Assembly: GCA_947473805.1 (NCBI GenBank)
Contig: CANJGB010000030.1
Coordinates: 1-39,991 of the forward strand
From: Alphaproteobacteria bacterium
GTDB lineage: Bacteria > Pseudomonadota > Alphaproteobacteria > Ferrovibrionales > Ferrovibrionaceae
DNA length: 39,991 bases
Reading direction: 5' to 3'
A program made the translations under genes and the position numbers. Under the pieces are notes generated by a model. The model worked only from the letters and a program-made list of their open reading frames with translations. It did no database searches and was not told where the DNA came from. Of this stretch, positions 1 through 39,991 are shown piece by piece. Each line of letters starts with the position of its first letter. The first letter of the stretch is position 1.

Positions 1-82
1 CCGTCCGGCCCTTCGCCAGCTCCACCTCGGCCTGCCGCAGCAGCCCGATGATCTGCTCCGCCGTATATCGCTTCCTTGGCAT
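1..82 (-). CDS. IS3-family transposase OrfA, N-terminal part
   Basis: Partial gene running off the left edge; only the first 27 codons are visible. The peptide begins MPRKRYTAEQIIGLLRQAEV, the typical start of the helix-turn-helix OrfA of IS3-family elements, which binds the IS ends and is normally joined to OrfB by programmed frameshifting. The ATG at 80-82 (minus strand) follows a strong GGAGGAGG ribosome-binding site. Family knowledge gives the function; the sequence shows only the N-terminal helix region. Confidence 0.8.
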   Translation of the reverse strand, partial: MPRKRYTAEQIIGLLRQAEVELAKGRT

Positions 83-149
83 CGTACCTCCTCCATGTGG
101 AGGCCGAATTCTCCCTCAAATCTTGGAGCCCTTTAAGGGATGCAGACCA
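1..149 (-). mobile_element. End of an IS3-family insertion sequence
   Basis: The minus strand holds the start of an IS3-type orfA and its untranslated leader; the rest of the element lies left of the window. The outer edge is inferred from where the neighbouring ATP-grasp reading frame stops matching its family, near 149-151. On the minus strand a TGGTCTGC sequence begins at 149, which fits the usual 5'-TG end of IS3 elements. An alternative edge is the TGAGGGAG sequence beginning at 118. Without the other end the inverted repeats and target duplication cannot be verified. Confidence 0.65.
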
Positions 150-565
150 TAAACGCGCGAAGGCAGGTCTACGCCCACCATCTCCTTTTGGAATTGCGGG
201 TTGCCGAGGACCAGATCGCTCGGAATGCGGCCGGCGCGAAGGATTTCCTGGTCGTGATAGATGTCGTGCAGAAAAGCGTTGAGCGCCTTTACGCGCTGGA
301 CCAGTCCGGTCTCCATCGCACGCCACTCCGAAGCCGAGATGACGCGCGGCACGATGTCGAACGGTATCAGTCGCTCAGTGGAACCGCCTTCGGCGTACAC
401 GGCGAAGGTTATGCCCAACCTGCGGAAAAGCATTTCCGCGGCGCGACGTTGCTGCTCGAAGCGTTCGCTTGGTGTCTCGGCGAGCCAGCGGGCAAGGTCG
501 CGATACGCATCGCGGGCGCTGCCATCGTGGCGGTGCATCTCATCGAAAGCGGCGATCTCGGTCAT
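149..565 (-). pseudogene. Circularly permuted ATP-grasp protein, N-terminal fragment cut by IS
   Basis: The reading frame matches the start of the circularly permuted ATP-grasp family (the DUF404/DUF407 group). Recognisable pieces are AFDEMHRHDGSARDAYRDL, RRLGITFAVY, ERLIPFDIVPRVIS, RVKALNAFLHDIYHDQEIL and EMVGVDLPSRVY. Intact members are about 470 residues and continue with an AHIAGVDLVR-like stretch. Here the match ends after about 139 codons, and the frame runs through IS-like DNA to a stop at 116-118. The ATG at 565 was chosen because family similarity starts there; upstream ATGs at 592 and 646 are possible. The ATP-binding core is missing, so the product should be inactive. Relatives usually sit with alpha-E and transglutaminase-like genes, none of which is visible here. 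Confidence 0.75.
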
Positions 566-643
566 CGTAAAATCCAACCCGTGCTGCACCATAGTGACAT
601 GGTCGGTGCGCGGATGCGGAGTCCTATCTGAAATAACAGCGGA

Positions 644-678
644 CAAAAAAACAGGGGGCGCCGGCTGGCGCCCCCTGT
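644..678 (-). terminator. Rho-independent terminator of the ammonium transporter gene
   Basis: A perfect 12-bp stem (ACAGGGGGCGCC with its complement, four-base loop) lies at 651-678 and is followed on the minus strand by a run of seven T. It sits 28 bases past the amt stop codon, so it ends that transcript. Confidence 0.9.
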
Positions 679-705
679 CGTGGCGAGTGTCGGGCGTGGC
701 CCCCG

Positions 706-2106
706 CTACTGCACCGACTCGCCGTGGAGAGCAAGGTCGAGACCGTCGCGCTCGGTGGCCTCGTCAACCCGCAGGCCGATGGTGAAGTCCACCAGCTTGA
801 GCAGGATGAAGGTCGCAATGGCCGTGTAGACCATCGTGTAGAGGACACCCTGCACCTGCAGCCATAGCTGGCCCGTGCCGCCATACAGCAGGCCCGGGAA
901 GCCGTCCGGAGCCGCCGTGGTGGCAGTCAGCACGCCGACCGAGAACACGCCGGTCAAGAGCGCGCCGATGATGCCGCCGATGCCATGGACACCGAAGGCG
1001 TCGAGGCTGTCGTCGTAGCCCAGCGCGTTCTTCACCGTGGTCGCGGCGAAGAAGCACACGATGCCGGCCACGAGACCGATCACCAGCGCGCCGCCCGGGA
1101 ACACGTAGCCCGATGCCGGGGTGATGGCGACCAGGCCTGCAACGGCGCCCGAGATGATCCCGAGAACCGAAGGCTTGCCCTTGACCAGCCACTCCGTAAA
1201 CATCCAGCCGAACGCTGCCGCCGCGGTGGCGATGTGCGTCACGGCGAAGGCCATGCCCGCACGAGCGCCGGCGCCGCCGGCCGAACCCGCGTTGAAGCCG
1301 AACCAGCCGACCCACAGCAGCGAGGCGCCGATCAGGCTCAGCACCAGGTTATGCGGGGGCATGGCCGACTTGCCGTAGCCCTGACGCTTGCCGAGGACGA
1401 GCGCCGCCACCAGGCCGGCAACGCCGGCATTGATGTGGACGACCGTGCCGCCGGCGAAGTCCAGAACGCCGAGGGCGAACAGGAAGCCATTCGGGTGCCA
1501 GACCCAGTGGGCGATCGGCGAGTAGACGAGGATCGACCACAGACCGGTGAACCACAGCAGAGCCGAGAACTTCATGCGGTCCGCGAACGCGCCGGCAATC
1601 AGGGCCGGGGTGATGATCGCGAACGTCATCTGGAACATCATGAAGACGGTTTCGGGAATGGTGAACGGCACCGCCGCATCCAGACCTTCGCCGAGGGTGA
1701 ACGGCTTGTCCCAGCCGATGCCGTCAAGGAACAGGCGCGACAGGTCACCGAAGTATTCGCCGCCATTGCCGAACGCGATGCCGTAACCGACAACCATCCA
1801 GATAATCGAAACGAGGGCGCAGATCGCGAAGCTCTGCATCACGGTCGCCAGCACGTTCATCTTGCGGACCATGCCGCCGTAGAACAACGCCAGGCCCGGG
1901 ATTGTCATCATCAGGACCAGGGCGGTCGAGGTGAGCATCCAGGCGGTATCGCCGGTATCGATCTTCGGTGTCTCGGCGACCGCTGCCGCTACCGCTTCGG
2001 CCGCAGCGGGGGCTGCGTCCTGGGCGTAGGCGATCCCCGTCGCCAAAGCGGCCGTGAACGCGGCGGCAAACGCTGACGTCTGTGCCGCAAGTCGGGTTAA
2101 GAGCAT
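706..2106 (-). CDS. amtB: Ammonium transporter (Amt/MEP/Rh family)
   Basis: A 466-residue inner-membrane channel for ammonium/ammonia. Residues 1-29 look like a cleavable signal peptide ending AYA-QD, and an Ala-rich linker precedes the first membrane segment at about 55-78. About eleven hydrophobic segments follow. The conserved pore histidines are visible in GGTVVHINAG (His224) and FGVHGIGG (His374). The length fits proteins with the signal peptide. A GGAGGGA ribosome-binding site precedes the ATG. The usual partner glnK, which blocks the channel when nitrogen is plentiful, is not adjacent on either side. A sigma-54 promoter upstream and a terminator downstream suggest a single-gene, nitrogen-regulated transcript. 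Confidence 0.97.
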   Translation of the reverse strand: MLLTRLAAQTSAFAAAFTAALATGIAYAQDAAPAAAEAVAAAVAETPKIDTGDTAWMLTSTALVLMMTIPGLALFYGGMVRKMNVLATVMQSFAICALVSIIWMVVGYGIAFGNGGEYFGDLSRLFLDGIGWDKPFTLGEGLDAAVPFTIPETVFMMFQMTFAIITPALIAGAFADRMKFSALLWFTGLWSILVYSPIAHWVWHPNGFLFALGVLDFAGGTVVHINAGVAGLVAALVLGKRQGYGKSAMPPHNLVLSLIGASLLWVGWFGFNAGSAGGAGARAGMAFAVTHIATAAAAFGWMFTEWLVKGKPSVLGIISGAVAGLVAITPASGYVFPGGALVIGLVAGIVCFFAATTVKNALGYDDSLDAFGVHGIGGIIGALLTGVFSVGVLTATTAAPDGFPGLLYGGTGQLWLQVQGVLYTMVYTAIATFILLKLVDFTIGLRVDEATERDGLDLALHGESVQ

Positions 2107-2179
2107 GTTGTCGTCCCTCCAAATCGATCAAATTGTGCTCGCCCGACGAGGCAGGCGTGTACCGCACTGCAGCACCAAA

Positions 2180-2196
2180 CTACAAAAACCGTGCCA
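2180..2196 (-). promoter_or_regulatory. Sigma-54 (RpoN) promoter of amtB
   Basis: Read on the minus strand, the site is TGGCACGGTTTTTGTAG. It matches the -24/-12 consensus TGGCACG-N4-TTGCW at every fixed position except the C of the -12 GC. It lies about 75 bases upstream of the amtB ATG. Nitrogen control through NtrC is the known mode for amt genes. An imperfect inverted repeat (GTGCAA-N6-TTACAC, about 2261-2278) lies farther upstream but is a poor NtrC-site match. Confidence 0.8.
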
Positions 2197-2344
2197 CGCG
2201 GGAACGGCGCAGGATTCGGCCTTTTTCCCCCGATTCCCGGAAAAAACGGGGTGTAACCATACTTGCACGGTCATGCGGCGGTTGCCTGTTTTTTGTGCGA
2301 CGGGTTGTTTCCTGCCTCGGCAATGGGCGGGAAAATCCGGCAAA

Positions 2345-2376
2345 GAAAAAGGCCCGCAGCTTTGGGCTGCGGGCCT
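2345..2376 (-). terminator. Terminator of the tctCBA operon
   Basis: On the minus strand an 11-bp GC-rich stem (AGGCCCGCAGC with its complement, four-base loop, about 2351-2376) is followed by TTTTTC. It starts 25 bases after the tctA stop codon. Confidence 0.9.
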
Positions 2377-2400
2377 GATTTCGACGCGGGGCAGGGGGTA

Positions 2401-3900
2401 TTATTCCTTGAGCGCCTCGTCGCGTTTTGCGCGGATGGTTGGCATGGCCACGGCGACCATGGCCAGAACCGTTACCACCAGAAGCCCCGCGCTGATGGGG
2501 CGCTGGACGAACACAAGCGGATCGCCTCGCGACAGCAGCATGGCGCGCCGCAGGTACTCCTCCATCTGCGGTCCCAGCACCATGCCGAGCAGCATGGGCG
2601 CCGGTTCGCATTCCAGCTTGGTGAACACGTAGCCGACCAGGCCGAACAGAACCATGATGTAGACGTCGAACGTGCTGTTGTTCAGCGTGAACACACCGAT
2701 GGCGCAGAACACCATGATCGCCGGGTAGAGGTGGTGGTACGGCACGGTGCAGAGCCTGACCCAGATGCCGATCAGCGGCAGGTTCAGGATGACCAGCATC
2801 AGGTTGCCGACCCACATCGACACGATCAGGCCCCAGAACAGCTCCGGCTGTTCCCGCATGACGGCGGGGCCCGGCTGGACGCCCTGGATGATCATGGCGC
2901 CGGCCATCAGGGCCATGATGACGTTCGACGGAATGCCGAGTGTCAGCATGGGGATGAACGACGTCTGTGCGGCCGCGTTGTTCGCCGATTCCGGTCCGGC
3001 GACGCCTTCGATGGCGCCACGGCCGAAGCGCGACGGGTCCTTCGCCATCTTCTTTTCGATGGAGTAGGACGCAAACGAGCCCAGCATCGCGCCACCACCC
3101 GGCAGGATGCCCAGGATCGACCCGACGATCGTACCGCGTACAATCGGCCACGACATGTCCTTGAGGTCCCGCAGGCCTGGCATCAGGCCGGTCACCTTGC
3201 CGATAACCGAACCACGGGTCTCCTGGTGCTGCAGGTTGGTAATGATTTCGCCCAGGCCGAACATGCCCATGGCGACCGCCACCAGTTCCAGGCGGTCAGA
3301 CAGTTCCGGCAGGCCGAAGGTAAAGCGCGGCAGACCGGAATTGACGTCCGCGCCGATGATGCCGATAAGCAGACCGAAGATGATCATGGCCAGCGCCTTG
3401 ATCAGCGAGCCCTGCGCCAGCACGACGGAGGCCACGAGGCCAAGGACCATCAGCGCAAAGTATTCGGCCGGGCCGAACTTCAGCGCGATGGCCGCAAGCG
3501 GCGGGGCGAACATGGCCAGGATCAGGGTCGCCACAGTGCCGGCGAAGAACGAACCGATCGCCGAGGTCGCGAGTGCGACGCCGGCCCTGCCTTGTCGGGC
3601 CATTTGATAGCCGTCCAGGGTCGTCACCACCGACGAGGCCTCACCCGGCAGGTTCACCAGGATTGCCGTCGTGGATCCGCCGTACTGGGCGCCGTAGTAG
3701 ATGCCGGCCAGCATGATCAGGGCCGCATCGGCCTTGAGGGTGAAGGTGATCGGCAGCAGCATCGCGATGGTGGCGGCCGGTCCGATGCCCGGCAGCACGC
3801 CGATCAGCGTGCCCAGCACGCAGCCGATGAAGCAATAGACCAGGTTAATCGGGGTGATCGCCGCGCCGAGGCCGATGGCCAGGTTGTGAAACAGGTCCAT
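2401..3900 (-). CDS. tctA: Tripartite tricarboxylate transporter, large membrane subunit TctA
   Basis: A 499-residue polytopic inner-membrane protein, the translocating subunit of a TTT-family importer that takes a carboxylate or similar solute from the periplasmic binding protein TctC. Family hallmarks are GVLPGIGPAATIAMLLP near residue 35, YYGAQYGGSTTAILVNLPGE near 70, and a second PGGGAMLGSFASYS-type loop near 275. I chose the ATG at 3900 because an AAGGGA ribosome-binding site precedes it and the start lies 10 bases after tctB. A longer frame from 3948 would overlap tctB and lacks support. It is the last gene of tctC-tctB-tctA. The substrate cannot be read from sequence. Confidence 0.95.
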   Translation of the reverse strand: MDLFHNLAIGLGAAITPINLVYCFIGCVLGTLIGVLPGIGPAATIAMLLPITFTLKADAALIMLAGIYYGAQYGGSTTAILVNLPGEASSVVTTLDGYQMARQGRAGVALATSAIGSFFAGTVATLILAMFAPPLAAIALKFGPAEYFALMVLGLVASVVLAQGSLIKALAMIIFGLLIGIIGADVNSGLPRFTFGLPELSDRLELVAVAMGMFGLGEIITNLQHQETRGSVIGKVTGLMPGLRDLKDMSWPIVRGTIVGSILGILPGGGAMLGSFASYSIEKKMAKDPSRFGRGAIEGVAGPESANNAAAQTSFIPMLTLGIPSNVIMALMAGAMIIQGVQPGPAVMREQPELFWGLIVSMWVGNLMLVILNLPLIGIWVRLCTVPYHHLYPAIMVFCAIGVFTLNNSTFDVYIMVLFGLVGYVFTKLECEPAPMLLGMVLGPQMEEYLRRAMLLSRGDPLVFVQRPISAGLLVVTVLAMVAVAMPTIRAKRDEALKE

Positions 3901-3910
3901 GATGCGTCCC

Positions 3911-4399
3911 TTACGGTCCGAGATGCAGGATATAGTTGAGGTCGCCAAACCACGATCCGAGGACCGGGATCGGTTGTCCGAGGCCCTTCACGAAGGCGAG
4001 GACGCTGCCGACCGCGAGGCCGAGGCCGAGCAGCAGGGCCGGAAGCGGGCGCGATGCCTTGCTGCCCAGGGCAGACAAGAACACCATCACCACGATGGCG
4101 GGGAACATGCCAATCGGACGGACCATCACCGCGAACAGCAGCGAACCGCCAAGGATCAGGATCAGCGGCTTGAACGCGAAAGAGTCCATCACGTCGCGTT
4201 TTCCGAGCAGGGCGCGGAAGATCATGATGAGCGCGAAGGCCGTGAGGATCATGCCCAGCACGACCGGGAAATAGCCCGGTCCCATGCGGCGGGCCGTTCC
4301 CATTGAGTAGTCCTGGGCGATGTACAGTTCGCCGAGGGATATGATCAGGAACAACAGTCCTGCAAAAAAGTCCTTCGGATTCCGGATGAAAGACGGCAT
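3911..4399 (-). CDS. tctB: Tripartite tricarboxylate transporter, small membrane subunit TctB
   Basis: A 162-residue membrane protein with four predicted hydrophobic segments, the usual size and shape of TctB. It begins MPSFIRNPKDFFAGLLFLII; the NPKDF-x-G-L start and the GTARRMGPGYFP motif near residue 35 are typical of the family. It pairs with TctA in the membrane to form the permease. It lies between tctC (132 bases upstream) and tctA (10 bases downstream) on the same strand. The gap to tctC holds a short inverted repeat (CCCGAC to GTCGGG, about 4425-4450) that could set relative expression, but it has no T tract. Confidence 0.93.
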   Translation of the reverse strand: MPSFIRNPKDFFAGLLFLIISLGELYIAQDYSMGTARRMGPGYFPVVLGMILTAFALIMIFRALLGKRDVMDSFAFKPLILILGGSLLFAVMVRPIGMFPAIVVMVFLSALGSKASRPLPALLLGLGLAVGSVLAFVKGLGQPIPVLGSWFGDLNYILHLGP

Positions 4400-4531
4400 T
4401 CGTCCCCCCTAGTTAGATTTGTATCCCGACTGCTGCCGATACATGTCGGGAATTAGGCACACTATTTGACGTGCCCGCATTGACCGGTCGATGGTCCATC
4501 TTGCCGCAGCCGGCATTCTCACATTGTGCAT

Positions 4532-5500
4532 CTAGTCCGCGTAGGTCCCTGCGGCCTTGATGACGGGTGCCCACTTGGCGATCTCCGCCTTCACGTGCGC
4601 ATCCAGGGCGGCCGGCGTTGCGCGTTCCTTGGACACCGGCTCGGTGCCGAGTTCCGCGAAGCGCGCCATAACAGTGCGGTCGGCAAGGGCTACCTGCAGC
4701 GCGGCACTCAGCTTGTCGATGACCGGCTTCGGCGTGCCCTTGGGCGCGTACATCGCGTGCCAGACGGCAACTTCGAAGCCCGGCAGGCCGGCCTCGTCGG
4801 CGGTCGGGAGGTCGGGCAGCGAGGCGACCCGCGTCTTGGTGGTAACAGCGAAGGCCTTGATCGCCTTTTCCTTGATCTGGCTCGTCGTGTTGGTCGTCTG
4901 GTCGCACATGACATCGACCTGGCCGCCGACCAGGTCGCGCATTGCCGGTGCGGTGCCGTTATAGGCGACGGTGGTCATCTCGGTCTGGATCGCGCTCATC
5001 AGCAGCATGCCGCACAGGTGCGAGGCGGCGCCGACGCCGGCATTCGCGTAGCTGACCTTGTCCTTGTTGGTCTTGATGTAGCTGATCAGCGACTTCAGGT
5101 CGGTGACCGCGAGGTCCTTCTTCGTGACGATCGTCATCGGCACGTCGGTGATGAGACCGATGCTGGCGAAATCGTTGATCGTGTCATAGGGCAGCTTGCG
5201 GTACAGCGTGGCCGATGTGGCCTGGCCGATATGGTGCAGGAACAGCGTATAGCCGTCGGCCGGCGCCTTCGCCACGCGGGCCGCGCCCAGCGTGCCGCCG
5301 GCACCGCCGACGTTCTCGACCAAAACTGTTTGCTTCAGGGTCCCGGTCATCGATTGAGCGATGAGGCGGGCCACCGTGTCCGTTGGTCCGCCTGCCGCAA
5401 ACGGGACGATAACGGTGATATTTCGGGCGGGGTATTCCTGGGCCATCGCTGCCGGAATACAGATGGATAAAGCAGCCAGCGCCGCAGCAAGCTTTCGCAT
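4532..5500 (-). CDS. tctC: Tripartite tricarboxylate transporter, periplasmic binding protein TctC
   Basis: A 322-residue extracytoplasmic solute receptor (Bug/TctC family). The start MRKLAAALAALSICIPAAMA is a signal peptide cleaved before QEYPARN. The family segments ITVIVPFAAGGPTDTVAR, VLVENVGGAGGTLGAARVAKA and DGYTLFLHHIG all appear in the first 90 residues of the mature part. The ATG at 5500 follows a GGAGGAG ribosome-binding site; the upstream in-frame extension to 5683 is not protein-like. As the first gene of the operon it captures the substrate for TctAB. Bug-family ligands range from citrate to aromatic acids, so the substrate is left open. Confidence 0.95.
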   Translation of the reverse strand: MRKLAAALAALSICIPAAMAQEYPARNITVIVPFAAGGPTDTVARLIAQSMTGTLKQTVLVENVGGAGGTLGAARVAKAPADGYTLFLHHIGQATSATLYRKLPYDTINDFASIGLITDVPMTIVTKKDLAVTDLKSLISYIKTNKDKVSYANAGVGAASHLCGMLLMSAIQTEMTTVAYNGTAPAMRDLVGGQVDVMCDQTTNTTSQIKEKAIKAFAVTTKTRVASLPDLPTADEAGLPGFEVAVWHAMYAPKGTPKPVIDKLSAALQVALADRTVMARFAELGTEPVSKERATPAALDAHVKAEIAKWAPVIKAAGTYAD

Positions 5501-5595
5501 GGTGTCTCCTCCCAGTCCCAGCACGGCCGCTTTGCGGCCCGATCCTTTTAAGAAGCCCCGCCGGCGGCTGCATTGGCCCCCGGCATTGGTTGCCG

Positions 5596-5611
5596 GGCAA
5601 TATGCCTGCCC
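5596..5611 (-). promoter_or_regulatory. Possible sigma-54 promoter of tctCBA
   Basis: The minus strand reads GGGCAGGCATATTGCC, which keeps the essential GG-N10-GC spacing and a full TTGC at -12 but has two mismatches in the -24 box. It lies about 95 bases upstream of the tctC start. This is suggestive only. Confidence 0.35.
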
Positions 5612-5752
5612 CTCGTCCGGGGCGCAAGGTTTTGCGGGCTTTGGCGGGGTTTTGTCCCGACATGACCGGACAAATCGCCGCATGGCCGAAATTGGGCTTT
5701 TGTGGTTGTTCGACGGGGTAATCAGAAAATCTTAGGGGGCGTCTTGGAAGGC

Positions 5753-6355
5753 ATGGATTTCGCGGGCAGTGCCGCCGCGTTCGTACAAATTCTGTTCATC
5801 AACCTTGTTCTGTCGGGCGACAACGCCGTGGTTGTCGGCATGGCGGTGGCCGGGCTGCCGGACCATCTGCGCGGCAAGGCCATTCTGTTCGGCATGGCGG
5901 CGGCGACCATTCTGCGCCTGCTTTTTGCGGTCGTCGCGGTCCAGTTGCTGAACGTCATCGGCCTCAAGCTGATCGGCGGGGCCTTGCTGTTCTGGATCGC
6001 ATGGAAAATGTGGCAGGAGATTCGCGAAGAAGAGGAGGCCGAGGCGGACCCGTCCCACAAGGCGGTCGAAAAGACGCTTGGCACGGCGATGTTCCAGATC
6101 ATTGTCGCCGACGTGTCCATGTCTCTGGATAACGTCCTGGCTGTTGCGGCCGCTGCCCATGGTCGGCTGGCAATCATGATTGGCGGACTGGCCTGCTCCA
6201 TCCTGTTCATGGGGCTCGCGGCGGCCGCCATTGCGAAACTGCTGCAACGCTTCCACTGGATCGCCTATGTTGGGCTGGCGCTCATCGTCTATGTCGCGGG
6301 CGACATGACGTGGGAGGGTATTCACGAGGTGTGGGGGTATTTCAAGCCGGCCTGA
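5753..6355 (+). CDS. TerC/YjbE-family integral membrane protein
   Basis: A 200-residue membrane protein of the TerC superfamily, closest in pattern to the YjbE type. The hallmarks NLVLSGDNAVVVGMA (residues 18-32) and DVSMSLDNVLAVAAAA (about 120-135) each carry the acidic-Asn pairs (GDN, LDN) thought to sit in the membrane and bind a divalent cation. Between them is a charged cytoplasmic loop rich in Glu. Relatives are linked to manganese export or metal homeostasis; that role is inferred here. The ATG at 5753 follows GGAAGG; in-frame codons back to 5702 are rejected because similarity begins at MDFAGS. It is divergent from tctC, and I saw no yybP-ykoY-type element upstream. Confidence 0.9.
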   Translation: MDFAGSAAAFVQILFINLVLSGDNAVVVGMAVAGLPDHLRGKAILFGMAAATILRLLFAVVAVQLLNVIGLKLIGGALLFWIAWKMWQEIREEEEAEADPSHKAVEKTLGTAMFQIIVADVSMSLDNVLAVAAAAHGRLAIMIGGLACSILFMGLAAAAIAKLLQRFHWIAYVGLALIVYVAGDMTWEGIHEVWGYFKPA

Positions 6356-6415
6356 CCGGCTGGCCGCCGGGGCCATTTTGACGGCCGGCCGCCTAGGCCA
6401 TCTAAAGGGGCGCGA

Positions 6416-6444
6416 TTGAGGGAGAATCCCTGCTAGTCTATACT
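6416..6444 (+). promoter_or_regulatory. Sigma-70-type promoter of the plus-strand pilus block
   Basis: TTGAGG (6416-6421) and TATACT (6439-6444) are separated by exactly 17 bases. The site is about 75 bases upstream of the TPR gene start and is the best housekeeping-type promoter I saw in the window. Confidence 0.65.
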
Positions 6445-6518
6445 TAGATTACAATGCGTTATGGCGATTCGCCTCGGTCGGATATGCCGGCTGGACCGAC
6501 ATGGCCTCGGGGAGTTAC

Positions 6519-7757
6519 TTGAGCGTCCTGTTCAAGGCCTTAAACAAGGCGGCAGTCGACAATCGCAGTCGCGAGACCGCGGAAATTGGCGTGCCCCTGA
6601 TCGGCGGGGCCGAGGTGACTCGCGCGCGCCGTCCGGTTCGCCCCGGTTTTATCGTCGGCGCCGGTGCCCTTGCGGTCGTTCTCGCGGGTGGTTTTCTGTT
6701 TGCCGATGACCTGATTCCCATGGGGCAGGAGCTGGCTGCCGGTTTTTCAGGCAGTGAGCCGGTTCGCCCGCAACCCCTGCCGCCCGCTCCAACGCCGCAA
6801 TTGGCGGCGGTAACCGTGCCTTCCCAGCCCGCGCCTGCATCGGTGCCGACGCCAGCGCCTGCTCCTGCTCCTGCGCCTGCACCTGTCGCGACACCGTCTC
6901 CGGCCACCCCGCAGCCGGCGGTCGCCTCTGCTGAACCCGTTGCACCGACCGTCGTTTCCGATCCCGATCCGGACGGCAAGCCCATTCCCCTTACGCCGCG
7001 CGGGCGGACGGTTGGCGCCGCCGCGGTACCGTCGTCGCGCAGATTGCCGGCCGAAACGGAAATGCCGGGCGCGCGCGCGCCGCTCAGGATCGACCGTGCG
7101 GTCGTCCCCTCGTCGATTGACCGTGATCCCGAACAGGATCTGCGCGTGGCCAATCGTGGCGACAGCCCGCGCACGGCGTCCGTCACGCGCCTGCATGAAA
7201 CCGCGTATCGCAGCCTCAGCGACGGCAATTACGAACTGGCGCTGAAGCAGTACCAGGAAGTCCTGCAGCGCGAGCGCGACAACCGGCCGGCGATGCTGGG
7301 CAAGGCGGTCTCGTTGCAGAAACTGGGGCTAAATAACGCCGCGCAGGAAGCGTACGAAGAACTGCTGGCAATCGATCCGTCGAACCGCGCCGCGACCACC
7401 AACCTGCTCAGCCTGATCAGCCTGGCGCGGCCGGAACAGGCGCTGCTGCAATTGCAGCGGCTGGAGGCGGCCAATCCGACCTCGCTCCCCATCATTACCC
7501 AGGTCGGCATGATCCATGCGCAGATGGGCGACCTGCCGCGCGCCATACGCCAGATGCAATTGGCCGTGTCGCTGGCGCCTGAAAGTCCCGTCTACAAGCT
7601 GAACCTCGCGATCCTCTACGACCGCGCCGGCCGCCGCCGCGAGGCGCTGCCGCTCTATCAGGATGTCCTCGTGCGCAGCACCGATGCGACCCAGGCCCTG
7701 CCCATGGCGCTCGACGATGTGCGACGCCGCGTCGCCTACCTCGCCGCGGGTGAATGA
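6519..7757 (+). CDS. TPR protein of the pilus cluster (MshN-like)
   Basis: A membrane-anchored TPR protein of about 412 residues. The cytoplasmic N-terminus reads (M)SVLFKALNKAA, a start seen in MSHA/type II secretion accessory proteins. One membrane segment follows at about residues 46-63 (FIVGAGALAVVLAGGFLFA), then a long Pro-Ala linker (about 80-130) with a simple-sequence stretch. TPR repeats occupy about residues 215-400. I prefer the TTG at 6519, six codons after the ATG at 6501, because GGGGAG precedes it at good spacing and family similarity begins there; the ATG remains possible. Such proteins are thought to organise the pilus machinery in the periplasm. The stop overlaps the next gene (ATGA). 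Confidence 0.75.
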   Translation: MSVLFKALNKAAVDNRSRETAEIGVPLIGGAEVTRARRPVRPGFIVGAGALAVVLAGGFLFADDLIPMGQELAAGFSGSEPVRPQPLPPAPTPQLAAVTVPSQPAPASVPTPAPAPAPAPAPVATPSPATPQPAVASAEPVAPTVVSDPDPDGKPIPLTPRGRTVGAAAVPSSRRLPAETEMPGARAPLRIDRAVVPSSIDRDPEQDLRVANRGDSPRTASVTRLHETAYRSLSDGNYELALKQYQEVLQRERDNRPAMLGKAVSLQKLGLNNAAQEAYEELLAIDPSNRAATTNLLSLISLARPEQALLQLQRLEAANPTSLPIITQVGMIHAQMGDLPRAIRQMQLAVSLAPESPVYKLNLAILYDRAGRRREALPLYQDVLVRSTDATQALPMALDDVRRRVAYLAAGE

Positions 7758-8539
7758 TGCCGGTCCTGAAGCATTTCGGACTTGCTGCCTATCCGTTCGC
7801 GTTGACGCCCAATCCGGCCCTGTACCTGCCGTGGGACGAACACAAGTCGATCCTGGCATCTTTGCAGTTCGCGTTGCAGCGCGGGGATGGCCTGCTCAAG
7901 GTCGTGGGCGAAGTCGGCACCGGCAAGACGCTGCTGTGCCGCCTGCTGTTGCAGGAACTGGTCAAGACCGACAATGCCGGCTACCTCAATGCGCCGATTG
8001 AAGACTTGCGTGTGCTGCCCATGGCGGTGTGCCGCGAGTTCGGCATCGAGCCCAAGGACGCCGCCGATCCATACAGCGCGCTCACCGATTTCCTGCTTGC
8101 CGAACACGCCAAGGGTAAGCGCAACGTTCTGCTGGTGGACGAGGCGCAGGCGCTGGGCAGTGCGGGCCTTGAGATCGTGCGGTTGTTGTCGAACCTTGAA
8201 ACAGACACCAAGAAGCTGCTGCAGATCGTCCTCTTTGGCCAGGTCGAACTGAACAAGCTGTTGCAGCAGCATTCGCTCCGCCAGGTGGCGCAGCGCATTA
8301 ACTTCTCTTTCGAAACAAAGTCGCTTTCCTCCGATCTGGTGGCGCAGTACGTCGAGCATCGCGTGGCGCTGAGCACCGAGGGCAAGGCCGCACCGTTGTT
8401 CGACCAGGCGGCGCTTGCTGTCATTGCCGAGGCCAGCGGCGGCATTCCCCGCATCGTCAACCTGCTGGCCGACCTCGGCCTGCGCCGGTCGCGCTGGTCC
8501 TGGTTGGCATTCTGGCGGCCGCGCTCGGCGGCGGCGTGA
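7754..8539 (+). CDS. ExeA/MshM-like AAA ATPase, C-terminus apparently altered
   Basis: A 261-residue ATPase of the ExeA/MshM group, which helps place the pilus or secretion pore in the envelope. Walker A is GEVGTGKT (52-59), Walker B is NVLLVDEA (124-131), and the C-terminal lid reads GGIPRIVNLLAD (about 231-242). It starts with ATG overlapping the TPR stop and ends in a GTGA overlap with the peptidase start. The tail is odd. Relatives continue past NLLAD with more lid helices and usually a membrane segment. Here the frame switches to a Trp/Arg-rich peptide, while the next frame encodes PVALVLVGILAAALGGG, a good membrane helix. A small deletion with frameshift, or a sequencing error, is the likely cause. 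Confidence 0.8.
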   Translation: MMPVLKHFGLAAYPFALTPNPALYLPWDEHKSILASLQFALQRGDGLLKVVGEVGTGKTLLCRLLLQELVKTDNAGYLNAPIEDLRVLPMAVCREFGIEPKDAADPYSALTDFLLAEHAKGKRNVLLVDEAQALGSAGLEIVRLLSNLETDTKKLLQIVLFGQVELNKLLQQHSLRQVAQRINFSFETKSLSSDLVAQYVEHRVALSTEGKAAPLFDQAALAVIAEASGGIPRIVNLLADLGLRRSRWSWLAFWRPRSAAA

Positions 8540-9255
8540 TCCTGCTGGCTGCCGCGCTGCTCGGCCTGGTGCTGGGCAGTTTCGTCACCATGTTGTCGGC
8601 CCGCCTGCCCGCAGGTGGCGACCTTCTCGGTGCGCGGTCGAAATGCCCGCAGTGCCACACCGCACTCGGCGTACCGGACCTCGTGCCGGTTTTCTCGTGG
8701 CTGTTTCTGCGCGGCCGATGCCGCCACTGCGCGGCGCCTATCAGCAGGCGCTACCCCGTCACCGAACTGGTCATGGTGATGATCGCTGTGCTGGTGGCGG
8801 CAAGGCTGGGCGCGACATGGGAGGGGCTGCTGGTCCTCCTGCTCGGCGCCGTACTGCTCGCCATGTCGGTGATCGATTTCGAACATGGCTATCTGCCAGA
8901 TCCGCTGCAGGTAGCCGCCGCACTGTTGGGCGGCGCATTCGTGATCCTGAACGGACACTGGAAATCGGGGCTGGCCGGTGCAGCCGTTGGCCTCGCGGTG
9001 GGCCTGGCGCTGCGCTACGGCTATTGCGCACTGCGCAAGCGGCATGGCCTGGGGCTTGGCGATGTGAAGCTGTTTGCGGTGGCAGGGTTGTGGCTTGGCG
9101 TCGAAAGCCTTGTGTCCTTCTTCGCCATTGCAGGCGTGCTGGGCATCCTGTTCGGCCTCGTGTGGCGTCGCGCCGGTGGCCACGCGGAGTTTCCGTTCGG
9201 CCCGGCGCTTTGCGCCACGTTGTTCCTGCTGCTGCTGTTTCCCCTGCAGCTATAG
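8536..9255 (+). CDS. pilD: Prepilin peptidase/N-methyltransferase (PilD/GspO family)
   Basis: A 239-residue inner-membrane aspartic protease that cleaves type IV prepilin leader peptides and methylates the new N-terminus. LVLGSFVTMLSARLP is the family N-terminus. Two CxxC pairs (CPQC 37-40, CRHC 62-65) form the cytoplasmic zinc site of the methyltransferase part. Catalytic aspartates are Asp114 in SVIDFEHGYLPD and Asp176 in GLGLGDVKLF. It starts with GTG at 8536, coupled to the ATPase stop. The conserved protease residues argue that this gene still works, although no pilin gene is in the window. Its stop shares the CTATAG palindrome with the convergent pilU-like gene. Confidence 0.93.
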   Translation: MILLAAALLGLVLGSFVTMLSARLPAGGDLLGARSKCPQCHTALGVPDLVPVFSWLFLRGRCRHCAAPISRRYPVTELVMVMIAVLVAARLGATWEGLLVLLLGAVLLAMSVIDFEHGYLPDPLQVAAALLGGAFVILNGHWKSGLAGAAVGLAVGLALRYGYCALRKRHGLGLGDVKLFAVAGLWLGVESLVSFFAIAGVLGILFGLVWRRAGGHAEFPFGPALCATLFLLLLFPLQL

Positions 9256-10380
9256 CGACAGTTTCGACGTGTCGACGCTGGCAAGGCCTGCTGCGCCGAG
9301 TTTCGTCTGCTGCAGCATGAGGCGCAGGTCGGTCGGGCTGTCGGCCTCCGCCAGTGCGACTTCCTCGGAGATCGCTTCGGCCCGCACCAGGCGATAGAGC
9401 GCCTGGTCGAATGTCTGCATGCCCTGGTCTTCTGCAGCGGCGATGGCGGTCTTGATATCCTTTACGTCGCCCTTGCGGATCTGATCGCGAATCTGGCCCT
9501 GATTGAGCAGCACCTCCAACGCGACGGTGCGCTTGCCCTGAAGCGTCGGCACCAGCCGCTGCGATACTACGGCGCGGAGATTGAGCGACAGGTTCAGCAG
9601 CAGCTGCGAATGCGCCTCGTGCGGGAAGAAATTAAGGATGCGCTCGATCGCCTGGTTGGCATTGTTTGCATGCAGTGTGGCCAGGCACAGATGCCCAGTC
9701 TCGGCGATGTTGATCGCATGTTCCATCGTCTCGGCGTCGCGGATTTCGCCGATCAGGATGATGTCGGGCTTTTGCCGCAGGGCGTTCTTCAACGCCGCCT
9801 CGAAGCTCAACGTGTCAATGCCCACCTCGCGGTGGGTGATCAGGCACTGGCGGTGATCGTGGATGAACTCGATCGGGTCTTCGATGGTGATGATGTGCCC
9901 GGCCGCGTTGCGGTTGCGGTAGTCCAGCATCGCCGCCAAGGTGGTCGATTTGCCCGAACCCGTACCGCCGACCATGATGACAAGGCCGCGCTTTTCCAGG
10001 CACAGGCGGCCCAGCAATTCCGGCAGGCGCAAGTCGTCCAGCGTCGGGATCGTCAGCGGAATGGTGCGGATGACCAGGCCCGGATGCTGCCGCTGCCGAA
10101 ATCCGTTCACGCGGAAGCGGCCGGCGGCGCCGAGGTCGAGCGCAAGGTTGAGTTCCTTGGTGGCGGCGAAATCGGCCAGCGCCTGTGGTGTCGCCAGGTC
10201 GGCCAGGACCGTTTCGACTTCCGTCGCGGACAGTGGTTCGGGCCGCAGCGGCACCATGCCCTTGTCGCCGCGCGCCATGGGCGGCGCGCCGACGGTGAGA
10301 TACAGGTCCGATGCCTTGTCAGCCAGCATGGCCGCAAGCCACGAGGGTAGTGGCGATTTCGCGGTGGCGACGTCCAGCAT
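9250..10380 (-). CDS. pilU: PilU-like twitching motility ATPase
   Basis: A 376-residue hexameric secretion-type ATPase. KASDLYLTVGAPPM near residue 22 and the Walker A GGTGSGKST (138-146) are diagnostic. ITIEDPIEFIHDH (Asp box) and an HLCLATLHANNANQAIERI-type histidine box follow. It is more divergent than the neighbouring PilT copy, with GGTG in place of GPTG in Walker A, as in PilU. PilU supports PilT-driven pilus retraction. It lies 6 bases after pilT on the same strand, so the two are co-transcribed. Its last six bases (CTATAG) are also the last six of the convergent peptidase gene. Confidence 0.88.
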   Translation of the reverse strand: MLDVATAKSPLPSWLAAMLADKASDLYLTVGAPPMARGDKGMVPLRPEPLSATEVETVLADLATPQALADFAATKELNLALDLGAAGRFRVNGFRQRQHPGLVIRTIPLTIPTLDDLRLPELLGRLCLEKRGLVIMVGGTGSGKSTTLAAMLDYRNRNAAGHIITIEDPIEFIHDHRQCLITHREVGIDTLSFEAALKNALRQKPDIILIGEIRDAETMEHAINIAETGHLCLATLHANNANQAIERILNFFPHEAHSQLLLNLSLNLRAVVSQRLVPTLQGKRTVALEVLLNQGQIRDQIRKGDVKDIKTAIAAAEDQGMQTFDQALYRLVRAEAISEEVALAEADSPTDLRLMLQQTKLGAAGLASVDTSKLSL

Positions 10381-10386
10381 GGCGGC

Positions 10387-11481
10387 TCAGAACTGGTAGT
10401 TCTTGGACACCGGCGGCGGCGCCGGCGGGCCGCTCTTCGACGCCTGTCCCTCGCTTTCGGCGCTCGCAAGGATGCGCGCGGTTTCCGATGGCGGAATCAG
10501 GTGCTGCTGCAGCAGCTTCTCGACGGCATCCTGCATGGTCTGCATGCCGAACTTTGCGCCGACCTGCATCATCGAATAGATCTGCGGAATCTTGTTTTCG
10601 CGTATCAGGTTGCGCACGGCGTTGGTGCCGACCAGAATCTCGTGCGCGGCGATGCGGCCGCCGTCATTGGTGCGCAACAGCAGCTGCGCGATGACCGCCT
10701 GCAGCGAGCCTGCCAGCATGGCGCGGACCATTTCCTTGTCCTCACCCGGGAACACATCGACGATGCGGTCGATTGTCTTGGCCGCCGAACTGGTGTGCAG
10801 CGTGCCCATGACCAGATGTCCCGTCTCGGCGGCGGTCAGGGCCAGGCTGATCGTTTCGCGGTCGCGCATTTCGCCGACGAGGATGACGTCGGGGTCCTCG
10901 CGCAACGCGCTTTTCAGGGCCCGGGCGAACGACCTGGTGTGCGGGCCGACCTCGCGGTGGTTGACCAGCGCCTTGTCCGACTTGTGCACGAATTCGACCG
11001 GGTCTTCGATGGTCAGGATGTGCCGGTTGTCATGGCGGTTGATGTGGTCGATCATCGCGGCCAGCGTGGTCGATTTGCCACTGCCGGTCGGGCCGGTCAC
11101 CAGGACCAGGCCGCGCTCAAGGCCGGCGAGCTGCGCAAACAGCGGCGGGGCCTTCAGTTTCTCCAGGCTCAGAATGGTGGTCGGGATGGTCCGAAATACC
11201 GCCGCCGCGCCCTGCGTGGTATTGAAGGAATTGACGCGAAAGCGCGAGTCCGTGCCGAACGAGATGGCGAAGTCGATCTCTTTCTCCGCCTCGTAAACGG
11301 CGCGCTGCTCGTCGGTCATGATCGCGTAGATCATCGCCTTGACCTGGTCGGGCACCAGCGGCCCGGTCTTCAGCGGCCGCATTTCGCCTGATACCCGCAG
11401 CATCGGCGGATTGTTGCCGGTGAGGTGCAGGTCCGATGCCTTTTGCTGCACCGTGAAGGCAAGCAGTTCCGTGATGTCCAT
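10387..11481 (-). CDS. pilT: Type IV pilus retraction ATPase PilT
   Basis: A 364-residue cytoplasmic ATPase that powers pilus retraction. Motifs in order are QQKASDLHLTGNNPPMLRV (12-30), Walker A GPTGSGKST (130-138), the Asp box HILTIEDPVEFVH, the AxxREDPDVILVGEMRD Walker B segment, and the His box GHLVMGTLHTSSAAKTIDRI. The C-terminal AIRNLIRE-like helix appears as AVRNLIRENK. It is closer to canonical PilT than the downstream pilU-like gene. The start is the ATG at 11481, with GAGGGGG-type purines upstream. The PilT and PilU pair is intact although the opposing extension ATPase PilB is broken. Confidence 0.93.
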   Translation of the reverse strand: MDITELLAFTVQQKASDLHLTGNNPPMLRVSGEMRPLKTGPLVPDQVKAMIYAIMTDEQRAVYEAEKEIDFAISFGTDSRFRVNSFNTTQGAAAVFRTIPTTILSLEKLKAPPLFAQLAGLERGLVLVTGPTGSGKSTTLAAMIDHINRHDNRHILTIEDPVEFVHKSDKALVNHREVGPHTRSFARALKSALREDPDVILVGEMRDRETISLALTAAETGHLVMGTLHTSSAAKTIDRIVDVFPGEDKEMVRAMLAGSLQAVIAQLLLRTNDGGRIAAHEILVGTNAVRNLIRENKIPQIYSMMQVGAKFGMQTMQDAVEKLLQQHLIPPSETARILASAESEGQASKSGPPAPPPVSKNYQF

Positions 11482-11501
11482 GTGTCCCCCTCGCGCCGTT
11501 C

Positions 11502-12248
11502 CTAGCCGCCCGTCGTGCGGTCCCCGCGGCCTTCGATGATGTGCATGAAGGCGCGCTCCAGCAGCGGGGCGCCGTCGCGTTCCTTCATTTCCGCAGGCGT
11601 GCCGAAGAACCGTATCTTGCCGCCGTCGAGCACGGCGACGGAATCGCAGATCTCGTCCATGTCGGCCAGGATGTGCGAACTGAAAAAGATCGTGTTGCCA
11701 GCCGCGCGATAGGCCAGCAGATGCTCTTTCAGCTGCTGCCGTGCCTGCGGGTCGAGGCCGCTCATCGGCTCGTCGAGGATAAGCAGGGGCCGCGCCGCGA
11801 GAAATGTCGAGATGAGGCCGATCTTCTGGCCCATGCCCTTTGAGTAGGTGCCGACCGCGCGATTGAGCGCACGCTCGTCGAAACCGAAGCCCTGGGCCAT
11901 TGCCACCGCCGCGTCGCAGTCGAGCGCGACCTTGAAATACGACAGGCTGAGTGACAGGAACTCCCAGCCGCGCAGCCGGGGTGACGGCGTAAACTTCTCC
12001 GGCAGGTAAGCCAAGGCTTGCCGGCTGGCGGGGCGCCGGTGATCTTCGCCGAACAGGCGAATGGCGCCGCTTTTGGGCCGCACCAGATCGAGGATGGTCT
12101 TGATCAGCGTTGTCTTGCCGACGCCGTTGAGGCCGATCAGGCCGAATATCTCGCCGGCGCGTACCGCCAGGTCGACGCCGTCCAGGATGGTCGACTTGCC
12201 GTAGGTGACAGTCAGTCCGCTAACGTCGAGAGGGGTTTCGGGTGACAA
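11502..12248 (-). CDS. ABC transporter ATP-binding protein
   Basis: A cytoplasmic ABC ATPase of about 248 residues. Walker A is GLNGVGKTT, the signature is YSKGMGQK, Walker B is LLILDEPMSGLD, and the switch histidine is in FFSSHILADMDEICD. The layout resembles CcmA/NatA-type exporters. I favour the TTG at 12248, which follows AAAGGCGG and lies 23 bases past the preceding stop. A GTG at 12308 is also in frame but overlaps the preceding gene by 38 bases. No permease gene is adjacent. Some pilus clusters carry an ABC module (PilGHI of Myxococcus), so a pilus role is conceivable; that is inference from position only. Confidence 0.88.
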   Translation of the reverse strand: MSPETPLDVSGLTVTYGKSTILDGVDLAVRAGEIFGLIGLNGVGKTTLIKTILDLVRPKSGAIRLFGEDHRRPASRQALAYLPEKFTPSPRLRGWEFLSLSLSYFKVALDCDAAVAMAQGFGFDERALNRAVGTYSKGMGQKIGLISTFLAARPLLILDEPMSGLDPQARQQLKEHLLAYRAAGNTIFFSSHILADMDEICDSVAVLDGGKIRFFGTPAEMKERDGAPLLERAFMHIIEGRGDRTTGG

Positions 12249-12270
12249 AGATCCGCCTTTCGGCCGGGCG

Positions 12271-12711
12271 CTAACGCGCCGGCGTAAGAATGCCTTCGAG
12301 GATTTCACCCGTCGTGCCGACGAACGTCTGGTACGGCCGCAACCTGATCCGCAGCGGCCCGCCGCGCGTGTCGCCGCGCCAGACGATTTCAGCGCGCTCG
12401 GGCGTCACCGCCGCGATTTCCAGTTCGCCGCCGCGGTTCTGCGCGGTGCGACGGGCCCCATTAAGCCAGACAACCCAGTCATTGGGCCCCATGTATATAA
12501 GCGCGCCCATATGCACATCCGGCGGCACGGGCCGTTCGACGGGGCCACGATCTGACTGGGCGGCCGACACCCGCGCCTCATGGGCAACGAGAAGGCCCTC
12601 GATGGCTGCCGTTTCGGCCGGGTTGAAGAACAGCGAAGGCCGGGGCGCCGCCTGTTGCGCTGCCGCAGCACTTGCCCAGCAGGCGGCGAGTATGAATACC
12701 GGGAGTTTCAT
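12271..12711 (-). CDS. Secreted pilus-cluster protein (PilP/MshK-like)
   Basis: A 146-residue exported protein. MKLPVFILAACWASAAAAQQ is a signal peptide cleaved before QAAPRP. The mature part begins with a loose segment (SLFFNPAETAAIEGLLVAHE) and ends in a compact beta-rich region with YMGPNDWVVWLNGAR and VWRGDTRGGPLRIRLRPYQT. Its place after the PilO-like gene and its size match PilP/MshK, the periplasmic link between the inner-membrane platform and the secretin. Sequence similarity is too weak to be certain. The ATG at 12711 overlaps the PilO-like stop as ATGA; the longer frame to 12759 would run back into the preceding gene. Confidence 0.65.
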   Translation of the reverse strand: MKLPVFILAACWASAAAAQQAAPRPSLFFNPAETAAIEGLLVAHEARVSAAQSDRGPVERPVPPDVHMGALIYMGPNDWVVWLNGARRTAQNRGGELEIAAVTPERAEIVWRGDTRGGPLRIRLRPYQTFVGTTGEILEGILTPAR

Positions 12712-13352
12712 TTCGCCGCCGCCTTGTTCGGTGCCGCCGGCAGGCGGATCGTGCGCCAAAGCAGCGTGGCCGTGCCACGGGCGAGAACCTGGTTCGTCCC
12801 GCCTGCCGCGAGCTGGGGACCAACCGGTACGATGGCCGCCTTTTCCAGCGACACGGTCACGAACTGCGTGCGGCCCGGCAGTTCGCTGCGGACCGCCTGT
12901 AGAAAGTCGATCAGTTGGGTGTCCAGCAGCCCGCCGGCCTCGATGATAATTTCCGCTGCCACGACGCCGATGTCACCGGCCTTGTATTGCGGTCCATCGA
13001 TTGGATTCTCTGCGCCGATGGTGAAACGCGGGGTGCCGAGGTTGTGCAGTTTCGCCAGGCGTTCAATGGTCGCGGCGGCTAATAGGCGGTCCTGGGGCAC
13101 CGCAATACCTTCCGCAATCAGGCGATCATAGTCGCCGATTGTACGCCGCAGCTGATCTGCTTCCGACTGCTTGCGCAACGTTTCCGTGCGCAAGCTCTGC
13201 AATTCCGTCTGCAGTTGATCGACCACGCCGGCCGTACGTTCGTGATAGCCCTTGACGACCGGAATGGCGACGAGCCACAGCACTAGGGCGACGACCAGCA
13301 TGGCCCCGGGAAGGTATAGCGGCCGAAACTGGCTGAGATCGATGTCCTTCAT
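12708..13352 (-). CDS. PilO/MshJ-like inner-membrane platform protein
   Basis: A 214-residue bitopic protein: a short cytoplasmic N-terminus, a membrane helix at about 15-34 (PGAMLVVALVLWLVAIPVV), a coiled coil (about 38-72, rich in Leu, Gln and Glu) and a globular periplasmic domain. This is the PilO/GspM/MshJ architecture, in which the protein pairs with PilN and holds PilP. It overlaps both neighbours by four bases (ATGA), indicating translational coupling in the order PilM/N-like, PilO-like, PilP-like. The assignment rests mainly on architecture and gene order. Confidence 0.75.
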   Translation of the reverse strand: MKDIDLSQFRPLYLPGAMLVVALVLWLVAIPVVKGYHERTAGVVDQLQTELQSLRTETLRKQSEADQLRRTIGDYDRLIAEGIAVPQDRLLAAATIERLAKLHNLGTPRFTIGAENPIDGPQYKAGDIGVVAAEIIIEAGGLLDTQLIDFLQAVRSELPGRTQFVTVSLEKAAIVPVGPQLAAGGTNQVLARGTATLLWRTIRLPAAPNKAAAK

Positions 13353-14935
13353 GGCGGCCGCGGCTCCGCGACCGTGAAGTCGGCACTGAACGTGGCGCCG
13401 AATGGCACATCCAGCACCAACGCACTGTTGGAGAAGGTCTGGCCAGGGAGGATACTGACCGGATAGCGTGTCATGACAACTTCGTCACCGGGTAGCGCGG
13501 CGCGCATGCGCTCCTCGAACGTGCGGGTCAGGCGAACCGCTTCGGTTCGGTCGACGTGTGGATCGTAGAACAGGACCTGGGCCTCGGTGCGTGTCAGCGG
13601 CGGGACTGGTGTGTTAGGTGGCTGCGGGCCAGATACCGTTGGCGTAAGGCGCCAGATGAGGCGCGAGAGGCGGACGTCTGGCGTAAGTGCCGACGCAATG
13701 CCCTCGAACAGCGGCCATGGCTGGATCACAGTTGCTTCAAGCTGCTTGTTGAGGGTGAGGAGGCCGGTGACCGCGGCCAGCGGTGCGGGGAAGCGCTCAA
13801 GGGCGTCTTCGGCCGCGGTGGCCTGGCGGCGTGCCAGCTCGGTCCGGGTCTGGATGTCGTCGAAGTCCATGCGGGCGGTGATGATGCCGAAGCCCAGCCA
13901 GCCCGCATAGCCGATGGCCGCGACCGCAATGGCCGCCGCAGCACGGCGGGTCCAAATGGCCGACGTCTCAACAATTTTGCGCTGCTGCAGATTGGCCGGC
14001 AACATCGACAGGGCGGGGCGTGTCTTGCGTGCATACCAGGCGCCATGCAGCAGATCGGAATATTGCTCCGCCGCTGCGGCTGAGGCGCCGAGACCCAGCT
14101 TGCGTGCGGCTTCGCCGGGCGTGAGAAAAGTCGGGGTGAAGCCGGCAATCCGCAGCTGCCCCGTGGCCTCGCGCGCGCGCTCGGGCAACACGGTGACGAC
14201 CTGCAGGATATGCCCTTCGCCGAAGCCAAGCCGGCCCAAATAGCCGAGGGTGGCGCGAAATTCGCGCTCCAACGAGGCTGCGATCTCGGCGCCGTCCGTA
14301 TCCGGTGGCATACCGGGAGTCATGCGGGTGAAAATCAGTTCGCCGTTGCGCGTGACGATCTGCCGGAAGCCGCCGACGCGGTTCCACGTCACAAGCGTCA
14401 CGAAAGGCGCGTCGGTTTTGCCGTCGGCAGCGCCGCGCCCGGGCGCCAGCAATGGCCCAATATCGACCGACTCAAGCGGCAAGGCCGCGATGCCGCCGAT
14501 CGGGTTGGGTAACTTCGTGAGAAGATCCAACCATTTGCCCAGCTGTTCCGACTGCGTCGCGCCGACCAGCAGCAAGTTCATCTGGCGCGGATTGGCCTTG
14601 TCCGGCGGTAACGGGGTGTAGCCGCGCAGCGGGCTCACCGGGAAGGCTAGTTCCAGCCGGCGGTTGATGACCTTGAGCCGGTCCATGAACCCGACCTTGG
14701 GCACCGTCTCGCGCTTGTAGCTCTGCTCCAGGATGTCGAGCAGCAGCGAGACGGGCGCCCTCGGATTCGCCTGCAGCCGTTCGATGATATGCGCTGCTGC
14801 CGGGTCGTCGAAGCTGGGCGTGAACAGGCCACTGGCGTTGCGCACGCCGTCGCCGTACAGCGCCGTACCGTCGTCGCCGATGACGAGGGTCAGGTTTCTT
14901 GCCGGCAGCCGCAGGGCTTTGAGTGAAAGATTCAT
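13349..14935 (-). CDS. PilM/PilN-like fusion protein (MshI/GspL type)
   Basis: A 528-residue protein. Residues 1 to about 320 form a soluble cytoplasmic region in the place of PilM/GspL-cyto. A single membrane helix follows at about 331-353 (RAAAAIAVAAIGYAGWLGFG), then a coiled coil and periplasmic domain (about 355-528) like PilN or GspL-peri. In many pilus systems these are two genes. The soluble part lacks clear actin-type phosphate loops by eye, so ATP binding is doubtful. It starts at ATG 14935, overlapping the pilC stop (TGATG), and couples to the PilO-like gene by ATGA. The role as inner-membrane platform is inferred from architecture and context. Confidence 0.7.
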   Translation of the reverse strand: MNLSLKALRLPARNLTLVIGDDGTALYGDGVRNASGLFTPSFDDPAAAHIIERLQANPRAPVSLLLDILEQSYKRETVPKVGFMDRLKVINRRLELAFPVSPLRGYTPLPPDKANPRQMNLLLVGATQSEQLGKWLDLLTKLPNPIGGIAALPLESVDIGPLLAPGRGAADGKTDAPFVTLVTWNRVGGFRQIVTRNGELIFTRMTPGMPPDTDGAEIAASLEREFRATLGYLGRLGFGEGHILQVVTVLPERAREATGQLRIAGFTPTFLTPGEAARKLGLGASAAAAEQYSDLLHGAWYARKTRPALSMLPANLQQRKIVETSAIWTRRAAAAIAVAAIGYAGWLGFGIITARMDFDDIQTRTELARRQATAAEDALERFPAPLAAVTGLLTLNKQLEATVIQPWPLFEGIASALTPDVRLSRLIWRLTPTVSGPQPPNTPVPPLTRTEAQVLFYDPHVDRTEAVRLTRTFEERMRAALPGDEVVMTRYPVSILPGQTFSNSALVLDVPFGATFSADFTVAEPRPP

Positions 14936-16146
14936 CAGCCGCCCGTCAACTTGCCGAGGTTGTCGTACAGCGGGCCGAACACCGCCATGACGACCCAGGC
15001 GAGAATGGTGCCGACCGTCAGCGTCAGCAACGGTTCGATGGAACCGATCATGGCATCGATGCCATCGCTCACTTCCCGATCGTAGAACTCGGTCACCTGT
15101 TCCAGTGTCTGGGACAGCGCGCCGGTATCCTCCCCGACCTTGACCATGCGCACGACCAGGTTGGGAAACTCGCCTGAATTCAGCAGCGCGGCGGACAGGC
15201 GGTTGCCGGCGCGGACGGACTGTTGCACCAGATTGATCGATTCAGCCAGGGCACGGTTGCCGACGACATCCTTTGCCGACTCAAGGCATTTCAGGATTTC
15301 AATGCCGCTCTGGAACATGACGGCGAAGAAATGACTGAACCGCGACAGGGCGATCTTGCGGATCACCTTTCCGGCGACCGGCATGCGCAGGATTGTCGCA
15401 TCCAGCCAGAACGCGAAGTCTTCCGACGTGCGCGCCAGCATCCTTATCAGGATGAATGCCGCAACGGGGAGCGTGAGGACAAGCCACCAGTAGTCGATGA
15501 AGAAGTTCGAGGTGTTGATCAGTGCGATGGTGATCAGCGGCAATTCGGACGAGGAGGATTTCAGGAATCCCACGACCTCGGGCACGACCAGCAGCATCAT
15601 GAAGAAGATGACCGAGACCGCGACGACCAGGGTGAACAGCGGATAGCGGATCGTCTTCTTGATCTTGCTCGACATTGCGTCGTGCCATTTTAGGTGCTTG
15701 ACGAGGTGGTTGAACGATTCCGTCAAATTGCCTGTCACCTCGCCGGCGCTGATCAGACCGACGAAGACGAAGCTGAAGAGTTTCGGATGCTTGGCGAATG
15801 CGGCGCTGACCTGGCTGCCCTCGTTGACGTCGCGCCAGACCTCGGCCATGGCATCGCGCAGTACGGGCGACTCCACACTGTCGCGCACGTCCGACAAGCC
15901 ATCGATCAGCGGCACACCCGCGCGCTGCATTTCGGCCAGATGCATGCACATCTGGATGATTTCCTTGTGCGGCACGCCGCCTGACAGGAAGGGAATGCGC
16001 CGTCGCTCGCGGGCGGTGTTGCAGGTAATCAGTTCCAGGCCGCTTTCCCGCAGGCGCTGGAACAAATCGACCTCGTTGTTGGCCGTTAGCGCGCCGCGAA
16101 TGGTGCGCCCGCGATCGTTCACGGCCTTGTAATTGTATTGTGGCAT
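14935..16146 (-). CDS. pilC: Type IV pilus platform protein PilC (GspF/MshG family)
   Basis: A 403-residue polytopic inner-membrane protein that couples the assembly ATPase to pilin insertion. It begins MPQYNYKAVNDRGRTIRGAL, the classic GspF/PilC start. Two repeated GspF domains (about 70-190 and 270-395) carry the motifs HLAEMQRAGVPLIDGLSDVRD and FAVMFQSGIEILKCLESAKD, with membrane segments near 170-195, 215-235 and 375-400. The last stretch, LTLTVGTILAWVVMAVFGPLYD, is typical. It lies 18 bases after the pilB remnant and is coupled to the next gene by TGATG. Its own frame is intact. Confidence 0.92.
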   Translation of the reverse strand: MPQYNYKAVNDRGRTIRGALTANNEVDLFQRLRESGLELITCNTARERRRIPFLSGGVPHKEIIQMCMHLAEMQRAGVPLIDGLSDVRDSVESPVLRDAMAEVWRDVNEGSQVSAAFAKHPKLFSFVFVGLISAGEVTGNLTESFNHLVKHLKWHDAMSSKIKKTIRYPLFTLVVAVSVIFFMMLLVVPEVVGFLKSSSSELPLITIALINTSNFFIDYWWLVLTLPVAAFILIRMLARTSEDFAFWLDATILRMPVAGKVIRKIALSRFSHFFAVMFQSGIEILKCLESAKDVVGNRALAESINLVQQSVRAGNRLSAALLNSGEFPNLVVRMVKVGEDTGALSQTLEQVTEFYDREVSDGIDAMIGSIEPLLTLTVGTILAWVVMAVFGPLYDNLGKLTGG

Positions 16147-16164
16147 TGGCCTGTGCGCGCCGCG

Positions 16165-16530
16165 CTACAGGCGGTCGGTCATGTCGACCGCACGCACCAG
16201 GCTGGCGATGTTGATCTCGCCCAGCAGCACCTTGGCAATGCCGTCCTCGGCCATGGTGATGAAGCCCTGTTCTCGCGCCAGCGTGCGCAGTTGTGCGCGT
16301 GTCGCACCGCGCGCCATGGCGTCATCGAACTCGGGCGTGAAGCGTAGCACCTCGCACACCGCGACACGGCCGCGATAGCCGGTATAGCGGCAATCGTCGC
16401 AGCCGACCGGGCGGGCAATGATCGGCGCTGCCGCCGGATCGACACCCAGCACCCGGCACTCCACCTCGGTCGCGGGAAACAGCATTTCCTTGCAGGTCGG
16501 GCACAACTTGCGCACCAGGCGCTGGGCCTT
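16165..16530 (-). pseudogene. pilB/mshE remnant: C-terminal part of the pilus extension ATPase
   Basis: Only the last 120 or so codons of a GspE/PilB-type ATPase remain. They begin at AQRLVRKLCPTC and include the zinc-binding CPTC and CDDC pairs, the GCDDCRYTGYRGRVAVCEVL motif and the usual C-terminal helices. The N1 domain, Walker A, Asp box and Walker B are all absent. Upstream of about 16530 the frame stays open to 16821, but its peptide is not ATPase-like and is antisense to another coding tail. The product cannot be an active ATPase. Position directly before pilC is normal for pilB. Confidence 0.8.
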
Positions 16531-16674
16531 ATGACGCTGTTTGCCGCCGCGCGCGAGATCGAAACCGCCGGGCGCCATGGCGACGCGGTTGCCGCAGTCG
16601 CTGTCGGCAGCCGCATCAGGGTGATCGCGGATCCGTCGCTGGCCCAGATCAAGGCGTTGTTTCCCGGCGCATAG
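16531..16674 (+). pseudogene. Tail of a truncated ORF, possibly an Hpt/kinase C-terminus
   Basis: On the plus strand an open frame of 47 codons ends at TAG 16672-16674. It encodes a helical Ala/Arg-rich peptide (LFAAAREIETAGRHGDAV and then DPSLAQIKALFPGA). Such helices are common at the ends of Hpt or kinase proteins, and the gene sits just before a phosphorelay cassette in the same direction. The frame stays open to the left, but there it runs antisense to well-conserved pilB codons, so the original 5' part is probably lost. The Hpt assignment is tentative. Confidence 0.4.
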
Positions 16675-16728
16675 CCGTTCATTGTGGCGCCGTTGGGGGC
16701 CAGTCGAATCGACGGGCTGAGAGGTGAA

Positions 16729-17094
16729 ATGGCCAAATCCGTATTGCTGGTCGAAGACAATGATTTTGTCGCGAAACTCTACAAAAGCTGCCTCGAAACC
16801 CTCGGTGTTCAGATACTTCACGCCAAGAACGGACCCGACGCGCTCCAGCTGGCGCAGGACAACCTCCCCTCGGTGATCGTGATGGACATCATGCTGCCGG
16901 GCATGTCGGGGATCGACATCACCAAGGCGCTCAAGGCTGACGAACGCACCAGGGCTCTGCCGGTGATCGCGGTCACAACGCTCGCCATGGCTGGCGACCT
17001 GGACCGCATCCGTGAAGCGGGCGCCGACGCCTACCTGTCCAAGCCAATCAACGTCGAAGGCTTCGTGAACGCGGTCAAAGGCTATCTGAGCTAG
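16729..17094 (+). CDS. DivK-like single-domain response regulator
   Basis: A 121-residue receiver with no output domain. The acidic pocket is Glu9/Asp10 in LLVEDN, the phospho-acceptor is Asp53 in VIVMDIMLPGMSG, and the switch residues are Thr83 and Lys105 in YLSKPINVEGF. The ILLVEDN start and SKPI end recall alphaproteobacterial DivK, a diffusible phosphate carrier in cell-cycle and motility control; whether this copy is DivK itself cannot be decided. GAGAGGTG precedes the ATG at 16729. It is the first gene of a four-gene cassette and lies 5 bases before the histidine kinase. Confidence 0.92.
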   Translation: MAKSVLLVEDNDFVAKLYKSCLETLGVQILHAKNGPDALQLAQDNLPSVIVMDIMLPGMSGIDITKALKADERTRALPVIAVTTLAMAGDLDRIREAGADAYLSKPINVEGFVNAVKGYLS

Positions 17095-17099
17095 TCGAC

Positions 17100-18338
17100 A
17101 TGGCTGACACGGACGATCCCTCCGATCATTCCCCGCCGGCGTCGCACCGCCGGCGTGAGATTGGCGGTCTGCGCTACCAGCTTGTCGATGGCATTCGCCA
17201 GCTTGTCCTCCCCGATGACGGTCCGGGCGCTGTGCGTGACGTGGTGGCCGCCCTGGCCCACAATGGCGGCGCGGTCAGGCGCATGCTGGCCGCAATCGAA
17301 GGCATGGCCGAAGGCTTCATCCTGTTCGATGCCGAGGACCGGATCGTCTTTGTGAACGCGCGCTACCGCGAGTTCTATCCCGAGATCGCCGACCTGCTGG
17401 TGCCGGGCGCCCGGCACTCCGAAATCGCCGCCGCCGCCATCGCCCGGCGTTCGGCCGGCCTAAAGGTGCGTCTCGACGGTTGGGTCCGTGGCGCTGCGGA
17501 CGCCGACGAGATCGCCGACCGCGAGGAAATCCTGCTCGATGGCCGTTGGGTGCGTGTCAGCGAGCGCTCGCTGGCTGGTGGCGGCCGTGTCGGCACCCAG
17601 ACCGACATCACCGAACTTAAGCTGCGCGAGGAAGGCCTGCGCGAGCTCGAGCGGCTGAAAAGCGAATTCGTCAATAACGTCAGCCATGAATTGCGCACGC
17701 CATTGACCGCGATCCACGCCTCGTTGGGCCTCATGGCCGGCGGTGCGGTCGGCGCGCTGCCCGACGAGGCCGCCGAACTGGTGCAGGTCGCCCTGCGCAA
17801 CAGCGACCGGCTGCTCCGCCTGGTGAACGACATCCTCGACCTCGGCAAGATAGAGGCCGAGGCGATGCGCTTCGAAATCGCACCCCATGACCTGGTTGGT
17901 GTGGTGGCGCGCACGGTCGCCGATGCCGGCGGCTATGGCTCGGCCCACGGCGTGGGTCTTACCTTCCGTCACGCGTCGCCATCGGCGCCCGCATTGCTCG
18001 ACCCCGAGCGCTTCGTCCAGGCGCTGACCAACCTGATCGGCAACGCCGTCAAGTTCTCGCCGCGCGGCGGCACGGTCGTTGTGGACCTTTCGCCGTGCGA
18101 GGCCATGTGGCGGGTGGCTGTCATCGACCAGGGCGCCGGCATCCCGATGGACCAGCAGGAGCGCGTTTTCGACCGGTTCTTCCAGGCAGGCGGGACCAGT
18201 GGCGCGGTACGCGGCGGCACCGGCCTCGGCCTCACCATCGCGCGCTCCATCATGCAGAACCTGGGCGGGGCCATCGGTTTTGAATCCGAGCCCGGGCGCG
18301 GCACGCGCTTCTGGCTCGATGTAAGGCAGGCGGCCTGA
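17100..18338 (+). CDS. PAS-domain sensor histidine kinase
   Basis: A 412-residue kinase with no membrane segment, so likely cytoplasmic. A PAS fold spans about 62-175 (GMAEGFILFDAEDRIVFVN, then a GTQTDITELK linker). HisKA follows with the phospho-accepting His196 in FVNNVSHELRTPLTAI. The HATPase_c domain shows the N box NLIGNAVKFSP, the G1 box DQGAGIP, the F box ERVFDRFFQ and the G2 box GGTGLGLTIAR. It starts 5 bases after the DivK-like gene and ends one base before the next receiver. Its partners are probably the two flanking receivers and the Hpt protein; the signal sensed by the PAS domain is unknown. Confidence 0.95.
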   Translation: MADTDDPSDHSPPASHRRREIGGLRYQLVDGIRQLVLPDDGPGAVRDVVAALAHNGGAVRRMLAAIEGMAEGFILFDAEDRIVFVNARYREFYPEIADLLVPGARHSEIAAAAIARRSAGLKVRLDGWVRGAADADEIADREEILLDGRWVRVSERSLAGGGRVGTQTDITELKLREEGLRELERLKSEFVNNVSHELRTPLTAIHASLGLMAGGAVGALPDEAAELVQVALRNSDRLLRLVNDILDLGKIEAEAMRFEIAPHDLVGVVARTVADAGGYGSAHGVGLTFRHASPSAPALLDPERFVQALTNLIGNAVKFSPRGGTVVVDLSPCEAMWRVAVIDQGAGIPMDQQERVFDRFFQAGGTSGAVRGGTGLGLTIARSIMQNLGGAIGFESEPGRGTRFWLDVRQAA

Positions 18339-18339
18339 C

Positions 18340-18729
18340 ATGGCGGATCTTCAACGCATTATGGTGGTGGACGACGCGGCGGACATTCGCCTTGTCGCCC
18401 GGCTGGCTCTCGAGAAGGTTGGCGGCTTCGATGTGGCGCTTTGTGATTCCGGGCAGGCCGCCGTGGCGGCGCTGTCGACGTTCCGGCCCGACCTGGTCCT
18501 GCTCGATGTCATGATGCCGGGCTGGGATGGCCCGACCACGCTGGCCGAGCTGCGCAAGGCGCCTGAAGGGGCGGCATTGCCCTGCGTCTTTTTTACCGCG
18601 CGCCAGGAGGCCAGCGAGGTCGAGCGGCTGAAGACGCTGGGGCCGATCGGACTGATTGCCAAGCCGTTCGACGCGATGAAGCTTGCATCCGAACTGCGCG
18701 CGATATGGGGCCGCCGTGACGCCATCTGA
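18340..18729 (+). CDS. Single-domain response regulator
   Basis: A 129-residue receiver. Asp11/Asp12 in IMVVDDAADIR form the acidic pocket and Asp56 in LVLLDVMMPGWDG is the phosphorylation site. TAR near 97-99 and the Lys in LIAKPFDAMKL complete the active site. There is no DNA-binding or enzymatic output domain. It starts one base after the kinase stop and its 3' end overlaps the Hpt gene by 14 bases. The most likely role is a phosphate shuttle or a direct protein-interaction output of the adjacent kinase. Confidence 0.92.
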   Translation: MADLQRIMVVDDAADIRLVARLALEKVGGFDVALCDSGQAAVAALSTFRPDLVLLDVMMPGWDGPTTLAELRKAPEGAALPCVFFTARQEASEVERLKTLGPIGLIAKPFDAMKLASELRAIWGRRDAI

Positions 18730-19042
18730 GAAATTCCTCGCCGAACTGGCCGAACTCAACCGCCAGTACGCGGCGGCACTGCCCGAGCGCCTGGCGTTGC
18801 TCGATGCGGCCTGGAAGGCGGTGCGCAACGGCGAGCGGTCGGCGCTGGAGGACCTGCTGAAGGAAGCGCACTACCTGGCCGGCAGCGGCTCGACGTTCGG
18901 CCAGCCGGCGGTGAGCGAGGCGGCGGGCGCGCTGGAGCTTTTCCTGTGGCCGCTGGTCAAGGGGCAGGGCGGGGCGATCGACGAGACCACCATCGCCGCG
19001 CTGGTCGCCGGCGTGCACCGCGCGGTGCCGCCCCCAGCCTAG
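18716..19042 (+). CDS. Hpt-domain phosphotransfer protein
   Basis: A helical protein of about 108 residues. His52 in KEAHYLAGSGSTFG matches the Hpt signature HxLxGSG, with the histidine as phospho-acceptor. I chose the GTG at 18716, which overlaps the preceding receiver gene by 14 bases. A longer frame from ATG 18683 would overlap by 47 bases and adds a non-Hpt leader. It completes a receiver-kinase-receiver-Hpt set, enough for a multistep relay. Which receiver takes the phosphate from His52 cannot be told from sequence. Confidence 0.85.
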   Translation: MTPSEKFLAELAELNRQYAAALPERLALLDAAWKAVRNGERSALEDLLKEAHYLAGSGSTFGQPAVSEAAGALELFLWPLVKGQGGAIDETTIAALVAGVHRAVPPPA

Positions 19043-19043
19043 C

Positions 19044-19075
19044 AAGAAAACGGCGGCCGATACGCTGGCCGCCGT
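19044..19075 (-). terminator. Terminator of the cold-shock gene, probably bidirectional
   Basis: A stem of ACGGCGGCC with CGGCCGCCGT-type pairing (19050-19075) is followed on the minus strand by TTTTC. It lies between the convergent Hpt and csp genes. The A side gives no T tract in the plus direction, so termination is best supported for csp. Confidence 0.75.
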
Positions 19076-19096
19076 ACAAACGTCAGTCGCGAAAAA

Positions 19097-19300
19097 TCAG
19101 GCGAGCTTCAGGTTGCCCGCCGCGCTCTTGCCACGCTCGGTCACGACGTCGAAGTTGACCTTCTGGCCTTCCTTCAGGGCGGCGATGCCGGCCTTCTCGA
19201 CGGCGCTGATGTGGACGAACACGTCCTTCGAGCCATCGCTCGGCTGGATGAAACCGAAGCCCTTTGCCGGGTTGAACCACTTCACGGTGCCTGTCGCCAT
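19097..19300 (-). CDS. Cold-shock-domain protein (CspA family)
   Basis: A 67-residue single cold-shock domain. RNP1 is KGFGFIQP and RNP2 is DVFVHIS, the two aromatic/basic patches that bind single-stranded RNA and DNA. The start [18 protein letters not shown] is typical. The ATG at 19300 follows AAGGAGG; the open frame back to 19411 is leader. Such proteins act as RNA chaperones; cold induction cannot be inferred from sequence alone. Confidence 0.96.
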
Positions 19301-19509
19301 AGCGGCCTCCTTGGGATGTAAGACGCTCGCGCAGTTCCCTCTGCGAAGCGGCGCAATCAGGGTTTCCGGGATCGTCTTGTAGTCACGGCAGGGGATCACC
19401 CAAGGTCGCACGGCAAGCGGTAGCGGAAGCGCAGATCGTCACGCTGAATAGTTGGGGGCGGTTCCGGGCGGAAGTCAACAGGCCGGGGGTGCCGCGAAAG
19501 TTCGCCAAG

Positions 19510-19917
19510 TCACTGTTGTTGCAGTGCAAAAACGCAATCGCCGGCCAGGATCGGGCGGTCGCCCACCGACAGTTCGCCATGCAGGAATGCGACGCTGCGC
19601 CCGCGCCGCAGCAGGTCGGCCTTGCCCTCCAGCCACTCGCCCGTCGCGGCGGGGCCGAGATGGTTGCTGCTGCTGCTGGCGAGGGTGAAATGCGCGCTGC
19701 GCCCGGCCAGGGCGTGCGCCAGGCCCTGTTCGAACACAAAAGTCGCGAAGGCGCCGATCAGCACGCTGCGCGCCTGGCCCCCGGCATCGGCATGGCGTGC
19801 CTCCAGCTGTAGCGCGAAACGCGGCGCGCCGTCGGCATCGAGCTTGCGCCACACCTGGCCAAGCACGGCATCGGCGGGCAGGGCGGCCCAGCCGTCCTTA
19901 ACGGGGTCGAAATCCAT
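19510..19917 (-). CDS. Hotdog-fold thioesterase-like protein
   Basis: A 135-residue protein with hotdog-fold features: a central helix (about 60-75, GAFATFVFEQGLAHAL) followed by strands HFTLASSSSNHLGPA, GEWLEGKADLLRRGRSVAFL and GELSVGDRPILAGDCVFAL. This resembles PaaI-like acyl-CoA thioesterases, which hydrolyse acyl-CoA thioesters. The start MDFDPVKDGWAALP at 19917 was chosen; the frame back to 20010 is low-complexity. A catalytic acid and an Asn are present in the expected region but I cannot fix the active site. It is divergent from the SugE-like gene. Confidence 0.75.
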   Translation of the reverse strand: MDFDPVKDGWAALPADAVLGQVWRKLDADGAPRFALQLEARHADAGGQARSVLIGAFATFVFEQGLAHALAGRSAHFTLASSSSNHLGPAATGEWLEGKADLLRRGRSVAFLHGELSVGDRPILAGDCVFALQQQ

Positions 19918-20000
19918 CGGGGTCTCTGTATAAGGAAACGAAGGCGGGAAAGCGGGCCGCATCATAGCCGCCGCCCGCGCAATGACCATAGGAGTCGGGC

Positions 20001-20321
20001 ATGTGGGCATGGATCTCGCTGGTGGTTGCCGGCCTCGCGGAAATCGGCTGGGCGGTCGGCCTCAAGTACACCGAAGGCTTCACCCGCCTGTGGCCCAGCG
20101 TGGCGACCGTGGCCGCCATGATCGTCAGCGTCATCCTGCTGGAATACGCCGTGCGCGCGATCCCGGTCGGCACCGCCTATGCCATCTGGGTCGGCATCGG
20201 CGCGGTGGGCGTGGCCATTGCCGGCATCGCCCTGTTTGGCGAAAGCGCGGCGCCGCTGCGCCTGGCGTGTATCGGCCTGGTCTGTGCGGGGATCATCGGC
20301 CTCAAGTTCGCTTCCCCTTGA
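20001..20321 (+). CDS. SugE/Gdx-type small multidrug resistance transporter
   Basis: A 106-residue protein with four membrane helices, the size of SMR transporters. The conserved membrane Glu14 lies in [17 protein letters not shown], and the pattern [16 protein letters not shown] is characteristic of the SugE/Gdx branch, whose best-known role is guanidinium export by proton antiport. It starts at ATG 20001 after AGGAGT. I looked for guanidine riboswitch motifs in the short upstream region and saw none. A branch with quaternary ammonium specificity remains possible. Confidence 0.9.
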
Positions 20322-20365
20322 CCCCGCCGCGTGGTGCGCGGACGATCCGTTGAACAGGAGAGGTC

Positions 20366-20554
20366 ATGGATCGTTACGAACTGCCGATCAAGGTCAGCCG
20401 CATCGCCGGGGGCTATTCCGTGGCCATCGCGGTGAACGACCAGACCGTCATCGCCCGCCAGATGTCGCGCGCCGACCTGATGCAGCTGCGCGCCATGCTG
20501 GACAGCGTGCTGGGGCCGAAGCCGGTCGATCACGGGGAATTCGACTCCCTCTGA
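20366..20554 (+). CDS. Hypothetical 62-residue protein
   Basis: A small soluble protein of unknown function, with the look of a compact strand-rich N-terminal part (YELPIKVSRIAGGYSVAIAV) and a C-terminal helix (RADLMQLRAMLDSVL). The start is supported by AGGAGAGG seven bases before the ATG. It ends six bases before the TIM-barrel isomerase gene, so the two are probably co-translated. I recognise no family. Confidence 0.7.
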   Translation: MDRYELPIKVSRIAGGYSVAIAVNDQTVIARQMSRADLMQLRAMLDSVLGPKPVDHGEFDSL

Positions 20555-20559
20555 ACGCC

Positions 20560-21381
20560 GTGCACCCGCTGTCCCTCGACCACATCACGGTCGGCGGCGT
20601 CACGCCGCCGGAGCTGGTGCGCATTGCCGCCGCCTGCGGCTGCACCGCGGTAAACATGAAAATCCGCCAGGGCATGGCCAGCTTCCCGCTGCCCTATGAC
20701 ATGCTGGGCGATCCAGCCATGCAGCGCGAAACGAAACGGCGTGCCGCAGATGCGGGCATCACTATCGGCGTGGTCGAAAGTTTTGTCCTGCAACCCGACA
20801 CCAAGGTTGCGGAATTCGAACGCGGCCTGGCCGTGGCGGCCGAGATCGGCGCCCGGGCGGCGAACATCATCTGCTTCGATGCCGACCGCGCGCGGCGTGC
20901 CGATACCTTCGTGGCGTTCTGTGCCTTGGCGGCGCGCCACGGGCTGAAGGTGACGGCGGAGTTTTTCGCCCGCTCGGAACTCAACTCGCTGGAAGCGGCA
21001 ACGGATCTGGCGCGTGCCGCACCCGGTGCGGCGGTCAATGTCGACATCCTGCATGTCGTGCGCTGCGGCAACACCGTCGCGCAGGTGCGCGACGTCGCGC
21101 CATCGCTATTCGGCTGGTCGCAGATCAGCGACGGTCCGCTGCACATGCCGGTGGAGCGGCAGGAACACGAGGCGCGTTACGAGCGCCAGCTTCCCGGCAC
21201 GTCGGAGTTTCCGCTCCGCGATTTCATCCAGGCGCTGCCACCTGATTTGCCCATCGGCATCGAGGTGCCGGCCAAGCCCCGGCTGGATGCGGGCCTGGAC
21301 GCCGAGGCCTGGGCAAAGGAGGCGGTGGACACATCCCGGCGCCTGCTTGAAGGCTGGGGCGTTGCGCTGACGGCACCGTAG
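20560..21381 (+). CDS. TIM-barrel sugar phosphate isomerase/epimerase-like protein
   Basis: A protein of about 273 residues resembling the xylose isomerase-like TIM-barrel superfamily (AP endonuclease 2 fold). Recognisable pieces are an early LSLDHITVGGVTPPELVRIA, DAGITIGVVESFVL near 60, a Glu at the end of KVTAEFF, VNVDILHVVRCG, and a late Glu in LPIGIEVPAK. Acidic and His residues at strand ends fit the metal site of this fold. The GTG at 20560, six bases after the small gene, is the only sensible start because the frame upstream antisenses or shadows other genes. The substrate is unknown. A 21-bp repeat starts seven bases after its stop, in the same reading frame. Confidence 0.8.
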   Translation: MHPLSLDHITVGGVTPPELVRIAAACGCTAVNMKIRQGMASFPLPYDMLGDPAMQRETKRRAADAGITIGVVESFVLQPDTKVAEFERGLAVAAEIGARAANIICFDADRARRADTFVAFCALAARHGLKVTAEFFARSELNSLEAATDLARAAPGAAVNVDILHVVRCGNTVAQVRDVAPSLFGWSQISDGPLHMPVERQEHEARYERQLPGTSEFPLRDFIQALPPDLPIGIEVPAKPRLDAGLDAEAWAKEAVDTSRRLLEGWGVALTAP

Positions 21382-21387
21382 GGGGCT

Positions 21388-21492
21388 GGTTCGAGTGCGA
21401 TTGGTGCTGTTTCAGGTGCGTTTGGGCGAGTTTCGGGGGCGTTTCGTGCAGTTTCGAGCGCGCTTTGGTGAGTTTCGAGGGCGCTTATAAAT
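21388..21492 (+). repeat. Five-unit degenerate 21-bp tandem repeat
   Basis: Five consecutive 21-base units begin at 21388, 21409, 21430, 21451 and 21472, each opening with GTTTC (first unit GGTTC) and containing a G-rich half followed by GCG(T/C)TT. The units have no insertions between them. The period equals two DNA helical turns and seven codons. The stretch lies in the otherwise gene-free 21382-21677, where I see nothing else convincing. Confidence 0.85.
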
Positions 21493-21677
21493 CGTCAAAC
21501 CATTAATTCTGAACGATATTGTCTTGAGTGGTGCAGAAACCGGCAAGTCACATTTCTGCCGGCTGCGCGACGCCTCTCCCCAAGCAGGCAAGGGGCCAAA
21601 AGGTCAGATCAACCGGGTCAAAGAGCGAACCGGTGATATGGGGGAGGTGGGAATTAAATCAATAGTGGGAAGCAGGG

Positions 21678-21899
21678 CTATTTGAGCCGCTTGGCCGGAC
21701 GTTTCTCGCGCAGCCACATCAGGTAGATGCGGGCGATCTGGTCCTTGTCGATGGCATTGTCGAGCGGTCCGGTGCCGATGCCGTGAACGTCGAAGCCGTC
21801 TTCGATCAAGCGGCAGGCGGACTCAATGGCCAATTCCGGACTGGGGTGCCGTTCAATGCACTCGGTGTCCGCGCGCCGGTACTGAATGTGCCACCTCAT
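21678..21899 (-). CDS. Hypothetical 73-residue protein, copy A of a tandem pair
   Basis: A small soluble protein of unknown function. It starts MRWHIQYRRADTECIERH, has a helix with AIESACRLIEDG, the core GIGTGPL near residues 40-46, and QIARIYLMW near 54-62. About 40 of its 73 residues are identical to the neighbouring copy B, and the two have the same length. The last residues are basic (RPAKRLK) and differ from copy B. The ribosome-binding site is weak. Short spacing (60 bases) and the same strand suggest one transcript. Confidence 0.75.
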   Translation of the reverse strand: MRWHIQYRRADTECIERHPSPELAIESACRLIEDGFDVHGIGTGPLDNAIDKDQIARIYLMWLREKRPAKRLK

Positions 21900-21959
21900 G
21901 GTTCAGCGTGACGCGCAAGTATCGCAAGGGCAAGGCGCCGCACTGCACATGTTGCCGAG

Positions 21960-22181
21960 CTAGTTGGAGGACTCGGGAGGCAACTTCGCCCGTTCCCAGA
22001 TGGTGTAGATGCGGGCGATCTGGGCCTTGCCGATGGAATCTGTGAGCGGTCCCGTACCGATGCCATAGACGTCCTGCCCGGCATCGATAAAGCGGCACGC
22101 CGCCTCGATGGCTTGCTCCGGCGTCAGGTGCTGCTGGACGCAGTCCGTGGTCCCGTTCCGGTATTGGACGTGCCATGTCAT
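21960..22181 (-). CDS. Hypothetical 73-residue protein, copy B of a tandem pair
   Basis: Paralogue of the gene 60 bases downstream, with the same length and colinear motifs: MTWHVQYRNGTTDCVQQH, AIEAACRFIDAG, GIGTGPL and QIARIYTIW. The conservation of Trp, His, Cys and the GxGTGPL core across both copies argues for real coding and a constrained fold. The C-terminus (LPPESSN) differs from the basic end of copy A, so the two may have diverged in partner or target. No known family is recognised. Confidence 0.75.
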   Translation of the reverse strand: MTWHVQYRNGTTDCVQQHLTPEQAIEAACRFIDAGQDVYGIGTGPLTDSIGKAQIARIYTIWERAKLPPESSN

Positions 22182-22248
22182 CGTCGCAGCATCAAGCCTG
22201 TGCGAGGGGCACGCAACAGGGTAGTTCTACTCACGCGGCCAGGGGCGC

Positions 22249-23904
22249 TTATGCGGCGGACGGCGTGCCGTCGTCGATAAGCCGGTTTCTCGGAAACACC
22301 ATGGTGACGGTGGTCCCGCGGCCCAGTTCGCTGGCCAGCGTGAAGGTCGCGCCGTGCAGTTCGGCGAACTGCTTGGCCAGCGGCAGGCCAAGACCCGTCC
22401 CCTTGTGTTCACGGGCGACGGCGGTGTCCACCTGCTGATAGGGCTGCAGCACGCGGGCCAGGTCTGATGCGGAAATACCGACGCCGGTGTCGCTGATCGT
22501 CACCGTCAGTCCGGCGGAGGACGCACCAGCCGAAACGTCAATCCGGCCCCCCTTCGGTGTGAACTTGATCGCGTTCGACAACAGGTTGACCATGACCTGG
22601 TACAGCGCGCGACGGTCGCCGTTCAGGCGCGGCATCGGCCGCATGTCGAAGTTCACGGTGACGCCGGCAGCCGTCGCCAGCGGGCGCGACAGGCGCAACG
22701 CGTCGTCAATGACCTCGTCCATCTCGACCGGCTCGAGGCGCAGGACGGCATGTCTGGCCTCGATCTTGGAAATGTCGAGCAGGGTATTGATCACCCCCAG
22801 AAGGTGCCGGCCGGCGCCGGCAATATCCTCGACCGCCTCGCGCTGACGCGGTGTGGTGGCGCCGTACGCTTCACGGGTCAGCAGTTCGGAGAATCCGATA
22901 ATGGCATTCAGCGGTGTGCGCAGTTCGTGGCTCATATTGGCCAGGAAGCTGGTCTTGGACCGGTTGGCTTCTTCGGCCGCCATCTTGGCGTCTTCCAGCG
23001 CGCGCCGGTACAGGTGGCCAAGAACCACCTTGCGGTAGAGGAACCACGAGACGCCAGCGATCAGGGCCATGTACACGATCATAAGGATCGTGCGGACGCG
23101 GAAGTCGCCTTGCCATTCAGCCAGCACGTCATCCCGTGCATTGGCGACCTTGATGACGATGCCGCGTCCTGGCACCTCGGCCCGGCCGACGATGCGTTTA
23201 ATTCCGTCGGGGACCGGCACGGAAGCGAGCAGCTTGTCGCTATCGGGCTCGTTCGCCAGAACGTAGCCGGCACGGTCGGTCATGCGGACAAAGTCCCGGG
23301 GGCCAAGGCCGATGCGGCGATAGAAGTCAGAGAAATAGTCCGGTCGGACGACACCCAGAACAATGCCGTCGAACGTGCCGTTCGCGGTATTGAGCCGGCG
23401 GCTGACCGGCAGCACCCATTCCTGTGTGCGGTCGCGGCCGCGCACCGGCACGCCGATATGGGTGGCTTGCCCGGCATTATCGCGGTGAAAAATGAAATAT
23501 TCGCGGTCCGCAATTACCATCCGCTGCGTGATCTCGCGCGAAGCCATGTCCATGTGGCCGTCGCGGTCGAAAACCACTACGCCACGGAGGATCGGCGACG
23601 CGCCCTGGATGGCCTGAAGCCGTGCAAAGGCCTCGGTCTCGTCGATCTCCCCGGCCGCGAAGTCGCGGCAGACCTCGGCGGCGCCGGTCAGCGCCAGATC
23701 GACCGCCTCGAACGCGCGTCCGGCATATTCGGCGACGATGCCGGCATAATTTCCGGTTGCCGTTTCGGCGCGGCGGATCTCGCGCTCGCGGGTGTTGTAG
23801 CCGTTGAAAATAAACAGCGTGAGCGACATGGCGGCCAGCACGCCGCCGACCAGCAGTGGCCAGTATTCGCGGCGATAGGTGACATGGCCGGTCATGGCGC
23901 GCAC
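22249..23904 (-). CDS. Membrane sensor histidine kinase with periplasmic sensor domain
   Basis: A 551-residue kinase. A membrane helix at about 16-34 and another at about 272-291 bracket a periplasmic region of about 235 residues that resembles a double Cache-type sensor (VVFDRDGHMDMASREITQR, DREYFIFHRDNAG, PVSRRLNTANGTFDGIVLG). HisKA carries His326 in FLANMSHELRTPLNAI, and HATPase_c shows NLLSNAIKFTP, SDTGVGIS and GTGLGLPLAK. No receiver or HAMP domain is attached. The start is a GTG at 23904; an ATG three codons later is equally possible. No cognate regulator is adjacent, so it is an orphan kinase here. Confidence 0.92.
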   Translation of the reverse strand: MRAMTGHVTYRREYWPLLVGGVLAAMSLTLFIFNGYNTREREIRRAETATGNYAGIVAEYAGRAFEAVDLALTGAAEVCRDFAAGEIDETEAFARLQAIQGASPILRGVVVFDRDGHMDMASREITQRMVIADREYFIFHRDNAGQATHIGVPVRGRDRTQEWVLPVSRRLNTANGTFDGIVLGVVRPDYFSDFYRRIGLGPRDFVRMTDRAGYVLANEPDSDKLLASVPVPDGIKRIVGRAEVPGRGIVIKVANARDDVLAEWQGDFRVRTILMIVYMALIAGVSWFLYRKVVLGHLYRRALEDAKMAAEEANRSKTSFLANMSHELRTPLNAIIGFSELLTREAYGATTPRQREAVEDIAGAGRHLLGVINTLLDISKIEARHAVLRLEPVEMDEVIDDALRLSRPLATAAGVTVNFDMRPMPRLNGDRRALYQVMVNLLSNAIKFTPKGGRIDVSAGASSAGLTVTISDTGVGISASDLARVLQPYQQVDTAVAREHKGTGLGLPLAKQFAELHGATFTLASELGRGTTVTMVFPRNRLIDDGTPSAA

Positions 23905-24097
23905 GCCCGCCGTCCCACCAGCCGGGCATCGCAGACGTTAGTCACCGGCGCGGCTTCCCGCGCGATGTGCGATGGCAAAAGGGCGCTCCCCAAGCTTGTT
24001 GTTAACCTTATGCGCGCGCTTGGCCTATCATACCGGCAAGTTGGCCCGGCGTGGAATTTTCCGGCACAGCCAGGCAGGGGCAGGGAGGCCCGACGCG

Positions 24098-24811
24098 ATG
24101 ATCACCCTTTACGGCATGTCGACGCCCAATGTGCAGAAGGTGCTGATCATGCTGGAGGAGACGGGGCTGCCCTACCGCCTGCAGCGGGTCGATGTCTGGA
24201 AAGGCGAGAACTACACCCCGGAATTCGCCAGGATGAACCCGGTGCGCAAGGTGCCGGTCCTGGTCGATGACGACGGCCCGGGCGGCAAGAGCTGCACGGT
24301 CTTTGAATCGGGCGCGATCCTGTTTTACCTGGCCGAAAAGACCGGCAGGTTCATGCCGCGCGAGGGCGCGGACCGCTATACCGTCATGCAGTGGGTGATG
24401 ATGCAGATGGCCGGCATCGGTCCGATGTTCGGCCAGTACACGCACTACAAATATTACGCCCCGCCGGGCAACGAATATTCCGAGAGCCGCTACAAGACCC
24501 AGGTCACCCGCTTCTTCGAGGTGCTGGATACCCGTCTGGCCGAGGCCGACTACCTGGCCACTGACTATTCCATCGCCGACATGGCGGTGTTCCCGTGGAC
24601 ACGCGACCGCAACGCCAAGTGGGGCGGCACGTGGGAGCAGCAGTTTCCCCACATGTGGGCATGGCATGCGCGCGTCAAGGCGCGGCCGGCGGTGCAGCGC
24701 ATGATCGCGCTGTGCGACAAACTGGTGGCGGACGATGCGGTGTCGATCAACAGCGTGACGGTCGAGATCAAGGACCGCTTCCTCGGCCGTGGTGCATTCG
24801 CCGCCAAGTAA
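24098..24811 (+). CDS. Glutathione S-transferase family protein
   Basis: A 237-residue two-domain protein. The thioredoxin-like N-terminal part reads MITLYGMSTPNVQKVLIMLE, then ARMNPVRKVPVLVDDD with the cis-Pro and FESGAILFYLAEKTG with the Glu-Ser pair that binds glutathione. The all-helical C-terminal part includes TDYSIADMAVFPW, the conserved N-capping box. The pattern is near the YfcG/nu class, which acts as a glutathione-dependent disulfide reductase. The Ser in GMSTPN or its neighbours would contact glutathione. The ATG at 24098 follows AGGGAGG. It is convergent with the EamA gene, three bases apart. Confidence 0.92.
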   Translation: MITLYGMSTPNVQKVLIMLEETGLPYRLQRVDVWKGENYTPEFARMNPVRKVPVLVDDDGPGGKSCTVFESGAILFYLAEKTGRFMPREGADRYTVMQWVMMQMAGIGPMFGQYTHYKYYAPPGNEYSESRYKTQVTRFFEVLDTRLAEADYLATDYSIADMAVFPWTRDRNAKWGGTWEQQFPHMWAWHARVKARPAVQRMIALCDKLVADDAVSINSVTVEIKDRFLGRGAFAAK

Positions 24812-24814
24812 CGG

Positions 24815-25711
24815 TCAGGCGCGGGTGAACTGGCGCACGGTGTACAGCAGGCCGATGACGGGCAGTGTCGCGCCCGCGGCGACGGCCGGGGCAGGCCAGT
24901 TGCCCGCCCAGCCATAGGCATAGGCCAGTGCGCCCAGTGTTTCGACGACGATGAGCTGGGCGGCGAGCGCGGTAGGCAGCAGGGCGCTGGCGCGGTTCCA
25001 CAGCCAGGTTGCCAGCCAGGACGAGAGAATGCCGAAGACCGCCGAGACGAGGATGAACGTGGTCCAGTCGCGCGGCACGGAACCGGGCATGGCGGGCACG
25101 GCGAGCCACAGCACCAGCGACAGCGGCAGGGTGGCGACGCCGACAATGGTGGCCCAGGCGCCTGCATCGCGCTGGGGGTTGCGCTTCAGGTAGCGCGCGT
25201 TGGCCAGGCCGTAGGCGAGCCAGGCAAGATGCGCCAGCACGGCCAGCGCCAGGCCGGCGACATAGTGCGGTCCCGCCTGTTCCGCCTCGACACCGTTCAC
25301 CAGCGCCAGGCCCGCGGCCAGCAGCAGGGCGCCCGGCACCAGGCGGCGCATCGGCAGCGAGCGCTCCGCGAGATTGCCGGCCAGCGCCAGCGTCGCCGGC
25401 AGCAGACCGATGATCAGCGTCGGCATGGCTGACCCGGCCAGGCGGATCGACCACACGAGCAGCAGGTAGTAGCCGATATTGCCCGCAATGGTCAGCGCGG
25501 CGGCCAGCAGCCAGTCACGCAGGGTGAGGCCGCGCAGCGCGGTGCGCTGGACTGCCAGCAGTATCGCGGCGGAGAGAATGCCGTAGGCCAGGTTGCGCCC
25601 GGCCGCCAGTTCCAGGCCGGAAAAGTCCGGCAGGACGAGGGGGGCCAGGAACACCAGCGCCCACAGCAGGTTGGCCGAGAAGGCGAAGAAAATTCCGGCG
25701 GGACTAGGCAT
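24815..25711 (-). CDS. EamA/DMT-family transporter
   Basis: A 298-residue polytopic membrane protein with about ten hydrophobic helices in two repeats (about 1-138 and 150-295), as in the EamA drug/metabolite transporters. The first repeat has FFAFSANLLWALVFLAPLV and the second repeat starts YVAGLALAVLAHLAWLAYGL. Family members export amino acids, metabolites or drugs; this sequence does not reveal the substrate. It is convergent with the GST gene, and a GC-rich inverted repeat without a T tract lies upstream at about 25741-25765. Confidence 0.88.
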   Translation of the reverse strand: MPSPAGIFFAFSANLLWALVFLAPLVLPDFSGLELAAGRNLAYGILSAAILLAVQRTALRGLTLRDWLLAAALTIAGNIGYYLLLVWSIRLAGSAMPTLIIGLLPATLALAGNLAERSLPMRRLVPGALLLAAGLALVNGVEAEQAGPHYVAGLALAVLAHLAWLAYGLANARYLKRNPQRDAGAWATIVGVATLPLSLVLWLAVPAMPGSVPRDWTTFILVSAVFGILSSWLATWLWNRASALLPTALAAQLIVVETLGALAYAYGWAGNWPAPAVAAGATLPVIGLLYTVRQFTRA

Positions 25712-25802
25712 TCGACGGGCCGGGATCGACGCTAGACGCGGCGGGGCGGCATTGCTGCCACCCCGCCGGTCATGCTGGCGCCACAGGCGTCAGCCGCTGG
25801 GA

Positions 25803-26201
25803 TCAGGCGGCGCTGGCCGACTTCGCCTCTTCAGCGCTCCAGCCGCTATAGGCCTGGGCGCAATGGCTGCTGCAATAGGGATAGCCCTCGAGCGATGCCG
25901 ACGTGCAGAAGTGAAACCCGCTGCTCTTCGGATCGCCGATCGGCCATTTGCAGCGCGGCCCGGTGCCGGCCACGAGGGGCACGGCAAGGGGCGCAGGCGC
26001 CGGTACAGGCCGGGGCGCCGGGACCGCCCGGGGCTCCGCACTGCGGACGATCGGGCTCTCCCGCTTCGAAAGACCCAGGCGGTGGGCCTTACCCACCACC
26101 GCGTTGCGGGTCATGCCGAGCGTTTTGCCGATCTGGGTGATCGACTGGCCGGCATTCCACTGGACTTTCAACTCTTCAATTTTCTCTGGCGTCCACACCA
26201 T
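25803..26201 (-). CDS. gcrA: Cell-cycle regulator GcrA
   Basis: A 132-residue transcription factor found in alphaproteobacteria. The N-terminal DNA-binding helix-turn-helix reads MVWTPEKIEELKVQWNAGQS with MTRNAVVGKAHRLGLSKR (residues 29-46), the recognition helix of the GcrA family. A Pro-Ala linker (about 56-76) leads to the C-terminal sigma-70-binding domain with CKWPIGDPKSSGFHFC and GYPYCSSHC. GcrA is known to activate promoters carrying N6-adenine-methylated GANTC sites and to recruit RNA polymerase with sigma-70. Its own upstream region holds three such sites. It is an excellent lineage marker. Confidence 0.97.
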   Translation of the reverse strand: MVWTPEKIEELKVQWNAGQSITQIGKTLGMTRNAVVGKAHRLGLSKRESPIVRSAEPRAVPAPRPVPAPAPLAVPLVAGTGPRCKWPIGDPKSSGFHFCTSASLEGYPYCSSHCAQAYSGWSAEEAKSASAA

Positions 26202-26258
26202 ATCTGGCTGGCCTCCGCTCGTAGACGACTATATGCAGTAGGGGGTAATGACGGTTTA

Positions 26259-26293
26259 GAGTCAATGTTCGAATCGACTTATCCCCAAGATTC
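26259..26293. promoter_or_regulatory. Cluster of three GANTC (CcrM) methylation sites upstream of gcrA
   Basis: GAGTC (26259), GAATC (26271) and GATTC (26289) fall within 35 bases in the region between the divergent gcrA and dioxygenase genes; a fourth, GACTC, is at 26393 near the dioxygenase start. GANTC is the target of CcrM and, when methylated, of GcrA. No clear -10/-35 pair was found at them. Confidence 0.5.
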
Positions 26294-26362
26294 AGCGGCG
26301 CCGGGTTGCCACGGGGGTTTTTTCCCTCGGATGGGTTGGCATCCGCCGTCGTTATCCCCGGC

Positions 26363-27235
26363 ATGGACAGGCGCACAATGACCTCCCGAACCGACTCGAA
26401 CCTGGCGGCCACCTACCGGACCCAGGGCTATGCGGTGGCCCGCGGCGTGTTCAGCCCCGGCGAGGTCGCGGCCATGGCGGCCTCGTTCGACCGCTTCTAT
26501 GCCGAGGGCCTGCGTCTGGGCCGGTCGTGGCGGCGCGAGAACCTGTTCTATCGCGTGGTGCCCGACCAGAACCTGGGCCGCATCGTGCGCCTGGTGCAGT
26601 GGCCGTCCTATATCGACGATGTGCTGGGGGGCGTACGGCTGGACAGGCGGCTGTGCGACCTGGTCAGCCCGATCATCGGCGACGACCTGAAGCAGATCAT
26701 CAACCAGATGCACTGGAAGCCGCCGGGCGCGGCGATGGTCGATTTCGCCTATCACCAGGACTGCCGCTTCCGCCGGCCGGCATCGGCGTTCCGCGACCTT
26801 GGCGATTCCTATGTGCAGACCGGCATCGCGGTCGATCCGCATACCCCGGAAAGCGGGGCGATGCGCGTACTGCCGGGCAGTCATTTGCGCGGCGACCTCG
26901 ACATGGGCGACGAGCGGCCGGTGCTGCAGCAGACGATGACGGATACGACGCTGCACGACAAAGGCCTGAATCCCGATGACCTGGTCGATCTGGTGCTGGC
27001 GCCGGGCGATGTGGCGATGTGGAGCCCGTACCTGGTGCACGGCTCGGGCGCCAACCGCACGGCACGCGACCGCAGGCTCTACATCAACGGCTATGTGAAG
27101 GGCGACAAGGCGGACCGGGGCGAGCCGGCGTTCCGCCACGGCGTGCCGGTGCCGTTGTCAGGCAGGCCGGCGGTCATCCACTTCGATGCGGTGGCGACGA
27201 GGCCCGAGCCGCACTTCGTAGACGAGGATTACTAG
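26363..27235 (+). CDS. Phytanoyl-CoA dioxygenase (PhyH) family oxygenase
   Basis: A protein of about 290 residues of the Fe(II)/2-oxoglutarate-dependent PhyH family. The metal ligands are His131 and Asp133 in FAYHQDCRF and His226 in YLVHGSGAN. An Arg in the following NRTARDRRLY (232 or 237) would bind the 2-oxoglutarate carboxylate. GAMRVLPGSHLRGDL is a typical PhyH loop. Two starts are possible, ATG 26363 and ATG 26378; neither has a strong ribosome-binding site. Substrates in this family range from acyl-CoA to small secondary metabolites. It is divergent from gcrA and convergent with the UPF0114 gene. Confidence 0.88.
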   Translation: MDRRTMTSRTDSNLAATYRTQGYAVARGVFSPGEVAAMAASFDRFYAEGLRLGRSWRRENLFYRVVPDQNLGRIVRLVQWPSYIDDVLGGVRLDRRLCDLVSPIIGDDLKQIINQMHWKPPGAAMVDFAYHQDCRFRRPASAFRDLGDSYVQTGIAVDPHTPESGAMRVLPGSHLRGDLDMGDERPVLQQTMTDTTLHDKGLNPDDLVDLVLAPGDVAMWSPYLVHGSGANRTARDRRLYINGYVKGDKADRGEPAFRHGVPVPLSGRPAVIHFDAVATRPEPHFVDEDY

Positions 27236-27239
27236 CGCC

Positions 27240-27749
27240 TCAGTGCGGGTTGGTGGCGGCGTAGATCTTGTCCATCCATGCCAGCAGCACGCCCGACACC
27301 ACGAAGGTCAGGTGGATGACCACCAGCCACATGAGCTGGTTGTCGGTGAATTCCTTGATGTCGATGAAGGCGCGCAGCAGCTGGATGGCCGAGATCGCGA
27401 CGATGGACGCCAGCAGCTTCAGCTTCAGGCCGCTGTAATCCACCTTGCCCATCCAGTCGGGCCGGTCCTTATGCTGGGCGGTGTCGATCTTCGAAACGAA
27501 GTTCTCGTAGCCCGCGAACATCACCATCAGCACCAGGTTGGCGGCCAGCGAGATGTCGACCATCGCGAGGACGGCGAGGATCGCTTCGGTTTCGGTGGCC
27601 TCGAAGATATGCAGCACCGTGTGCCACCCATGCTGGGCAAACTTCACCAGCAGCAGCACCAGGCCAATGATCAGGCCCAGATAGAAGGGCGCCAGAATCC
27701 AGCGGCTGGCGAAAATGGTTTCTTCGATGGCGTGTTCGATGCGGGTCAT
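27240..27749 (-). CDS. UPF0114-family membrane protein (YqhA-like)
   Basis: A 169-residue protein with about four membrane helices. The family signatures are visible: RWILAPFYLGLIIGLVLLLVKF-type first helix (here from residue 16), MVDISLAANLVLMVMFAGYENFVSK near 63-88, and WMGKVDYSGLKLKLLASIVAISAI near 100. Function is unknown across the family. It ends four bases from the convergent dioxygenase stop. Confidence 0.93.
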   Translation of the reverse strand: MTRIEHAIEETIFASRWILAPFYLGLIIGLVLLLVKFAQHGWHTVLHIFEATETEAILAVLAMVDISLAANLVLMVMFAGYENFVSKIDTAQHKDRPDWMGKVDYSGLKLKLLASIVAISAIQLLRAFIDIKEFTDNQLMWLVVIHLTFVVSGVLLAWMDKIYAATNPH

Positions 27750-27781
27750 GCCGCCTGCCTAGCACGACGCCGGAGGATGAT

Positions 27782-28057
27782 CTAGCGGTGGTCGGATGGC
27801 GCGGGGCGGCGGGGCGTCATCCTCAGGTCGAGGCCGTAGCCGGAATCGACCGAGCCGCCGCGGCGGGTGGCGCGGTCGTGCAGGATGTACTGGTCGCTGC
27901 GGGGACGCTGGACGCGGGATTCGTCCTCGCGGGGCATCCGGGTCGCCGGCTGATCCGTCTGGACGCCGCCCTGCGGCACGCCGCGCCGGCCCGTGTCCTG
28001 GGCATGGGCGGCAGTGGCGGCAAAGAGTGCGGCGAGGACAAGCAGGGTTCGGTTCAT
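27782..28057 (-). CDS. Small exported hypothetical protein
   Basis: A 91-residue protein with a signal peptide (MNRTLLVLAALFAATAAHAQ) cleaved before DTGRRG. The mature part is polar, low in hydrophobics, rich in Arg, Pro and Asp, and looks disordered (GVPQGGVQTDQPATRMPRED, then RTPRRP-type end). I chose ATG 28057; ATG 28066 three codons upstream is also possible. The frame stays open far upstream to 28795 but without coding character. No family was recognised. Confidence 0.6.
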   Translation of the reverse strand: MNRTLLVLAALFAATAAHAQDTGRRGVPQGGVQTDQPATRMPREDESRVQRPRSDQYILHDRATRRGGSVDSGYGLDLRMTPRRPAPSDHR

Positions 28058-28188
28058 GCGATCCATATGGTCGGGGATCGTGGCGAAACTTAGCCCAGTA
28101 TAAGGTCTTGCCGAGGTGGCTGGCAAAAGGCGGCGGAACGGGCCGGTCCGGGGAGCGTTCCTTGCCCAGACCCGTTCAGGAGGCCCCA

Positions 28189-28437
28189 ATGTCCACCACC
28201 CCCGACATGATCGATCCGGCCCAGCCCAAGCCCGGCAGCGCCGAAGGCACCACGCCGTTCGATCCGCTGAAGCCGAAGTCGCAGAAGCTGGGCCCGGTCG
28301 CGCTGCTCGACACCGCGCCGGCCACCAAATCGCCGCCCGCGCCGACCCGGCCGGCCAAGGCGACCAGGGACAGCTCGGGCGATGCGCGCTGGCCGCCCGA
28401 TGGCCATCGTCCGCACCTGGAGGAGGGGCTGGAATAG
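28189..28437 (+). CDS. Hypothetical 82-residue protein
   Basis: A short Pro/Lys/Asp-rich protein, probably disordered, with no recognised domain. Its best support is a CAGGAGG ribosome-binding site at ideal distance from the ATG at 28189. Segments such as FDPLKPKSQKLGPVALLD and GDARWPPDGHRPHLEEGLE are not low-complexity. It is divergent from the small exported protein. Confidence 0.5.
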   Translation: MSTTPDMIDPAQPKPGSAEGTTPFDPLKPKSQKLGPVALLDTAPATKSPPAPTRPAKATRDSSGDARWPPDGHRPHLEEGLE

Positions 28438-28517
28438 GCCCGGGCGAAACTGGCCAAAACCGGCAGGCGTTTTCGCTTAAGGCAAGACGCCGGATTGCCG
28501 GAACGGGCCGACAGGAT

Positions 28518-28742
28518 TCAGGCAGTTCCGGCGTGCGGGAAGAGATTGCCGCCAGGTCCGAACGGGCAGGTTCGACATCCCGACGCATTCGTGCACCGCA
28601 GGCACGCAAGCAGCCGCGCGCCGACTTTCTGCGCTTCAGGCGAGGCATCCGCTGCAAGCATTGCCGCCTGCTGCTCGACGCCGCGTGCATACACGCCACC
28701 ATGCCACTGCTCCCTGATGAAGAATTCGGTCTCGATCGGCAT
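28518..28742 (-). CDS. Hypothetical small four-cysteine protein
   Basis: A 74-residue frame opening MPIETEFFIREQWHGGVYAR and ending in a Cys-rich segment with CLRC and CRTC, spaced CxxC-x5-CxxC, which could bind one zinc ion. AGAGGGA precedes the ATG at proper spacing. The gene lies in an area of short ORFs (28438-29500) and has no recognised relatives, so it could be a chance frame in GC-rich DNA. Confidence 0.4.
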   Translation of the reverse strand: MPIETEFFIREQWHGGVYARGVEQQAAMLAADASPEAQKVGARLLACLRCTNASGCRTCPFGPGGNLFPHAGTA

Positions 28743-28869
28743 CTGTCTTCCCTCTCCACGGGGAAGAAGATGTCGAAGAGGCCGATCTCCAACAATTCAG
28801 CGTGATGGGCTAGACGGACCTAGTTGAACGGGGGCTCGACCTAGGCGAGTCCGACTGGCGGCAATTGAT

Positions 28870-29079
28870 TCATTGGCCGGCAGGTGAGGCTTTTGACTTA
28901 CGACCCTTTTTCAGGCTGCCCTTCAGCGCGGCCCCGAGATCGATATGCCGGTCATGCTTTTTCAGCAGGTCGGCAAAGGCCTCGTCGGCCAGGTCCTGCA
29001 AGGTCGCCATGCGGTCCTGGCCGAGGACTTTCAGCGCATCCAGCACGTCGTCATCGAACTGGAGGCGTTTGCCCGGCAT
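28870..29079 (-). CDS. Ribbon-helix-helix-like small protein
   Basis: A 69-residue protein with a strand-helix-helix look: KRLQFDDDVLDALKVL, then MATLQDLADEAFADLLKKH, and a basic tail (KGSLKKGRKSK). This resembles short ribbon-helix-helix DNA-binding or antitoxin-like proteins that are frequent in alphaproteobacteria. No toxin gene is adjacent in recognised form. It overlaps the preceding small ORF by 29 bases, which suggests co-translation. Confidence 0.6.
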   Translation of the reverse strand: MPGKRLQFDDDVLDALKVLGQDRMATLQDLADEAFADLLKKHDRHIDLGAALKGSLKKGRKSKASPAGQ

Positions 29080-29206
29080 TGTCAGCTTTCCTGTTTTGCG
29101 GCCTGGGCGTTTCAGCCGGCGGCGTGACGGGCTCGGCGGGGTCCGGCGTCGCGTGCAGGATGGCCATGTGGCCGTAGACGACGCGGGCTTTTTCCTCTTT
29201 CGGCAT
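29051..29206 (-). CDS. Hypothetical 51-residue protein
   Basis: A short frame starting MPKEEKARVVYGHMAILHAT and then turning Pro-rich. GGGGG lies about eight bases before the ATG. It overlaps the ribbon-helix-helix-like gene and follows another short ORF by ten bases, so the three may be one small operon. The coding call rests on the start region and spacing only. Confidence 0.4.
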   Translation of the reverse strand: MPKEEKARVVYGHMAILHATPDPAEPVTPPAETPRPQNRKADNAGQTPPVR

Positions 29207-29216
29207 TGGCGGCCCC

Positions 29217-29345
29217 CTAGCTCGTCTTCCTGGCGGGCGGGGTGAGGCTGCGCTCGATCTGCCGGGCCATGGCGAGATGATGTTCCACGGCCTTGGCGGT
29301 TGACGCGGCATGGTCCTTAACCCGGAGCTTGTTCCGCCGGTTCAC
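29217..29345 (-). CDS. Possible 42-residue protein
   Basis: A short helical frame starting with GTG at 29345 and ending at 29217, with DHAASTAKAVEHHLAMARQI as the core and a basic end (PPARKTS). A GAG-type purine stretch lies just upstream. It is followed after ten bases by the 51-residue ORF. Support is limited to helix-like composition and gene spacing. Confidence 0.35.
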   Translation of the reverse strand: MNRRNKLRVKDHAASTAKAVEHHLAMARQIERSLTPPARKTS

Positions 29346-29362
29346 CTCGCTAAGGCGTACAG

Positions 29363-29500
29363 GTGAGACCACGGCGATCAAGTTTACGGCCCAGACCCCC
29401 CGTATACAGCGACCAGCGGCAGAGCCTGCGGATTTATGGCCATGACGGCCGTGCCGTCCGACGGGTGGGCGCGGAGTGTTTCGAGGACCGCGGGCTGTAA
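29363..29500 (+). other. Possible gene remnant or short ORF
   Basis: A 45-codon plus-strand frame ends at TAA 29498. Its last third, SLRIYGHDGRAVRRVGAECF, is more protein-like than chance frames nearby, while the first codons are Arg/Pro-rich and not convincing. It may be the tail of a lost gene. I recognise no family. Confidence 0.2.
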
Positions 29501-29758
29501 TCAGGCCGCGACGTCGATCCGCCGTTCCAGCGACCGCGCGATCCGTCGCCAGGTATCTGCCTCGCCCGTATTTCCCGACACCTGCAGACTCAGCATCCGC
29601 TGAAAGGCGATGGTCGCGGCGCGGGCGCCGTGGCGTGCCAAAAGGAAGTCGGCGGCGCGCTCATCCTCCGGCCGCACGGGCCGGTCGGCCGGCCAACGGA
29701 TCAGGGAAAGCAGCCGCGCAATGCGGTTCGGTTCGCGGGAGGGGGTGCCGTGAGTCAT
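29501..29758 (-). CDS. Hypothetical 85-residue protein
   Basis: A small, mostly helical protein with PEDERAADFLLARHGARAAT, then FQRMLSLQVSGNTGEADTW and RRIARSLERRIDVAA. The pattern of two helices around a Gly-rich turn recurs in small alphaproteobacterial proteins of unknown function. I chose ATG 29758; the frame back to 29893 would run through tRNA-Thr and is rejected. Confidence 0.6.
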   Translation of the reverse strand: MTHGTPSREPNRIARLLSLIRWPADRPVRPEDERAADFLLARHGARAATIAFQRMLSLQVSGNTGEADTWRRIARSLERRIDVAA

Positions 29759-29852
29759 GCCGGTTTCTACGATGACACGGTCAATTCCCGTACGGCCGCG
29801 ATCAACTAGTCGGCCGGTGAGGCAGGCGAGATTTTCCGGGCGTTCCGATGGT

Positions 29853-29923
29853 GCTGCCGAGAGGAATCGAACCTCCGACCCCGTCCTTACCAAGGACGTG
29901 CTCTACCCCTGAGCTACGGCAGC
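29853..29923 (-). tRNA. tRNA-Thr (GGT anticodon)
   Basis: On the minus strand a full cloverleaf runs from GCTGCCG to its complement CGGCAGC. The D arm is GCTC-AGGGGTA-GAGC, the anticodon stem-loop is CGTCC-TTGGTAA-GGACG with anticodon GGT, and the T arm is GGAGG-TTCGATT-CCTCT. The discriminator A is followed by an encoded CCA (29850-29852). Confidence 0.97.
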
Positions 29924-30019
29924 CTGGGCCGAAAAACGGCCGGCATCGAATGGGCGCGGAAACTGCCACACGGGACAGGGCGATGCAAGCGCTGCCGGCC
30001 CCTGTTATATACCTGACCC

Positions 30020-30187
30020 ATGGCCGATCCCGCCGACCCCAAAACGCCGCCCCAGCCGACCGGCCGCAACCCGCGCGCAGCGCGCCGGGCTGAATTGCTG
30101 CGGCAGAACCTGCGCCGCCGCAAGGCCGCGGTCGTCCGGGCGGATAAGCCTGACGCCGGCGAGGAAAAGAGCGACGGCCAGGCCTGA
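30020..30187 (+). CDS. Small basic protein upstream of murA
   Basis: A 55-residue protein, highly charged, with Pro-rich N-terminus and a basic helix ([18 protein letters not shown]). A similarly sized RxxxLRxNLxRRK-type small ORF is often seen just before murA in alphaproteobacteria (recollection, not checked here). It is followed by a 118-base gap to murA. Confidence 0.6.
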
Positions 30188-30236
30188 GCGCCGGCTGCCG
30201 CGAAATCGCCACCGCCCACCGCCATGCTGCTGTGGT

Positions 30237-30264
30237 TTGCTTCCCCCAGATATTGCGTTAAATA
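30237..30264 (+). promoter_or_regulatory. Possible sigma-70 promoter of the murA block
   Basis: TTGCTT (30237-30242) and TAAATA (30259-30264) are 16 bases apart, about 40 bases upstream of the murA ATG. Both hexamers are moderate matches, and the area is locally AT-richer than its surroundings. Confidence 0.35.
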
Positions 30265-30305
30265 GCGCGGTTTCCGGGCCTTCCCGCCCCAAGTATCAGG
30301 TTTCC

Positions 30306-31565
30306 ATGGATCGTATTGTCATACGCGGCGGCGTCCCGCTGAACGGCAGCATCATTATCGGCGGCGCGAAGAACGCCGCGCTGCCGCTATTGGCGACGGC
30401 TTTGCTCACCGCCGACCCGGTGCGGTTCACGAACGTGCCGCGCCTGGCCGACATCGACACCATGGCCAACCTGCTGGCGCAGCACGGCGTTTCGGTCGAG
30501 CGCGACGGCGCCAACGCAACCCTGACCGCCGCCACCATCACCTCGACCACCGCGCCCTATGACCTGGTTCGCCGCATGCGCGCCAGCGTGCTGGTGCTGG
30601 GCCCGCTGGTCGCCCGCTGCGGCGAGGCGATTGTCAGCCTGCCGGGCGGCTGTGCCATCGGCACGCGACCGGTTGACCTGCACATCGAGGGGCTGAAGGC
30701 GCTGGGCGCCGAGATCGAGATCGACGGCGGCTATATGAAGGCCAAGGCAAAGGGCCGGCTGCGCGGGGCGACGATCCGCTTTCCGGTCGTGTCGGTTGGC
30801 GCGACCGAGAACCTGCTGATGGCGGCCAGTCTGGCCGATGGTGTGACGGTGCTGGAGAACGCCGCGCGCGAGCCCGAGGTGGTGGACCTAGCGAACTGCC
30901 TGGTCGCCATGGGCGCGCGCATCGAGGGCATCGGCACCGACCGCGTCACCATCGAGGGGCAGGAGCGCCTGTTCGGTTGCGACTACCGCATCATGCCGGA
31001 CCGGATCGAGACCGGCACCTACGCAGCCGCCGTCGCGATTGCCGGCGGCGACGTGGAACTGATCGACGGGCGGTTGAGCCTTTTGGGCAGCGTGTGCGAG
31101 AAGTTGCACGAGGCCGGCTGCGACATCAGCGAGACGCCGAACGGCCTGCGCATCAGGCGCAACGGCGTGTCGGTGCGCGGCGTCGATGTGATGACCGCGC
31201 CCTATCCGGGCTTTCCGACCGACATGCAGGCGCAGCTGATGGCGGTGATGTCGGTGGCGGAGGGCGCCTCGATGATCACCGAGACCATTTTCGAGAACCG
31301 CTTCATGCACGTGCCGGAACTGGCGCGCATGGGTGCCAGCATCACGGTGCACGGCGCCTCGGCGTTGATCCGCGGCGTGAAGGAGCTCAAGGGCGCGCCG
31401 GTCATGGCAACCGACCTGCGGGCGTCGGTGTCGCTGGTGCTGGCCGGCCTTGCTGCATCGGGCGAGACCATCGTCAACCGCGTCTATCACCTCGACCGCG
31501 GCTATGAGCGGCTGGAGGAAAAGCTCGCCGCCTGCGGCGCGCGCATCGAACGGGCGGCGGGATGA
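30306..31565 (+). CDS. murA: UDP-N-acetylglucosamine 1-carboxyvinyltransferase MurA
   Basis: A 419-residue cytoplasmic enzyme for the first committed step of peptidoglycan synthesis: transfer of enolpyruvate from PEP to UDP-GlcNAc. [20 protein letters not shown] and [15 protein letters not shown] (Lys22, Asn23) form the substrate site. Cys116 in [15 protein letters not shown] is the catalytic residue that fosfomycin alkylates in sensitive enzymes. [17 protein letters not shown] is the conserved second-domain loop. The ATG at 30306 is where similarity begins. The stop overlaps the DUF2948 start (ATGA). Confidence 0.97.
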
Positions 31566-32014
31566 GCACGCCGCTGAACCTGCATGCGGTCGACGAGGTC
31601 GATCTCGCGGTGATCGCCGCCAGCCTGCAGGATGCGGTGGTGCTGCGCCACGACCTGGCGTTCCAGCCGAAGCAGCGCCGCTTCGCCTTCATGGCCAACC
31701 GCTTCGTCTGGGAAGACGGGATCGGCAAGGGCAGCCGGAGCGAGCCCAGCCGCGTGCGGTCAGGCGTGCATTTCGATTTTGTGCAATCGGTGCAGGCGCG
31801 CGACCTTCCGGCCGAGGACAGCGACGTGCCGCTGGAACTGTTGACCATTTCGGTCGATCCGCAGGCCGAGGGCGCGGCGGTGCTGACCCTGTTGTTTGCC
31901 GGTGGCGGCGCGATCCGTCTGGGCGTCGAATGTATCGACTGCACGATCCGTGACGTGAGCGAGACGTGGCCGGCGACCATGCGGCCGGACCACGGCCTGG
32001 ACGGAGGGCACTGA
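31562..32014 (+). CDS. DUF2948 family protein
   Basis: A 150-residue protein of an alphaproteobacterial family of unknown function. Recognisable features are [20 protein letters not shown] near the start, [19 protein letters not shown] near 38-57, and [19 protein letters not shown] near 118-136. It is coupled to murA by ATGA and followed after two bases by hisG, the usual arrangement in this class. It is predicted soluble with no catalytic motif known to me. Confidence 0.9.
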
Positions 32015-32015
32015 C

Positions 32016-32667
32016 ATGGCCGCCAATGACGCACTGGTCATCGCCCTGCCCAAGGGCCGCATCCTGAAAGAGGTGATGCCGCTGCTGCACCGCGCCGGGA
32101 TCGAGCCTGAGGCGGCGTTCAACGCCGATGACGCCCGCCAGCTGCGCTTCCGCACCAACGATCCGCGCATCGACCTGGTGCGCGTGCGCTCGTTCGACGT
32201 GGCGACGTTCGTCGCCTTCGGCGCGGCGCATCTGGGCGTGGCCGGCAATGACGTGATCATGGAGTTCGACTATGCCGAACTCTACGCGCCGCTGGATCTC
32301 GGCATCGGCCGCTGCCGGTTGTCGGTGGCGGAGCCGCGCGAACTGGTGGCGAACGATGATCCGTCGCGCTGGAGCCATGTGCGCGTCGCCACAAAATATC
32401 CGGGCATCACCAAGCGGCACTTCGCGCGCCGCGGCGTGCAGGCGGAATGCATCAAGCTGAACGGGGCCATGGAACTGGCGCCGGCGCTCGGCCTGTGCCG
32501 CCGCATCGTCGATCTGGTTTCGACCGGCTCGACGCTGAAGGCCAATGGCCTGGTCGAGGTGGAGACCATCCTTGAGGTGACGTCGCGCCTGGTGGTCAAC
32601 CGCGCGGCGCTGAAGACGCGGCCGGCCGATGTCGGCGGCCTGATCGACCGGTTCCGGGGAGCGCTGG

Positions 32668-32678
<11 letters not shown>
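32016..32678 (+). CDS. hisG: ATP phosphoribosyltransferase HisG, short form
   Basis: A 220-residue enzyme for the first step of histidine synthesis, ATP plus PRPP to phosphoribosyl-ATP. [20 protein letters not shown] is the start typical of the family, and [18 protein letters not shown] is the PRPP-binding loop. The protein lacks the C-terminal regulatory domain, so it is the short form that needs HisZ as partner; hisZ is not in the window. It overlaps hisD by 11 bases. Confidence 0.95.
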
Positions 32679-33957
<1,279 letters not shown>

Positions 33958-33958
33958 C

Positions 33959-34435
33959 ATGGCGCCGCGGCATCCGCGCATCGCCAAGCTGGAACTGGAT
34001 GAGCGCTCGCTCGTCCGGCGCGGCCCCGACGTGGAGCACGAGCGGCAGGTCGCAATCTTCGACCTGCTGGAGCAAAACCACTTCGCTCCCGTCGGCGACC
34101 ATGGCGGGCCTTACAGCCTGGTGCTGGGCATTGTCGAGAACCGGCTGACCTTCGATGTGCGCGACGAGGACGACACCCGCCTCGGCCAGGTGATCCTGGC
34201 GCTGTCGCCGTTCCGCAAGGTGGTGAAGGACTATTTCGAGATCTGCGACAGCTATTTCCAGGCGATCAAGAAGTCGACGCCGGCGCAGATCGAGACGCTC
34301 GACATGGCCCGGCGCGGCATCCACAACGAGGGATCGACCCTGCTGCTGGAGCGGCTGAAGGGCAAGATCGACATCGATCACGATACGGCGCGGCGGCTGT
34401 TCACGCTGATCTGCGTCCTGCATATCCGGGCCTGA
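33959..34435 (+). CDS. UPF0262 family protein
   Basis: A 158-residue soluble protein of unknown function found next to hisD throughout alphaproteobacteria. Typical pieces are [18 protein letters not shown] near 40, [20 protein letters not shown] near 64-84, and [19 protein letters not shown] near 104-124, with [19 protein letters not shown] toward the end. It lies between hisD and the phosphatase gene with almost no gaps. Confidence 0.93.
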
Positions 34436-34443
34436 GGCAGGCG

Positions 34444-34887
34444 ATGGCGGACGCGCCCGGATCGGTCCTGTTCGTCTGCACTTCGAACACCATCCGGTCG
34501 CCCATGGCCGAGGGCATTGCACGCCACCTCTTCGGCGACCGCGTGTTCGTGGCGTCGGTCGGCATGCGTGCCGGCGAGCCCGACCATTTCGCCATCGAGG
34601 CAATGGATGAACTGGGCATCGACATGTCCGGGCACAGCGCGCGCACATTCGACGAACTGCACGACGAGTCCTTCGACCTGGTCATCAGCCTGTCGCCCGA
34701 GGCGCGCGGCAAGGTGGAGGAATTTACCCGCGCGCTGGCCTGCGACGTCGAGCACTGGCCGATGCCGGACCCCTCGACGGTGGACGGCAACCGCGAGGTG
34801 CGCATGAACGCGTACCGCTCGGTGCGCGACGCGCTGGTCATGCGAATCAAGAAAAGGCTGGGCGCGGCGGACGCACCGGTCGTCTGA
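34444..34887 (+). CDS. Low-molecular-weight protein tyrosine phosphatase
   Basis: A 147-residue phosphatase. The P-loop VCTSNTIRSP carries the nucleophile Cys12 and Arg18 (CX5R), and the general acid is Asp109 in the MPDPS loop. The start of the family (SVLFVCTSNTIRSPMAEG) is intact. Known substrates include tyrosine kinases of polysaccharide export and arsenate in related enzymes; none can be chosen here. The position between UPF0262 and infA is conserved in the class. Confidence 0.93.
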   Translation: MADAPGSVLFVCTSNTIRSPMAEGIARHLFGDRVFVASVGMRAGEPDHFAIEAMDELGIDMSGHSARTFDELHDESFDLVISLSPEARGKVEEFTRALACDVEHWPMPDPSTVDGNREVRMNAYRSVRDALVMRIKKRLGAADAPVV

Positions 34888-34899
34888 GGGGAGGCCGCG

Positions 34900-35856
34900 A
34901 TGAGTTCGACGCTGATCGTATCCGAGGATGTGTTCATCGACTCAGGCGAGCCGGGCATCCAGCTGTTCCTGCGCAACAAGCGGCCCGCCGGCATGGTCGA
35001 CTTCTCGCCCGAGCGGACGTTGCTGTTCTGCCATGGCGGATCGCAGGCGGCGGAGGTGACGTTCGACCTGCCGCTCGATGGCCTGTCGTGGCTCGACTAT
35101 GTCGCGCAGCGCGGCTGGGACGTATGGCTGGTCGATATCAGGGGCTTCGGCAAATCGACGCGGCCGCCAGAAATGGATCAGCCGGCCGAGAGCGTGCCGC
35201 CGCAGGTGCGTACTGCAACGGCGTGGCAGGATTTCGGCGCGGCGGTTTCCTACATCTTGGCGCGGCGCGGCATTGCGCAGCTGAATGCGCTGGGCTGGTC
35301 GTGGGGAACGATGATCACCGGCGGCTGGGCGGCCTATCATCCGGGGATCATCAAGCGCCTGGTCCTGTTCGGCGCGGCCTGGGCGGGCAACAAGCCGCCG
35401 CCGCTGCCGGTCGTTGGCTACGACACCTGGACGGTGCCCGACACCCTGCGCCGCCTGCAGACCGGCGCGCCCGAGGCGGAGCGGGCCGGCCTGACGCCGC
35501 CGGACTGGTACGAGGCCTGGGCGGCGGCGACCACCGCGACCGACCCCAGGGCCAGTGAATACGACCCGCCGCGGGTGCGGTCGCCGAACGGCATGGTCGT
35601 GGATCTGGAAGAGGCGGTGCGGACGGGCCGGCCGCTCTATCCGGCGGATCAGATCGACGCCCATGTCCTGGTGGTGACCGGCGAATGGGACGCGCTGACG
35701 ACGCCCGAGAAGGCGCGACTGGTGTTCGACCGCCTGGCGGGCGCGCGCTCGCGCCGGCTGACCATCCTGGGCAGCGCCACCCATTTCGCCCATCTGGAAC
35801 GCCGCCGGCTGGCGCTCTACGCCACCGTCCAGGGCTTTCTGGAGGAAGAGGGCTGA
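34900..35856 (+). CDS. Alpha/beta hydrolase
   Basis: A 318-residue alpha/beta-fold hydrolase. HGGSQAA near 45 is the oxyanion region, Ser134 in GWSWGTM is the nucleophile, Asp264 in TGEWDALT the acid and His295 or His298 in ATHFAHLE the base. WDVWLVDIRGFGKSTRPP is the usual strand-loop after the oxyanion motif. The nucleophile elbow GWSWG departs slightly from GxSxG neighbours. It stands between the phosphatase and infA, where most alphaproteobacteria have no gene, so it may be a lineage insertion. The substrate is unknown. Confidence 0.9.
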   Translation: MSSTLIVSEDVFIDSGEPGIQLFLRNKRPAGMVDFSPERTLLFCHGGSQAAEVTFDLPLDGLSWLDYVAQRGWDVWLVDIRGFGKSTRPPEMDQPAESVPPQVRTATAWQDFGAAVSYILARRGIAQLNALGWSWGTMITGGWAAYHPGIIKRLVLFGAAWAGNKPPPLPVVGYDTWTVPDTLRRLQTGAPEAERAGLTPPDWYEAWAAATTATDPRASEYDPPRVRSPNGMVVDLEEAVRTGRPLYPADQIDAHVLVVTGEWDALTTPEKARLVFDRLAGARSRRLTILGSATHFAHLERRRLALYATVQGFLEEEG

Positions 35857-35945
35857 GGCGGCGGCCCTCTTGCTTTTCCGCCGGGCCGGACGCATGTTGC
35901 GCCCCGCCTGATGGCTGGGATCGCCCCGGCCCGCAAGGAGACTGA

Positions 35946-36164
35946 ATGGCCAAAGAAGAATTACTCGAATTTCCCGGCACGGTGCAGGAACTGCTGCCCA
36001 ACGCGATGTTTCGCGTGAAGCTGGAAAATGAACACGAAGTGCTGGCGCACACCTCCGGCAAGATGCGCAAGAACCGCATCCGCGTGCTGGCCGGCGACAA
36101 GGTGATGGTCGAAATGACCCCCTACGACCTGACCAAGGGTCGCATCACGTTCCGCTTCAAATAG
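35946..36164 (+). CDS. infA: Translation initiation factor IF-1
   Basis: A 72-residue S1-like OB-fold protein that binds the 30S A site during initiation. [20 protein letters not shown], then [20 protein letters not shown] and [16 protein letters not shown], is a near-perfect match to bacterial IF-1. AAGGAG precedes the ATG. Confidence 0.99.
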
Positions 36165-36184
36165 CGACCGGCGGCCGGCCCGTC

Positions 36185-36760
36185 ATGGAGCCGCTCGTTC
36201 TCGCCTCCGCTTCGCCCCGCCGCCTCGCGCTGTTGCGCCAGATCGGGCTGGAGCCGGCTGTCGAGCCGGCTGACGTGGACGAGACGCCCAAGCGCACCGA
36301 ACTGCCCGTGAAGCTCGCCGCCCGGCTGGCCGCCGCCAAGGCGCAGGCCGTGGCCGCGCGCCGCACCGATGCCTATGTCCTGGCCGCCGATACGGTGGTC
36401 GGTGTCGGCCGGCGCATCCTGCCCAAGGCGGAAACGGTCGAGCAGGCGCGCGCCTGCCTGGTCCTGCTGTCGGGCCGGCGGCACCGTGTTGTGACCGGTG
36501 TCGAGGTCGTGGCCCCCGGCGGCAAGGCGGTGCGCCGCCTCGTCACCACGGCCGTGCGGTTCAAGCGCCTGTCGGATGCGGAGCTCGACGCCTACCTCGC
36601 AACCGGCGAATGGCAGGGCAAGGCTGGCGGCTACGCCATCCAGGGCCATGCGGCGAAGTTCGTTGCCGACATCAACGGCTCGTATTCCAACGTTGTCGGC
36701 CTGCCGCTGTTCGAGACCGCAGGCCTGCTGGCCGGACTCGGCTTTCCCGTCTGGCCGTGA
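36185..36760 (+). CDS. maf: Maf-family nucleoside triphosphate pyrophosphatase
   Basis: A 191-residue enzyme that hydrolyses non-canonical or modified nucleoside triphosphates to monophosphates. [16 protein letters not shown] is the phosphate-binding start, AADTVVGVG carries the catalytic Asp, and [20 protein letters not shown] is the base-recognition loop. [13 protein letters not shown] completes the fold. The exact substrate class (dTTP/UTP or other) is not decided. Its stop overlaps the RNase gene start as GTGA. Confidence 0.95.
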
Positions 36761-38079
36761 GCGCCGAGCTGCTCATCGAGGCCAATGCGGTCGAGGTCCG
36801 CGCCGGCCTTGTGCGCGATGGCCGCCTGGCCGACCTCGTCATCGAACCGCTGACCTCCGAAAGCCTGGTCGGCTCGATCTGGCTGGGCCGGGTGCGCAAG
36901 CTGCTGCCCAACGGGCGCGCGGCCTTTGTCGATATCGGCCAGGACCAGAACGGCTTTCTCAACGCCACTGATATTCCCGGCCACGCGGAGCGGCCGATTG
37001 CGCAACTGGTGCACGAAGGCCAGGCACTGGTCGTGCAGGTGTCGAAAGACCCGGTCGCCGAGAAGGGCGCGGCGCTCACCGCCGACATCACGCTGCCCGG
37101 CCGCTTCCTGGTGCTGACGCCCGGCGCGAATGGCGCGACGGTGTCGCGGCGTATCGCCGACGCGGCGGAACGCGACCGCCTGTCCGCCGCTTTGCGCGAT
37201 CTCTCTCCCGGCTGCATCGTGCGCACGGCGGCGGCGGGACAGGAGGCGATGCTGTTGCGCAGCGAGCATGCGGTGCTGGCGGCGCGCGGAGCCGCCATCG
37301 AGGCACGGCGTTCTACCGTCGAGGCGCCGGCCTTGTTGTGGCGCGAAGACTCCGCCGTCCATCGCGTGCTGCGCGATTTCTCCTCCGGCGCTGACCGCAT
37401 CGTCGTCGATCCGCCCGAGGCACTGGGCGAGGCGCGGCGCTGGGCCGAAACCATGGCGCCCGACCTCTTGCCGCGCCTCAATGGCCATACGGGCGCGGGC
37501 CTGCCGTTCGATACCTGGGACCTGGACGCCGAGATCGCCGCCCTGCAGGCGGAGCGGGTGACGCTGCCGTCTGGCGCATCCTTGCGCTTCGGCGCGGCGG
37601 CGGCGCTGACCGCGGTCGATGTCGATTACGGTTCGGCGCGGGCGCCGGCTTTGGCGATCAACCTCGAGGCGGCGGCGGAGATTGCCCGGCAATTGCGCCT
37701 GCGCGGCATTGGCGGCGTGATCGTGATCGACTTCCTGCGCCTCCGGGCGCGCGACGAGGCGGCGCAGGTCGTGGCGGCCCTGCGCAAGGCCCTGACGGAT
37801 GATGCCGCCCCGACCAGGGTGCTTGAAATGTCGGAACTCGGACTCGTGGAAATGACTCGCCGCCGGCTGGGCGACCCGCTCAACGTTCGCCTGGCCCGTG
37901 GCGGCCACGCCGCCCTGGCCGGATTGTGCCGGGATGTCCGCCGCGCGGCGCGCACGGCGCCGGGCCGGCCGCTCCGGGCCATCCTCCCGGCCGCGGCGCT
38001 CGCGGCGGTGCCGGCGGGTCTGGCCGGAAAGCTCGCCGCCGAACTGGGCGCCGCGGTCGAACTCGTGCCTCGGCCATGA
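36757..38079 (+). CDS. Ribonuclease E/G family protein
   Basis: A 440-residue RNA endonuclease of the RNase E/G family. The S1-like part includes [20 protein letters not shown] and [14 protein letters not shown]. Metal-site acids are in [11 protein letters not shown] (usual form TAIDVNSG) and [15 protein letters not shown]. The changed second motif residue (D for N) and the absence of a CPxCxG zinc link suggest a shortened, divergent RNase G rather than RNase E. The GTG at 36757 is fixed by overlap with maf and by family start ([18 protein letters not shown]). It is coupled to yacG by ATGA. Confidence 0.9.
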
Positions 38080-38267
38080 GCAAGGTGCGCAAATGCTCGC
38101 TGTGCGGCAAGCCGGCCAAGCCCCGCTACCAGCCGTTTTGCAGCGCGCTGTGCGCCGAGCAGGACCTCGCCAACTGGCTGGGCGGCAAGTACCGGATTCC
38201 GGACGACGAGGAGATTGCCGACGACGATGACGAGGGCGGCGGCATGCCCCCGGTGGGGCGCGCCTAA
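38076..38267 (+). CDS. yacG: DNA gyrase inhibitor YacG
   Basis: A 63-residue zinc protein. Four cysteines in CSLCGKPA and PFCSALCAEQDLANWL form the zinc ribbon. The GGKYRIPDDEE motif and acidic tail follow, as in YacG, which binds GyrB and blocks DNA binding. ATGA overlap with the RNase gene supports the start. It precedes tRNA-Phe, a conserved alphaproteobacterial arrangement. Confidence 0.95.
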   Translation: MSKVRKCSLCGKPAKPRYQPFCSALCAEQDLANWLGGKYRIPDDEEIADDDDEGGGMPPVGRA

Positions 38268-38373
38268 CCCACCGCACGGCCGCGATAATCCGGCCCGCTG
38301 CCTCGCTGGACAGGGTGGGGCTTTTCTTTTATAAGCCGGCGTCCTTGCTGCTGGCGGTCGCCGGTGTCACGGC

Positions 38374-38449
38374 GCCCAGGTAGCTCAGTTGGTAGAGCAG
38401 GGGACTGAAAATCCCCGTGTCGCTGGTTCGATTCCGGCCCTGGGCACCA
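38374..38449 (+). tRNA. tRNA-Phe (GAA anticodon)
   Basis: A 76-base tRNA with encoded CCA. The acceptor stem pairs GCCCAGG with CCTGGGC. The D arm is GCTC-AGTTGGTA-GAGC, the anticodon arm GGGGA-CTGAAAA-TCCCC with GAA, and the T arm CTGG-TTCGATT-CCGG. tRNA-Phe is a common integration site for islands; I did not find a second copy of its 3' end in the window. Confidence 0.97.
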
Positions 38450-38906
38450 TCTAACTTATTGATATTAATAGATATATGGCGCTTTGGGACGGGGCGGTTG
38501 ATTTCTATGGGTGGATGAGTACCTACTGAGTACCCAGCGTCCAGTGTTCCGGATGCCACGCCCAGCGCGCCGACGCGACTTCCACCCCTTGGGCCACTGC
38601 CGCACTGCTCTGCGTCCCCCTTCTCGACGGCTATCGTTCCCAAACGGCTGCGGCGGGCGGGGCGGTCCTCAAACGGAGGCAATGCCCCGGCACACGCCGC
38701 CGCGCCGCCCGGCTCGCAATCATTCTTGCCTTCCCCCGGCCATTTTCAAAAGCGGGGGCTTTATCGATGCCCGAAATACGGTCGGCACCTGGGGCACTGC
38801 CCGACTGCTCAAGTTGAGTACGGCGCGGTGCAGCAGGCAATGCTGATAGACATCTGCGCACACGCAAGGGTTACAATCAGGACCCTCCAACCGAAGGCGC
38901 AGCAAA
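38450..38906 (+). other. Gene-free stretch after tRNA-Phe, probable island margin
   Basis: These 457 bases hold no ORF I can support. They begin with a short AT-rich tract (38455-38480). No integrase, attachment repeat or terminator was recognised. Several short frames are open but lack ribosome-binding sites or protein-like sequence. A weak direct repeat (GAGTACC) occurs near 38517-38535. Confidence 0.5.
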
Positions 38907-39887
38907 GTGTCTAGTGATCTAGCCGACCTAAGGCGCAGGTATCAGCCAGTGACCCTGGCCAAGGAAGTCGATGCGGATACGTCGTATGCGTTGTGGCTGG
39001 GCCTTGATGGGAAAGAGCCTGGCGAACCAATTGAAGATTTGGCGCAGGAACCACTAACCGTAATTCTGGGCGAAGCTCGAAGCGGAAAGACTACAGAGCT
39101 TAAGCTGGCCGCAGAAAGAAACGCTGCCGCAGGACAAAATTGGTTTTTTCTGCGAATCGAAGATTTGGTGGCAGCCGAAAGTCAGGGTGATGCCGCGATT
39201 GCACTTGCGATTGATGCGGCTCGCGAATCAGCCTTCATTGATTGGAAGAACGGGAAAACCGATGCGGTCTTCCTGTTAGACGCGGTTGACGAAGCTAAAA
39301 TCCAAAGGGCGAGCGACTATCGGCGAGCCGTGCGCAAATTTCAGACAGCGCTGGGTAAAGAATTTCATCGAATCCGCATGATCCTGTCATGTCGGGTATC
39401 AGAGTGGCGGCCGCGCGACGATCTTGAACCATTGAAAGCACTGCTGCCCCATCTCGCTCGCCCGACAAAAATCGACCCAAGCAAGGCAGAGCCAACCGTT
39501 GCGTTGGTACAGATCATCCCGCTCGACGAAGAGCGCCTCAAAATTTTGGCGCAACACAGAGGCATCCCGGGCGTCGGAAAATTCATACAGGCAATCAAAG
39601 AAGCCGACGCAACGGACTTCGCAGGTCGTCCCGCCGATGCCATCGAGCTAATGGAGATTTGGCAGCGACAAGGGCGGTTGGGGACACTAACCGAACTAGT
39701 CAGCGAAAATATCGACCGCAAGCTGGTTGAGGACGCTGCCGCGTATTTGGGAAGTCCTACAATATCAGCGGATCGCGCCCGCAAGGGCGCGGAGCGTCTC
39801 GCGGCGGCCGCGATATTGTGCGGCACGTCGAATTTTCGCGTTGTGTGCGTCGTCAGATCATTTGGGACTGATGGGGCTGTAATTTAG
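38907..39887 (+). CDS. NACHT/STAND-type NTPase, C-terminally truncated
   Basis: A 326-residue N-terminal part of a signal-transduction NTPase. Walker A is GEARSGKTTE (55-64), Walker B is AVFLLDAVDEAK (120-131) with the doubled acidic DxVDE of NACHT ATPases, and a sensor-like SCR lies at 161-163 in MILSCRVSEWR. Full STAND proteins run past 800 residues with winged-helix and repeat domains. Here the frame ends in an unconvincing tail (from about residue 310) next to mobile-element-like DNA. The start GTG at 38907 has only a weak AAGG upstream. NACHT NTPases of this kind act in anti-phage defence; that role is inferred. Codon use is visibly AT-richer than in the murA block. Confidence 0.8.
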   Translation: MSSDLADLRRRYQPVTLAKEVDADTSYALWLGLDGKEPGEPIEDLAQEPLTVILGEARSGKTTELKLAAERNAAAGQNWFFLRIEDLVAAESQGDAAIALAIDAARESAFIDWKNGKTDAVFLLDAVDEAKIQRASDYRRAVRKFQTALGKEFHRIRMILSCRVSEWRPRDDLEPLKALLPHLARPTKIDPSKAEPTVALVQIIPLDEERLKILAQHRGIPGVGKFIQAIKEADATDFAGRPADAIELMEIWQRQGRLGTLTELVSENIDRKLVEDAAAYLGSPTISADRARKGAERLAAAAILCGTSNFRVVCVVRSFGTDGAVI

Positions 39888-39918
39888 TGGAGGGTTGGCC
39901 TCATCTGGTTGGTTGATC

Positions 39919-39991
39919 TTATGCGGCGAGTTTGCGGTGAAGCAAGCGACGATGTTCGATGGTTTTCTGTTTGATGCGGTGTCGTTCCTGC
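39919..39991 (-). CDS. C-terminus of an unidentified ORF, probably of a mobile element
   Basis: Only the last 23 codons are in the window, read from the right edge to TAA at 39919. The peptide is basic and helical (RIKQKTIEHRRLLHRKLAA), as at the end of many transposases, and the position next to a broken gene fits an insertion sequence. The family cannot be named and inverted repeats cannot be checked. Confidence 0.4.
   Translation of the reverse strand, partial: QERHRIKQKTIEHRRLLHRKLAA

What the first reader, a model, noticed from the sequence alone, without database searches (positions are those of the whole stretch)
38450..39991. Broken NACHT-type NTPase at a tRNA-Phe island margin
Directly after tRNA-Phe the base composition becomes AT-richer and a GTG-started NTPase with clear Walker A, DAVDE Walker B and SCR sensor appears. 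It lacks any C-terminal sensor domain and ends about 30 bases from the tail of another ORF on the opposite strand. The effector-like N-terminal domain is only about 45 residues. This may be the stub of a defence gene inactivated by an insertion, with more defence genes beyond the window.
Basis: partly seen in the sequence, partly recalled or inferred. Interest (0 to 1): 0.6.

Follow-up and report, generated by a model that had tools for sequence, protein, structure and literature searches.

The report
Antiphage NACHT gene cut by IS
This is the first fifth of a known type of bacterial antiphage gene (a HyoA-like NACHT protein), cut off by a jumping gene that also ends the assembled contig; it is a genuine but ordinary broken defence gene.

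Summary
ORF 38907-39887 is a NACHT NTPase whose first 312 codons match the N-terminus (positions 1-315 of 1430) of NCBIfam NF058534, antiphage protein HyoA, at E=5e-70. Intact relatives have a median length of 1438 aa, and none is naturally about 326 aa. At 39844 the frame runs into an IS3-family element: 39844-39991 is its transposase-end terminus, which recurs, identical, at four other contig ends of the same genome. The last 14 codons and the opposite-strand 'ORF tail' are IS sequence.

The window is a whole contig, so nothing lies to its right in the assembly. No distal part of the gene was found elsewhere in it. In intact relatives the N-terminus is naturally short, and the predicted effector is a C-terminal PD-(D/E)XK nuclease (invariant D, E-x-K, Q and Y; BamHI/FokI-like fold). 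The stub therefore lacks both sensor region and effector and should be inactive. The 'island at tRNA-Phe' part is unproven: no att repeat in the assembly and no integrase seen. Result: a new, broken member of a known kind.

The parts
38374..38449 (+). tRNA-Phe (GAA), the last feature of the resident-like chromosomal segment (infA, maf, RNase E/G-like gene, YacG-like gene, tRNA-Phe)
   Evidence: ARAGORN; its 3' end occurs once in the assembly; upstream gene names from ORF translations and general knowledge
38450..38906 (+). 457-bp spacer of intermediate G+C (0.608) with no integrase or att repeat found
38907..39842 (+). 5' part (312 codons, GTG start) of a HyoA-like NACHT NTPase gene, open and undamaged up to the insertion
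   Evidence: NCBIfam NF058534 positions 1-315/1430, E=4.7e-70; alignment with full-length relatives; AlphaFold2 model pLDDT 85 with NLR/NACHT matches
39069..39092 (+). Walker A GEARSGKT (residues 55-62)
   Evidence: sequence; G60, K61, T62 invariant in 31 homologues
39270..39293 (+). Walker B FLLDAVDE (residues 122-129)
   Evidence: D125, D128, E129 invariant
39387..39395 (+). sensor-1-like SCR (residues 161-163)
   Evidence: R163 invariant
39843..39887 (+). chimeric tail of the ORF: one gene base, then 14 codons and the stop read into the IS
   Evidence: IS tip at 39844; homology to HyoA ends at 39842
39844..39991 (-). Terminus (transposase 3' end) of an IS3-family insertion sequence related to ISPko4, with tip TGTGCGTCGTCAG; runs to the contig end
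   Evidence: identical 148-149 bp at contig ends C37, C32, C44 and C10 (sequences); about 81% identical over about 132 bp to annotated IS3 elements
39919..39991 (-).
   Evidence: compared with the transposases in L016 and L017

Best explanation
A horizontally acquired gene for a HyoA-like antiphage NACHT protein of about 1,430 residues was interrupted at codon 312/313 by an IS3-family insertion sequence that has several copies in this genome. An intact member would probably work like an NLR-type sensor: the large helical middle region senses infection, the N-terminal NACHT domain switches and oligomerises with ATP, and a C-terminal PD-(D/E)XK nuclease cuts nucleic acid. Here only the NACHT domain remains in frame, so the protein should be non-functional. 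Shown: the truncation, the IS terminus, the NACHT fold prediction, and the C-terminal nuclease motif and predicted fold in relatives. Inferred: the sensing and activation steps, the loss of function, and the horizontal origin. Not seen: the other side of the insertion.
For: NF058534 HyoA match to model 1-315 of 1430, E=4.7e-70, ending one or two bases before the IS tip. 65 of 74 relatives whose ORF closes within the held DNA are over 1250 aa, median 1438. The junction sequence from 39844 on recurs identically at four other contig ends with unrelated flanks and resembles annotated IS3 elements; the - strand tail matches an IS3 transposase C-terminus. The fragment model matches NLRC4, NLRP3, NOD2 and Avs4. 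C-termini of 28 relatives have invariant D177, E191-x-K193, Q211 and Y216 and a model whose best structural matches are PD-(D/E)XK nucleases: BamHI, EcoT38I, Can2, FokI, McrC, HamA. Low G+C and GC3. None of the 17 same-family genomes searched has a match.
Against: The right-hand junction was not recovered: only two contigs carry the other IS end and neither holds HyoA sequence, so an IS-linked deletion cannot be told from a gap in the assembly. Phage defence by this subgroup is untested. The close relative L080 scores below the HyoA equivalog cut-off (1057 against 1200 bits), so sensing and effector details may differ. No paper on HyoA was found in the library.
Confidence: 0.9

Rival explanations
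1. The contig end is a misassembly: the intact hyoA-like gene continues in the cell, and the IS terminus was joined to it wrongly because IS copies collapse in the assembly graph.
For: The contig ends inside a repeat present at five contig ends, and the continuation of the gene is nowhere in the assembly, as would be expected if its contig was lost.
Against: The junction is a precise IS tip, homology to HyoA stops exactly there, and the other four copies show the same tip with different flanks, which is what real insertions look like.
Confidence: 0.06
2. The 326-residue ORF is a functional stand-alone short NACHT protein, for example a regulator or a dominant-negative partner of a second system.
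For: The NACHT domain is complete, its motifs are intact and it folds confidently (pLDDT 85). A similar roughly 350-aa stub persists beside an IS21-family element on a Phaeobacter plasmid.
Against: Nearly all relatives are about 1,440 aa. The last 14 residues come from the IS. No second HyoA-family gene exists in the assembly.
Confidence: 0.03
3. The stub marks the edge of a tRNA-Phe-integrated genomic island carrying more defence genes, and the IS event was part of the island's decay. This can be true together with the best explanation.
For: Sharp G+C drop right after a tRNA gene, a common integration site from general knowledge; HyoA relatives sit on plasmids and beside defence-like genes.
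Against: The tRNA 3' end is not repeated in the assembly, no integrase is present between tRNA and contig end, and the 16 relatives' tRNA-Phe flanks read by eye show no evident integrase (no profile search).
Confidence: 0.3

Closest known systems
HyoA (NCBIfam NF058534, NACHT domain-containing antiphage protein)
   Same: The 312 gene codons align to model positions 1-315 in register, E=4.7e-70; all ten compared relatives match the same model.
   Different: Only 22% of the protein is present; the sensor-like middle and the C-terminal nuclease are missing. Close intact relative L080 scores below the equivalog cut-off.
EruA (NCBIfam NF058535, NACHT domain-containing antiphage protein)
   Same: Weaker match over the NACHT region, E=2.2e-12; a sister family of similar length (1318).
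   Different: Much lower score than HyoA for the fragment and for the relatives scanned.
Avs / AVAST (Avs4, PDB 8dgf)
   Same: NACHT/STAND fold of the fragment (Foldseek E=8.5e-5); large single-protein sensor of similar size.
   Different: No PADLOC Avs model matches any family member. The predicted nuclease here is C-terminal, whereas Avs proteins carry their effector at the N-terminus (general knowledge).
Animal NLRs (NLRC4, NLRP3, NOD2)
   Same: Best PDB fold matches of the NACHT fragment, E about 3e-6.
   Different: Sequence identity 13-18%; no CARD, PYD or LRR detected; a helical middle region and a nuclease instead.
IS3 family, ISPko4-like elements
   Same: About 81% DNA identity over about 132 bp of the terminus, and the same transposase C-terminus.
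   Different: Only the two ends of the element are assembled in this genome, so the complete IS was not read.

Membership tests
HyoA (NF058534) | Homology to the N-terminal NACHT region of the model | tested here: met
   Positions 1-315, E=4.7e-70, 236.6 bits
HyoA (NF058534) | Full-length match over the curated equivalog cut-off (1200 bits) | tested here: not met
   236 bits, because 78% of the protein is absent; intact L080 reaches 1057 and L033 984. Hence filed as a fragment of a HyoA-like gene, not as HyoA
HyoA (NF058534) | C-terminal region (PD-(D/E)XK-like in relatives) | tested here: not met
   Absent from the window and not found in the assembly; present in relatives
HyoA (NF058534) | Antiphage activity | not testable with these tools
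   Needs a phage challenge; the NCBIfam name states the annotation only
NACHT/STAND NTPase | Walker A, Walker B with acidic DxxDE, sensor-1 Arg, and NACHT fold | tested here: met
   Invariant residues; AlphaFold2 model and NLR matches; Pfam nSTAND/NACHT hits in the family
Avs (AVAST) | Match to Avs profiles | tested here: inconclusive
   No Avs model among PADLOC hits for 11 members; Avs4 appears among fold matches
IS3-family insertion sequence | Shared terminus and IS3 transposase tail, multiple identical copies with different flanks | tested here: met
IS3-family insertion sequence | Both ends and target-site duplication at this insertion | tested here: inconclusive
   Only one end is in the contig; by inspection the two contigs with the other end (C15, C36) show no matching 3-4 bp duplication
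tRNA-integrated genomic island | Repeat of the tRNA 3' end (att) and an integrase | tested here: inconclusive
   No repeat in the incomplete assembly; no integrase between tRNA and contig end; the far side is not assembled

The most novel reading that the evidence does not exclude
The NACHT-only stub is still expressed and has a role of its own (a regulatory or dominant-negative NACHT protein made by IS insertion), and recurrent IS truncation after the NACHT domain is selected rather than decay.
Probability: 0.03. Interest if true: 0.5.

Novelty: new member of a known kind. Interest (0 to 1): 0.2.

Why it matters
It turns a vague 'broken NTPase' into a named case: a HyoA-like antiphage gene inactivated by a multi-copy IS, with a clear cause for the contig break. 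The comparison also indicates that HyoA-like proteins carry a PD-(D/E)XK nuclease at the C-terminus, the reverse of the Avs layout, and that several members are broken by IS or frameshift, which bears on the cost of keeping such sensors.

Tried and rejected
Looked for the rest of the gene to the right: the contig ends at 39991. Looked for it elsewhere in the assembly with P0001, with the distal 941 aa of the closest relative, and with the HyoA model: nothing beyond the N-terminal piece. Looked for the other side of the IS insertion: two contigs (C15, C36) carry the other IS end, but one continues into an EAL-domain gene and the other into an amidohydrolase-like gene. A single-sequence scan of genome contigs found no relatives; the alignment-based scan found 80 loci. 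PADLOC gave only a weak mad8 hit (E=0.002) over residues 31-76, judged a P-loop chance match. A PDB sequence search with the family profile gave nothing convincing. Papers naming HyoA or EruA as antiphage were not found; the EruA of PMC12839154 is an unrelated E. coli regulator. DefensePredictor (PMC13092281) validates a NACHT system (DS-8), but with a metallophosphatase, so it is not this one. tRNA-Phe flanks in 16 relatives differ from one another and show no evident integrase by eye. Foldseek alone gave only weak matches for the nuclease model; VIA-align and the invariant motif carry that claim.

Full report
What is there. The window is the whole of contig C30 (39,991 bp) of a 3.31 Mb, 58-contig genome. 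The last 1.5 kb hold a tRNA-Phe gene (38374-38449), a 457-bp spacer, and a GTG-started ORF, 38907-39887, of 326 codons. G+C falls stepwise after the tRNA: 0.658, 0.608, 0.554, 0.514.

The gene. Pfam and PADLOC say little (weak nSTAND_NTPase5 and mad8 hits), but NCBIfam identifies it: residues 8-312 match positions 1-315 of the 1,430-position model NF058534, NACHT domain-containing antiphage protein HyoA, at E=4.7e-70. Homologues from a class sample, plasmids and species genomes are long. Of 74 whose ORF closes within the held DNA, 65 exceed 1,250 aa and the median is 1,438 aa. Nearest are L078 (50% identity), L079 (45%) and L080 (37%).

The break. Homology to HyoA stops at 39842. From 39844 the sequence is found, identical over 148-149 bp, at four other contig ends of the same genome, each with a different flank. 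It is about 81% identical over about 132 bp to the termini of annotated IS3-family elements such as ISPko4, and its - strand encodes the end of an IS3 transposase (KQKTIEHRRLLHRKLAA*). So the last 14 codons of the ORF and the 'other ORF on the opposite strand' are both IS, and the IS repeat is why the contig stops. Identity between the five copies suggests recent spread (inference). The other IS end starts contigs C15 and C36, which continue into unrelated genes. Neither P0001, nor the distal 941 aa of L078, nor the HyoA model finds the missing part in the assembly. It may be in an unassembled contig or deleted; the assembly is about 95% complete.

What an intact member looks like. The fragment folds with confidence (pLDDT 85) and its best solved matches are NLRC4, NLRP3, NOD2 and, lower, Avs4: NACHT is correct. 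In full-length relatives nothing longer precedes the NACHT domain as a rule, so the 'short effector' at the N-terminus is normal. The C-terminal 280 residues of 28 relatives hold invariant E143, E167, D177, E191-x-K193, Q211 and Y216. The AlphaFold2 model of the L080 C-terminus (pLDDT 86) aligns best with BamHI (Z 8.8), EcoT38I, Can2, FokI, McrC and HamA, nearly all PD-(D/E)XK nucleases. The Z values are only moderate; the invariant catalytic pattern makes the case. The likely mechanism of an intact member is NLR-like: sensing by the long helical middle region, ATP-driven NACHT assembly, nucleic-acid cleavage by the C-terminal nuclease. Sensing and activation are inferred, and no paper on HyoA was found.

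Consequence here. The stub keeps the switch but lacks both the sensor-like region and the nuclease, so it is most likely dead. Similar accidents occur elsewhere. On a Phaeobacter inhibens plasmid only the first 312 or so residues remain, next to an IS21-family element. In Burkholderia glumae an ISNCY transposase gene separates the nuclease from the rest. Several other loci carry frameshifted copies.

The island. No att repeat of the tRNA 3' end in the assembly, no integrase between the tRNA and the contig end, and no evident integrase beside tRNA-Phe in 16 relatives read by eye. Foreign origin is supported by composition and by absence of matches in the 17 same-family genomes searched. A tRNA-Phe island is possible but unproven.

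Verdict. A real, IS-truncated 5' fragment of a HyoA-like antiphage NACHT gene: a new, broken member of a known kind.

Noticed in passing
G000 C30, C37, C32, C44, C10 (this IS end) and C15, C36 (other end): Five contigs end in one terminus of the IS but only two begin with the other terminus, and by inspection no pair shares a target duplication, so some right-hand flanks are missing from the assembly or rearranged.
   Followed up: partly
L021 (C15:1-755) and L022 (C36:1-1217): The other IS end abuts an EAL-domain gene and an amidohydrolase-like gene, both of which start at the IS, so these may be further genes cut by the same IS.
   Followed up: no
L031:6800-10149 (Phaeobacter inhibens plasmid pP57_a): A second NACHT-only HyoA-like stub: only about 312 residues match, IS21-family istA/istB follow at once, and no distal part is found in the following 4.6 kb.
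   Followed up: partly
L029:6776-12865 (Burkholderia glumae plasmid p3_21g): A HyoA-like gene split by an ISNCY transposase gene between the helical region and the C-terminal nuclease; the N-terminal part recurs on many B. glumae plasmids.
   Followed up: partly
L083, L099, L100, L132, L154: HyoA-like genes broken by frameshifts: homology continues in another frame right after the stop.
   Followed up: no
L079:3314-6832, L028:2613-13198, L026:1-3036: Defence-like neighbours of HyoA-like genes: a 1172-aa restriction-modification-like methyltransferase gene directly upstream (L079), a SIR2-family gene and a helicase (L028), and multiubiquitin/DUF6791/DUF6527 and RES-Xre genes (L026).
   Followed up: no
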